A stretch of DNA of 64,000 nt from Quercus robur (taxonomy: Eukaryota; Streptophyta; Magnoliopsida; Fagales; Fagaceae): positions 2,790,001 through 2,854,000 of the forward strand of contig NC_065536.1 of the NCBI RefSeq assembly GCF_932294415.1, in the 5' to 3' direction. The translations under genes and the position numbers were made by a program. The notes under the pieces were generated by a model. That model ran no database searches. It was not told the DNA's origin and worked only from the letters and a program-made list of their open reading frames with translations. Positions 1 through 64,000 of the stretch are shown here, piece after piece. Each line of letters starts with the position of its first letter. Within the stretch, counting starts at the first letter, position 1.

Positions 1-1697
1 AGAGTTGTGAAATTATATAAAAAACAATCGTTTAGTTATTATCTCTAAAATATTCAAAATTAAGTTACATATATTATGTTCAAATTAGATCATAACATTC
101 TAAAAAAAACTCGTTTAAAATAATAAATGTTACATCAAGCAAATTATGGTAATAGATTATAAATGTTGCACTGTATGTCAATAGTAATAGATAATAAATG
201 TTGCATCCGGAAAAGTATGGTTTTAGAGACTGAACGGCTGCATTTCAAAATTTTCACTAAATTCACAATTTCGCTTTTTGGGTTGGCTAATGTGTTTTTT
301 GGGTCCAAAAATTTGAACCAAATGGGCACTAAATTGTACTATTTGTACAACACAAAAGTGTTGCCATATAGCACCGTAAAAACATTAAATTTATTAACAT
401 AATTTGGTTGATGTGAAACTGTTTTGCCAACATTTCAAGAAGTTTAGAAAACTACATCAATTAACAAAAAATTCTATACAAATTTAGGAGAAATTTTATT
501 ATTTAATTTAATCATATGGATTTTTTTTTTTAAACAAAAAAAAAAAGAAAAAAAAAAAAAAATGGTCTTATATATAGTGTTAGCACTATGTCGCTCAACC
601 TAAAGTGTCATACGTAATAAGACTTGTAGTTAAAATTACTAATATATTTTGTTGGCTCTAAATAAAACTCCATTAATCACAGTTTCAAGAAATTTATAAT
701 GGGTTGCATTATCTAATTTAATAATGTATTATGTTTTTATTGTTTCTATGAAACTTCGGTCTTTCACAATATGCTTTCTTCCACATTACTTAACGTAACT
801 TTCATTATTTAATTTCAATCATATTATTATTATTATTATTATTTTAGGAAACAATATTACTTATTAAAACACACAAACATGAAAGTAATATATAGAGTTT
901 TTTAAACGGCTTATAATACATTACATAAACAGAGTACAACTACAAAATGACCTAACCTTTATAGTGAATTTTTTTTTTTTTTTTTTAGATATGAGATTTG
1001 ATTAATTAGTGTATTGCACAAACATAATACTATTTAAAGTTTAAACAGTAGAAATCCAAACAAGAATAGTAATTATCAACGTGTTGAAAATTAACTCAAA
1101 TTTTCTATTTTGGACTTTCATACTTAAATAAATATTTTTTTAGGTGGAAAGAAAAATTATTCCTTCTCAAATAAAGTAACTTAATCATTATTTTCCACCA
1201 AAGAAAAAGTCTTATTGCCTTTTCTATAGGCAGTATGTAAAGGATTTAGGGATTAATTTAGGCCCAACAGACGTACCCATGTTGTTCTTTTGGATTAAAA
1301 GATACCCATGTGTGTGAGTTAATAGTTTTTTTGAGTGAGAAAGAACACCATCAGATGTGCTTGAGGTTTTGGAACTGAGTATATAAGTTTTTTTTTTTTT
1401 TTTGAGTGATGATAACCAGTTATGTGATCATAATCAACTAAAGAAAAGAATCTCTTCAAAAAAGAAAAGTCTCAACTTATAGTTGTCTGCACGTTGACAT
1501 TTTTGTCTGCACGTTGATAACTATAAGTTGAGACTATTTTCTTTTTTTTATTAGAAGAAGTTTAGATTTCAACCTTCAAAAACAGTGACAGCATCTTTTT
1601 TGAGCTGCCCTTCAGCCTTATAACTTCCTTCATGGCCCAAAACTATGTTAACCAAATACTGCTTCTTTTTTTAAGTATGTTTATATTATACTTGTAA
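1..1697. other. AT-rich intergenic DNA
   Basis: No gene is recognised here. The stretch is AT-rich with poly-A and poly-T tracts, for example near 520-560 and 970-990. Every open frame is short and has no family resemblance. The only distinct structure is the hairpin at 1469-1534, listed separately. Confidence 0.6.
1469..1534. repeat. Perfect 16-bp inverted repeat enclosing a direct repeat
   Basis: GTCTCAACTTATAGTT (1469-1484) is the exact reverse complement of AACTATAAGTTGAGAC (1519-1534). The 34-bp loop holds two copies of TGTCTGCACGTTGA. The whole would fold as a stem-loop. Its origin is unknown. It could be the remnant of a small foldback element. Confidence 0.75.
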
Positions 1698-2884
1698 GAG
1701 CACTCACAGTAAAGGTGCTATAACTACTATAATGCTATTTTTACAACTAAAATATCAAGATGCAAGTTACAGCAAAAGAGCTATACTTAAAAAATTTTAG
1801 CAACAGAGTTACAATAAGTTGTCATCTTTAAGAACCTACTGTAACTCCAAACTTATAAATAAAACTAATATTTTATTTGATCTCTCTCCTCCTTTATTTA
1901 AAAAAATATTTTTCCTTTCTCTTTTTCTTTCTTCCCTCTCTTTTCTGCCGTTTCTCCCTATCAGAATTTTTTTTTTTGCTCTCTTCTTCTTCTCTCTTTT
2001 CTTCTCCTCTCCTCTGATCTGTTTCTCTCTTCTTCTTCTTCTTTTTTTTCTTTTTTTTTTCTTTCTTCTTTTCCTCTATTTTCTTATCCTCTATTCAGTG
2101 TTTTTTTTTCTTTTCCCTTCTCTCTTTTCACTGGTTCTCTTTCCCTTTCACCAGTGGATCGTGGTGGTGGTGGATCATGGATCGCGACTGAGATTTGGTC
2201 TGGTTTTGGTTGATTTGGTGGGTTTTGGGTTTTGATTTGGGTTGAGGTTGTGGGTGGTGCGTCAGGTGGCTTTGGTTGGGTTGAAGTTTTGGGTTATGGT
2301 TTCGATTGGTTGATTCAGGTGATTTGGGTTGAGGTTGTGGGTTGCGGCTAGATCATGGATCGCGGCTGAGATTGGGTTTTGATTTGGATTGAGGTTGTGG
2401 GTTGAGCTTCAATGGCTTGATTTCGGTGAGAGGTGAGTCACGGTGACTATGTTGTATTTGTGGCTGTGGTTGAGAGGTGGAAGAGGAAGGTGGTGGTGGC
2501 TACATTGTGGGGGTTTTTTTTTTTTTTTTTGTGGTTAGTGGTTGCAGGTTGAGAAGTGGTGGAAGAGGAAGGTTGTTGGGGCCTGGATTGTTTTTTTTTT
2601 TTTTTTTTTTTTTTTTTTTGTTTCTGTTGTGGTTTGTGGTTGTGGTTGGTGGGGCAATAGTGGAGGTGGTGGAGGTGACTGTTGCTGTTGTGTAGTGATG
2701 GATTGGTTTTTGTGGTGGTTGTTTATCATTATTTTAATGAGTTATTTATATTATTTTAAATGAGTTTTTAAAAATATAAAACTTTTGTTGTAGGGTGTAT
2801 TATAAAGTGAGTTGTTAAAATAAATAAAATAGTGTTTTGAGTTGTTAAAAGCTAAATTTTATAGATGCTCTATTGTGAATACTC
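1698..2884. mobile_element. Non-autonomous PIF/Harbinger-like element, 1.19 kb
   Basis: The left end starts GAGCACTCACAGTAAAGG. The reverse complement of the right end starts GAGTATTCACAATAGAGC. Both continue into AT-rich sequence, giving imperfect terminal inverted repeats. TAA flanks both sides (1695-1697 and 2885-2887), as expected for the TWA target duplication of PIF/Harbinger elements. The interior has no transposase. It holds a pyrimidine-rich tract (about 1880-2150) followed by GT-rich sequence with two copies of GATCATGGATCGCG. The element at 8050-8899 carries related termini. Confidence 0.65.
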
Positions 2885-5174
2885 TAATGTAAAGTTATAT
2901 CAGACATAAAAAAAATTTTAAATATTTTCTTCTTCTTCTTTTCTATCGTTGATGTTGGATCTTCTATTCTTCTTCTTCATGGTGAGGATGAATCTTTTCT
3001 TCTTCTTCTTGTTGACGGTGAAGGTGGTATGTGGAGAGAGAGTTAGGAGCAGATGTGAGAGAAAATGAGTCTTGAGAGAAGATGAGTCTTGAGTTCAGGA
3101 ATGAAACAAAGAGAGGCGCTAATTTCAGATTTGAGGAGAGAGAAAAAAAGAGCGAAATAGGTTTTCATAACTTAATATAATATGTAAGATCATATTAAAA
3201 TAAGATTTACAAAGCTACAATAATCGTGCATATATGCACAGTTACTGTAGCCAGTGTGGATATATGCAAAGTTATGCAAGCATCGATACGGGTCTATTTT
3301 ATACTATATTGTGTAAATTTTTACACATTTTTCATTTTACAACCACTGATGCAATTGCTCTTATTGGCTGCATTTTTTTTCTTCTCATATGTTACGTGTC
3401 CCCTTTGTTAGGAACCTTTATCTCTTTGCCTTGGCCCTTTAGATTTTCTATCGTTCTCTCTCTATCTCTCAAATCTCTCTTTATGTCCATCTCTCTTTCT
3501 CTTTGAAAAATCAGTGCTCTATAGATCATTTTGACCACCATGACCTCAACCCACTCATTAGAGTAATCGTTGATGTCATGACCATCAACCATCTCGAATT
3601 GCCACTACAATTTTAGTCAATTGTAGATCGATCTCTCTCTCTCTCTCAAAATGGGGAGAAAAATGGGTGGGGTTGCCTTTTTTCTATATTAGCAAAATTT
3701 TACACCTTGAAATTATATGTCATTTGTATTGTTTTAAGCTGATGTATTTATTAAATGTCAAATCAAATTGTTGTGTGTATAATTTTTTTTTTGCTAAATG
3801 TCATGTGTGTATAATTAGTCCAAATAAAACATGTCATGTTAATCAAACGCACACAAATGTCTTCATTTCTTGGAAAGTAGGTATATGTTAAAGTCATGTA
3901 GAAACTTCTGTGAAAATGAGGGGGAAAACCACTTTAAAATAGAGTGAACTTGTAGAATTATCTAGTCTCATACAGGGGCAGCTCCAAGACCAGCCCAGGG
4001 GAACCCCCTGATCTGGGCCAAAAAGAAAAATTATATATAATTAAAAAAAAAAATTTTGTTTTGATCCCTACAATAAAAAATTGAACACACTGCCTTTAAA
4101 TTTTTTGCTAAACCCAACTGAAATAAGCTTGAACATGATCCTGTGTTTTTTTTTTTTTTTTTTATCTATATTTATGTTTTACTAGTTTTTTTCTATGTCC
4201 GATCAAGTATTTTGATAAGTGCTCTACATATTTCCAAGTCAAAGAAATTTTATACTACTTACTCCAATTCCAAGAGAGTGACCACGTGTATATTTAAAAA
4301 AACCATACACTTCAAAAGCAAAATTTCATTATTGGAGTATTAATTGTTTCTCTTAATTTCATACTTAGTCCCAGCCCTACTCCTAAGTGTGTTACTGTTC
4401 TTATTTATTCTATATTTTTTATATTCAATTGATATAACTTATAAATATAATAAGTTATTATTAATTTGATAACAATGTATGATTAGTTATTTAATTCTAT
4501 TTGTTTATGCATTCAATGATTGTTGTCTTAATGATCAATACTTCAAAATTAAATTTGCACAAAGCATAACAAAACAAAAGAACCTCAAATAAAATTGCAA
4601 AAGAAGAATAAATATCAGCACAACGTTCAATCTTATGCTAATTATATCCCAAAGATATCATAAAAAACAATCACATGTAAATGTTTTTAGTTCCGTTAAT
4701 TTACAATGAAGACTCAAAACTAAAACAATCTTTAAGTATATAACAATATATATATATATATATATAATTACAAAGACTTGTAGTGCATCAAATTGGGAAG
4801 AGAAAAATTTTAAGAGAGAACCCCCAATTCTCAAAAATGAAATTGAATCTAACCAAAATACCTAAATCCATACCAATCCAACTAAAATAACCAGAACTAA
4901 GTCATATTTCATACACACAAAAAACCAAATCTAAGATAGATAACTGATATTAAAAACCATTCTAATCCAAATTCCTTACTCAAAACCGAATCTAGGCCAA
5001 AACCTGAAATCAATCCAATTTAACCAAAATACCCAGACTTAAATCATATTTGACCCCAAATTTAAAGAACCAAAAAATGGAAACTATACCGGTGGAGGGT
5101 ATAGGGTCTGATGGAGGCAAAGGCATGACTGACTTCTCAAATTTTTTCTCTCTCCACTTTCTATGCCTAACAGG

Positions 5175-5208
<34 letters not shown>

Positions 5209-8049
5209 TTTCTGTTTGGATGAGTTTAATGTTTGATTCTTTTAAGCAGCTAGTTTTCTTTTTATACCAAGAGGCTATTAAACTGTGTTGCAGTGCTGCT
5301 GAAACAATATAATTTATCATTTTTTTAATTGTAAACATGGCAGATTTTTAGATAGGCTTTTTTCTTACGTGGCAGTATGAACTTAATTGTAGGAAAAAAC
5401 TTCTGCTATTATATATAGCATTAGACTAGCATTTAACATGCGCAATGCATGAGAACATTTTACATATTTAAAATACCACCAATTTGACATAACAATACAA
5501 TAAAATATATTAAAATTCATCCGGGTAATGTAGTACATCCATTCATTTGTTCTACTTGTAATATGCTTTTCTACACTACTGACCATACATGAATAAGTGA
5601 AGATTACAAAATATAATATCTAACAAATGGGTGAAAATATTAAAGCATATAAACATGTTCCCATTTTTTTCTAAAGTTCCAAAAGCTTCTAATAATATTT
5701 AAGGCACTCTGCATGATGTACAACAATTAATATTTTTATCAAAGGCTTTCTTAATGCCAATCACTTCAAAAAAAATGACAATTGTGCGATATAGAGTCAA
5801 GTTCAATAACAATGTCAAAAGTCCAAAATTCCCCATAGCAGAAATTAAGTCTAAGAACTCATTAACCAAAAAACAATTTAGTGATCTTAGCCATATTCTG
5901 GCCCTAATGAACTGTAAGTGCTAGCTCTGTTTCACTTGGATGAATTGAGCTTTCACCATTCACCTACAAAAACTCTAGTATGTATAGAAATCCCCTCAAA
6001 TGTAGTACATCTTGAACATGCCAACTACAAAGGTATACACAATAGGAACAAACTGGATTCTATGGTGTGCTATAAGGGTGATTGTTGTCCAACTGGAGGC
6101 AATAGCATAATGAAGACCTATTTAAATGTAACCTTTGAAAAGATAGAAATGAATACAACCTTTTGAGCTCCATGTTCCAAAAAAAAAAAAATTCTTTAGT
6201 AGAAGTGCACTTCTATTCATAATCCATTCAAACTATTATAAGATCGTTTATAGCCTTAGCACTAAGCAACAGAATCACTTACTCCTGCTAGGGAAATTCA
6301 AATTGGGATGTAGACACCCAAGATTGATGTTCTAATCTTAAATAGATAAAAAAATGCATTGAACAAAGTTAACAAATGCAATTTTTAATACACAAACAGC
6401 ATCTAAATTAAATCTTTGAAAACCATAAAAGAACAAAAGAACCTAAAATAAAATTGGAAAAGAAAAAAAAATACATATTTTTTCTCTTCCAAGTTACACC
6501 TTGCTCAATCTTTTGTAGTCTGAATTCTAAGAATGCATCTTACAATTCCAGCCACCAAATCTCCACCATGGAAATTTCAAGTGTGTAATGGTCATAAGCA
6601 CTATAGTGTCAAGCAAATTTTTATTAATAATTAAGAGCATATAATTCTTGTAATTCAAATAGTTTTATTTTTTGATAAGTTGTAATTCAAATAGTTCTTT
6701 AGTAATTTTTAACCGATATCCAAAGTTGAAGTACATTCTGGAGGAAATGCATCTAAAATCTCATCTTGAACAAATTTAAACACATCAAGTAGTTAAAATA
6801 TTTTTTTGTTTTCTTAACTTTTTACATCAGAGAACAGATTTTATGCTAAAATTCCTTCTTTCACCAAGTATAGACATTTCCTTCACTTTAGATAGACTAT
6901 TATTTCTGCTTTAATTTCATAGTTATTTTTTTTTTTTTTTTAGGTAGGAAGAAACTTCTTAGTGTATGAACATTCAACATAGTTGTCCAAATTCACCTGA
7001 GACACTGTACACACACCATGTCCTCTATTCCTTAATTTGTCTTTTTGACTCTTTCCTATTAAAATAAAAATAAAATTAAAACGCATGGCAGAAAGAAAAA
7101 AAAAAAAAAAAAAAAAACCATTACTGAACAACACTAAAACAAAATCGCAGGTTGTGCACAACAGCTTATTTTATGACATGAAGAGATTACAAATCAGGCT
7201 TCAATCCGAGATCTGTGGGATCCATTTGTATTTATAAAAATCTGGAACTGGATTAACAGATTATCACTAATTCTACATACATAAGTTGTTAGATGGGTTA
7301 GTAGTATTGTTAAGTTTTTGTAAATACTCTGTTTTGGAGGCTTTTGTTGCTATTCTTCTTGAAGGTGCAGGAGCATTTGTGTTTTTTTCAATAAAATTTT
7401 CTTACAGAATTCTAAAAAAAGAAAAAAAAAAATTAACTATAGCATTAAAAAAACCCAAACAAAGGTTCTTTTTTTTTTTTCTACCTTGACAAGTTCACCA
7501 TTCGACCTGAGGTTAATCTTCTGCGTTAGTCCTATATTCCTGAAATCATTCAAAATGTTAAAAGACAAACAGAGAATACAAACTGAAAAGACAAAGCTTT
7601 GATACAAAAACCCAAAACACAAATCTAACCAAAAAACCTAAAACCCAACCAAAATACCCAAAACTAAGTCATAAATCTTAGTTATACTCAAATCAAAGGA
7701 AAACATTCTAGCTTTGAGACAGAAACCCAAAAACCTAAATCAAAACCAACCCAACCAAAATACCCAAAACTAACTCATATTCTTAGTTCATAACCAATTC
7801 AAAGGGAAAAATAATTTTAAAAAATTAAAAAATAAAATAAAAGCAGCGAAAAAAGCATGCTAACCTTCAGAATATACTATTGCAGAGATGAAATGGGGCA
7901 GAGAACAAACAGAGTAGATGGCAGTTAGAATGAATATTGAAAAGATGGAGGGAAGGGTTTTTCTTTTGCTGGTATGTGTTGAACGAATAGGTTTAACATT
8001 TGATTTTTAGAGTTTTTAGACTCGCACGGTACAACCTTTTGCGTTTTAA
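2885..8049. other. Intergenic DNA with diverged repeats
   Basis: No gene is recognised. The right side of a third GAGCA-type terminus may lie at about 3340-3365, where the reverse complement reads AAGAGCAATTGCATCAGTGG, but I found no left partner. A pure (TC)n microsatellite lies at about 5177-5208. CAGGGGCAGCTCCAAG near 3974 resembles a hAT terminus, but no convincing partner or target duplication was found. Sequence near 4375-4530 recurs, diverged, near 14825-15000. Confidence 0.5.
4560..5405. repeat. Diverged non-coding duplication (partner 6430-9005)
   Basis: Several landmarks recur in the same order in the two places. One is AACAAAAGAACCT with an A-rich tail (about 4570 and 6433). Another is a block of 'AACCAAAATACC' phrases (4850-5040 and 7625-7770). 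The third is 'TGGCAGA..TTTTA..TAGGC' followed by 'TTTTTCTTAC' (5338-5370 and 8912-8942). The partner copy is interrupted by the element at 8050-8899. The similarity is diverged, so this is an old duplication or two copies of an unnamed long repeat. Confidence 0.5.
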
Positions 8050-8899
8050 GAGCATTCACAGCCGTGGATCTATAATTTTAACTATTTAGTACTAATAAAA
8101 GTTACTTTATCTATTTTACCTATAGACATATTGTAGCAGTGGATCTATTTCAGCTTTCAACACAATAAAATAATATAAATATTACATTAAAATATTATAA
8201 CCACTACAATAAAATAATATAAATACCAATACCAAAAAAAAACCACAACACCGACCACAACCACCTCTACCAACAGCCACAGCCACAGCCACCACCACCA
8301 CCACCACCAGTCCATAGCAGGGAAGGGAAAAAAAAAAAAAAAAACCCCAAAGCTTGATTGACGGAAAAACCCACGAAACCCACGACGAGGAAGGCAGCGG
8401 CGGCTTCGACGATGAAACCCAGAGAAACCAAGAGCTTGGATCGACGATCGACGATGAAACCCAACGGCGGCTTGGGGCTTGGGGACGGATTGGGTGAGCT
8501 GGGCGATAGGGCTTGGGGTAGGTCGGCGAGCTGGCTCGGCGGAACAGATCGGCAATGAGGGAGTTGGCTGGCGAGCTGAGGGATAACGGAGATGAGTGAG
8601 CTGGCCGACGAGCTGGAGAGAAAAAAAAATTGAGGAAGAAAGAAGAGAAGCTGGAGAGAGAGAGAGAGAAGAAAATGAAAAAAAAATAAAGAAAGCAGTA
8701 TTATTTTAATCCGGAGGATGAATAAAAAATTAATTTTTTTTTAAGATGTTTGCTACAGTGCACATCTATCTATAGATGTGCACTATAACAGTTCAGCTAA
8801 AATTTATGCCTATGCCTCCACTGCTGCATGGCCCTTTTTGGTATTTTGGTGGAGCTAAAATAGCATTATAGCTATTTAGCTCCACTACTACAAATGCTC
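8050..8899. mobile_element. Non-autonomous PIF/Harbinger-like element, 850 bp
   Basis: The left end reads GAGCATTCACAGCCGTGGAT and the reverse complement of the right end reads GAGCATTTGTAGTAGTGGAG. The flanks are TAA on both sides (8047-8049 and 8900-8902). The GC-rich middle (about 8390-8600) has short open frames on both strands, but none resembles a protein family, so I do not call them genes. A near-perfect 26-bp palindrome, starting GTGCACATCTAT and ending ATAGATGTGCAC, lies at 8758-8783. Confidence 0.7.
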
Positions 8900-9380
8900 T
8901 AACTTTTAAAGTGGCAGAATTTTAAATAGGCCTTTTTCTTACATGGAAGAACAACCTTAATTTTAAGATTCAACTTTCTCAACTTCTACTGTTATATATA
9001 GTATATAATATGATATATTCATAGTTTCAAATTTTTTATAGTATATTTCGCAGTTATTTGCATTGTCATATTCACAAAAGTAAGAGAAAATTAAAGTCTT
9101 AGAATATTTCATATCTCTAAACCATATTCTAAGTTTCTAACAAAAAGAATTTAAAAATTAATTTATTAATTAATTAAAAATAAAAACCCCACAAGCAGAG
9201 GAGAGTCACCTCAAAAGGATAAGAGCACAAAGTTAATAAAAGATGTATTTTAAAATATAAAAATAAAAAAGGGGGCTAAACAAATCAAAAATATAAAAAA
9301 GTGTGAAAAGAAGATGACTAGAGAAATGACACCTTGTAAAAAGTCCAGCTCAAAAATTGATGGAGACTGGGAGCTTTCAT
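8900..9380. other. AT-rich intergenic DNA
   Basis: Nothing recognisable beyond the end of the duplicated block described for 4560-5405. There is no gene-like frame. Confidence 0.5.
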
Positions 9381-10200
9381 CTTTTTTTTTTTTTTATAAG
9401 TAAGAAGAAAATATTATTGAAAAAGGAATAGCTAGAAAAATACATAGAGTTCATGGTAATGAACAAAGAGTAAAAAGAAACAAAAAGTAACAAGTAGCCA
9501 CTAAGCTACTCTAAGAGATAAAAGAAAATCCATAAGTGTAGAACAATCCGAGAGACCCCAACACTGAGAGCAATCAAAGAGGGTCTGTTGGCATAAATCT
9601 AACAATTGAACCAAAGATTTCCCACTATCCTCAAAAGAACACCAATTCCGTTCAGTCCAAATAGTCCACATTAAACATCCTGGAACCAAATTCCAAACAT
9701 CGGAATTGTGCTTCCCAAGCCAATGATACCAACAAAATAATAAGTCCGCAACTGAACCTGGCATGACCCAATCGATCCAAACAATCAAAGCATATACATC
9801 CACAAAGAATGAGCTACCAGAAAAAAAATTAGCAGGTGATCCACAAATTCCTCATTACAACAGCACATACAACAACAATTCAATAAAAGGTGACCACGAA
9901 ACATAAAATTATCCAAAGTTAGAATCTAACCATAAGTTGTAGTCCACATAAAGAATGCCACCCTTTTAGGAACCTTAACTTTCCACATGACCTTCCAAGG
10001 GAAAGTAGAAAGAGTTGCATTTCGAATCTTATGAATCTTATGATAAAAAGACCGAATGTCAAACTTCCCACTTCCATTAAGACGCCAACAAAGACTGTCA
10101 CAACCTTCACCCCTAGGAATCCGAGTTTGGAAGATGAATAGAAGAATGGCACCTTGAAAAGCCTTGATCCATACTCTCACAATGTAAATACCGTGCAAGA
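9381..10200 (-). mobile_element. 5'-truncated L1-type LINE, 3' end of ORF2
   Basis: Minus-strand frames match the C-terminal part of plant LINE ORF2, downstream of the reverse transcriptase. Around 10198-9926 the peptide holds SFYHKIHKI, FPWKVMWKVKVPKRVAFFMW, the zinc-binding RVT domain (zf-RVT). Around 9803-9501 the peptide continues with GSVADLLF, WLGKHNSDVWNLVPGCLMW and IWTERN, typical of the ORF2 tail. The T-tract at about 9381-9395 followed by TATAAGTAAGAAG is the A-tail and 3' end read on the plus strand. The frames are discontinuous and the reverse transcriptase and endonuclease are absent, so the copy is dead. I found no clear target duplication. Confidence 0.8.
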
Positions 10201-11769
10201 ATACTTTGAATAAAACTCAGAACTAAGGAGCCATGTTTCCCTTACAAAAGAACCCGTGTCATTCTCTGCTAATGTGCATGAGAGATGGTTTTCCAACATG
10301 GATCAAGTACAATTAGTTTTTTTCTCGGAGTGCTTCTACTGGGCACAATGTTGGGCCAGCAACCATTTCAGATTCAAGATATACAGACCAATATATAATT
10401 TCACGAGTTCAAACTACTCGTGAGCCCAATCGAGCACCCCACAAGCCGATCTTGAGGCTCAAATCAAGCTTAAGCTAAGACTGAGCTTTGGTAGTTCCTC
10501 ATTGAGGCAAGCCAAGCCAAAGACACTTGGCTTGTTTACATCCCTAGACTTGCAGTAATCATTCTTTGGTATGGAAGATGAAAGGCTGTAGTAAAGAAGG
10601 ATCATCAAACCAGACAAGGGCGTCTGAGAGAATCTACGTTCAATTATCAATTTTCAACAAGAGAAGTCCAACTAACATGAACAGGATGCTCAATAGGGTA
10701 GGGCAGGGATGCCAAATTCTAGTCTGGACCTTAGACAAGGATATGCCCTGAAGCCTAAATGTCCAAATCCCAAATATGTGCAGTCCCTGATGGTAATAGT
10801 CACCCTCACTGAAGTTGCATTTGAAAATTCTATTATTTCTTCCATTCAAGAAACCTTTTTTTTTCCTGATAAGTACTTCCATTCAAGAGACATATATATT
10901 ACAAGCCCAAAGAAAACACCCATTTGGTTTTGCTAAACCCAGAACATCTATGGTGCAACATTCCAACACTATGTTGGTTGGTGTGAATTTTTCTAGCTAC
11001 TGACATCAAAGACTAGAGGTATCATGTATTTTCTATTGACTTACAGTTCTACTTCCAACCAAGGTAAACCTTGATTGTTAATTATTCCTAAAGACAACCT
11101 TCGATTCCAAACAAGGAAAAAAAAAACGTAAACTGAAGCACATAGATTTAAATAACACTTCTTTATTTACTACAGTTGGTTTTGGACATAAAGAATACAA
11201 GAGGAAAAATCCTCTTGAGTGTTCTTCAATTCTACCTGCAAGTTCCAATCCAGATTTTTCTCCCTTTTCAATCATGTTTCTTCTCCCTTTTTTTTTTTTT
11301 TTTTTAATTACACCAAAAACAGAAAATTTTGTTATTCTTTTTCTTTAGATTTCAGCAAGAACATAATCTTTCCCTTCTCTTTTAATGGCAATAATTCTTC
11401 TCTCTTTGAGAGCAGTATCTGTTGGAGAGATATGTATGACAAGAAACTATCACATAGAGAGAGAATGACATGCATAGGAGAGAAGCAAAAATGAAAAGAT
11501 AAAAACAATGGAGATAGAATCGATCCACTAGTCCGTATATCCCATAATCTATAAAAGGCCCATCTTACCCTCTGTAGTTTTCTAGGACTGGATTGTGCAA
11601 GTAGTGCTACTCCCATGAAATGGTTAAACCGGTTGCTTCCATAAGAAAGCACGGAAAAATCACAAAAAAGGCCCACACTTCCTCTTGTTTATGAGAGAGG
11701 AGAATGAATCACACAACTAATATGACCTTTATCAATAAGGGCATTTTGCTTTAAAGAAGTCAGCCTCCA
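10201..11769. other. Intergenic DNA downstream of the PPR gene
   Basis: No gene is recognised. The part nearest 11769 is presumably the 3' UTR and terminator region of the PPR gene, which is read leftwards. A short hairpin, CAAGCCAAAGACACTTGGCTTG-like, lies at about 10510-10533. Confidence 0.45.
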
Positions 11770-13890
11770 CTATAGGGAATTTATATTTGACGTTAAATGC
11801 TCCAAAGTTGCATAAATGGCATTACAATGAGGATGGGTTCTATCTTCTACAGAGAACACATGAACGTTGCTTTCCAACTCAATCCAACTACACCCAGGAG
11901 CCTTTTTTATGCCTAAGCTCCTTAATCTCTTCCTCACATTCATCTTCTCTCCCCATTTGCCCAATATCGAATGCATGTTAGACAGAATAACATGAGCAGA
12001 TACTGCCTTAGGATCCAAATTGAAGATCTTCTCAGCCACTCTCCCAATCAACTCCTTTTTTGTCCAGAACCAACAGGCACTAAGTAAAGCTCCCCAGACA
12101 ACCCCATCTGCTTCAATAGGCATTGCTTTTATGAACTCCTCAGCTTCTTGTAGATAGCCTGAACGGCCAAGAAGATCCACCACACATGCATAGTGTTCCA
12201 AAGTTGGTGTTACTCCATAACTTTTTTGCATTAAGCTGAAAAATTTCATCCCTTCATCGACTAGACCAGCACGACCACAAGCAGACAGAATCCCCACAAA
12301 GGTAGCTCCATTGGGAACAACTCCTTGCTTTAACATTTCCTCAAAGAGTAAAATTGCTTTGGAGCCAAGCCCATCATGTGCATATCCATTGATAAGAGCA
12401 GACCACGCCGTCACATTGGGTGAAGAGATGCTACTAAATGATTTTTGTGCATTGGAGATGCTCCCACATTTGGAGTACATATCTACAAGAGATGTTCCAA
12501 CATAAGCATTTGATTCAAATGGCGTTTTGATCACATGGGCGTGAAGTAATTCTCCTAGCCGAAGAGATCCAAGGCATCTACAGGCATGAAAAAGAGCAGA
12601 AAAAGTTGATCTAGTATGGTCTATGGATAATCTGTGCATAGTCACGTATAGTTTGAAAGCCTCTTCATGTCGATGATTTTGAATGTAACCTGACATCATT
12701 GAATTCCATGTCACTGGGTTTCTTTTCCCTTTTGTTTCTTCAAACAGCTTCAAAGCTTTATCAATTTCTCCATTCCTGGAATACGTAGAAATCATGGTAT
12801 TAAAAGAAACTATAGTTCTTTCCGCCATTCTATTAAACAGTTTCTCAGATTCCTCAACTTGGCCACTCATTGCATAACCTTTAATCATCAAATTATATGA
12901 TACTGGATTCTTTTCAACTAGCCTACCAAAAATAAACTCAGCATCTACAATCCTACCCATAAATATAAGCCCTCCAATAAGTGAATTTGAAGCATTTAAA
13001 CCTAGGTTTCCCATCCAATCATAAACTCTCTTGGCCTCATCAATAGCTTCACAATCACAATAGAATTCAATTAATGCACTAGCAATCGAGTGATCAAATT
13101 CAAATCCATATTTTATCAAAAGCCGATGCGCAATCCTCCCTTCTCTTAGGCTTCCTAGTCTTCCACAAGCCCTTATAACACAACCCAAAGCAAACTCATT
13201 AGGCTTCACCTCACCACTCCCCCTCATCCCCCTAAACAACTCTAAAGCCCATTCACACCCATCCTCGCTCCTCGCATACCCAGAAATCAACGTAGTCCAC
13301 ACCACAACATCCCTAGATGGCATCTTATTAAACACATTCAAAGCCTCACTCATCAAGTTACATTGCACGTACCCCACAAGCATCAAACTCCACAACAACT
13401 CATTTTCACCGTGCAACTCATCAAACACCCGCTTTGCTCCTTCAATATCAATACAACTTGCGTAAAGGTACAACAATGCACTACCCACAAGCTCAAATCT
13501 CTCAAACCCAGATTTCAAAACTAGACAATGTAGCTCTTCTCCCTCACAAACCGACCGGGAATGCGCACATACACTTAACATAGTTGAAAAAGTGGTCTCA
13601 TTGAGCTTTATATTACTACTGTGCATAATGGAAGTTAGTTTCAGAGCTTCATAGTATTGCCACCATTTGGAGTAACCTGATATCATGGTGTTCCATGAGA
13701 CAACAGTTCGTCTAGGCATTTCATCGAACAGGTTCCGAGCAAAGTCGAGCTGGCCATTTTTGCAGTAGTTAGTTATAGAAATGTTGGTAGAAACTATGTA
13801 GTTGTGAGGGGCTTGTGGAGATAAGAACTTGAAACTCTTCCTCCAGAGACTCTGCTTCCAGGTTCCTAGAAATGAATGCTTCGGCAACAT
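11770..13890 (-). CDS. PLS-class pentatricopeptide repeat protein (E subgroup)
   Basis: This intronless 706-residue frame is the one clearly intact host gene in the window. The first residues are basic and hydroxyl-rich (MLPKHSFLGTWKQSLWRKSF), which suggests a mitochondrial or plastid transit peptide. From about residue 30 there are continuous PPR motifs, recognisable by VVSWNTMISGY (63-73), DVVVWTTLISGY (194-205), PVSYNLMIKGY (329-339), IVSFNTMIS (360-368), PVTWNSMMSGY (392-402) and VTAWSALINGY (493-503). The E motif follows, with VVWGALLSACW (597-607) and APGCSWIELESNVHVFSVEDRTHP (about 664-687). There is no DYW deaminase domain. Proteins of this class bind organellar RNA through the PPR array, often at C-to-U editing sites, and recruit a DYW partner in trans. 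The RNA target cannot be read from the sequence here. The ATG is the first in frame and gives a plausible transit peptide. Confidence 0.95.
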   Translation of the reverse strand: MLPKHSFLGTWKQSLWRKSFKFLSPQAPHNYIVSTNISITNYCKNGQLDFARNLFDEMPRRTVVSWNTMISGYSKWWQYYEALKLTSIMHSSNIKLNETTFSTMLSVCAHSRSVCEGEELHCLVLKSGFERFELVGSALLYLYASCIDIEGAKRVFDELHGENELLWSLMLVGYVQCNLMSEALNVFNKMPSRDVVVWTTLISGYARSEDGCEWALELFRGMRGSGEVKPNEFALGCVIRACGRLGSLREGRIAHRLLIKYGFEFDHSIASALIEFYCDCEAIDEAKRVYDWMGNLGLNASNSLIGGLIFMGRIVDAEFIFGRLVEKNPVSYNLMIKGYAMSGQVEESEKLFNRMAERTIVSFNTMISTYSRNGEIDKALKLFEETKGKRNPVTWNSMMSGYIQNHRHEEAFKLYVTMHRLSIDHTRSTFSALFHACRCLGSLRLGELLHAHVIKTPFESNAYVGTSLVDMYSKCGSISNAQKSFSSISSPNVTAWSALINGYAHDGLGSKAILLFEEMLKQGVVPNGATFVGILSACGRAGLVDEGMKFFSLMQKSYGVTPTLEHYACVVDLLGRSGYLQEAEEFIKAMPIEADGVVWGALLSACWFWTKKELIGRVAEKIFNLDPKAVSAHVILSNMHSILGKWGEKMNVRKRLRSLGIKKAPGCSWIELESNVHVFSVEDRTHPHCNAIYATLEHLTSNINSL

Positions 13891-15108
13891 TAAGTGTGCT
13901 TATCACCTTATTGGCGTATGCATCAGCGAAAGATACAGAGAGCTCAAACGCACAGTTTTTCCTGTTTGAAAGAAGTCCAAGAAAATCCTTTACTCATTGA
14001 TTTACACCTTTTCCCACTAAAACGGGCTATTTTCATTCTTCACTTCTCTAATAGGAAGCACGGACATGAAAAATATTAGTTATAGCATTATGAGTTAGCA
14101 ATGTGGGCAAGTCCCATTTTTTATGTATCTTTATCTCCATCTTTTTGTCTCTCTTTTTTTATCTCTGTCACTCACCCTCTGCCCCAAACACACTATTACC
14201 CAATAGGCCAATAATTATAACTTTATTCACAAATCACAACTCACATCTCACTGTCTCAATCACTCAGAAGTTGCAAAAGCAAATAACAGTCTCGGATTCA
14301 CAAACATTATAAACGTATGGAGTGGAGAGAGAAAAATCATATCAAAATCAATGTTAAGTTATGAGGTTGAAGGAGAGAAAAAAAAAAAAAACTTGAAATA
14401 GGCAGATTGGGATTCGGGATGGAGGTCCGGTATCGGAAGTAGGGATCAAGCCACCGGCGGCGACTGGAGGCGTGCGTGATGCGTGGGTCAGTGGCGGCGG
14501 CCTGTGTCTAGCATGGATGGCCGGCGGAGTGGCCGACGGCTGTGGCGTCGCAGCAAGCCGGCGAGTCTCTCTTCTCTAGTCTATCTCCAGTCTCTGTCTC
14601 TCGGTCTCTCTCGACTTTTTCTATTTTTTTTTTTTTTTTTTTTCTGAATTTGGTTTGTAACGTTAATGGTTAATGGGTTTTAATTTTTTTGGGTTGGGCT
14701 GGGCTGTGGGTTAATATCTTAGAAAGAGAGAGGATGGCTGAAAATCTTTGTTTGGATTTGAGGGAGGAGGAACAGAATACACATGGAATTAAATTGATCC
14801 ATTTTCCTTATAAGAGCTTCTTAGTTTGTAAAACCATGTGTTGTGTTGTGCTCTTCTTTATAATATATTTTTATTTAATTGATATTACATGTAAATATAA
14901 TAAATTATTACTTATTAATTTGACAAAAATTATATAATTAGCTATTTATTTATATTTATTTTTGTATTCAATAGTTATTGTCTTACTGATCTCTAAACTA
15001 TTAATATTTTTTTTTAAATTATTGTACAATATAGTTGTATTGTATACTAAATTATATTTAGAATATTATTTTAGATTATTGTATATAATATGAAAATTGT
15101 GAATACAG

Positions 15109-15140
<32 letters not shown>

Positions 15141-16185
15141 ATTTTATTTTTTATTCCTTTATTAACAAATTCTTAGCTCCGACACTGTTGACTCACCTAG
15201 AAAAAAAATCATAGTGCCGCCACTAGTTACATTCTGCATTTATTTTAGTATAAATTTGTTATTTTTCCTTGGTTCTTGGTTCTAGTGCGAATCTCTTTTT
15301 TATAATTTGAAATCCGTGTTTCTCAGTATATATTTTTCATATTTCCTTGGTTGGTTGGAGCAGTGGCTGTTACAAAAACAATATATACTGCATTTTGAAA
15401 TTGAAGATGAGAGACCGAATGAATAACCTTAATGGAACTTGACATGACATATTTTTATGTCTTCTCTTATATACCTTCTCAGTGAAATACAAGTCACAAA
15501 TGGATTGTGTTTGTTGAGAATTTACTCATTTTTCCTGGAGGGCCTTGTCATTCATGTGTTCCTCAGCTCGATTCAAAAGACCCAATTGTTTTGTTTTGCT
15601 TTTTATTTTTTATTTTTTATTTTTTTGGTTTTTTTTTTTTTTTTTTTTAAAGAAGTCTATCATCACAAAAGATTCTTTCGGCCCAACCCAATTGATCAAC
15701 ACAAACTTATTTAACCAACTGCACCAATGTTACAACAGCTGACCCAAAGCGGTCGGCCAGGGCCCAACCCAGTGTTGAGTATGGTCTTGGAATTGGGCCA
15801 ACATTTCTATGTGGTTTTGGTGCAAAAATGGTCAATTCTACTGAATGCCCCAAACCATGTAGACCCTGCCTGTTGTTGTTAGACAACAAAAGACACTTTG
15901 TTATTCCCACTAAAAAAATATATTGATAATTGTAAGAGAATAAGTTAGTAGCTCCAAATTAAATGGTAAAACTTACGAACATTTCAAGTCTTGTTCACTT
16001 TAGACTTGTTCATTTATGATTCAGATTTTGTTTAACAAATCTAATAAATGATATGGAAATATGTATATTGCTAGATCCAAAAAAATAAAAATTGAACCAT
16101 ATAATGAATAGAATTTGAAATGTAGAGGATTATATTCTCTTTTTCCTTGGAGCCTGTGGGGGGTTTTTTTCCCATACACTCGGCT
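13891..16185. other. Intergenic DNA upstream of the PPR gene
   Basis: The first few hundred bases are presumably the promoter and 5' UTR of the PPR gene. A GC-rich island (about 14400-14590) is followed by TC-rich and T-rich tracts, with no convincing protein. An AT-rich block at 14825-15170 recurs near 4375-4530. The sequence near 15173-15220 (TTAGCTCCGACACTG, then GTGCCGCCACTAG) resembles the inner and outer ends of hAT-type elements, but no left end was found. Confidence 0.4.
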
Positions 16186-16266
16186 CATTGTCCTCTTTGA
16201 GGAGCCAAGCCCGTAAGGATTTGTCCTCGTCCCCGAGTGTGGTCTTTGGGATTTTCACCTCTTTGA

Positions 16267-16340
16267 GGCTTGACACCCTTAGTCCCACATCGGTTAGAGA
16301 AGCGCCTCACGCATGCCTTATAAGCCCTTGGAGCAAGGCA
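16267..16340 (+). promoter_or_regulatory. USE + TATA module resembling a Pol III snRNA promoter
   Basis: GTCCCACATCG near 16281-16291 matches the plant snRNA upstream sequence element (RTCCCACATCG). TTATAA follows 25 bp later (about 16317). In plants that spacing is typical of Pol III-type USE/TATA promoters such as U6 and U3; about 33 bp marks Pol II snRNA genes. No U6, U3 or 7SL body follows. The same TCCCACATCG...TTATAA phrase is also common in plant dispersed repeats, so a functional promoter is not established. Confidence 0.35.
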
Positions 16341-16365
16341 TGGTGTACCACTCATCAACATGAAA

Positions 16366-17820
16366 ATCAATGAAGTTCAATATTATATCATAATAAAACA
16401 GAAAGTGTACATGTCTCATGGGAGATGATTTCATTGTATTTTTCCATATCAATCTAATCATGTTAATTTGTACTATCAATGTAATCTAGGTCACAATGCA
16501 GGAAGAATAGCCAAAAACTTCTTGTCCGTCTTCTCATACTTATGAAAAGGGGAACACGATCTAAATCCATGAAAAAGCATACTCAGCTGAGGCCTGAATC
16601 CCTGCATTATTTCTTTTCAGTATACTTTTCATTGCGATTGGGGATGGTGTTATTTATGACACCAACGAATTCAAGAATGCTTGAAGTGGTGCTTACCAAG
16701 ACAAAAGGCTTTTGCAATTCTTGTTCTACCCAAATATTCATTCTTTCATGGTACAAACTACAAATTACTATTTTCAAGGGGCCTTGCAAATCCCATCTCA
16801 TCCTTCTGGCTGTGTTTTTACTTATTAGTATACTTATAAGCTGATTTTTTTTTTTCTTTAAGCCTGTTGGTTGATTTTGAGATGAAAAACTCACTTGCTT
16901 TTTGGCTTGATAATGAGAAGATTGATGGAACTCATATGGCACCAGATGGATTTGAAGCATGGTCACCAAAAACTAGTATGCAACTGAGTCTGAACTTCAT
17001 TGGTACCTTGGGATGTTTTTGCACAGGGTTGGTCTTAATAGATTGCAGATGAGAGAAATGGTGGAATATTCATGGCTGGCATGACAAAGTGAGCCTTTTC
17101 TTTATATTATTTCTAATCATACTTCATTATTGTTGACATCCTATATTAATGGAATAAATCTTGATGATGCTTTTAGATGCAAACAAAAGTAGCTAGAAAT
17201 TTATTTTGGAAGTTAAACTCTGTAGAATTTCTTTGATTGAAGTTTTTAACTAAGGGGACTTGAGTTAAGATCAGCCCCAGGTTTCATTTTGAATTCGGTC
17301 ATTTTCTAATGTACGTTTAGAATTGGCTAGCACAAAATCACTTTTTGATAGTCCCAACATGGATGGAATTCACTTGGAAGAGAGAAATAATGTGAAAATA
17401 TACAATTCATTCATATCCAATGGTATATTATTCTACGAGTCTCAAATCCTAGTTCTTGTCTTCCTTATGTATGTACTATTCTAAAATTTTCATACTGTTT
17501 GGGTTTAAACCTTTGATACAGGTGATGATTGTATTGGAATACAGTGTGGAAATAAGGAATGTTGCATGTATTTACTATTCTCAAAGGATAATACGGATTT
17601 TTGGTTTGTTGGTCTAAGCTACTACATGGCATCCCTTTTGCATGGAGTTTGATTGTTTTAAGGACTACAAGAAATCTATACAGGTACTGCTTCACCTACA
17701 TCATCCATACATACCTTTTAACTAATTATTGACATCTAAGACAAAAAACTATTACAAAGTCCAAGTTTTGGTTTAAAAAGATTGAAAGAAAATGCCATCT
17801 ACCATTATAGTATAGTAAAA
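16366..17820 (+). pseudogene. Decayed polygalacturonase (GH28) copy 1
   Basis: Polygalacturonases hydrolyse homogalacturonan in the cell wall. The pieces seen here are GDGVIYDTNEFKNA (about 16640-16690, the family's GDGVTDDSxAF start), IFKGPCKSHLI (about 16770-16800), MAPDGFEAWSPKTS (about 16935-16978, the APD/KTS region) and GDDC at about 17522, the catalytic GDD motif. The order matches the family, but frames change between pieces. A stop follows directly after GDGVIYDTNEFKNA, and no complete GHG or RIK motif follows. The 5' flank (16375-16495) and 3' tail (17600-17815) recur at 52757-53334, and copy 2 follows immediately, so this is part of a tandem family. Confidence 0.8.
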
Positions 17821-20040
17821 TTAAGGTAATCGGCTTGTACTTCAATGTACTGTATACAGACCCCACTCTGTTAATAGAGAATTTGTTTAATATATAGCCA
17901 AATATATTCAAATCCATGTTCTCATAATGAAAAGGCATACTCAGTTAAGGCAAAGCTAAAGAATGAATTCCTCTAGGGTAATTAATATTGTATTTTTAAT
18001 TATCATTTTAGCTTTCTTAGTTCCTTTCATTTAGGGAAACTTGTCCTAGGTCCACATAACAGAAACATTTGCATGCATTATTAAGAAAATCAAAACCACG
18101 TTCCTTTTCACTTGTGGCTTTAACCTCAAGCAAAAGAGGTACTTCTACTTCTACTATTACCATTATGGTTTTCAATGTTCTTTCCGTTGCTGCTGTTGGG
18201 GATGGCGTTATTGACGACTCCAAAGCATTCAAGAATACAGCCTGAAATGCTTTTTGTTCCTCTCAAACATTCCTTCAGGGTACAACGTACAGTTTTCAAG
18301 GGACCTTGTGAAACCCATCTCATCTTTCAGGTTGTGTTATCAGTATGGTTAGAAGGTGAGATTTTTTTCTTTAAGCCTTTTGATAGTTTTAATGACGAAA
18401 AAATCACTTGCTTTTGGGCTTGATTATGAGAAGATTATTATAACTCTTGTGGCACCAGATGGAGTTGAAGCAGAGTCACCAAAAACTAGTAAGCAAGAAT
18501 GGCTGGTCTTCATAAATATCAAGGGGAATGTCATTGCTAGGGGCTGGTCTTATATATGGCAGAGGAGAGAAATGGTGGAATCTTCATGGCAGGCCTGATA
18601 AAAGTAAGGAATTTTAGTTTCTAATATTACCTCATTAATGTTGACTTCCTATATTAATGGAATAAATATAGAGGATGTTTATGACACAAACAAAAGTAAC
18701 TAGAGATTATTTTGTGGAACCTAAGCTCTGTTGAAATTCTTTCATTCAAGTTTTCAGTGAATGCAGGCCATAATTTTCGCTTCTAGTTCCGATTTGAAAT
18801 TAGGTGGACTTCGAGTTAAGAACAGCCCCAAGTTTTATTTTGGATTTGATCAGTCAAAATGTCCATTCGGAATGGCATAGCAAATAATCACCTGTTGATA
18901 GTCCCAACCTGAACAGAATTCACTTGGAGGAGACAAAAAATGTGAAAATATACAAGTCATTCATATCCACTGGTATATTATTCCACAGGCTCTCAATTCC
19001 TAGTTCTTGTCTTCCGTATGTTTTTACTTTAATAAAAGTTCATATTGTTTGGGCATATTCCTTTTATGCAGGTGATGATTGTATGTCAATTGGAACCAAT
19101 TCTCACAATGTGGACATATGGAATTTTACATGCAGCCAAATATGTGGTACATTCACTGCTTGATACTAAAATTTCTTAGCTGAAAATATAGTCTGCACCA
19201 ATTTGCAAGTTGTAAAAAAGTCAACCTACAAAAATGTCTACCATACCAAGACCCAACGGTCACTTTTGGGATTATTTTCATTTCTAGTTATCTAATAGAA
19301 TATAGTGTATTAGAAAACTTCATTGTTTGTCTTTCTTGGTCATGGTAAAATTCTGAGGTTACAAGAGCCTAGACAAAGGTATCAATGTGCACAAATTTTA
19401 ATATGCTTTTGCTTAATTAATGGCCTGTTTGGATGAAAGGGGGAAGGAGGGGGAGTGAAGGGGAGTAGAGTAGAGTTAGCTAAAAATAAGTTAATTTTGT
19501 GATAAATCTACTCTACTCTACTCTACTCCTCCTCCCTCCCCCTCAATCCAAAATGACCATAAGTGGCAGAAAATCAACTAGTCCCTTTTTCTGACTGATG
19601 ATTCTACCTGTGCAGCATTGGCAGTCTTGGTACAGATAAATCTTGAGCTTGTATTTCAGACTCTTCACAGTGAGGGACTCAACCATCAAACACTCTGCTA
19701 ATGGTGTTCAGATCAACACACAGCAAGGTGGCTCAGGTTTTCTATCCAAAGTAACCTTCCAAAACATTCACATGGACATTGTTCAAAACCCAACTATTTA
19801 AACCAACGCTACTGCCTCACTGAAAAGTGCCCCAATCATACTTTCATTCATATATGGTACTATTGACATAAGAAGCCCATCTATGCACATTGCTAGCAGT
19901 GATTCAAAGCCATGCAGAAATGTTTACAGTTTTGAGAGTGGCATTGCTTTTCTGCCTAAGGAAAGAAACACATGAATCCATTTTGCTGGAAGGCTTATGG
20001 CAGAATACACACAAGTACTCTTCCACCAGTTTCCTGACAT
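17821..20040 (+). pseudogene. Decayed polygalacturonase (GH28) copy 2
   Basis: A better preserved paralogue of the copy at 16366-17820. MVFNVLS...GDGVIDDSKAFKN starts at about 18165 and is followed shortly by a stop. VFKGPCETHLIFQ lies near 18290-18330, and APDGVEAESPKTSKQEWLVF near 18450-18510. GDDCMSIGTNSHNVDIW, the catalytic GDD exon, lies at about 19073-19125. A C-terminal exon begins near 19650 (frame containing KHSANGVQINTQQGGSG and KVTFQNIHMDIVQNP). The exon order matches GH28 polygalacturonases. Frames are disrupted in exon 1 and in the C-terminal exon, and the segment after GDDC lacks GHG. A 139-bp MITE sits in the intron between the GDD exon and the C-terminal exon. It is a pseudogene, although some exons are still open. 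Confidence 0.85.
19421..19559. mobile_element. Tourist/PIF-like MITE, 139 bp
   Basis: The left end TGGCCTGTTTGGATGAAAGG and the reverse complement of the right end TGGTCATTTTGGATTGAGGG form long imperfect inverted repeats. They extend through the GGAGTAGAGTAGAG / CTCTACTCTACTCC arms, so almost the whole element folds as a hairpin. TAA flanks both sides (19418-19420 and 19560-19562). It lies inside an intron of polygalacturonase copy 2. Confidence 0.75.
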
Positions 20041-20157
20041 CCTAAGAAGTTAGCACAGGTAGATGATGATTATGGTGGTCGGTGTTAAATAATAAGTTGT
20101 AATTATGTAAAGTTGATTTTGAGATTGATCAAAGGCCTTCAGGGTCAGGCTTCTAAG

Positions 20158-20680
20158 CTAGGATGCACGGACGCGGCTCCCAGGCCGGCGCACCCGCGTC
20201 CGACGCGGCGGGACGCGGCGACGTGGGAGGGACGCCGCAGACCGCGCGTCCGTCCCGCGTCGTGCCGCGTCGCGCCACGTGGCGGATCCGACTCGGGCCG
20301 ACGCGGCCCAAATCGGGCCGAATCGGTCCGTATCGGCCATATCGGCCGGCGACCGATACGGCCGATACGGCCGAAACAGGCCGGAATCGGCCGAAACAGG
20401 CCGAAATCGGCCGTGAAAATCGCCGGAGAGGCCGAAATTCTGGCCTCAGATGCGTTTCTTGCCTTATTCTTTCTTTGTTTTGTGAATCAAGTATATTAAT
20501 GTGTTTTTTAAGAATATTTTAATAGTAAAAATATATAGAAAATATAAATAAAAATATTTTTAATAATTTTTTAATCGCCGAGTCCCGCCGCACCCGCACC
20601 CTACTTTTTCAAAAATTGCCGAGTCCCGCACCCGCACCCGCACCCGCACCCGAGTCCCGAAACGCACCCGTGCTTCATAG
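20158..20680. mobile_element. GC-rich non-autonomous TIR element with 8-bp target duplication
   Basis: CTTCTAAG is present directly before (20150-20157) and after (20681-20688) the element; a further G makes it 9 bp. The left end reads CTAGGATGCACGGACGC and the reverse complement of the right end reads CTATGAAGCACGGGTGC. The left half is strikingly GC-rich, with runs of 'GGACGCGGCG' and many tandem variants of ATCGGCC / GATACGGCC (about 20280-20420). Near the right end CACCCGCACCCG repeats. An 8-bp duplication suggests hAT and a 9-bp one would suit Mutator, so the superfamily is left open. There is no transposase. The open frames inside are products of the GC bias. Confidence 0.7.
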
Positions 20681-21165
20681 CTTCTAAGTACAAGGGTCAA
20701 ATCTCAACCCTCAGAATTTTTAGAGCATGTCTTTGAGCAATGGGGTAAGTTTTATGAGTTGTTTGATGCATTTCTTTTGTGGAAATGATATTTTGCTTAT
20801 TTACCTAAGAACCATAAAAGACCGGTTGGTGATGTTTCTGAAATATTGTTTACAAATGCAAATTAAACTCATTATCCAAGGATTACTTTTCTTGTTGGCA
20901 TAATATTTTTCTCTTTTGGACTTCTTGATGAATACAACTATATAACCCTTTTCAATTGTCATATTTTCACTTGATAAGTGAATTGTCTATGAGAGTATGT
21001 AGTTGTGTCACATTCGTAGGAGGGATATTTTCTTCCATAAATATAACCCCATTCTATTCATTGGCATGTTTTTGTATTCATTGTCAAAGTCAAAGTCCTG
21101 GGTATTTTCTTCATTCAATGAGAATATTTCCGTAGCAATAGTAATCAAATTGAAATGATGCTTAA

Positions 21166-21469
21166 GGGTTTGTTTGGATTAAACTTATTTTGCTGAAACT
21201 GAAAACTGAAAACACTGTAGCAAAATAATTTTTAAATGTGTGAATAGTGCCGTAGAACCCATTTTTAATAAAAAAGTTGTTAAAAAGTGATATTTGTGGG
21301 TCCGTGAACAGCGCATGGATGCACTGTTCATGGTAGAAAAGTCAACCTTTACGGCTGAAAGAAAAAAAAAAAAAGGACGCGTTTACTGCGTGCAACTGTA
21401 GCGTGGTCCCATGCCCAAAACACAAACGCTGAAATGCAATAAGCGCCAAAACCAAAACCAAACGGGTAC
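21166..21469 (+). mobile_element. PIF/Harbinger-like MITE, family A, copy 1
   Basis: It starts GGGTTTGTTTGGATT and ends CCAAACGGGTAC, with TAA on each side (21163-21165 and 21470-21472). Diagnostic interior phrases are AAACTGAAAACACTGTAGC, AATAATTTTTAAATGTGTGAATAG and TGGGTCCGTGAACAG. Two more full copies lie at 27900-28212 and 28232-28533, and a broken start at about 61588-61625. Confidence 0.7.
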
Positions 21470-23754
21470 TAAGTGTTGCTACTAGTGGTGGATGTCAGAC
21501 ACGGCACAATAAAGTCCACGCCCTCTTGTGTGGGGCACAATGTTTCTACATTGATGTTTAAGTTCAAAAAAAAGAGTGAATAACAATGTTAAAAGGTTTG
21601 GCATGCGGGTACTTAGAGAATGAAGTGAGAAAGATTTGACAATGTGAAAGTGACTTCAATTAGAGGGCATGGAACTTGAAATGCAAAGAACGTGTGGTCT
21701 ATCACCTATAAACTGTATAGAATAGGACCAATAGGTGGGTGGTGCACCTATAGTCATGGACGATACTGTTAATAGTTTCCCCATTTAGATAAGAAAATTG
21801 TACTAGTGGGTTGCATTTTGTATTAAGATGGTATACTATCATGCCTTCCCCCCAATGGGCCCTGCAATTGGGCCAAAAATGTTGATAAATGACCTTTACA
21901 AGTTAGGAGGTGGAAAATTACAAAGACAATTGGGTGAAAAATGAGTCAAAAGTTAGGCCACTGAAAAAATTCCTTTTATTTTGATTTCAAAAGTAGGAGA
22001 AATTTTATTTGAAACCCTATAATTTAAGGGTATAATAAATTAAACATGAAAGTTTCAAATGTAACAAATTAAATCTTGAAGTTTTAAAAAAGTAACAAAT
22101 TAAACCTTAACTCATTTAAGTGGAATGAAATTGTGTTTGAGTTTAATATGAACTGTAAGTTTAATTTTTTAGCTTTTCAAAAGCTTAAAGTTTAAATTGT
22201 TACTTTGAAACTATAGTATTTAAATTGTTACTTCTTTAAATTATAGGATTTAAATTTTTTTTTACCAAAAAAAAAAGTACAAGCCACACATAAAATGTTC
22301 ATCCTCTACCTCATTACAAGTGGTCGATAAGTACCTTAGAAATATCTTTGGCTAACTTTCTTAATAATGGTGACATAAAAGGCAGGGGACATAAAAATAA
22401 AAACTTTTTTTTTTTAACTTTTGACTAGGTGAGGAAAGAAATGCTACTTGAGTGATATTTTTTTTTTTTTTAATTATACCACTTCATGAAGTGTGTAAGG
22501 GCACATTTGAAACTAATATTAATATGCCATGGTGGGGAATAAGTTGTTCTTAAAAAAAATGGTGGGGAATAAGTGATGTGAAATTTCTCTCTCTCTTGAA
22601 ATCACTTAGGTAGAAACAAGATTAAATCAAAATTTGTCCCTCTACCGTGGTGGGGACAAATGACTTTTATCCGAATCTAAAAAATCCCCCTCGAACTTTT
22701 TGATTCTTACACGTTAACCAGGTTATGCTATATCACAATGCAAAATTATAATTTTTTTTCTCCCCATAATTCTAGCCACTAGGTTATAGAAAATAGGAAA
22801 GAAATTATTAGAATTTTCTCAAGTTCATTTAGCAATCTAATGCTTAAGAATGATGAAATATGAAATATTCCTACTTCATTCAAGCCCTTCTCGATTGTGA
22901 ATTGAATCTAAAATTATATTTAACTCTACAAATGCCTTTGTCATTCACCCTTTTACTTGTAACTAATTTGAAGGTCAATTATATTTTTGCAGAAGTCCAA
23001 AGTAGTCATATGAATTCTTTGCAAGCAAAGAACATGACTAAAGATATTTTTGTAATTTAATTTTCATTTTCTCACTGAATGTAAATCAATCAGGTCCAAC
23101 TTAATTTCCTAAAAGGTTTCGTATGCTCAAATACCATGAAGATAAAATATAGCCTAAGGTCTTCTCTTTGTGTTCATCACAATGTTTGGCTCTGTCTCTA
23201 TCTGTTGGGTTTTAAATGAAGGAATTGTTGTTCTAGATCTATGTTGTCTGTTGACCATTCTCAAATTCAGCACTCTATGGTGTTTGCCTTTTGTCTGTTA
23301 CTTCAAATTTGACAAATGATCTCTTCATTGTTCTTTCTAAATAGAACCTCAACCTGTTGTCCTAAATTGCAAGCTTTGGAGCCAAAATATGTGTAGAGTT
23401 TCTAAGCCAATTAGATCATCACTATTCTCTCAAAAAAAGAAAAAAAAAAAGGCCATCACTAAGGCCTTAATGCCCCAAAATTGCAGGTCAATATAAATTC
23501 AATCTAATTGAAATTCTAAAATATTTTTAAAAAATTATTAAAAATATGCTAAACCACCATGAATGATCAATTTTCCATAACAATTCAAAACTTCAATTTT
23601 TTTAAAATTAACAAGTCTCCCACATTATACACAGTCATACACCAAACAATCTCTCTCTCAACACGAAAATAGCTGAGTCTAAACGGTTAACTGTGTTTGT
23701 ATTTCTTGTTTCTACTAACTATATAAAAAAAAAAAAGCCAATGGCTTTTTCTAC

Positions 23755-24700
23755 CGTAAATTTGGTTTAGTCAATTGGTGAGCAAAACTCACCATTTTGT
23801 ATTTTGGCTTTTTTTTTTCCCTCTTAATATTTATATGAGTTAGAATATATATTGTTATACTGATACAACAAATTTCACAATATTTTCATAATTATTGAGA
23901 TGTCAATTTCTTATAGGTCGAAATAAAATAATAAAATATGAGACTATGACCAACCACAATTGAAAATAAATGTTTTGTAAAAATGTTGTATCACTTGTTT
24001 GTTATCACAATGTTTTCACAATTGTTGAGATCTTAGTTCCTTATAAATCAAATAAAAAAAATACTAAGTCCACAATATTCTCACATTAATTTCACAATAA
24101 ATTATAGGTGTAAGCTACTATTGATGGATAAAAAAGTGATATCAGTCGTGGCTCTATTTTAAAATCAATAACTACTTGTAGTCTAGAATTTGTTATGAAA
24201 ATATTACGGAGATAGCATTTCTATAAAATAAATAATAAAATATTAGACTAAAACTTACCATGGCTGAAAATAAAGGTATTGTGAAAATATTATGACATTT
24301 TGTTGTGTTCCTAGACTTCTTTTTTGGTTTAGTCAAATTTGGTGAGCCAAAATTCACTATTTCACACACAATTTTCTTTTGTTGGTTTTTTGTTTGTTGT
24401 TTTTTTAATGCACCGTTTAAAGTGGTTGTCCCAATTAAAAACCAATAACAATTTATCACCTAGGATTTGTTATTAAAATGTTGTGGACGTAGCATTACTC
24501 AAAAATAAAATAATAAAATATCATACAAAGGCCCACCTTAGCTAAAATAAAGATATTGAGAAAATATCATGACATTTATTGTGTCCCTGACCCTTTTTTT
24601 TTTTTTTTTTTTTATAGCTAATTTGATGAGCCAAAATTCATAGTTTTATGGACAGTTTTTTTAGGTTGACTTTTTTTTAACACATTAATGTTTAAAGTAA
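23755..24700. repeat. Diverged tandem repeat, period about 285 bp
   Basis: A phrase of the form GGTGAGC(C)AAAATTCAC recurs near 23777, 24341 and 24626, spaced by about two units and then one unit. Each is accompanied by 'TTTGTTATxAAAATxTT', 'AATAATAAAATAT' and 'GAAAATATxATGACATTT'. The units have drifted in sequence and in the length of their T-tracts. No coding potential was seen. Confidence 0.6.
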
Positions 24701-25023
24701 AAAAAACACAGTTTTACCCACAAAAAAAAAAAAAAAAAAGGAAAAAGTACTTTTCCACTTTATGTTTGGGGTAGTGTCATCCCCCCCCCCCCCCCCCCCC
24801 GCGCGCGGCCCCACCAAATTTAAAGTTGAATAATTTCCTCTTTTATATTTAGTAGACAAGCATATAGTCACTAAATTTTTATGTCCCAAAAAGTTTCTTC
24901 TTGTATTTTGAGTTTTATGTGTTAGTCATACTTAGAAGTAAAAATGGTGATGTATGGTATTCTATTTGTTACCTAGAGAACACTAATTTATTAGAGGTTT
25001 AAATCTTCTAGATTTATAATTTT

Positions 25024-25960
25024 TGTTAGGTTTTGAGTTTGTAATGTTGGCAAACCATGACAAAACATGACAAAAACTAAGTCTTATTAGTTTAGAATGG
25101 TCTACATTGAAGCCCAAGACAAAAAACTTAAGTTTGAGATAAAAACTAATGAGTTACAAGCTGGTTGGTTCGATCGATCAAAAGACAGATTTGATTTATT
25201 CAAAATCGCATATCAGCAAAATCAACAAACGTAAAAAGGCCATAATTTATTCGTTTGAAGCCCAAATCGCGAGCCGTTTTTTCCAGTATTTAAAAGACAT
25301 TATAAGCTAACCCTAGGTGGGGTTTTGAGAGTTTTTTAGAGAGATTAGAGTGCATCTTGTGCCTTTTTTGTAGATCTAGGTTTTTGTACCCAAAAGCTCT
25401 CTTATATCTTCTACTAGTGTTATTCCTTGAAGAATCTCAAGATCCGGTAATGTAGAAGTTACTGCCTTCTCTAGTCATCAAAGGTTTTGATGATCTAAAC
25501 CTTCAAGGGTGATCTTGGAGTCACAAATAGGAGAGTTTGTGTTGCTAAACCTTTGAGTGAGATCTCAAAGTCACAAACGGGGGTGTTTGTGTTTTGCAGA
25601 GGCCAAAGAAAGAAGGAGTTCGTGGATTCGGAGTTTGCACGTGGTCGTGTCAGTAAGTTCTACTGGTGGGTAGCAATAAGAAGTCGAGCGTGGGGGCTTG
25701 TAAGTCTTTTGTATGAACTTCAATTCTTTCTAGTGGATTTGCTTTTTTACCTTGAAGATAGCTAGGTTAAATCCTCCCCAGGTTTTTTATCGGTTTGGTT
25801 TTCCTGGGTTATCATATCGTTGTGTTATTTATTTTTTCGCTGCTTTGCATGATATGATTGATTGATTGTGATAACCTAAATTTGGAATTTGGACTAAGTA
25901 ACAACTTGGCTAATTATCTAGGTTAATCCAATTGTGTTTTAAGGGGTCTAAAAACTAACA
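25024..25960 (+). mobile_element. Solo LTR, probably Copia (Ty1) type
   Basis: The 937-bp block starts TGTTAGG and ends CTAACA, the paired TG...CA termini of an LTR. It is flanked on both sides by the 5-bp duplication ATTTT (25019-25023 and 25961-25965). The pyrimidine-rich tail with 'CCTCCCCAGG' and 'TTTTTTCGCTGC' resembles the U5 side of plant Copia LTRs; the lineage is inferred. No internal region or second LTR is present, so it is a fossil left by LTR-LTR recombination. The intact target duplication argues for modest age. Confidence 0.75.
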
Positions 25961-26530
25961 ATTTTATCTAATAGAAACTTCAATGACATATGCCTTTTGT
26001 TATCTTATTTTTTTTTTATTTGCTTTCTTTCTTAAAAAGGTGTTCATTAAAATTTAAGTAAGCTAAAAAACGTAGTTAGGCTCATAAAATAAGATGATAA
26101 AAAAAGGAAGTATGAATAACAAGATATTCATTGCAAATAATTGTAGGTATTTAATTTAATGAAGAGTTTCAATTGCAGCATATGTCATCATTTATTGCGA
26201 AAATTTAAATATTGCGATAATGTTTTACCAAAATTTACTTGTTTATTGTTGGAAGATGACGACATTTGTTATCATTCTTAGTAGAATTTTTTCGTGAGTA
26301 GATATTGTCTTTAGTAAATAGGTTCTAAGAAATTATCATAGTAAATAGATAGTCATATGTTAAATAACTATTCTAAATTTAAGTACATGATTTCATACTA
26401 CTTCAAAAAAAATTTCTATCTTAAATTTTCTCACTCAAGGGTGCCTTGCACATGCAAACCTTATTAGTATCTATCAATAGACTTTTGACAGCTGATTATA
26501 TATTTTGTGGTTTACCGCTCTAATGAAGTA

Positions 26531-26813
26531 CTCCCTCCGTCCCAATTTGTTTGTTCTGTTTCAAAAACCCAACTTTTTAAGAGAACATCATTTATCATCT
26601 TGTCTATTGTATAAAAAGGTATAAGTTTCCAAAATTACCCTAAAATAAATTTCTCCAATAATTTTGGAATACTAAATCTAAAATGGTTTCAGAAATAAAG
26701 TGGGGGCATAATAGTAACATTAGTAAATTAATAACTTTTAATTTTAAAAACAAGACAATATTTTGGAACATTCCAAAATGGAATAGAGGACAAATAAATT
26801 GGGACAGAAAGAG
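26531..26813. mobile_element. Stowaway-type (Tc1/mariner) MITE, 283 bp
   Basis: The start CTCCCTCCGTCCCAATTTGT is the classic Stowaway terminus. The right end reads AAATTGGGACAGAAAGAG, its imperfect complement. The TA target duplication is at 26529-26530 and 26814-26815. It is non-coding and non-autonomous. Confidence 0.9.
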
Positions 26814-26917
26814 TATTATTTTATTATTTTGTGAATATATTTTATTTTATATTTAGTTTTGGTAATTGTGGTACCCATCTCTCTGTTTTGTTGACATTGA
26901 TATATGTATGGAGTAAT

Positions 26918-27060
26918 GATAGGACCATAACTTTTTCCACAACTTTGGCCACAATTTGCTCACGTGGCAAGTCTTGAGCGTTGGAGTCGTAAACCCACCA
27001 CTTACAATTTGCCATGTAAACAAGTTGTAGCAAAAGTTATGGGAAAATTGTGATCCTAAT
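26918..27060. mobile_element. Small inverted-repeat element (MITE-like)
   Basis: The left side reads AGGACCATAACTTTTTCCAC and the reverse complement of the right side reads AGGATCACAATTTTCCCATA. Both continue into a shared 'CACAA(C)TT...GGCAA' pattern, so the ~140 bp forms a hairpin. No convincing target duplication was found, so the family is left open. Confidence 0.45.
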
Positions 27061-27899
27061 ATTTTCCATAGGTACTTATCCTACACTCTCCAACAGTACA
27101 ACTTCACTTTTAAATTTTTATTATTTAATATTATACTTAGTTTTGATAACAGTATTGTTATCTGTTTTTGTTTATTATTACACTTTTATGTTATATTTAT
27201 ATTTAATAATAGTAATGTGTAATTATTATAAAGAAGAATTGAGATAATCACAAGAAAATTTTTTTATGCGCTGGCACATACGCTCACCTATAAGTGAGAC
27301 AAAGATCATATGCGCCCGACACATGAGATACATTTTCTAATTACAAATAGTAATAGTTTTATGTGTGTACAATTGTGTGTAACGCCATAATAATAATTTC
27401 CTTTATAAATAATTTTAGAATGTATAATAAAATTTTTCTCAATTAAAATTAATTTATGAATAAAGCATTTTTTTTGTCATGAATTTTTTTTTTTTTTTTT
27501 GGCTTTGCCATTGATCTCCTCCAGAAGCCCTCTAGCGTTTTTTACTATTTAGTTTATTTCTGCTATTATTCAATTTATTTTTGCTACAATTCATGGGTCT
27601 CATTGCACTTTTTGGTATTATTTATAAGTTTCACTATACTATTTTAACTAACTTTTACCTTTATCTATATTACTTTTAGTAAAAAAAATTAATTAATTTC
27701 AACTAAGCTGTTACCAAAACGGACACTACTCTCTCACACGCTGTGGAACTTCTCCTCAGCCACTCCCAACTCCAAGGCCGAATAGCCTCTTTTGTTTTCC
27801 TTTGGTTTTTCTTTTAGTTCAGCGTGTGAGACACGCTTAAGTCATTTCTCAATAAATGAGAAAGCTGGCCTTCCAAGACTTTTGGAACAAGCTCATTAA

Positions 27900-28212
27900 G
27901 GCTATTTGGATTGAACTTATTTTTACTGTAATTGAAAACTGAAAACACTGTAACAAAATAATTTTTAAATATGTGAATAGTACTGTAGGACCTATTTTTT
28001 AATATTTTTTTTTAATAAAGTGGCTATGGATCCCATAAACAGTGCATGAACAGTGATGCTACAATGCATGAATAGTACTACTATAGTGCATGAACATTGC
28101 TGCTACAGTTGTGAACAGTAAATTTTGTCTCCTGAAACGCGTGAAAAAAAAAGAAAAAAAAAGAAAAGAAAAAGCTGAAATGAAAACGCAGACGCAGAAG
28201 CCAAACTTGCAC
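27900..28212 (+). mobile_element. PIF/Harbinger-like MITE, family A, copy 2
   Basis: Same family and orientation as the copy at 21166-21469: GGCTATTTGGATTGAACTT at the start, AAACACTGTAACAAAATAAT inside, GCCAAACTTGCAC at the end. TAA flanks both sides (27897-27899 and 28213-28215). It stands 19 bp from an inverted third copy. Confidence 0.7.
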
Positions 28213-28231
28213 TAAATGAGCTTAAGACTTT

Positions 28232-28533
28232 GTGTGTGTTTGTATTCCGCTTCTGCGTTTGGAGCTGCGTTTTGTTCCCTTTTTTTTTTTTTGGGTTTTC
28301 ACGCGTTTTGGAGTGTTGCGGTTACTGTTGGACAGTAACCGCAAATGTTGACTTTCTGCAATGAACAGTGTAAATATGCACTGTTCACGGATCCACAAAT
28401 TTCATTTTTTATCAATTTTTTCATTAAAAATGGGTCCCACAGCACTATTCACACATTTAAAAATTATTTTATTACAATGTTTTCAGTTTTCAGTTTTTAA
28501 TTTCAACAAAATAAGTTCTATCCAAACACACCC
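28232..28533 (-). mobile_element. PIF/Harbinger-like MITE, family A, copy 3 (inverted)
   Basis: Reverse-complement orientation to 27900-28212. It starts GTGTGTGTTTGTATTCCGC on the plus strand, contains the complement of AAACTGAAAACATTGTAA, and ends CTATCCAAACACACCC. TTT stands on both sides. It ends 34 bp before the MULE's left terminus. Confidence 0.65.
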
Positions 28534-28558
28534 TTTGTGTTTTGGATATAATAGATGA

Positions 28559-28567
28559 GTGTAAACT
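28559..28567. repeat. MULE target-site duplication, left copy
   Basis: GTGTAAACT is identical to 45062-45070, immediately outside the opposite terminus. Nine base pairs is the usual Mutator duplication. Confidence 0.95.
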
Positions 28568-28655
28568 GGGATTTTTTAGAAAATAACCTTGAAACCGAAA
28601 CTATTTCATTAGTTAGGAAACGTTTGAAACTAATTTGGAATATAGCAACTCGAGT
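28568..28655 (+). repeat. MULE left terminal inverted repeat
   Basis: It aligns with the reverse complement of 44985-45061. The outer 20 bp differ at two positions. Further in, CATTAGTTAGGAAACGTTTGAAACTA matches CATTAGTTAGCAAACGTTTTAAACTA closely. The overall identity is moderate, roughly three quarters by eye. Confidence 0.85.
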
Positions 28656-28698
28656 TCAGTATCCACGATTTCCTGGGTTTATTAGTTTATTATTGCGA

Positions 28699-28900
28699 GA
28701 AATCGAGTTAAAAGAACTCGACTTCTAAGGCTGGAAAACGAGTCCAAAGGACTCGGTTTTAAAGCATGGAAACCGAGTCCCTTGCACTCGGTTTCAAAGC
28801 CTGGAAACCGAGTCCATTGGACTCGATTTCTACTCTTTGAAACCGAGTTTAACGAACTCGTTTTTCAGGCTTAGGAACCGAGTCCTTTGGACTCGATTTC
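28699..28900. repeat. Left subterminal array of six palindromes
   Basis: Six imperfect palindromes of about 26-28 bp are separated by 8-9 bp linkers, many reading AAAGCNTGG or similar, giving a period near 36 bp. Arms follow AAACCGAGTCC and its complement GGACTCGGTTT; variants replace the inner CC/GG with TT/AA. Where one arm varies the other often varies to match, as in CGAGTTAAA/GAACTCG, so pairing is kept. The array begins about 130 bp inside the terminus and ends at the transposase-side TATA box. Confidence 0.9.
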
Positions 28901-28904
28901 CTTT

Positions 28905-28910
28905 TATAAA
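28905..28910 (+). promoter_or_regulatory. TATA box of the MULE transposase gene
   Basis: TATAAA stands directly after the left palindrome array. A splice donor-like site, CTCAG|GTAATA, is at 29194/29195, and an acceptor, CTATAG|G, ends at 30665, just before the ATG at 30673. This suggests a first non-coding exon of about 250 bp and a 1.5-kb leader intron. Confidence 0.55.
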
Positions 28911-29206
28911 CCAGCATCAGTTCCATCAAACAGCAACACTCCCATCCCACAGCAGCTTTCACGTGGGCATCACAGTTCCCCCCACAGCAGCTTCAGTCCC
29001 CAGCCCTCCATGTGTCTGTGGGTCCCAGCTCCAATAAGTTCTCTCTTGCCGTGGGAATAAGTTCTCTGTATTGTGAATATCAGAAACTCAGTCTCTATAT
29101 GCTCTCTCTTGAACACTCTCTATATTCAGCTCTTTCAACTCACAGTCTCTATATTCAACTCACTCACAGAACACTCATCACACAACATTCTCAGGTAATA
29201 TTTTTA

Positions 29207-29440
29207 CAATGTTGTGATTATTTTGCTAGATTTTTTTTAAAGAAAAATTTAGAACATATTAGGAAAAGTTTTGTTTTTCTTATTTGTTAGTGTAAATATT
29301 GTGATCAATTTATTTGTTAGTATATTGTGATTATTTGCTAGGTTTTTTTTAAAGAAAAATTTAGAACATATTAGGAAATGTTTTGTTTTTCTTATTTGTT
29401 AGTGTAAATAGTGTGATTAATTTATTTGTTAGTATATTGT
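29207..29440. repeat. Tandem duplication of about 113 bp in the transposase leader intron
   Basis: The block beginning TTGTGATTATTTTGCTAG (about 29212) recurs about 113 bp later with few changes, including TTTAGAACATATTAGGAAA and TTATTTGTTAGTGTAAATA. Shorter phrases such as TATTGTGATTATTGGGAATA recur at about 29650-29705 and 30125-30280, so the whole intron has grown by local duplication. Confidence 0.75.
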
Positions 29441-30672
29441 GATTAAATATCTATAATGAGTAGTAATTTAATGATTAATTGTTGGGAATATTTAGTAAAT
29501 AATTGTGATTAAATTACAACATATTGGGGAATTTTTTTTTGGTAGTGTAAATATTTTGATTAAATTACAACATATTGGGGAAATTTTTTTTTTTTTTTTT
29601 GTTAGTGTGAATATTGTGATTAAATTATTTGCTAAGTTTTTTTTTAAGAAAGTTAATATTCTGATTATTGGGAATATTTAGTACCAAATATTGTGATTAT
29701 TATGTGAAAATTTGAGTACTAGATATGCAATTTTTTCCTTTTTATTTTTTATTTTTTCATTTAAGAGAATATATAAAACTTTTTTGGCTAAAGGTTCGAA
29801 GCTCAAAATCTTATAAATCCAATTATTTTTTATTTTTTTTAAGGAAGTTGCAACAGTAAAATTGTAACATGAAATGGTCATGACCATGACCATGAATGAA
29901 TGTGTAAGGATGGTGCAGCACGAGCACGTATATTTTGTGAAAAATTTACAAATATTTGGTGTTGTTACCATTTGTAACATTCCAAGTTAGGAAAAAAGGA
30001 GCAGACTTTAAAAATAGAAAGAGAGCAAACGCTGTCCATTTCCATAGCCCTTTAGGATTTTAGGGGATTAGATATTGGCAAAAAGAATGGAGTCATTAGG
30101 GATTTTTTTAGAAAATAACTACAAATATTGTGATTATTGGGAATATTTAGTACCAAATATTGTGATTATTATGTTATTACAACATATGGGAATATTTGTT
30201 TTGTTTGTTAGTGTAAATATTGTGATTAATTATTGGGAATATTTAGTACTAAATATTGTGATCAATTGATAGGAATATTTAGTACTTTTAGGTCTTTCTC
30301 ATGGATATATCATAACATTATGAGTTTGATACCTAAGATAGTAGTCTTTTTATCATAAATTATTTCAAGATATATTTGTTTAAGATTTGTAACAGAGATT
30401 TCAATGGATAACTGGTTGGTATATAATATTTTTGTTCATCATAACTTATTTGAATGGGTTTTGAAAGTCATGCCCCTAGAATGATTTAGAATTTTTAAAG
30501 AATATGAAATTGGTAATGACTATTTTTGTAAGATTACTAAAAGTGAGTATATGCAAATTTGGTTGAGGTTAGTATTGTTGGCATTTCATACGCAAAGTTT
30601 TGTGATTGATGTTGATTGAGCGTTATAAATTTGTCACTAACACAATTGCACTTGATGATCTATAGGTTGACA

Positions 30673-33444
30673 ATGATCTATATAAATATATACTACGGTG
30701 GACCCCTTAGCAATGCCAACCCTTATGATGGAGCCTCATTTCAAGGTCCGGGTATCCAGTGCTACTATATGATGATACGCCGTAAGCTAAAGACCCTGAA
30801 TGAGCTGAAAGTAAAAATTATGGAAGAGTTGCAAGTGAACCCTGCTTTGCATGACATACATATTACTTTCCGTTCTCCATATGAAGTCCTCAATCAATGC
30901 ATTAATTACAGATATATGGCGATAACAGAGGACAAACATGTGAAATTCATGTTTAGTAAGATGGACAAATGGAAACAAGCAGCAGATTTTGAGTTATACG
31001 TCACTTTGGAGCCTCGTGCAGAAGTCGGCGTAGAGGACGAAATTGTACAAACAACTACATCTCTACAGTTTGCAGTCCTAGATGATCAATGCACCACATT
31101 GGGAGGCTATACACCCCCTTTTCAAGAGACACCAGTAACAATTGAGAGTGAACCTGGAAATAGATATGAAGATCAATTTTGTACACATCGAGGTGAATCC
31201 TCTACAGTTCCAGTAGTTGAAGATGAAGATGAAGATGAAGACGAAGACTGTTCTAGGGAAGATGGTGAGGATAGAGATGAGTATGAAGAGAGGATTGACG
31301 ATGGTGACTTTGACAGGGGTCTTGATGACCATGAAATTACTCACATTCCTCATGTTGATGATATGGCTGAATGTGATGAAGATGATGAGGACGCTAATGA
31401 TAGAGTTCAGCATGTTACAAATACGACCCTCGTTTATGAACCTCCTGCCTCATCATTTTATGAAAATACTTGGGAAAATATGGTTGATCCTGAAGTTGTT
31501 CAGCAATCATTTGGTTCTTGGAATGCAGACATGAATTTTGCGAAAGGGTTGATTTTTGCTAATAAAGATGCAGTGAGACGTGCATTAACAATTTACGCCG
31601 CAAAGCATAACAGAAACTTTGTGACTAGTAGGTCGACCACAAGTAGACTGTCTGTGAAATGCAGCGATGAATCATGCATGTGGTACGTTGGGGCAGTTGT
31701 GAAGCCTGAACTCGGACTATGGATGGTCACATCTTATAGGGGTCCTCATAGTTGTATGCCCCTTGCCACGGCCCTTGATGGTAGAATGATGGATTGTAAT
31801 TTTCTAGCAGAAGAATTTGTTCCATTGTTGAAAGAGAAACACACAGCAACAATTTATCACCTCAGACATTTCATTAAAGGGAAGTATTATGGGCATATTC
31901 TTTCTTACTATAAGATATGGGATGCGAAACAACGAGGTATTGCAAAGATATTTGGGGATTGGGAAGAGTCTTACGAAAGGTTGAAAAAGTTATTGTTTGC
32001 ATACTGGGATCAAGAACCTGGCACCCGTTTCTGGTTTCACACCATACCCAGGGACGAGTTCGGTGATACAATATTGCGCTATATATTTTGGGCTTTCGCT
32101 CCATGCATTGCAGGATTCAGACATTGTAAGCCAGTGATCAGTATTGATGGGACCCATTTGTATGGTAAATATCGAGGGGTGTTGTTGATTGCAATGGCCA
32201 CCGATGCCAACAACAAGGTTTTGCCTCTTGCCTTTGCCGTTGTGGACAAAGAGTCAGGGTCTAGTTGGGGGTGGTTTTTAGAACGCCTCAGGAATGCACT
32301 GGGGGATGTGATAGCAGATAAGGACATCTGTATAATTTCTGACCGACATAAGGGTATTCAAAGTGCAATTGCAAACTGGCCTAGACATGATGATGGACGA
32401 CAACGAGTAGTTCACAGATATTGCCTTCGACATGTTGCTAGCAACTTCAACACGCATTTTCAGGACGCCACTTTAAAGTCATTAGCCTTGAAAGCGGGGT
32501 ATGCTACTAAGGAATCAAAATTTGAGCTGTACATGCAACCTATCAAGGAAGCTGAGATCGAGGCCCTTAGGAAGAAACGGAGAACCGAGCGGCAGGAAAG
32601 TGAACCCGACTCATCCATCATGCCATACACATATCTAATGAATGAGGATCTAGACAAGTGGACCCAACTACATGATGGTGGATACCGTTATGGGGCTATG
32701 ACAACCAATGTCTCGGAGTGCTTCAATGGAGTACTCAAAGGTGCCCGTGGCCTACCCATTGCTGCAATGGTTGAATTCACTCATTGCAAACTTGTTGCGT
32801 ATTTCCATGATCGACACAAAGAAATTACTCATGAGCTCTCAAAGGACAAGGTATGGACTAAATATGCCTTAAAAATCTATGGACACAACCTACAAAAATC
32901 AATTTCACACCAAATAAATCCGTTTAATAATCAGAATGGTATATATCAAGTAATTACTTCATACAACATCTATAGCTCTGGAGGGGGACACCATAGTTAT
33001 GAAGTAAATGTAAAGGCCAGAACATGTGGTTGTGGAAAGTGGCAAATTAGAAAGATCCCTTGTTCACATGCAATTAAAGCTCTTCAGTACTTGGGGCAAG
33101 ATGCGACTGCATATATTGACCCATGTTATAGTTTGGTGAACGCCATTCACACCTACTCACATGCATTTGTGGTGCCAAAGTCAGATTCATTGTGGAGGGA
33201 TGTGGATGGTCCAAAGTGGGTGCCTGACCCAAAACTGTTGCGGGGCAAAGGTCGACCTGTGGCGTCTAGGATACGAAATGAGATGGATGGGGTCCGGCGA
33301 GAACCGGGAAGCCGGAGGCCAGATTCTGACTTGAGGGAGATTCAGCAAAAGCAGAGCTGTGGACTGTGTCATCAACATGGGCATAACCGTAGAAGATGTC
33401 CGCTTTCCCGTGGGGCTTCGACAAGCAGTAATAATCCAAACTAG
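30673..33444 (+). CDS. MULE transposase (MURA type)
   Basis: One uninterrupted frame of 923 residues from this ATG; an in-frame ATG at 30655 would lie in the predicted intron. Counting from 30616 (the frame's upstream limit), the N-terminus is a PB1-like domain (about 22-135: YYGGPL...YVTLEPRAEV). It is followed by an acidic region (about 202-260) and a MuDR N-terminal plug and DNA-binding part (about 300-420). The catalytic MULE domain shows D511 (SIDGTHLYG), D576 (IISDRHKG) and E701 (NVSECFN), the DDE triad, with C603/H606 in RYCLRH. A SWIM zinc finger follows (C804, C806, C816, H818) and a CCHC knuckle ends the protein (C915, C918, H923, C928). All key residues are present, so it may be active. 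It cuts at the element's ends in the nucleus. GTAAGT directly after the stop and an acceptor at about 33558 suggest a 3' UTR intron. Confidence 0.95.
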   Translation: MIYINIYYGGPLSNANPYDGASFQGPGIQCYYMMIRRKLKTLNELKVKIMEELQVNPALHDIHITFRSPYEVLNQCINYRYMAITEDKHVKFMFSKMDKWKQAADFELYVTLEPRAEVGVEDEIVQTTTSLQFAVLDDQCTTLGGYTPPFQETPVTIESEPGNRYEDQFCTHRGESSTVPVVEDEDEDEDEDCSREDGEDRDEYEERIDDGDFDRGLDDHEITHIPHVDDMAECDEDDEDANDRVQHVTNTTLVYEPPASSFYENTWENMVDPEVVQQSFGSWNADMNFAKGLIFANKDAVRRALTIYAAKHNRNFVTSRSTTSRLSVKCSDESCMWYVGAVVKPELGLWMVTSYRGPHSCMPLATALDGRMMDCNFLAEEFVPLLKEKHTATIYHLRHFIKGKYYGHILSYYKIWDAKQRGIAKIFGDWEESYERLKKLLFAYWDQEPGTRFWFHTIPRDEFGDTILRYIFWAFAPCIAGFRHCKPVISIDGTHLYGKYRGVLLIAMATDANNKVLPLAFAVVDKESGSSWGWFLERLRNALGDVIADKDICIISDRHKGIQSAIANWPRHDDGRQRVVHRYCLRHVASNFNTHFQDATLKSLALKAGYATKESKFELYMQPIKEAEIEALRKKRRTERQESEPDSSIMPYTYLMNEDLDKWTQLHDGGYRYGAMTTNVSECFNGVLKGARGLPIAAMVEFTHCKLVAYFHDRHKEITHELSKDKVWTKYALKIYGHNLQKSISHQINPFNNQNGIYQVITSYNIYSSGGGHHSYEVNVKARTCGCGKWQIRKIPCSHAIKALQYLGQDATAYIDPCYSLVNAIHTYSHAFVVPKSDSLWRDVDGPKWVPDPKLLRGKGRPVASRIRNEMDGVRREPGSRRPDSDLREIQQKQSCGLCHQHGHNRRRCPLSRGASTSSNNPN

Positions 33445-35276
33445 GTAAGTGATGCTTTTATATAAAATGCCATGATTGTATCAATTAGCCAAGTTGCATA
33501 GATTAGTACGTATGTTTTGGGTTTTGGTATCTAACAACAATATTTGAATTTTTGCTAGGCATGCAAATACTCGAGTTTGGAATGGCATTGTAGATGTCAA
33601 TTGGGGTTCTCTTTATTATGTATTTGAACTTACTACTGGGTTGTATCCACACAATTATTATTTTGTTTGTCACTGAATGAACTTGTAATCGAAGTATTTT
33701 ATATCTAATGTACCTGTTTCTAGATTGTGATATTATGACTGTTTAATTTTGTCTTTCAATTTTAAATCCCCACAATTTTGTAGTTTATATTGCTTACTAC
33801 TCACTAGTTTAATTGTGATGATTGAATTAACTTACTGAAATGAACTTTAAACAGTACATATATATCCAGGCCAGGAACAAATTTTGTCAGAGTGATGTGT
33901 GACTTGGACGGTTAAGGTTGTTTTTAAGGTTGTTTTTTTCCTCCTATTATAGTTAATTATAGAAGACCAAAAAGAGAAATGGCAAGAGAGCTCCACGTAA
34001 ATGCAATAGCCTCATTATTTAGGTAAAAAAATAAAAATAAAAATTTATTTTATTTTTTAGGGGAGAATATTACTTGTAAGGGTTCTTTTGTTCCCAAAAA
34101 AAAAAACATAAAAAGCCTTTATTGAACCCAATGTTCACAATTCGTAACTATGATTTTTCCTGAATGCTATAGACACATGCACATCCTTCCCTTCCCCTTC
34201 AAGCAGTAATATATATTGTCAATCCACCATCAGCCCTTTAATTATTCGTGCTTTGAGCATTGATGCTACAACTTCCAATTGAAGCTTGGTCAGTACCATC
34301 AGTGCAATCATGCTCATTCATCAAAAAACAACCAAAAAGAGAGAAACAATAAACACCCCAAGGAAACACTTATTTCTAACGACACTCGTAGGAAATTTCC
34401 CACCTCAACATCCATGCAAACCCGACTATGCATTTATCTAGTGAACAGATTATTGTCTATCAAATATATCAATTACAACCTCCCATTTGTCTGATTTTTT
34501 TTCCCCATTTTAAACATTGGTTATTTTATAAGGAAAAAATAAATTCTAACAATTTGTGATTGATAGAAGCATCAATGGAACAGAAAAGGTGAAATAGATG
34601 ACTTTTATTTTAAATTGAACAATGGACAATTAGCTATGAGTGTTCTATTCCATATCTTTATTTTAAATTTGTTCTGGTATTGATGAAACATTCACAATAT
34701 CACAACAAGTTTATTGTAGGAAATACAAAGTTGGAGAGGAAATAAGTGTACAGATAACACATAAAAAACAAGTTTAACGATATTGAATTGGAGAGGAAAC
34801 CCATATAGATAACACATTGGCTACTGCGAAAAACTGATTCTAACAGATACAGGGAAGTACCGACTGAGGGCCATGACATCAAGTAAAACTTGATAAAACT
34901 CTGTTTAAGTTTAAATGCAAGCTCCTGCCTGAAGACTAAAATCCTCATACAATTTTCATTAGCATGATGCATGAAGGCAAATATTAAATTAACAGTGACC
35001 TTCTTAAGGTTTGCATTCATTGATTAATGGGAATTAGTGATTAATGGGAATACTATATTACGTATATGGGTTTTTAATACTAAGGAAAGAAATTCCACTA
35101 GTGCATAGAAACCTAACAATTGGTTCACAGGATTCACATTTCAATGTAATTTGGAGACTTAGAGGAAGTGCTCTAAAAGGGCAAGGCCAATATTATCTAT
35201 TAAATTACAATAGATACCCGTATACAGACAAAAGTGTGATGATTTTTTTACAAATGTTAAATTCAAGAGTAATTAC
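33445..35276. other. MULE interior between transposase and captured exons
   Basis: It contains the predicted 3' UTR intron of the transposase (33445-33558) and probable polyadenylation region. After that comes AT-rich DNA with no recognised gene. The left arm of a 115-bp inverted repeat lies at 34619-34734. Confidence 0.5.
34619..34734. repeat. Left arm of 115-bp inverted repeat (partner 36387-36504)
   Basis: Almost perfect reverse complement of 36387-36504, with only a few mismatches, for example in the CACAATATCACAAC / CACAAACTCACAAG segment. The two arms bracket the AGT2 exons. The right arm overlaps the last codons (DNGQLAMS) of the unnamed captured fragment, so this arm is probably an inverted duplicate made during or after capture. 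Confidence 0.85.
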
Positions 35277-36127
35277 TTTCATGTGTTTGCTGAAGAGCTC
35301 TCAAACGCTTGAGCAAGTGAGAACCAACATCAGCGCAATGAGCTTGACGCTTCTCCTGGTCAATAACTCTCAGCACTGCTAGCCCCCCAGCCGAACATAC
35401 AGGGTTTCCTCCAAAAGTATTAAATTGAATTTTCTGGGCCAATACACTCGCAATCTCTGGGGTTGTCACAACTGCTCCCAATGGTAAACCATTGCCAATA
35501 CCCTGATAGATATTAATTGTGAGATTCAATGGAATGGTTGCATAAGATTATAAAACAAAAACTGATTAACTGAAATTGTAAGTTATTTAAAGAAAAAAGC
35601 TATTGACACTTGCAACACTAACATGATTTACATGTCTTCCTAAAATAGATTATGGGTAATGACCTTTGCCATAGTAAATATATCAGGAATGACGCCCTGT
35701 GATTCAAAGCCCCAGTAATTGCTTCCTGTTCGACCAAAGCCAGTTTGCACTTCATCTACAATGCAGACACCACCAGCCTTGCGTACAATGTCATAAACCA
35801 GTTTCAAGTATCCAGGCGCCAATTCAACTGCTCCTCCAGCTCCCTACAGTAAGTGAAAAGTACAACCAATTAGAAAATTTTCAGTGTCCTTAAATAGGTG
35901 GTTGTAACACCAACAATTTCAGACCTTACTATAGATGCCAAAAAAGAAAAAAATGAAGAAAAAAGAAAAGAAAAGAAGATAACCTGAATTGTTTCAGCTA
36001 TAAATCCTGCAACTTTTCCTGAAGTACCAAAATCAATGTGATCTTGCAAATCTTTGGCATAACGATTGGCATCGGAACCAAAAACTCCATGGTATGGATC
36101 TGGATTTACAACATGATGAATTTCACC
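35277..36127 (-). pseudogene. AGT2: Captured fragment of alanine:glyoxylate aminotransferase 2 (three exons)
   Basis: Three exons with canonical splice sites lie at 36127-35985, 35843-35664 and 35502-35277. They encode [16 protein letters not shown], then [18 protein letters not shown]...[14 protein letters not shown], then [16 protein letters not shown]...[14 protein letters not shown]. This is the middle of the class-III PLP aminotransferase AGXT2/AGT2, a mitochondrial or peroxisomal glyoxylate aminotransferase. The PLP lysine (FTMAK|GIGNG) sits at the exon 2/3 junction, and the frame is open across all three exons. The N-terminal exons and those after LQQTHE are missing. It is a partial copy carried inside the MULE, with introns, so it was captured as DNA. 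It could add exons to a transcript but not make the enzyme. Confidence 0.88.
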
Positions 36128-36386
36128 CTGCAAAATGTTGCAGTAATTTTGAGCAGATAGATCAGAATATTTATTATATTTTGACAAATGTCTTTTACAC
36201 ACATGTACATGATGAATTTCACATACTAAGTTTCACTGTGACAGTGATAATTACAATAGTTATAACTATAGACTCGCAAACAACAGAGCTTCAGTGAGTT
36301 TTTCTACATGTTTGTGGTCAATGTGCAAAAGAATTGGGAAAAGACATTTCCATTATTACTCTCAGCAAGTGTTTGATAACAAGAGA

Positions 36387-36504
36387 TTACCAACTTTGTA
36401 TTTCCTACAATAAACTTCTTGTGAGTTTGTGAATGTTTCATCAATACCAGAACAAATTTAAAATAAAGATATGGAATAGAACACTCATAGCTAATTGTCC
36501 ATTG
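36387..36504. repeat. Right arm of 115-bp inverted repeat
   Basis: Partner of 34619-34734, about 1.65 kb away in opposite orientation. Confidence 0.85.
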
Positions 36505-37109
36505 TCTGATGATGCACAGCCAATGAACTCCTTCACACGCTCTTGAAAAGGTGTATAATTAACTAATAGACGATCCAAAACGATAAAAGTAGATTCCACC
36601 ACCTGTGTCATGGACTCGTGTTGCAGCGGATTCATTGATTCAAGACGGGTAAGAAGCTGATTTTGAACATGCAACACTGTCTGCTCAAGCACATCCACGT
36701 TTAAAGTTGTTACGCTACCTTTTAGCAAAGCAGGAGGACTCTTGGGGATTGACAATTCACTCGAAGACTGAGCGTCACGACAAGATATTTGTGATGACGT
36801 CTCATCAAATTCAACAATTGAAGGACTATGATGCAGGTCAGCAGAGCCTTCACAATTAGACACATCTTTATCTCGAGGAACAAATATGGAATCAAAATTA
36901 GGGAAAACACCTGCCAAAAATATGAATCAGAGTCACAACCAAAGATGAAAGAGGGAAAAAAAACCAAACAAATGGAATGTAATCTGTATTTACCACAAGA
37001 GAGAGGCCGAGGTGGAAGAACTAATAAACATCGAGGAGGAGGGAAAGCAAGCCGGCCCAACCAACCCAGAATATGAAGTCCTAAAACTTGACTTATACAA
37101 TCTGTCACT
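36441..37109 (-). pseudogene. Captured two-exon fragment, protein not recognised
   Basis: Exon 37109-36994 encodes CISQVLGLHILGWLGRLAFP...PRPLSC. An intron with good borders (GTAAAT...TTTTGGCAG) leads into a second exon from about 36911 encoding VFPNFDSIFVPRDKD and SPSIVEFDETSSQIS, and continuing through VESTFIVLDRLLVNYTPFQERVKEFIGCASS. The open frame runs to the stop at 36441. The composition looks like a real, soluble host protein, but I do not recognise the family. Same strand as the AGT2, INO80 and PMD pieces around it, so it is probably another captured gene fragment. Confidence 0.5.
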
Positions 37110-37824
37110 GGAAGAAAAAATATATATATTAACAGATAACTGATAAGGGCAAGCAGCAAGTTAGCAAGAACAAAGCAAGAGAAACATAAACTATAAAGAG
37201 CTCAAGTTCCTTATTCTCATAAACTAAAGCAGAGAATGAAGCTGGAGCGTGCATTCTCATCACATTGGAAGAGTCAAAATATCCCTTGGGTGGCTATGGT
37301 GCCCACCAAAATTTGAATTCCCATTTACAACACACACACACGCACATATATAGAGGCCTGCCAAAGGCTGGGATTCGAAAAAATTGAATTGCCCACCCCT
37401 CTCCCCCCCCATTCCCCCACAAAAAAATATTTGAGCTCACCAAATGACCTCCTAGAAAAAAATATTAGCCTGCTGGCCTAACTCAAAAAAAATACAGAAC
37501 AATCTGCCCTTATCAACAAAAAAGAATCATTAATTTTAATTTTTTAATTTTTTTTGTACATGTGTCATGTCTATAGCCAAACACATAAAGCAAGTGCAAA
37601 TGCATGAAGTATTCACTTATTTTATTAAAAATAAATAAATAAATAAATAAAGAAGAAGAAGAAGAAGCAAAGCAACTTTCCTCACTTTTAAAGCTATAAG
37701 AGAAACCTAAGAATTGAGTATTTAGTAAGGTTGGCATTTTCATGACAGTGAACCTTAATGTTTTGGTAGTATATATAACAAACAAAAACATTAATGTAAG
37801 GCAGAAAAAGCTTTAAGAACGTAC

Positions 37825-39412
37825 CTTGTATGTTATAGGATTGTGACCTCCTGCATAGTGCACGTCCTCCAACTCCCCAAAGGGAGGGGGCAGAAGAGAA
37901 TTTGGGATCTCCCCAAAGTGGAGGTAGAAGAGATCATGATCTAAAAAGAAACTGAGAATTATTGTAGTTATTTTAAATAGCATACATATATGTTAAGGAT
38001 GGTACGTGGCAGCAAGTAGACAAAAAAACTTTATTGCTCACTCTCACAATGAGAATACTGAAAAAGGCAAACTCACCAATCTGTTAAGCTGGTGCTCGTT
38101 CAAAGTACCCCCGTGCTCTGCATGGTTCTCGATTCTGATAGAATGCAGTAAAAGATCATTGATAGGAAAATATTATAATTCTGTAGACTGCAGGCTACAC
38201 TCACCGAAAAGATGAACCAACCAAAGAAAAAATGCTTACCCTTTTGAAAACCACTCATTAAATTGTTCATGGCTGTCAAATAAGGTTGGCATAATAAAAT
38301 GCAAAAGGGCCCACAGCTCTGCCATATTATTCTGGATAGGTGTACCAGTCAGCAGCAATCGGTTCCGACAATTGAAGCTAAGCAGTGTCTTCCATCTTAT
38401 ACTGCCGAGTCAAATATCCAATGAATTAATGATGAGACTATAAAGGATTAGAAACATAAACTATTCACCAGAAAGATGATTCATGAAACTTTAGGAGGGC
38501 TGTAATGGCTAAAACTGAATTCTTATGTGATACTGTAGACATGTCGATACTGCAATACTAAAAAGATACAATTTATCTGGATGACGTTTTATATTGAATC
38601 TTAATTTCTCTTAACAAAATAATTCTAATAATAATATCAACATCAACAAGAATGATGATGATAAAAAAAGCACATTGAAATAAAAAGAACAGAATGGATA
38701 TGAAATGAAAACTAAAGTAACAACAGGTATCAATTTATTAAAAGAAATAAAAGCAGAGTTCAAAAAAGGAAAGGAAAGATCAGATGGATGAGAAAACTTG
38801 TTCTTTATGTGACTACATATTTAATAAACGAATGCTGAATAAATAAATGATTTCAGTAGATTCTTGGGTTTGTTTCAATTTTTTTATGGTACTACTCTAG
38901 ATGTCAGGCTTTGATGCGATGGCAAGTGCCTTCAACCAAAATTGACAAGTTGCAAGATCGAATCTAGAAGTTAGTCTCCAAAAAGAAAATTTTGGAGGTA
39001 AGATTGCCTGCCAATCACCTCTCCCAAACCCGCAAAAGTGGGAGTCTTGTGCATTAGGTATGACGCCCTTTTTTTTTTATAGGTACTAGGTATGACCCTT
39101 TTTTTTAATGGTATTACTCTCTTCCCACTATATGTCCATTTTATTACATACACACAAAATAAGATAACTCCCCACGGTTGACTCTTTAGTGGGACGCAAG
39201 AAATAAAATGATAGCAACAAAGACCAAAGAATAAAAACATCTCAAAAGAATAAAGCCACTACAACCACAAAGAAATAAGTTAGAACCTGTTCGAACTTTT
39301 GATTGCCTGGGCTTCATCTAACACCATGTATTGCCATTTCACACGCCGAAAGTACTTCTCATCAGACACTAACAGCTGTTAGCTGGTAATGAGAATGTGA
39401 AATCCAGCTTCC
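37825..39412 (-). pseudogene. INO80: Captured fragment of INO80 chromatin-remodelling ATPase (four exons)
   Basis: Exons with canonical junctions lie at 39412-39287 (EAGFHILITS, then [23 protein letters not shown]), 38401-38240 ([20 protein letters not shown], then [20 protein letters not shown]), 38134-38077 (IENHAEHGGTLNEHQLNRL) and 37940-37825 (FGEIPNSLLPPPFGELEDVH). The first two hold the DEAQ box (motif II) and the LTGTP motif III of the SNF2 ATPase, in the nuclear INO80 complex. A stop codon replaces the tyrosine expected after LITS, and exons encoding the HAILKPFMLRR region between the third and fourth pieces are absent. The Walker A and C-terminal helicase lobes are not present, so it cannot be a working ATPase. 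It is a MULE-captured piece, interrupted by a SINE at 38899-39107. Confidence 0.88.
38899..39107 (+). mobile_element. tRNA-derived SINE, Au-like
   Basis: The flanks ATGGTACTACTCT (38886-38898) and ATGGTATTACTCT (39108-39120) are a 13-bp target duplication with one mismatch. The body has an A-box-like GGCAAGTGCC, a B-box-like GATCGAATC and the Au-family 3' sequence 'CCAATCACCTCTCCCAAACC' through 'GGGAGTCTTGTGCA', then a T-rich tail. It lies in an intron of the captured INO80 piece. Confidence 0.8.
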
Positions 39413-39919
39413 CTGGCAAGAGAAAGAAGCTCATATAAAATAAAAATTAAAAAAACGATATAATGCACTTCTTTATAGTTTATGTTTCAATTATGGTTAG
39501 CCACCAAATTAGTGGCAACAAGACCCTAGAGCATCAGCAAGATAACCCGAAAATGCAGGTTGATGGTTTTAAGAATGGAAATACAAAGATAAATGTATGC
39601 ATGGCACTAACCACTCTTGTTAGTTTTGTTGTTTTAAACACTTTCCAACAGTTTTTTTTATTACCCAAACCCAAATTCTGTTTAATTTTTTAAAACTGTT
39701 TTTGAACTATTTCTTTATCGAACACATTTTTTATTTAAAAAATAATAGGAATCAGTTTTGTATTCTCCTTCTCAAAAACAGTTTTCTGTTCCAATCAGGC
39801 CCTTAGTTTCCACATCCAAAGAAATTTATTTCATGTTGTCATCTTTGCAATACCTATTTTCTCAATGTATGCACTTTACCACATATATTTCTTGACATGA
39901 TAAAACGTAAAACAATGAC

Positions 39920-39982
39920 CTTGCGTAAGAAGCGATTAGCCACCAGCTCAACACACATAACCTTTCTTCCTTCCCCATGATC
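39920..39982 (-). pseudogene. Captured exon of a TruA-like tRNA pseudouridine synthase
   Basis: A 63-bp segment bounded by an acceptor (TTCTAG|GATC) and a donor (CAAG|GTCATT) encodes DHGEGRKVMCVELVANRFLR plus K. The VMCVELVANRFLRK core matches the conserved strand and helix of TruA-family pseudouridine synthases (pattern ...ELVGNRFLRKMVR...). Only this exon is present. It lies between the PMD gene and the INO80 exons, on the same strand. Confidence 0.6.
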
Positions 39983-40470
39983 CTAGAAAAATACAGAGAA
40001 ACATGAATATCCAAAAATTGGTGTTGCAGCATACATAAGGACAACACAATCACGTCCGAGCAGCAAATAAAAATGGTTTGGACATGCTTGCACATTACAA
40101 AATCAACACAGTCCTACAATTGCGAAAGAGGGAGTCAATACTTGGAATTGAGAATATGAAGTAATCAACAACAATAAGTGATGGGCAATCGTAAATTTAA
40201 CAGTACATACCACTAAGATTATACTAATAAATGATTATCTAAACATATGATTAGAGGTGGAGCTAAAAATTAATAAGACTTATATTATACATCAATCATA
40301 ACATATGACCTCCGTGGTTGTCAAACGATATATAAAAAACATAAATAAAAATCCTATTAATGAGTCACAATTTGAAGAATATCAAGGTTAAAATTTTATT
40401 TTCTATGTCTAACAATGTGTTTAAAATTATGGATTTATTTCCAATAGAGAGAATCGGTCAAGGAAGAGAC

Positions 40471-42380
40471 TTACTTAATAGACAATGGAGAAGGTGCAAA
40501 TGGTGGGCCATATGCACCATCTGGTGGGAGGTCCATCCTTGGGCACAAAAAAGGGAATCTGACCCATGCCCAATACTGAACTAGCAACAAGGCCCCACCA
40601 ATCTGACTAGCACCTCTGTCGGTTGCCTTGCATAACTCTCTGTACAGCCATGCAAGGCAAGCGCTCCCCCAACTGTACTGAGGTGGATTCCGAAGGTTCC
40701 TCAGCATCTGCAACCACATCGTATGCACCCTATCACCAGACTTGTCGGCGAAAATTGTGTCTGCCAGGAGTGCTAGGATATAACATCGTGCATATTGATG
40801 CACAACCACCTCTGTTGCATCATCGGGCAACCCTTCGTCAATTTTTTCTAGTAGCTTCTTTATTTGGATCCTTTGTCCTTTAAGCGTGGTGTCATTAGTA
40901 GCAATTCCAAGCAGACTCTGACATTCATCTTTCCATGTCAAGTCAGTTGTTCCAACAATTGCCTCACCATCGATTGGAATCCCAAAAAGAACCTCCACAT
41001 CTTGTAATGTGATCGTTGTCTCACCATGTGGCAGGTGGAAGGTGTGGGTTTCAGGCCGCCATCGCTCAACGAAGGCCGTGATCAGGTTATGATCAATCTC
41101 TCTACCTGGGGTCCTATACAGCCCCTCTAATCCAACTCTCTTCACAATGTCGACGATACGATCATCCACCACTATCCGGCGTCGTTTTCGGAACTCGTCA
41201 TTACGACCGCGGCATTTCAGTGGCCCTGGATCCTGCACATGATAGAATTATGGTGATGAGATGCAATATGCCATAACCTTTGTATATATGATTGTAGTTA
41301 TTGATCCCAAAAAACAAAAATAAAGCAATTATGAAGGGACCTTAAAATATCAACCCCAAAAAGAAAAAAAAAAAACCAAAAAAAAAAGCAACAACGGGAG
41401 AAAAATAAAAGGATGCAATGCACTTTATACATTTGTCTAGTAATGAAAGGCTTCCCATGCGACCAGCCTATTGCTGCCTCTAAACCAGGAAAAGTCAAAA
41501 GGCTTCTTAAAGCTATTTCATTAATTTAAGAAGCTTTAAGTAACTATCTTGGAATTTGGTTGTATTTCGTTGTCATAGTTGCTGGTTTTTTTTGTTTTCC
41601 CTTAAGCTCTGTTGTTGTCCAACCCTTGAATTTACTTAACTAAGTATTTTAATGCAAGTAAGAAACTCAAGTGAAAAGGGTCCTTAAGGATTTTATTTGA
41701 TTTATGACAAAAGCTTGTCTTCAATATGATTCATTAAGCTAGGTTTGTTAGACAAGTTGTAATTCCAAATGGATTCCTAAATATAAACTTCTATGTTTTG
41801 CTTTTGGAACCTAAGGATCATATTTTATGCATGTACCATTGCTTCCAATCTCAAGCACATTTTTTTAAAAAAAATTTAGCTCTGTTTGACATGATATGGA
41901 AAATAAACAACCTAAATAGAGGAAAGTAAAAGAAACTAGAGGCAAAGGCTAGCGTTCTCAATAATAACAATAAAAATTACTGCAACAACCACAACCTGAA
42001 CAACTTCTTGCCAAGCAACAATAAAATTATCACAGGTCACATTGCTTCAAACAAAAATAACTCTTATGAACCTAGGATTGCTTTGTTCATGTACACCCAC
42101 ACTAACAGTCAACCAATCTAACTTAACCCAACTAATGCGCATGACCATGCATTGAAAGCTAGTAATACCATTGACACTTAGAATTTCAAAAATGGGAAGA
42201 AAAAAAAATCAACATAATGTAAAAGGATAAGAAGAGAATATTCAGCAGGTGGTCGGTTTTCATTTTTACCTTGCCTTCCCAAACAGCGCACGCTCGATGT
42301 GTTTTTATAAACCTTAACACTGAATCGTCAGTGGGCTCAGGACCAAACTCATCAGGGAGCTGAGCAGGAACAGCAGCCAT
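40471..42380 (-). CDS. Plant mobile domain (PMD, aminotransferase-like) protein, MULE-borne
   Basis: Two exons: 42380-42270 (MAAVPAQLPDEFGPEPTDDS to AVWEGK) and 41232-40471 (DPGPLKCRGR onward), joined in frame by GT/AG borders. Together they give 290 residues. The PMD signature is clear: GLEGLYRTPGREIDHNLITAF, then THTFHLPHGETTITLQDVEV, then LFGIPIDG, and a later SWGSACLAWLYRELCKA. PMD proteins occur as nuclear host factors (MAIN, MAIL1) and as genes of mobile elements. The stop overlaps a strong donor (ATTAA|GTAAGT), so the original gene probably ran into a further exon now missing, leaving a protein shorter than usual PMD proteins. It is read from the right end toward the transposase, the position of mudrB in MuDR. 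Its function in transposition is unknown. Confidence 0.85.
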
Positions 42381-44619
42381 ACTGCACGAAGTTTAGGGAG
42401 TCAAGAGTAATATAATCACATGTTAAATTGGCAAGGAAAGTGATGAACAAGAAAATGATTCAGTTTATTTTGACAACAAGCAGATGGTCCTCTTTACTCA
42501 TAAAATTAATTTGGGCTACAATGAAGTTTTACAAAAGGTGACAAAAAGAATGAAGGAAAATCATATCCGCGTTGATTAATTTGGGCTACCCACATAGTTG
42601 GCCTTACTATTTTCCCTCCTACCAAATGGACCCTACAGTTACGTGCTACATAAAAGATCTGAAAAAATTAAAAAGGGGGGAGGAGTTTGTGGGGTGGGTT
42701 CTTAAAAGACTTTCTAAAATTGATTGTCTGAACTCACAACAAAACATCCAAACCAGGGTACAATGGTGAACAAAGCCTTTACCCTACCACCCCAACACAA
42801 GTAGGTACGAAAAATCTCATTTCTACACTTCATCCTACCAAACATAATGTAAGAAATCATAAAATCATTTCAACATTGCAGCATTGCCTGTGTAGATTCA
42901 TGTGAAAACTATGCAGAAGAAGTGAAGAACCAGATGTTAAAAATAAGACAATATAATGCAAAATTTAAATACCAGGACAAAAAATAAATAAATAAATAAA
43001 TAAAAAATCTTCAATAACAGCAATGTATAGTAAAGCAGATGAACAAAGGTAACAAAGCAAACATGGCAGCCAAGATTTGAAATGCAGCAACATAGTAGAA
43101 TCATTACCTGCAATATCACTATGCAACTACCTTCTCTAAAAGCTTATGTTGTGAAGCCTTTTCAAGCCTATTCCTGCAAGGTATAAAATGCAATTAGCAC
43201 CTCAAATACGTATATATATGGATGAACATCATTTCTATGCTTATATAAAGAAGGAAGAAAGGAAAATAAATTTCTAGACAGACATTTTAATATATATGAT
43301 GAATTTCATATTGTAATATTTAGGAGAGCCTTTTTTTTATAAGAATAATTTTATTGAAAAAAAGACTACATACAAAAAGCACAAAGCAGCCAAAACAATT
43401 ACACGAAAAAAAAAAAAAATTATGTTCAATAAGAAAGAGACTATAAATGCAGGAATGGCGTCACTAGTTGTGAAACAAAGACCATAAAACCAAAAGACCA
43501 TAAAACAATATAAAAAAAGGAATAAGACATTTAATGAAAGTTAAAGCATCATGATATAAGTGGAACTGCCAAAAATGAAGAAATATGCTGATTTGAGAAC
43601 TAAAACGATTAATTGGAAAGAGGAGCATTAATGGCAAAGTCCATTTACACTTGTATGAGCAGTTAATAACGTAATTTTTTAATTTCCAAATGATGAGAAA
43701 TCTATCAATAGATTCTTTACATATGTACATATGTATAAAGAAAATCCCTGCCCTCTCGTTCAATGCCTAACAGAAAACCAAGATTAAAGAGATGTTTTTA
43801 TTCAGGCCTTTTCAATGCCTCCTATATTTCTACAAATACGTTAGACCCAGTTAGATGCTAGTCATGACAAGAAAAAACTATCAGAGCAATTTATTTGCTA
43901 GGAAGGAACATATATCGTGATTATGGCAACTTCACACAAGATGGTGAAGAGTTAAAAGTTCATTGAAAAGGCCACATGATAAAAACCCTAGGTTCAAACA
44001 GCAATTCAATAAATAAGAAATCATGTCATCCCAGCAATCAATGCTACCTATTTACTGGTAAGCATAACTTGTGCATTCAAATCACAGAAATAATAAACAT
44101 TTTATAAAAATAAAAATCCAAAAACCCATTAATAACTCAATTCACATTACACCCAAAAAATAAAAAAAATAAAAGAACATATAAGCAAAAATCATACAAT
44201 GATATAAAAACCCAAAAAGAAGAGATCAAATGAGAATGATACCCTGCGGTTTGTTGGGACGGCGACGGCGACGGAGACGCTGACGGCGAAGGCGACGTTT
44301 CTATGACGGCGACGGCGACGGAAAGTGAGAGACCGAAGCGAGATGGAGGGCCGACGGCGACGGACAAGGACGGAGCTGAAGAGAGGGAATGAATGCGACG
44401 GAACGGCGACGGAGCTGAAGAGGACTGAGAGTGAGAGAGAGAGAGAGAGACTGAGTTTTTTGAGTGATGCACTGTGAGTGTGGGAGGGAATGAGAGTTTT
44501 TTGAACTAAAGATTTTTTTTTGAGAGAGTACTGTAAAGTGTGGGAGGACTGAGTTTTTTTGAGACTGTTTTGAATGAGAGTTTTTTTGAGAGTTTTGTTG
44601 AGAGAGGCAAAAGAAAATA
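42381..44619. other. Presumed leader/promoter side of the PMD gene inside the MULE
   Basis: No further coding exon is recognised. A block at about 43330-43440 has a T-tract followed by TATAAGAATAATTTTATTG and could be a short LINE 3' end on the minus strand. A GC-rich, CGG/CGA-repetitive tract (44250-44420) followed by (GAGA)n lies near the right palindrome array. The serine- and proline-rich frames it yields look like repeat translation, not proteins. Confidence 0.45.
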
Positions 44620-44982
44620 GAAATCAAGTCCAACGGACTTGATTTCTGTGTAGAAAAACCGCTAGTCGGTTTTTATACATACAAACCGAGTCTAATAGAC
44701 TCGTTTTCTACACACAGAAATCGAGTCCAATGGACTCGATTTCTATGTGTAAAAACCGAGTGTATTGGACTCGGTTTGTATGCATGGAAATCGAGTTTAT
44801 TTAACTCGATTTCTATGTGTAAAAACCAAGTGTATTGGACTCGGTTTGTATGCATAGAAATCGAGTTTATTTAACTCGATTTCTGTACGCCCATTTCCCA
44901 CGTCGTTCACTGCAAAAAAGGAAAATCGAGTATACTAAACTCGATTTTACAACCCACAAATCGACTCCAATAAACTCGAATT
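44620..44982. repeat. Right subterminal array of about ten palindromes
   Basis: Same palindrome family and period as the left array, with about ten units. One is a short form (ACCGCTAGTCGGT near 44658-44671). Two adjacent 70-bp blocks (about 44744-44813 and 44814-44883) are nearly identical, showing recent growth by tandem duplication. A spacer of about 37 bp before the ninth unit is longer than the rest. The array ends about 80 bp from the right terminus. Confidence 0.9.
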
Positions 44983-44984
44983 GT

Positions 44985-45061
44985 TAGAAAGCAAAATAGT
45001 TTAAAACGTTTGCTAACTAATGATATTGTTTAGATTTTATAGTTATTTTCTAAAAAAATCC
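44985..45061 (-). repeat. MULE right terminal inverted repeat
   Basis: Partner of 28568-28655 in inverted orientation. Its outer edge abuts the GTGTAAACT duplication. Confidence 0.85.
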
Positions 45062-45070
45062 GTGTAAACT
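45062..45070. repeat. MULE target-site duplication, right copy
   Basis: GTGTAAACT directly follows the right terminus and matches 28559-28567 exactly. Confidence 0.95.
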
Positions 45071-45264
45071 GATAACGGAGGGCCTGGACTTTATTGATGA
45101 GAGCTGGCTCTGCTTTTGAGATTACATAGTGGATTAGAGCGGGCCCTGCTTTTGAATTTGCTATTTGGTTTCTCCTGAATATCATCACCCAGTTCATTAT
45201 CTACCTACTCTTTCACAGACTCGTATTCTCTTGTGATATCCAGCAAATTTTCCATTTCCAATCT

Positions 45265-48097
45265 ATGGCTCGTGCTTTACTTTCTGCTATTGTGGAGCAG
45301 CTTGGTCCTTTCATTTCTTCAGAGTTCACCTTGACTGCAACTGTTAAACAAGAAGTCCAAAAGCTTGAAACCAAATTCTGTACCATCCAGGCAGTGCTCA
45401 ACGATGCTGAGAAGAGGCAGCTGAAGGAGGAAGCTGTGAAGCTTTGGTTAGATAAGCTCAAACGCGTATCCTACGAGATGGACGACGTGTTGGATGAGTG
45501 GAACACTGCCATGATCAAAGAAGAGATTGAGAAACAACAAAAAGTCGAAGAAAAAGCCGAAACTAGCACTGCTAAGAAGAGGAAGGTATTGCCCAACTTC
45601 AATTTCTCAGTTCCTAATTTTTTTCAGAATCGTGATATTGCTCATAAGATAAAAGAACTGAACGAAAAATTAGATGAGATTAACAAAGAGAGGGAGGTGT
45701 ACGGGTTTGAATTAAGTAAGGCCATTGAAGAAGTGGTTGAGAGACCAAAAACTACTTCTTATGTTGATGTGTCTGATATTCTTGGTCGCGAGAAGGTTAA
45801 GGATGATCTAGTGAGCATCCTATTGGGTGAGGGTACTGAAAAACAAAAACGTCCCCATGTCATCTCTTTGGTGGGTATGGGCGGTATGGGAAAAACGACT
45901 CTTGCCCAACTAGCCTTTAATCATCATGAGGTGAAAGATCATTTTGAAAAATGAATTTGGGTTTGTGTTTCCGAACCCTTTGATCAATGTAGGGTTGCCA
46001 AAGCTATCGTTGAAGCTTTGGGAGTTCATGATTCCAACACTACTGAATTGCAAAGTCTGCTAGATACAATTTGTGAATTAATTCGGGGAAAGAAGATTTT
46101 TCTTATCTTTGATGATGTGTGGACTGAAGACCATGCAATGTGGAAGCCATTCAGAGATGCACTCAAAAATTGTGGTTCCCAAAGTAGTAGAATCCTAGTC
46201 ACCACACGTAAAGACAAAGTTGCGAAGATGATGGAAAGTGCAAATACGATCAAGTTAGAGGAATTGTCTGAGGAAGATTGTTGGTTGGTGTTTAGTAAAA
46301 TAGCATTTGTAGATGAGGATCCTAAGCAATGTGAGCAATTAGAAGACGTTGGCAAGAAAATATCAAAGAAGTGCAAAGGCTTGCCCCTTGCTACAAAGAC
46401 TCTAGGGAGTCTCATGCACTTCAAGAAAAGTAGAGAAGAGTGGAACAACGTTTTGGATAGCAATTTTTGGGAATTAGAAGACATTGAAAGAGGACTTTTT
46501 GCGCCGTTGTTACTTAGTTATTATGATTTGCCATCACCATTGAAACGGTGTTTCTCATATTGTGCTGTCTTTCCGAAAGATCATGTCTTTGAAGTTGATA
46601 TGTTGGTATCTATGTGGACAGCACACGGATTTGTTGAGTCAAAGGGAAATATGGAGGTGGAAATCATGGCAAGAGAATACTTTAAAAGTTTAGTCATTCG
46701 CTCTTTCTTCCAAGGGGAACATATTTTCTGACATGAGGTATAAAATGCATGATATAGTGCATGACTTTGCACAATCAATTACTAAGAATGAATGCTTTAT
46801 AATCAATAGTGACATAGAGTCAAAATTAGACTTTAATAGTGCTCGCCATTTGGGATTAGAAATTCGAAATGTATCCCAATTTCCTTTGTCCATCGATAGT
46901 GCCAAAAATCTACGCACCCTTATCATTTTTAATCAACTTGGTTATGACATACCCAATTTACAGAATTTTAGACTTTTACGAGTATTAACTTTGATAAATA
47001 CTATGGAACTTCCACACACAGTGGAAAATTTAATACATTTAAGGTATCTCAATTTGTTTGGGGGTATTGAGGTATTGTCTGAAACCATTTGTAATTTATG
47101 CAATTTACAATATTTGAAGATTACCAAGGATTTTGGTTCTGTCTCCACAAAATTACCTCAAGGGATAGGTAAATTAATTAACTTAAGACATCTTATTGGA
47201 GAAGATTTTCTGATTCCAAGAGGGATTGGAAGATTGATTTCTCTTAGAACATTAAAATGTTTCAGCATAAGTGACGAGGATAGCGAAGGATGTAAACTCG
47301 GAGAATTAAAAAATTTGAACCACCTGCAAGGGAGTTTTGGAATACGTGGGTTGGGGAACGTGGTAGATGTAAGTGAGGTCGAGAATGCACAACTTAAGAA
47401 GAAGATACAACTTCGTGAAATGATACTATCTTTTAAGAAAGGGAAGGATAGAGGATGGTGGGATGATCCGGTTCCGAATGCGGTCGACCCCAATGGTAGA
47501 AGAATGGAGAGGGATGTCTTAGTTTTAAATGCCTTAGAGCCACCTCAAGACTTGGAGCAGTTAGACATTCGTTGGTATCAGGGCACCACAATGTGTCCTA
47601 ATTGGTTGATGTCCTTGACCAAATTGAAACTTGTTTCTATCTTTTCGGCCACAAAGTTAATGAGTTTGCCTCCTTTGGGGAAGTTTCCGTTCCTTGAATC
47701 ATTAACTATAAGGAATGTGTGTAGTTTGAAACAAGTGGGTGTTGAATTTTTGGGAATAGAATCTGAAAACAAGAAAGAAGACATAAAAATATTCCCAAAT
47801 TTGAAATATCTCAGGTTTGTGTGGTTGGAGGAGTTGGAAGAATGGATTGGGATTGGAGGAAAAGAAGACGCAGACTGCATTACTGTAATGCCTCGTCTTC
47901 AACGGTTGGAAATTCATGGCTGCGGAAAGTTAAAGTCACTGCCGGACTTCCTGCGTACAATTCCATTGAATAAATTGGAGATCGCTGGCTGTCCAATTAT
48001 CAAGGAACGTTGCCAAAGAGAGACAGGAGAGGACTGGCGCACCATTTCTCACATCCCAATCATCGATCTTCAAGAACATTCTTATTATTTAAGGTAA
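45265..48097 (+). pseudogene. CC-NB-ARC-LRR (NLR) disease-resistance gene, disrupted
   Basis: Homologous to RGA-type intracellular immune receptors. From the ATG at 45265 come an Rx-type coiled coil with YEMDDVLDEW (residues 70-79) and the P-loop GMGGMGKTT (204-212). The same frame later holds FLIFDDVW (kinase 2), SRILVTTR (RNBS-B), CKGLPLATKTLG (GLPL) and CFSYCAVFPKDH (RNBS-D). The MHD motif KMHDIVHDFAQ (about 46743) and leucine-rich repeats to 48097 are in a different frame. Two lesions are visible: TGA at 45952-45954, between HFEK and IWVCVSEPFDQ where Arg is usual, and a +1 frameshift near 46720-46735. All main motifs survive, so decay looks recent. The coding start is 203 bp beyond the MULE's right end, so the insertion separated it from most of its upstream region. 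Confidence 0.92.
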
Positions 48098-50600
48098 CTC
48101 ATTCTGCTTCTTCTTCTCCTTACGTTTCATTTATTTTGCAAACAAATATTATCAGTTAAATATTCTCATTTTTCTGGTAAAAATTCCCACTGAAAAAAAA
48201 TTACCCACAACCTAGATTGATGAATTCAACATATTCTCATAAATTTGAGTTAGCGTTGTTTATTGTTGTTGCTTAGATTCAGTTAGCTTGTGATGTATCC
48301 AAAATTGCTTGATGGGTACAATAAATTTTCAGAAATGATTTAAAAAATGAAAGGCTGGACTTTCAGATGGAATAATCAAATGAACGTGTCTCCAGATTTT
48401 CGCTCATTTGCATTTAAATGTAAACAGCTCAAAATCAAATGCCTACCTCTTTCTATTTCATTTGCAGTTTAATATTTTTATGGGTCTTGCTCATTTTTTA
48501 GATCAAGATGAAATCGTAAAAACTGCGCATGAGCAAAGTTCATCCTAGGCTTGATTCGGCATTGCAAGTCTGAACCAGTAAAGGGTAACTTCTTCCTATT
48601 TCTTTCTTCGTCTTTTGTTGCTTTTGTCATTTGGCTGAAATATCAATTAATTATTTTCATTATCTCTCAAAAAAATCCCACCAAAGAAATTTATCAAATT
48701 TTGGCCAAACTCACAACAGGACTGTCACCAATTGTTCAATCTAGTAGGCCCACTATTTGCAACATTACCAGAATGTGTAAATGTATGGAAGATTTTTATT
48801 TATTTTAAAGAACCCAGGCTGAATGGTACTGGAACTTTACTGGTGGATTTTTATTATTGTCATATGGCCTTGTTATTTTCTATTTTACTTAATTTTGAGT
48901 TGGATTTTTCTTGTGTTTAAACTTAATACAATCCTTGCATCTCATTTTAATTTGCTTTTCTAAGTGATACAGAAAATGCTGTCCATTTTTAAAGAACCTG
49001 TTCAATTTTCACCTTATAAAATTGTCAAAAAAAAAAAAAAATTGCCAAGCTTCCTGTTTTTTTTTCTTATGTTCTCTTTTATTGCAAGGTATATCCAAAT
49101 ATCATTTTTTATCTTTTGTAATGAGATGATTTTTCTTACTGTGTTTTCCATCTATAATACCATCATGCTAGATATTTAATTTTGTTGGCCTCATTTAAAC
49201 CATACATCAAATTCTATTATGTAGGGAAGTATATTTTGTGCTTGAGCAAAATTTCACGCATGGATGCACTCTTTAGTAAGACCTACAGAAGAAACTCGTT
49301 CACTTTATTGTGGCAGTAAAGCTTTCATATCGTATAACACATGAAAGGTTGGGTAGGTACTTGACAATCTACAACTTATGCAGCCTTCTATCCTTGATTT
49401 TGAGGGTTTGAATGTATAGTTGCTAATCTTCAGGCTTTGATGTTTCAACTTTAAAGTTTGATTCTGGATGCACATAGATTTCTTGTCTCAGTGATGTGTT
49501 TCTTGTCAATGAAGACGAGGAAGAGTGAGATGTTACCACCAAGGGTAGAGGGCACAGTTTGATAAAAACTTGCTATCTGCTGCAATCCATAGTTGCCTAT
49601 TTTGAAAAGGACACCATAAGAAGTGGGGAGGAGAAGATAGGACCAGTCCAAACTTCCTTGATCTAGGCACATAAATGTTGCTTCTTGTATAGGTAACTCT
49701 CTCCTTTCTATTTCTTTTTCTTTTTTAATTTATTGCTGCATTTGTTTCTTATTCCATTGTCAATCATTTCTTTTCCAACTTAATAATACCCTAGGAATAT
49801 TTTGCTCTCCATCAGTTTAGGAACAATACCCTAGGAATATTTAACAAAAATTGTGATTTTGAAAACACTATTTCACTATTTCACAATTTGAACTAAAAAT
49901 CTTGTTTTCAAAACATGATTTTAAATAAAATGTGTTACGAAATGTGAAATAACGAGCGTGTACCAAGACTTTCCCTTTTGACTAAACCAATTCTAATTTC
50001 CAAGTCACAATTTCCTTTGCTTCCCAACTGGTTTTGAATGAAGGAGGGGACCCTTTCCATCCATGCAACCATAATTGAAGTGAAAACTTTGACTAAATCA
50101 AAATAAGAGAAAGTCTAAGCACACAAACAATTTGACAACAAGTTTCACACATGTTGAGGTGTTTAGTCTGTAATTTGAATGTCATAAAGTGATGATAACA
50201 ATGATTCTAGATGAAATTGATGTTGCTACCATTTATATCCTACTGAGTGCTAAAAAAATTGTAAATTTTATCGTGTAGCATTGCACCATTTGTCGCCATC
50301 ACATGAACCTGCCATTTTTTCTCTACAACTCAGAATCTAACACATAACACAGTTGTGGCAAAGTGCAAGCGAAAGTGTATAGAAAATATATGCCGGACAC
50401 TTTCTCCGTCCCAACAGGTATATATCCTGTTTATTTATTCCTTTTATTAAAAATCTGTGTTTTTCCATTCTTCCTCCTGCAACACATGGAGTTTTAGTAG
50501 TTAGCAATTTGAATTTCTGCTGGCACTGTGACAGTTCTATTTGATGACAAAGGGTTGATGTTGCCTTGCCAGCACCGATAAAACTGTCGGAAGGAGTGAA
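48098..50600. other. Downstream of the NLR; no recognised gene
   Basis: GTAACT overlaps the NLR stop codon and could be the donor of a 3' UTR intron, as many NLR genes have. The rest is AT-rich with short frames that I cannot assign. Confidence 0.45.
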
Positions 50601-50613
50601 TCATTGTATCATA

Positions 50614-51613
50614 CTACAAATCAAAATCAAAATGGTGCTTTTACCCCTGAGAAGGTTCAAGTCCTTCAGTACTTGCAATCTCAAAGTGGGACATTTCCAG
50701 CAAGATCATTTTCACAAGATGGTTTGTGGGGTACAGCTATAGGTTTTCAAGAAAATTTGGTTCTGGCAAGAAATCTTGTTTGGGGATTTAAGCTACCTAG
50801 TGGTTTAGAAGGAAATGCCCCTTGGTTGAAACAGAGAAAGATAGATGTGTCTCGTAAGTATGGACAGAGTGTTGAAAGTGATAATCACTTGGACAGAGAC
50901 TTTCTTGTACAGCTTTGGGTTGCAGATAGGAAAATGAAAAATTCTAAGGGAAAAAGAAGGCGGAAATTGGTGAAGTATGGAAATTTTTCTGGTACAGCAT
51001 ATGAAAACCAACATGAATATGGAAGATGGTATTCGGGGGCACCTCTTTGCAGAACAGGATTTTTTGGACAAGGGCAAACCAGTTTTGAATCAACCACCTC
51101 TGAGCCAATCTGACTCAGCTTTTCTGGGGCCAGAATCTCCAGAGGAGGTGAGTTGGGTTTAGTGTTTCTGTCAGTTTGTTATTTTTAGAATTAATCTGTA
51201 GATTTATTATTATTTAAATTGTTGTGCTATGATTGTTTTGTAGCTCCATCTGTCATTATCTTTAACAAATACATCAGCTTGCTCATTGTGCTTTTGCTGC
51301 TATTTTACTATTGCTATTTTTGTGAAAATTGAAATACTGGTTGTGCATGTGTGGAGTAAGAAATTAGCTTCGAGAAATCCCTGTAAGAACAAAGGGGAAA
51401 AAGCATGGGAAGGGTTGAGGTTGCCTTGAAGTTTTTTTCAAGATCTTAATGTTCAAAGTTAATCTTTTTCCCCCACTGTCTGTAACATATGAATAATGTT
51501 TCACTTGGTATTTTGTGATTTATTTAGGCCCAGGTTGCACTCCTTCTTGCTAGGTCCAATTTGTTGATTCCTAGGGATATAGAGTGGGCAAATCTTATAC
51601 TTGTTTTGAGCAG
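50614..51613 (+). pseudogene. Fragment of a scramblase-like (AIM25-type) gene
   Basis: Two exon-like pieces are seen. The first ends KGKPVLNQPPLSQSD...GPESPEE at a donor (GAG|GTGAGT, about 51148). The second (about 51533-51613) encodes AQVALLLARSNLLIPRDIEW and then ANLIL, followed by a donor. The pattern PLSQ...PESPEE...ARSNLLITRDIEWANL is, from memory, that of plant phospholipid-scramblase-like proteins (altered inheritance of mitochondria 25). The upstream frame from about 50614 (DRDFLVQLWVADRKMKNSKG plus a lysine/arginine-rich tail) is open, but I do not recognise it. The frame shifts between YENQHEYG and the LFAEQDFL part, and one base appears missing before the second donor (CTTGTTTTGAGCAG where CTTGGTTTTGAGCAG would give LGFEQ). 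The exons for the rest of the domain are absent. Confidence 0.55.
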
Positions 51614-52756
51614 GTAATTCATTTTCCCTATCATTATCTTTTTCTTGTTCGTCTTAATGCTGATTTTGGAGCACATTTAGTAACCCATATCTATTAAATA
51701 CTGTGTATGATACATTTAGGATCCAAAATATTACTCTTTTATTAATTGATTTATTTTTTTTGCCTTTGTCTTTAAAATAAAGCAGTAGATTGAAGTGTTA
51801 GTGGTAAGAATATTGAGATTTTTAGTAGAGCATCAGATTAACTCCTCTGAGTAGTTCCCTACAGCTTTTGACTGGGAAATACAAAAAATTATTATTAATT
51901 ATCTGTGCTCTGATTTACTTGATAGTCCTAGTGCTTATGTAGTTGGCCTTAAGTCTTACATGGGTATGGGTCTGACAAGATCCATTCATAGGTAACTAAA
52001 ATTATGGTGTGTTGTCTTTCACATAATTCACAAGACCCTGAGCCAAGTTTAGGATGTTGGTAGTGTGATGCCAAGAGCCAAATATTTGATCTGATGGTTA
52101 ATGAGGTAGTGTTTAATTGGACACGACTTTTATTGTCTGCCCGTATGCTTTGCTATTTGATATTTTCAATTTGGAGTAATTGTTTTAGAGTAAGGATCCA
52201 GTTACACCTAGTGTAACTTTTGGATGTTACACCATTAAGTAAAATTTTATTGGATCAATATTTTGAAAATTCAACTGTTGCATTCTGATAGTAGAACCTA
52301 TTTTCTCTGTCTCTTTTGAGCATTTAATTTTTCATTTTCTTCTTCTTTAGATTCTTTACTCTCAATTCTATTTTGTGGAACTATTGGAAAACCGGTATGC
52401 AATTGTAGTTGTGTGCTACCCCCAGTCAATGAGTAATCAATCTAACTCCTTTCATTCTCCTAAATTTTTGCCACACACAATTATCTTTCAAACAAATGGG
52501 CTCATTATTTTACCTATTGAACAATTTCCCAATTCCTGATACTCTGTTGTTTTGCAGCCTGTAGGTTTTATTTGTGAGTAGAGTAATCTCATTGCTAGAC
52601 AGGTAGATTCCTGATACTCTGTTGTTTTGCAGCCTGTAGGTTTTACCACTACACTCTTCATTTTTAAACATTTTGTTGTGTGCACAATATATATAATACA
52701 TTTGGTGTCTACTTCATATTGAATATAAAAAAACTATTCTAATGTCATCCTTTAAA
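51614..52756. other. Intergenic DNA with a short tandem duplication
   Basis: No gene is recognised. The scramblase-like homology does not continue. The 39-bp duplication at 52532-52645 is the only clear structure. Confidence 0.5.
52532..52645. repeat. 39-bp direct repeat, period 75 bp
   Basis: ATTCCTGATACTCTGTTGTT followed by TTGCAGCCTGTAGGTTTTA occurs at 52532-52570 and 52607-52645 without a mismatch. It is a recent local duplication. Confidence 0.9.
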
Positions 52757-53334
52757 ATCAACATGAAGTTCAATATTATATCATAATAAAACAGAAAGTG
52801 TACGTGTCTGATGGAAGATGATTTCATTGTATTTTTCCATATCAATCTCATCATGTGGACTAAGACGATGTTAATTTATACTATCAATGTAATCTAGGAA
52901 TCCTTCATTTTTTTATTCTTTATTTAGGGTAAATACATAACCCAAGGCACCTATAAATACATTGCTTCCATATCGAAGTGGCATTTGGTATCTCTACAAA
53001 AATGTTCATTCTTTGTTTCTGGGGCAAAAAATGCATTTTTCATTGTCCATTGGATGTTTGGTATCTCTATTATGTTGTAAATTTAAAAAATTTATTTCCC
53101 TAACCTCTCCAAATAAGTAAAAATGAAGTCCTGTATATTTCTGGTCCATTGGTTTAAGCTACTACATGGCATTCCCTTTGTGTGGAGTCCTGCTTGACAA
53201 GAAATCTATACAGGTATTGCTTCACCTATATCATTTTGGTTTAAGACTAATGATTGAGACAAAAAGCTGTCTAAAGTCCAAGTTTTGGTTTAAAATGATT
53301 GGGACGCTAACTGGCATCGTCCTTTATAGTCAAA
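52757..53334 (+). pseudogene. Polygalacturonase-locus remnant, copy 3 (flanks only)
   Basis: 52757-52898 matches the 5' flank of copy 1 (16375-16492), and 53150-53334 matches its 3' tail (about 17605-17815). The exon region between them is missing and replaced by about 250 bp of unrelated DNA. The Helitron then begins at 53335, and the locus resumes at 63738. It carries no coding exon. Confidence 0.75.
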
Positions 53335-53345
53335 CTAGTCGCTAA

Positions 53346-53362
53346 CCCGTGCGATGCACAGG
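53346..53362 (-). terminator. Helitron 3' hairpin
   Basis: CCCGTGCGATGCACAGG on the plus strand pairs as a 7-bp stem around a 3-bp loop, with one G:T-type mismatch. It lies 11 bp from the CTAG-bearing end, the expected distance for a Helitron replication terminator. Confidence 0.75.
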
Positions 53363-54789
53363 TAAGATACTTTGAAATATCTATTTAAATACATTGTATT
53401 CTCAAAGCTTTTCAAAAGAATATGCATGTTAACAACTTCTATCCTTTTCAGCTTCATTACAACTCGTGTTGGAGAGAGAGAGATTGTACCTATCAAAGTA
53501 TCTGTTTAAACTCCTCTATTAAAAATATTCATCCATTGGATTCATAATAATGCCACAAACCCTACACAATAAACCATATGCTCCAACCCTTTGATTACAG
53601 TGATCCTTTAATGAACACTGCTTCTGCCATTAAAGGATCATTCAAATTAAATTTCTTTGTCCAAGCTTTAACATAAGACTACATTTCATCTCGAGCACTA
53701 CCCCCAGAATTGAAGCACCTCGACATTTAACCTTGATGAGTCTGTAAACCAAAACATTTATGTCATACTGCTATGTTGCACATATATATTTTTAATTACA
53801 AATTATCCTTGCACAACAAGATCATTACCAGTACTTAATCTTAGCATGATTCTCCATGTAATATAGCAAAGAAACCATTGGTAGATTATCCAGTCCTCTC
53901 CAACTATCTTATGGGTCTGTGCATTTATATTACAAATCATTTAACTTGCCTTTATGCTATAAACTTGTAGTTGCTTCTTTTTGCAAATTATGCATGAATA
54001 AATATTACAATTATCTACTTCCTAGAATGTTCTCTTTAGATCAACCACACCATGGATCTCAAAGAAGGTGGTATCCTTGACAAATGAAAACAATAACTTG
54101 GTAAATGCTCTCATCTCTTATAAACCAATTTTCATTATTGCAGTCTAAACATACATTAACAGCCAAGATAAACAGTAAAGCAAATGAGAAACTAATAAAC
54201 TACTTAAAAAACTTCTAGCTTAGTTGAGTATTCTCTGCACTTAATTTTGTGTTATTTCCCATCTCCAAGTCATCCAAAGAACCTGTCCCATTAGTGAATA
54301 ATTCTTCCATTACTTATAAAAATTGTTTAAAGAAGAAGAGAAAGAACTAAATTGTACTACTAACATGCTGTTAAGTCAACAAAATTTTTAAGGGTACCAC
54401 ATAGTTCAACTCCTTCCACATCATGGATTAATTTGATAACATTATATAAAGAAATTATGAACAAAGCATGAATGTAATGATTGATTGATGTTCACCAAAT
54501 CATACACAACATATAAAATGGAAATTTATATTTATATTTCTACCGTATTAAAATCTACTTACAAATCACTCTAAGAAAATTCTTTTATTCATGTCAAGGA
54601 TTTTATAAACAATTTGCAATTATGATACCTCATATTTCTAACCAACTAATTTGTAAAGTTAATTTTTATCAACTGAATATGTCCATTGCATTCATAGCTG
54701 TGACTAAGAAATAGGGAGTACTAAATAGTTGAACCCATTTCTCTGCAATCTCTCTGTTCTCCCTATATCCATCTAACTTCTACACGGTA

Positions 54790-55049
54790 TTTTTTTATTT
54801 TTTTACTATTATTTTTTTTTATAAATAACAATATTTCATAAAACAAAAGCCCTAGGTACATCAGGAGTGTACATGGAAAGATTTACATCAAGATCAAAAA
54901 TTACAATAATCAAGCATAACAAAAAGATTAGAGCAAGAAAAAGAAGAGAAAGCAGAACACCAAGCAAACAAAGAGTGGAGGAGGAGAGATTTAATCTCAA
55001 GAGTCAACCGTTCCGTTCCCTTAAAGCATAACCTCTCAAGAGATTTAAT
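54790..55049 (-). mobile_element. 5'-truncated LINE, 260 bp
   Basis: A T-rich tract followed by TATAAATAACAATATTTCAT marks an A-tailed 3' end on the minus strand. CTAACTTCTACACGGTA (54773-54789) and CTGACTTCTACACAGTA (55050-55065) are a 16-17-bp target duplication with two mismatches. Only the 3' end of the LINE remains. It is nested in the Helitron. Confidence 0.75.
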
Positions 55050-55937
55050 CTGACTTCTACACAGTAATCTACACATAAACCTCTCATAAATTAATTGATT
55101 TACCTAATAAAGCTGGAGGTTCTGAGATTAGTCCATAGAGATCCTAATTTTTGAAAGGTATTAGAAATAATGCACTGAGATACGGAAAACAAAAGGCACA
55201 ATATTATAGAAAGTAAATTGACCTTCCTCACTATAATGAAAAAAGCAACCCATGCTCCAAAATAACGTTGAAGCACCCTAGCCAGTAATTTTCCTTCAGA
55301 TTAAAGTTCAACTTTGACAATTTGCAATCTACACAACAGAACCAAATAAAAAAAAGAAAAAGAAAGGACCATTAAATAGTAAATAATCAAGTTGTGTCTC
55401 TCTTCAATAACTACTTAAAAGCTAAAAAATGGAATGTTAAGGAAAAATCTTAAAGATACAAACTTACCCTTATTGTATGGTCCATAAAAAAAGGAAGAGG
55501 TCCCCCCCCCCCCCCAATTTTTCAGATAGTTTGTCATAATTTTTGAGTGGTGTATTGGCCAAGTCCAATGCAACCTCCATATACAGTTCAAGGAAAAAAA
55601 AATAAAGGCAAGAGAGATAGAGAAAGGGAGTACCTTCAATGGCTTTCAAATTTGGTAGTTATTCATCAATGCCACCACCTTTTCTTGTGATTTGGTATTG
55701 TTGCCCTCAGTTCCTACAAATAAAATCAAATGCACTCAATTTGCATAAAGTAAGAAATGCAAAATATTAAGTACTCTAAATGGTACAATGGATTTTGCAC
55801 AGTGACCTTGCCTAATCATATCAAAATATGTCCAAAGGATCTAAAAGCCAAGAGAAAGTACTCAAATTAAAAACTTTCACCCTTGACCATAACACTACTT
55901 GCTTTGTAAATCAATTTGCTATATTGAAATGAAAATA

Positions 55938-56144
55938 TTAAATTAACGCGTGTGATGCTCTCAACATAGCTGTGGCAGCCATCCACAATCTTTGGCAAGG
56001 AATTAATTCAGTATGGACTATAATAAGAGAACCATAACTATCTTTAACAATAATGCCCAAACCTGCATAATTGGTGGCTTTTTGAAAAAGGTAAGTGCCA
56101 TAATCATTTTGAGATGAGGAGAAATAGGTGGCTACCATTGCCAT
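55938..56144 (-). pseudogene. RNase H-like fragment, probably from a LINE
   Basis: The peptide includes YAGLGIIVKDSYGSLI...LWMAATAMLRASHAL, which follows the plant LINE-associated RNase H (RVT_3) pattern of GxGxVxRDxxGxx...AExxAxxxAL, with the key acid of the AE motif not conserved. No reverse transcriptase is alongside. It could equally be a chance frame, so confidence is low. Confidence 0.4.
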
Positions 56145-57610
56145 GTTTTAGGAGCTGCAGTTATGGGCTAACATTGCAAAACCTAAATAGCTAATGGTCC
56201 TAGATTGAAATTTTCATATAAAAAATCCAAATTGCATAGAAAAGTTCCTAATTTTTGCAATTGAAAATAACCCCCCTCACCCCCCACCCAAAAAAAAAAA
56301 AAAATGATTAACTGCAATCAAGAAATTCAAACTTATAATTTGCTTGGCTAACATGTTCAGAAAGTGACCAAGTCCTTTGCATTGAAATAGCATCCATGAG
56401 GTTTAGAACAAACCACCATCTAAAATCTCACTTGCAATGTTATATTAAGTAGCAAATGAAGGACTCATGAAAAAAAAAAAATGATTTGTTAATTTGATGG
56501 ACCCAACTTACCAAAGTCGGCAATTGAATTCCCCATGAAAACTTGTTAGGCCTAAACTTTCAAAAGCCAATCAACATTGAACAATTTGCACTAATGGTTG
56601 AATTTATGGAAAATAATGGTTCTGGGGAATTAAGATGTGAAAGACCCAAGATGAAATGATTTATCATGTAACTAAAAAGGCTTCAAAGATTGATAAGTCT
56701 GAAGAGGACATTACCTGTACTCTAAGAATTGGAGGTAGAATATGCACAACCATACCAGATGGTAGATTTGATTTTAAGGCATGCAAGTGCTTTGTAATCA
56801 ACTTCACATGCAATTTCTATTACAAATCTCAACCACGTCTTACATGAAATTCACCTGAACAAAAAGCAGCCAAAACGCCAAAACATTTACAAATTCCTAT
56901 AAAGTATATGCACCCTAAAAACCAGAAATAAGAAGCTAATGAACATTGGAACCCTTCACTTACTAACCCAACAACTTTTGAGTGTAAATATGCTTTATTA
57001 ACAGAAAATTAAAAAAAAAAAAAAAAAATCCCAAAGCCAAAGTTACCTGTAAAAAACAGTGAAAACCATTCAAACGAAACCCAAATAACTCAATATAACA
57101 AAGTTTTCAACCTTTTGAGGGAGAGAAAGTACCAATTAGATAGCAAGGACCCAAGGCCACACACAAACCCAATTGGCAAACACAAATTGAATATACCAAT
57201 ATGAATATATATGTAGAGCTTACATAGGTCAATCTCACATACATATACTTGAATAAAACCACAACATTAAAAAGAAAACCAAATTTCCAAAGAACTAATA
57301 TTGATATCACAATCGACAACAAAATTTAAAAGAAATATGTAAATAGCATTGCACGTGCATAAGCAATTGGGTTCCACACATCCAATTCAAAGTTCAGTTT
57401 AAGCATTTCTTCAAACACTTGTGCGGCATTAAGAAACCAAAGAAAAAAAAAAGAATTCCAAAAATTGAGAAACTAAATAAAATAAAAATATGCCAGAATT
57501 GAAAACCCAAAAGGATTAAAAAATGAAACGTGGATGTTCCAATACCAAACAGAGAGAGGGAGAAAGATTAGGTATTGTTGTCATGATGTACCTTTCTCCA
57601 TATTCATCTA

Positions 57611-57855
57611 GCCAATCTGATTGCTAGATGACGTTATTGAAGCTCTTGGTGATGAGCTCTTCAATTGTGTAGTCATGGCACTGCAAGGTTGAAAGATAAG
57701 TAGAATTGAAAAATAAAAAACAAAACTAAAAGATACATGGAGACCGTAAAAATTTCACCTTGCGTTAAATACCCTACCTTTGGTTTTTTTGAAACGTCAG
57801 CAACAGAAAGGACTTGAACATCTGGAGGAAGGAAGAGCCATGAGAGCCCTGGCAT
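57611..57855 (-). pseudogene. Possible two-exon fragment, unknown protein
   Basis: An exon-like frame MPGLSWLFLPPDVQVLSVAD...KKPK ends at a donor (AAAG|GTAGGG, about 57776). An acceptor (CTTGCAG|TGCC, about 57680) leads to CHDYTIEELITKSFNNVI and a stop near 57625. I do not recognise the product. It lies in the Helitron and may be captured host sequence. Confidence 0.3.
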
Positions 57856-58248
57856 TATGAATCCGAAGTCTGAACTGTGAAGATTTGAAACTGTCTTTGG
57901 AAGAGAGAGAGACTGCCGTTAGCAAGCTTGAAACCGTGAAACAGGGGTAGAGCAAAAGATGGGGAGACAGAAAGGGTTTTTTGCCGTTAAAAATTAAAGA
58001 CCATTCGGCTGGGTTTGGGCTTAATGGTGGACAACATATAGGTTTGGGCTTCATGCTAGTCATCATTAATGTGAGATACAAGTCTATAATTAAACTATAA
58101 AGGTTGGGCTTTATGGTGGAGATAAAGTTAGAGATCATTTTTCTTTTATTAGTATTTTAAAATTTAGGAAATGCATTTTAAATTTTAAGAGATAAACAAT
58201 ATACCATAACATATGCCATCATAAATTTTGAGCATATGTTGTCGTGGA

Positions 58249-58266
58249 CCCGCGCATTGCGCGTGG
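58249..58266 (-). repeat. Internal Helitron-type hairpin
   Basis: CCCGCGCATTGCGCGTGG resembles the terminal hairpin of this Helitron and lies in the same orientation, but no CTRR follows at the right distance. A 5'-end-like sequence on the minus strand, TACTAATAAAAG, lies near 58152-58141. It could be an old or bypassed terminator, or the remains of a nested copy. Confidence 0.5.
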
Positions 58267-58637
58267 TTATTTTTTTGATGATCGTGTTATATATGTATAA
58301 ACAATATACTGTAGGATTCATGATAGAAGGTATTGTCTTGGAATTAGATGTGGAAAGGATAGAACTATAGTTGGCCTTGTAGTCAATCAAGAGTTGATCA
58401 TCCGTCTTCCCAAGTTAGGAAATTTTAATTAACTTAAAATTAGATAGAAAGAATTTTATAAATTCAAAGTTAGCGTCATGGTAGGTGAAAACTTTAGAGG
58501 ACTGTAATTAAGTTGTTTCAAGTGTTTTTAATTAAATTTTAATAATAAAAAAAGATCTATTCGTTTAAAGATAGAGATTAGTATTATAAATAGGATGGGG
58601 AAATTTTATTGTATTATGGTTTTTGGAAACATAATTT

Positions 58638-59184
58638 CTACCAAACTCGGTTGGCTAATTTGTACATTTCCAAGTCAATTGAGCACATTTTGCATGTTAC
58701 ATGTAATTCTTCATTTCCATATGGGTAAGGGCATTCACGATCCCAATGACCCACTCCATTTTTCTTGCATGCTTGGTTTTTTGGGATGCGAAATGATTTT
58801 GTTCCAAAAACTGTATGTCGAAGGATTTGTCGATAGTTTTGCAGCAATTGTTTTCCATCTGGTTTGTTTAGAATTGATAATAGTAATTGTATTCCTTCAT
58901 CATTTGATTCGCATAACAACGCAATTGCCAATCCATACTTTGCATTTTTGTCTCCTTCTATGTTTGCTTGAAGAAGGATTTGTTTTCCCACTTTAGTTTG
59001 ATCTTGTACAAAATATTTGTGAGCTCCGACCCAAAATAGTGCTTGTTTGTTTCCAGCCCTAAAGCATTGATGAATGAGTTTTTCTTCATCGTTTCGAAGG
59101 AATAATGGATTTTGGAGTAGTCCAGTTAGATTGATGTGGTGAAGAACTTTTTTCCTTTTGGTTAGGCGATTGAATCGCTTGCAG
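58638..59184 (-). pseudogene. C-terminal exon of an F-box At2g35280/At1g67623-like protein
   Basis: The frame is open from an acceptor-like TTTAAAACAG|CTGC at 59185 through RFNRLTKRKKVLHHINL, LLQNPLFLRNDEEKLIHQCF, AGNKQALFWVGAHKYFVQ and GVGHWDRECPYPYGNEELHV to a stop at 58638. These sequences (about 180 residues) match, from memory, the region after the F-box in the plant At2g35280-like family, whose members are thought to act in SCF ubiquitin ligases. The middle of the frame has the AGNKQALFWVGA repeat-like helix pair. The first exon carrying the F-box itself is not found to the right, where AT-rich DNA follows. The remaining frame is intact, so it is either a captured exon in the Helitron or a very young decay product. 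Confidence 0.7.
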
Positions 59185-59304
59185 CTGTTTTAAAAAAAAA
59201 ATGAAAAGACATATTAAGAAACTAATGCGCTAGAAAAAATGAACTAGTGACAAAACATGACAATAATCATATACTAAGAATTATACTTGAACATTATTAT
59301 TATC

Positions 59305-59795
59305 ACAATTGCAATATTTTATTGAAGTTAAAAATATTTTTTCTTTTAGAAATAGAACAATGTCTATAGAATTGCGCAGTACTTCACAGTAAAAAGTTAA
59401 AAAAAAAAAAGAGGAAATTTGAAGTTGTGATATACGGACCAACATTGTTATGAGAAAGAAAATATATGTATATATATATATATAGATATATACATTGTAA
59501 TGAGGAAGAAAATATATCTATATATATATATATATATATATGTAACATCATTCATGTCATGATTTTGGAATACACCATCTATGTAACGTAGGGAAGTTTA
59601 ATGTGAAGGGCCATAGTCATAAAGAAAAACTCTGCATCTATTCAACCCGTAGGGAGTGTGTATTTTTTAATTATTTTGTAATTGCAATATTTGATTGATG
59701 AAGCTATAAATATTTTACGTTTTAGAAATATAACGATGACTATAGAATTGCGCACAATGTCATAGTAAAAAGTTAATAAAAAGAGGAAATATAAG
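59305..59795. repeat. Diverged direct repeat with (TA)n tracts between
   Basis: ATTGCAATATTTTATTGAAG...TATAGAATTGCGCA...AGTAAAAAGTTAA (59308-59405) recurs at about 59675-59780 with substitutions. Between the copies lie two TATATA tracts (about 59462-59492 and 59510-59545), each preceded by GA(A/G)GAAAATATAT. Confidence 0.65.
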
Positions 59796-60053
59796 ATTTC
59801 AATATTTTGTGGCACAATTATGGATGTGATTGATTGTGATTAGTAGTGAAAAAGTGGCGAGTTCATATGAAAGTAACAAACATGAGATTTGAATTTAAAG
59901 TTGTGTACCTGATTTTGATGTTGCCTAAAAATCAACAAAAAACACAAAACCCAATCAAAAGACCCAAACTCACACTAACAACAAAACCATAGCCACACTT
60001 AAGCAGCTCAACCCAATCGATGCGGCATGGTCCAAGCTAAGCATAGTGGAATC

Positions 60054-60440
60054 AAGGGAGTCAATTTCGTATTAGGGGCAGTTTTGGTTTGGCTAGCAGA
60101 ACGGAATATTTCGGTACCAGTTGATACTGATGTACCGTTTTGAGAAAACCGCTATTTACATATTTCTATACATAAATATATGTTTATTAATTTTTATGTT
60201 TATGTTTATCAATATTAGCTTAAATGACATGTTTTTTAATATTCTTTTTCAATTTTTTTATTTTTGTTATTGTACCAGCCAAAATGCCAATATTGGCTAA
60301 AACACTCAAAAAATCTCAAGTACAATTGGTACAACTTGGTATTTTTCCGGTATATTTTGAAACATAGTTGATATCAGTTTAAAGGCCAGTTGGTATATTT
60401 TTCCAATATGGCTGGTACCGGTACGGTATTGACTTCCCTG
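60054..60440. mobile_element. Non-autonomous TIR element, about 390 bp
   Basis: Left AAGGGAGTCAATTTCGTA and right (reverse complement) CAGGGAAGTCAATACCGTA form imperfect inverted repeats. Interior phrases such as GGTACCAG / CTGGTACC are repeated. No clear target duplication was found, so the superfamily is undetermined. Confidence 0.5.
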
Positions 60441-61587
60441 GGTAGAATAGTTCGTGGTGGTGTTGTTGGTACTTGGTTCATGTCCGGTACAAATGAGGAT
60501 GAGCTATTGCTACAAAGGGTTTTGTAGCAATAATTTATTGCTGCAACGATTTTGTAGTAATAAATTGTCTTTTTTTTATATATTTTTTAAATTTTTTTTA
60601 CACTGACATGTTTAACTATATAAACACTACATTTCAGATTTACATATACTTTAACCTGTCTAAAAACATATATACATAATACTTCATCTAAGGTTAGATA
60701 GAAGTAGTTGAAGTTAACCCACATAAAATTCATTAGTCTTTAAAATTTCCCCACGTAAGTTTAGATCTTAATATATACAATTAGTTGAATTTGTAAGTCT
60801 AAATAAGTATTCCCTTTACTTAAAAACATTCTTCATACTTCCAAAAAACAAAAGGACAAAATTTGGCAATAAACTTAATTGTAGCCTGAGACTACCACTC
60901 CACTTAATTTTTTTTTTATTAGATGTGAATTTTGACAAATGCACTATTGAATTACATATTCTTCATAAATTCTCCATGCTTTTAAATGTTCTAGAAGATC
61001 AAAGATCAGTAACTATATCATCAATCATATGTTTAAATTTCAAGGTTTCGTAGTCTAAAATTATGCATAAAATATAAGTTTATGATTTGAATAGTAAATA
61101 ATATTCTATTGGCACAAAATTTGACATGCGTGTTAAGAATATAAAGAACATGCAATCTAACAATTAAATTTTAAAAATATGTAACAATAATAATTTTTTG
61201 AGTGAGTTGTAGCCTTAAAGTTAAACTACAACCAAGTTCTGTAGGGAAACTTTTTGTCAAAAAAATAATCAATTTCCTTTGACTTCCAAAAAACTGCTGC
61301 TATTCATGCCTTAATCACAAACCACTTTATTAGTTGTCAACTTCAAAAAAAATTTCTAAGAAGTCATATTATACAAGCGTGTAAATATTGTGCATACTTA
61401 CTAAAATAATTAGTATAACGATCAGAAATATGTGTGACAACATAATAAGTGACACAAACACCCACAAAAAATTTTGTATAAAACTTTCTTTTACTAATAT
61501 GTGGGATTTGTAACGGTTCTTATTAAAAACTCATGCTTATCCATAAAAGAAAAATCATAGCAACTTCCTTTATTCTTTCGATATAAA

Positions 61588-61640
61588 GGTTTGTTTGGGA
61601 TCTACTTATTTTGCTAAAATTGAAAACTTTTTATTGAAAG
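61588..61640 (+). mobile_element. Broken start of family-A MITE
   Basis: GGTTTGTTTGGGATCTACTT then ATTTTGCTAAAATTGAAAAC matches the start of the MITE at 21166. The match ends a few bases before an internal Helitron-type end (CTAG at 61646), so the MITE was cut by that junction. Confidence 0.6.
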
Positions 61641-61645
61641 TATTT

Positions 61646-61673
61646 CTAGCCACAAACCTGCGCGTTGCGCATG
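61646..61673 (-). repeat. Second internal Helitron 3'-type end
   Basis: On the minus strand, TGCGCAACGCGCA forms a short stem followed by GGTTTGTGG and CTAG. The next base is A, not the usual T. Same orientation as the outer 3' end at 53335. Confidence 0.5.
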
Positions 61674-61792
61674 ATAATTATTTTTATGATAGTTTTATTA
61701 AATTTTTTTATACAATTTAAGCTAATTTAATAAAGAGTAATGTATTTTGTAATTATATTTTTATTCATTATAAGAATAATCATAAATGTAAT

Positions 61793-62416
61793 TGTGGGGT
61801 CCAGTAATAGACGGACCAGGCCCATTTGCTGATGAAGGGTCCAAAGGTCCAAGCCTAAAAGGGTCATGGTCAGAGTTCAAGAATAAGGTGGCCCAACTGG
61901 CCCGGAGAAGCGGCCGAGGACAGTGCAGTCCTCGGCTGACCCAAGAAAAAGGGCATAAAGCTACAGGGGAGTGCCCGAAGGGGAGTGCCCGAAGGGGAAA
62001 TCTAAAATATCTAAGAGAGGCTTCCTTGGCCACCTTTCCCATGCATATCTCTGCGCCTAACAGAGCCTGATCCATGAACTTTATCAACAACTCTCGACGA
62101 CTTAGGTCTGAGACTGATGGGACAAGTATCAGTCTTGAAAGGGTCGACCCTACACGTGGACGAAGGAAATTGAACGCGTGCGAGTATAAAAGAAAAAATA
62201 TGTAACCTAAAGAAGGGGCGCCTGGAGTCCCACAGAAAAAGAAGAAAGGGCTTCAGAGGCAAATACACTGGAACCATGCATAAATATCTTAACAAAACCA
62301 CAGCCGGAGAAACACAACTTAGCCTTTCGATCCCACTCTCTACAAATGATATTGTATGGGCCCATTTACGTGCGAACCCAACTCAACTGTGGTTCAACGC
62401 AAATCGTGTGCTTACA
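61793..62416 (+). mobile_element. Solo LTR
   Basis: The 624-bp block starts TGTGGGGTCC and ends GTGCTTACA, and is flanked by GTAAT on both sides (61788-61792 and 62417-62421), a perfect 5-bp duplication. It is more GC-rich than its surroundings. GAGTATAAAAG near 62181 is a probable TATA box of the U3/R boundary. The lineage is uncertain, possibly Gypsy (Ty3). No internal region is present, so it is a fossil from LTR-LTR recombination, and young by its intact duplication. It is nested in the Helitron. Confidence 0.75.
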
Positions 62417-63321
62417 GTAATATAGAAACAATCATAAATCATAAATTTAATAATTTTTGTCGTACTAAAATGAAAAAAAAAAAAATACAATTTTTCTCAA
62501 AAATTCAAAAGGCAATTTAACGAAAATATTTATTTTTTAATAAAAGTTATTTATAACATTTTGTGAATCATTAAAAAGAAAATAAAATTTAGAAATTATT
62601 CTTTTAGTTTTAAACAAACTTTCTCAAACTTATTTTTTCTGCCTACAATCCAAAACACTGAAAAAAGTAACTAAAAAAATTAATAAAACTTAACTATGAT
62701 TAATTGGACCAATTAGGAAAAAAAATGTTATTTATAATCTACTAAGGTTATTTTCTTTGCGGAAATTGTAATTTCGTCCACCCAAAACATATTATCAAAT
62801 AATCAATTATTAGCAAAATCTAAGAATTAAATTTCTATATATGCATTGTTATAAAATAATAATAATTAAAGTAAAATTGCAAAAGATAAAATTTGTCTCT
62901 CATCCAATAACTTTTGTTTAGCTAACCTTTGCTTTTCTCTAAATAAATTGCATTATAGAGTACTTTTAATACTATTAAGAGTATTTTGTCCACCACAAAG
63001 GATTAAAAAATAAACAAAAATGATTAAAGTCTCATAGTTTAATATCTAAATTGAGCACTATAAAAATCATGCTATCAAATTACAGTAACTACCAAATTAA
63101 ATTATCCAAATCATGCAATGTATTAGAATAATATTTTATTTTTATATTTAATCCTTTATAACGCAATAGGATAACATTTAACAATCAAAGAGAGAGAGAG
63201 AGGGAGAGAGAGAGAGAGAAAACTGAATCACATTAACCTAAAGTAGATTAAAGAATATAAAAAATTATCAACCTAAAGCAAAGATACAAGAAAAATAAAA
63301 AATAAAAATCCACTCAAAAAT

Positions 63322-63352
<31 letters not shown>

Positions 63353-63689
63353 ACCTTTTTTTTGTAAGGGAAAACTATGCATGGAATGAATGAGATAGTG
63401 ACAAATTTATAGTAAGAGAGTGTGAATAAGAAGAGACAAAAATAGAGGAAGATGAAGGGAAAGATGAAGAATGATATTAATGTAGAGAGTAGTGGGGAGA
63501 TGAGAAGGTGGGAGAATGAGAGAAGGAGAAAGGTTAGAGAAGTAGTGGGGAGATGAAAAGGTAAGGGAGGGAGAAAGGTTGGAGAAGTGTAAATCTGAAA
63601 TAAAAAAAAATTATAAATAATTATAAGAAAATGAAAAAAAAAAAAAAAAAAAAAAGATGATGATGTGGACGTTGACGTGGCTCAACGTG

Positions 63690-63715
63690 AGCGTAGCAGT
63701 ATTAAACGCTACGCT
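63690..63715. repeat. Helitron 5' subterminal hairpin
   Basis: AGCGTAGC (63690-63697) pairs with GCTACGCT (63708-63715). It lies about 20 bp from the 5'-TC end. Confidence 0.7.
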
Positions 63716-63737
63716 TCAGCTTTTAGTAATATATTGA

Positions 63738-64000
63738 TTAAGTTAATTGGCTTGTACTTCAGTGTACTGTGTTTAGATTTCTACTCTATTATAAAAAGAA
63801 TTTGTTCTATATTTAGCTAAATATCTTCAAATCCGTCTTCTCATACTTATGAAAAGGGGAACACAATCTAAATCCATGAGAAGGAATACTTAGTTGAGGC
63901 ACATGAATCCGTGCATTATTTCTTTTCAATGTACTTTTCATTGCTGTTGTGGATGGTGCTATTTATGACTCCAAAGCATTCAAGAATGCTTGAAGTAGTG
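63738..64000 (+). pseudogene. Polygalacturonase copy 4, 5' end, running off the window
   Basis: It resumes the locus after the Helitron. The leader AATTGGCTTGTACTTCAGTG matches 17830-17850, and TCATACTTATGAAAAGGGGA matches 16534-16553. An exon 1 start similar to copies 1 and 2 follows (about 63925-63990: DGAIYDSKAFKNA then a stop, the same stop position as in copy 1). The rest lies beyond 64000. Confidence 0.75.

Follow-up and report, generated by a model that had tools for sequence, protein, structure and literature searches.

The maize element MuDR carries two convergent genes, mudrA and mudrB, that are read inward from its ends, and it is known for 9-bp duplications and deletion derivatives. 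The target-site duplication of Mutator-like elements (MULEs) in general is usually about 9 bp (8-11). Ikeda et al. 2017 (PMC5418596, in the excerpts consulted), citing Babu et al. 2006, report MULEs with a plant mobile domain (PMD) in rice, several grasses and Amborella. The same excerpts describe MAIN and MAIL1 as silencing transposons, carry the authors' speculation that the PMDs of MULEs serve anti-silencing, and raise as an open question whether a transposon-coded PMD does anything for the transposon. VANDALs are described in the available parts of PMC5735166 and PMC13317346 as non-TIR MULEs with VANA, VANB and VANC, where VANC counters silencing via short motifs that are densely packed in the non-coding DNA of the element.

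Here, we analyzed a 64,000-nucleotide stretch of Quercus robur DNA (the window) containing a MULE whose family has, next to the transposase, a gene with relatives among the regulators by which the plant silences transposons.

Borders and deletion state of the element

The features of the element are as follows.

28559..28567, no strand: left target-site duplication GTGTAAACT
28568..45061, plus: whole element, 16,494 bp, an internally deleted family member
28568..28671, plus: left terminal inverted repeat, outer part, 77% complementarity over 100 nt
28700..28899, no strand: left subterminal array of 8 ACTCGRTTT/AAAYCGAGT sites, many of them spaced 16/19 in alternation
30616..33444, plus: MULE transposase frame of 942 codons, with its first in-frame ATG at 30655
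34619..36505, minus: class-III aminotransferase gene fragments, Pfam-matched frames at 35263-35843, 116-nt inverted arms at the edges
36507..36930, minus: fragment common to other family copies, with matches at C2:64562689 (97%) and at loci nearby (73-75%)
40095..40113, minus: PMD exon 3 remnant, deletion junction near 40105, frame ending TVLIL-stop
40475..41232, minus: PMD exon 2, 758 nt
42270..42380, minus: PMD exon 1, 111 nt, from ATG, with a similar exon in subfamily loci L030, L032 and L040
44683..44947, no strand: right subterminal array, 12 ACTCGRTTT/AAAYCGAGT sites
44958..45061, minus: right terminal inverted repeat, outer part
45062..45070, no strand: right target-site duplication GTGTAAACT

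Sequence and Pfam analyses identify the element as a MULE by its transposase domain, inverted terminal repeats and 9-bp target duplication. It starts with GGGATTTTTTAG and ends with CTAAAAAAATCC. The first-pass annotation had proposed matching ends and a perfect duplication, and both were borne out: over their outer 100 nt the two ends show 77% complementarity, and the flanking 9 bp are identical. The left end (28568-28697) had at least 40 scored matches in the source genome (785.7 Mb, 42 contigs). The right end is also repeated (best 40 of 533 candidate matches scored), and at 20 of these 40 right ends neither gene was among the matches listed. All eleven elements with both junctions read (the window copy and ten others) are flanked by target duplications of 9 or 10 bp; none was found in a twelfth, more diverged copy. 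Aligned family copies share long blocks that are mostly ~99% identical, with some non-coding blocks at 91-98%.

The proposed size of 16.5 kb is true of the window copy but not of the family, as the six siblings with both ends known span 22.5-26.9 kb. Compared with them, the window copy carries an internal deletion that breaks the PMD gene off within exon 3 and takes exons 4-5 with it. The window element derives by deletion from a large MULE family with two genes. Other derivatives lost the PMD and kept the transposase (C2:74248242-74258940) or lost the transposase and kept the PMD (C2:82670558-82681805 and C35:10038290-10050074).

The transposase and PMD genes

The transposase frame is free of stops and matches the Pfam families MULE (PF10551, 3.8e-17), SWIM (7.7e-09) and DBD_Tnp_Mut (3.3e-07). 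It contains the motifs SIDGTHL, ISDRHKG and NVSECFNG, which are compatible with a D-D-E triad and which we take to be that of the transposase, and a CX2CX4HX4C knuckle. This agrees with the earlier description of an uninterrupted MURA-type transposase with triad and zinc fingers. The start of the protein is unsettled, the first in-frame ATG being codon 14. Among the genome matches listed, 12 of the 16 full-length transposases at ≥94% identity are without a stop.

PMD is the only Pfam family matched by the second gene. Its open exon stretch (40471-41238, minus strand) matches at 6.2e-52 but covers only profile positions 5-194 of 347, while the siblings cover the full domain (5-194 plus 239-346). 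A search by sequence for a solved structure of the PMD gave no match up to E 1. In intact siblings, the gene has five exons and codes for 723 aa. The suspicion that the frame in the window misses its end was correct, since the deletion has taken most of exon 3 together with exons 4-5. With its own PMD cut, the window copy would need PMD from siblings, in line with the suggestion that it might depend on others. The 723-aa frame is open in four and broken in four of the eight siblings read that retain all five exons; from this and the cut copy in the window, we conclude that PMD is not needed in cis. Among the genome matches listed, 12 of 15 PMD matches at 80-88% identity contain a stop; three of these 15 have a listed transposase, and one such copy that was read has lost most of the transposase. 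Below 65% identity, a transposase was among the matches listed for 5 of 44 PMD matches.

Pairing and joint history across the genome

Two transposase searches of the genome listed 48 and 50 loci (84 combined). First-look candidates numbered 1612 for PMD and 1671 for transposase, with 149 of the 1612 making up the PMD list. A listed PMD exon lies within 45 kb at 71 of the 84 transposase loci. The arrangement is convergent in all 71 and otherwise in none, so the plan of two genes reading inward from opposite ends, noted for the window, holds throughout the pairs. The genes are on opposite strands, 0.6-37 kb apart, and PMD is not fused to the transposase. Random placement (1000 rounds) gave a mean of 0.34 pairs and a maximum of 3, and only 1 of 150 other MULE-domain matches used as controls had a PMD within 45 kb among the matches listed. 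That sole convergent control case (C40:14.40 Mb) was considered as a further PMD-MULE lineage and rejected, as 400 of its residues look FAR1-related by eye.

The first-pass annotation had asked whether the two genes always pair, and had regarded copies without PMD as a sign of chance capture. Pairing is frequent but not universal, because 13 of 84 loci have no PMD among the matches listed (with 149 of 1612 candidates in the list, some may be missed); the single one read is a deletion derivative that lost its PMD. Chance capture in a single copy is excluded by the genome-wide convergent pairing. The PMD's membership of the element lineage is supported, and the two genes form a standing convergent pair both in the family of the window and in a subfamily whose transposase identity is 62-64%.

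Distant subfamilies share the PMD exon plan: among four longer loci read, exon 2 is present in all, exon 1 in three and exon 4 in three. DNA likeness between the C35 sibling and these subfamilies is nearly limited to PMD exons 2 and 4. Between groups, dN/dS is 0.16-0.32 for PMD exon 2 and 0.34-0.49 for the transposase, and the selection test for C3_39 versus C4_70 gave a Fisher p of 7e-16. Two PMD matches from the 80-88% identity set gave a dN/dS of 0.54 (p 0.052). Judged from coding-sequence divergence, purifying selection maintains both genes between subfamilies. Distances measured on the transposase and on the PMD are correlated (Mantel r 0.98; none of 20000 permutations reached this value). 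The two genes have not always been passed on together, because C3_39 clusters with one set by transposase and with another by PMD. This family makes the case that MULEs can retain a PMD gene over a long time, and that such genes are not only recent captures.

What the PMD gene may do, and related systems

Our preferred explanation, to which we give an even chance, is that the window holds a deletion derivative of a two-gene MULE whose PMD aids spread in trans, most likely by countering silencing. Going by its family, the transposase (gene 1, reading into the element from its left end) would bind the ends, cut and join. The PMD (gene 2, reading into it from the right), a five-exon 723-aa protein in intact siblings, would be kept since it helps the element spread. 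Countering host silencing is its most likely role because it is related to MAIN and MAIL1, which belong to a silencing pathway of the host. Acting in trans, it would allow copies that lack one gene to remain mobile as long as siblings provide it. In the window copy, the transposase and both ends are retained without a whole PMD. The genome offers, in one amplified family, two-gene, PMD-less and transposase-broken natural copies together with selection on both genes, a ready test set for whether a transposon-coded PMD serves its element.

Alternatively, the PMD could take part directly in transposition, filling the place of mudrB and acting in re-insertion or complex assembly at the ends and not in silencing escape. 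It shares the convergent position of mudrB and is conserved together with the transposase. The subterminal arrays, palindromic and dense (20 sites in the two regions, none elsewhere in the window), are a candidate shared binding site. We consider this role unlikely, though the strongest of the alternatives, as single-gene MULEs move without PMD, and host PMD proteins are linked, in the excerpts consulted, to silencing and gene expression.

It is more doubtful that the PMD is a decoy subunit that interferes with the host MAIN/MAIL1/PP7L complex without binding element DNA. Host PMDs act within a complex according to the same partial sources, and the PMD of the window falls on the same side of a PMD tree as C37_46, C5_9.7 and C2_96, which are presumably host genes, with a single-exon cluster apart; this tree covers one genome and has long branches and a midpoint root, which weakens the argument. 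Similarly speculative is a broader scenario in which a MULE lineage acquired a relative of host silencing regulators, made it a permanent second gene and turned it on the host pathway, with the 35-bp-period palindrome arrays at the element's own ends serving for recognition, as an independently evolved counterpart of the VANC system.

Passive cargo, captured once, would be a very improbable account of the PMD. MULEs capture genes, several PMD copies are broken, and elements of this family hold aminotransferase and glutamate synthase pieces. These pieces are partial genes, and the aminotransferase block is absent from four other family copies. The PMD instead has a kept exon plan, low dN/dS between subfamilies and a listed partner in 71 of 84 loci. 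The fragment at 36507..36930 is probably a piece of a host gene, judging by its matches. A nested transposon at 34619-36505 was also considered; a scan for 8-11 bp duplications at the arm ends found one 9-bp match only, off the arm ends. Finally, a chance neighbourhood of two repeats, both abundant, is contradicted by the 71-to-0 convergence, the random and control rates and the target-duplicated borders shared among copies, and can practically be dismissed.

The family resembles maize MuDR in its genes converging from the ends, its 9-bp duplications and its deletion derivatives. It differs in its second gene, a PMD with no known relationship to mudrB, which it resembles in position alone, and in scale, the larger siblings reaching about five times the length of MuDR.

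VANDAL and KIU/Kaonashi elements are also MULEs with added genes (PMC5735166, PMC13317346, both in part). VANDALs with VANC share dense motifs with our family, but here these are palindromic pairs in terminal arrays with no known binder, and the window element has a PMD as well as TIRs, the latter placing it outside the non-TIR definition. Pack-MULEs, in the portion of PMC13317346 consulted, likewise carry host gene fragments, but the window element codes for a transposase and the PMD of its intact siblings is a conserved gene, not a fragment. Ty3/gypsy elements with PMD (excerpts of PMC9289625) also place the domain inside a mobile element, but are retrotransposons with another transposition route. 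The PMD-MULEs of rice, several grasses and Amborella (PMC5418596, excerpts) likewise combine transposase and PMD in one element, and the same anti-silencing proposal was made for them. In several grasses and Amborella the PMD is described as fused to the transposase, whereas in our family it forms a gene of its own, with five exons, convergent with the transposase and kept across subfamilies. In the literature on PMD and MULEs, as far as its excerpts extend, no description of such a gene was found. PMD-carrying MULEs are already known and have been described as fusions; a separate, convergent and long-kept PMD gene looks new.

Structure and copies of the element

The first-pass annotation described a MULE with matching ends and a perfect target duplication, and this description held: GTGTAAACT flanks the element on both sides, and the outer 100 nt are 77% complementary between the two ends. 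By the features examined, it belongs to the MULEs. Its transposase is uninterrupted, as had also been claimed, with the first in-frame ATG at codon 14.

28568-45061: MULE, flanked on both sides by GTGTAAACT
28700-28899: left subterminal array, 8 ACTCGRTTT sites
30616-33444: transposase frame, stop-free, matching Pfam MULE, SWIM and DBD_Tnp_Mut
40475-41232: PMD exon 2, strand opposite to the transposase
42270-42380: PMD exon 1, strand opposite to the transposase
44683-44947: right subterminal array, 12 ACTCGRTTT sites

A 26-nt copy of the right terminus (96%) lies internally at 30100-30125, upstream of the transposase, and is possibly an old or alternative end. About 200 bp past the right end starts a frame (45265-45954, +) that by eye resembles a coiled-coil NBS resistance gene.

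We searched 785.7 Mb of the genome for family copies, scoring the best 40 of 533 candidates for the right end and the best 40 of 248 for the left. The family has been copied with target duplication: 9 or 10 bp are duplicated in 11/11 elements with both junctions read (this one and ten others), including a gene-less 1,003-bp element with both ends (C3:50813150-50814152). Judged from match coordinates, six larger siblings with both ends known measure 22,488, 22,657, 23,439, 24,557, 26,382 and 26,867 bp. On the inner side of 20 of the 40 listed right ends, the listed matches included no PMD up to 12 kb away and no transposase up to 40 kb away; many family members are probably short and without genes. 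Among the matches listed, 12 of 16 full-length transposases of at least 94% identity are stop-free. Long blocks aligned between the window copy and its siblings mostly share ~99% identity; for some non-coding blocks the figure is 91-98%.

The transposase-PMD pair across the genome

A first transposase search returned 50 matches at 48 loci (best of 1671 candidates), and a second, with a query from a 63%-identical subfamily, 56 matches at 50 loci (best of 1706). Paired loci numbered 41/48 and 43/50, respectively. Their union comprises 84 loci among the matches listed, which we compared with the best 149 of 1612 PMD candidates. A listed PMD lay within 45 kb of 71/84 loci, and all 71 pairs were convergent. 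The proposed MULE with a transposase and a convergent PMD gene was thereby confirmed, and the pairing characterizes the lineage. On the question of whether other copies always share it, orientation agreed at every paired locus, and 13/84 loci had no PMD within 45 kb among the matches listed. Random placement of 84 loci, repeated 1000 times, with contig C6 roughly assigned the remaining length, gave a mean of 0.34 convergent pairs (maximum 3). As a family control, we scored the best 150 of 1249 Pfam MULE domain candidates, none within the 84 loci; for 1/150, the 191 PMD matches listed included one within 45 kb. The control is impure, as the best-scoring domains may include host genes such as FAR1-related ones. 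The 400 residues read at that one locus resemble FAR1-related proteins by eye.

PMD matches of at least 89% identity had a listed transposase in 25/27 cases. At 80-88%, 69-79%, 65-68% and <65%, the fractions were 3/15, 1/8, 37/55 and 5/44; these count transposases among the matches listed, so the low bands say nothing on true pairing. Stops occur in 12/15 of the 80-88% matches. At one stop-free match, L071 (C5:40843300-40851300), the N-terminal part of a transposase is joined to a PMD gene 86% identical to a sibling's, and the rest of the transposase is gone; a target duplication was looked for at this locus and none was found.

In four longer loci read from distant subfamilies, exon 2 was always present, exon 1 in three (L030, L032, L040) and exon 4 in three (L030, L032, L044). 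By blastn, the C35 sibling resembles two distant loci almost exclusively in exons 2 and 4; the distant loci resemble one another in introns too. A tree built from 27 PMD stretches of this genome places the MULE PMDs in one group (support 82/72), beside repeats of the C39_50.9, C5_71.9 and C3_19.4 type and at a large distance from a cluster of full-length PMD frames with a single exon (C37:13204498-13419556). Given the arbitrary rooting and the meeting of long branches, we conclude only that the MULE PMDs and this cluster, whose frames are probably host genes, are not close relatives. Profile search found no solved PMD structure.

Selection acts on the pair. Among eleven transposase-PMD pairs (the window's and ten from distant subfamilies; one stop in two transposases and in one PMD stretch), between-group dN/dS was 0.16-0.32 for PMD exon 2 and 0.34-0.49 for the transposase; within-group values are based on very few changes. 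Transposase and PMD distances are correlated (Mantel r 0.98, 0 of 20000 permutations as high; without the window, r 0.97, 3 of 20000). At C3:39713098 and C3:39728383 (L043, L044), the two genes group with separate subfamilies, as though modules had been exchanged: this C3_39 set is nearer the C1/C2 set by transposase (0.87 vs 0.83) but nearer the C38/C4 set by PMD (0.86 vs 0.81-0.82). This conflict suggests that subfamilies may have exchanged gene modules.

Decay, cargo and subterminal arrays

The suspicion that the PMD frame lacks its last exon proved correct. The frame meets a stop after the first five codons of exon 3 (TVLIL), and 4.0 to 8.3 kb present in siblings are missing at 40098-40106; exons 4-5 and the greater part of exon 3 lie in this stretch in sibling C35m37 (C35:37006112-37032493). 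Eight other copies have the full set of five exons: four with an open 723-aa frame (C35m37, C3m59, C41m, C35p40) and four with a broken one (C35p10, C39p, C2p82, C2m17). C2:74248242-74258940 lost its PMD and retained the transposase; in C2:82670558-82681805 and C35:10038290-10050074, PMD exons persist and a portion of the transposase is gone. The family therefore decays into one-gene and no-gene derivatives.

The stretch between the two genes carries fragments of a class-III aminotransferase (window frames 35263-35843) and, in C35m37, of a glutamate synthase. At 34619-36505, the aminotransferase fragments are bordered by 116-nt inverted arms. Block 34755-36505 has 96-97% matches at C6:20572505 and C6:20594104. 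Four other family copies (C2:46.40, C41:18.99, C4:29.29, C5:88.72) match 36507-36930 only, so the block was added later or lost in those copies. Segment 36507-36930 matches C2:64562689 at 97%, with weaker matches nearby, probably a host gene cluster.

Across the 64-kb window, ACTCGRTTT (either strand) occurs at 20 sites, all of them within the subterminal arrays and spaced 16 and 19 bp by turns over much of the arrays' length. The motif was picked after the arrays were seen, and we estimate ~1 chance match per 64 kb; the finding is therefore the density of sites, not their absence elsewhere. All ten copies read retain the right arrays. Sites also occur beyond the element's borders in three of them (C39p 3, C35m37 1, C2p74 7), so the motif is not wholly confined to the element. 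The sites could be bound by the transposase, by PMD or by neither of them. In VANDAL elements, VANC proteins bind short motifs that are dense in non-coding DNA (PMC5735166).

Possible role of the PMD gene and known systems

PMD would give the element an advantage, and we favor the reading that it would act against silencing, in trans. MAIL1 and MAIN silence transposons (PMC5418596), and anti-silencing by such PMDs is a speculation in that paper, restated as counter-silencing in PMC8616336. PMD is broken in some copies while the lineage keeps the gene, which fits a factor supplied in trans; a single copy therefore says little. The main rival is that PMD is a mudrB-like helper. PMD genes of the tea plant are reported to give rise to phased small RNAs (175 PHAS loci; PMC10673657), which might be a host response to transposons that carry PMD.

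PMD-C members form fusions with MULE transposases in several grasses and in Amborella (PMC5418596), but the window element is not of that type. In the portion of the literature searched, we found no description of a separate, convergent, selected PMD gene in a MULE. In plan the element is MuDR-like, with PMD resembling mudrB in position. MuDR likewise breaks down into one-gene and no-gene derivatives, a decay common to both.
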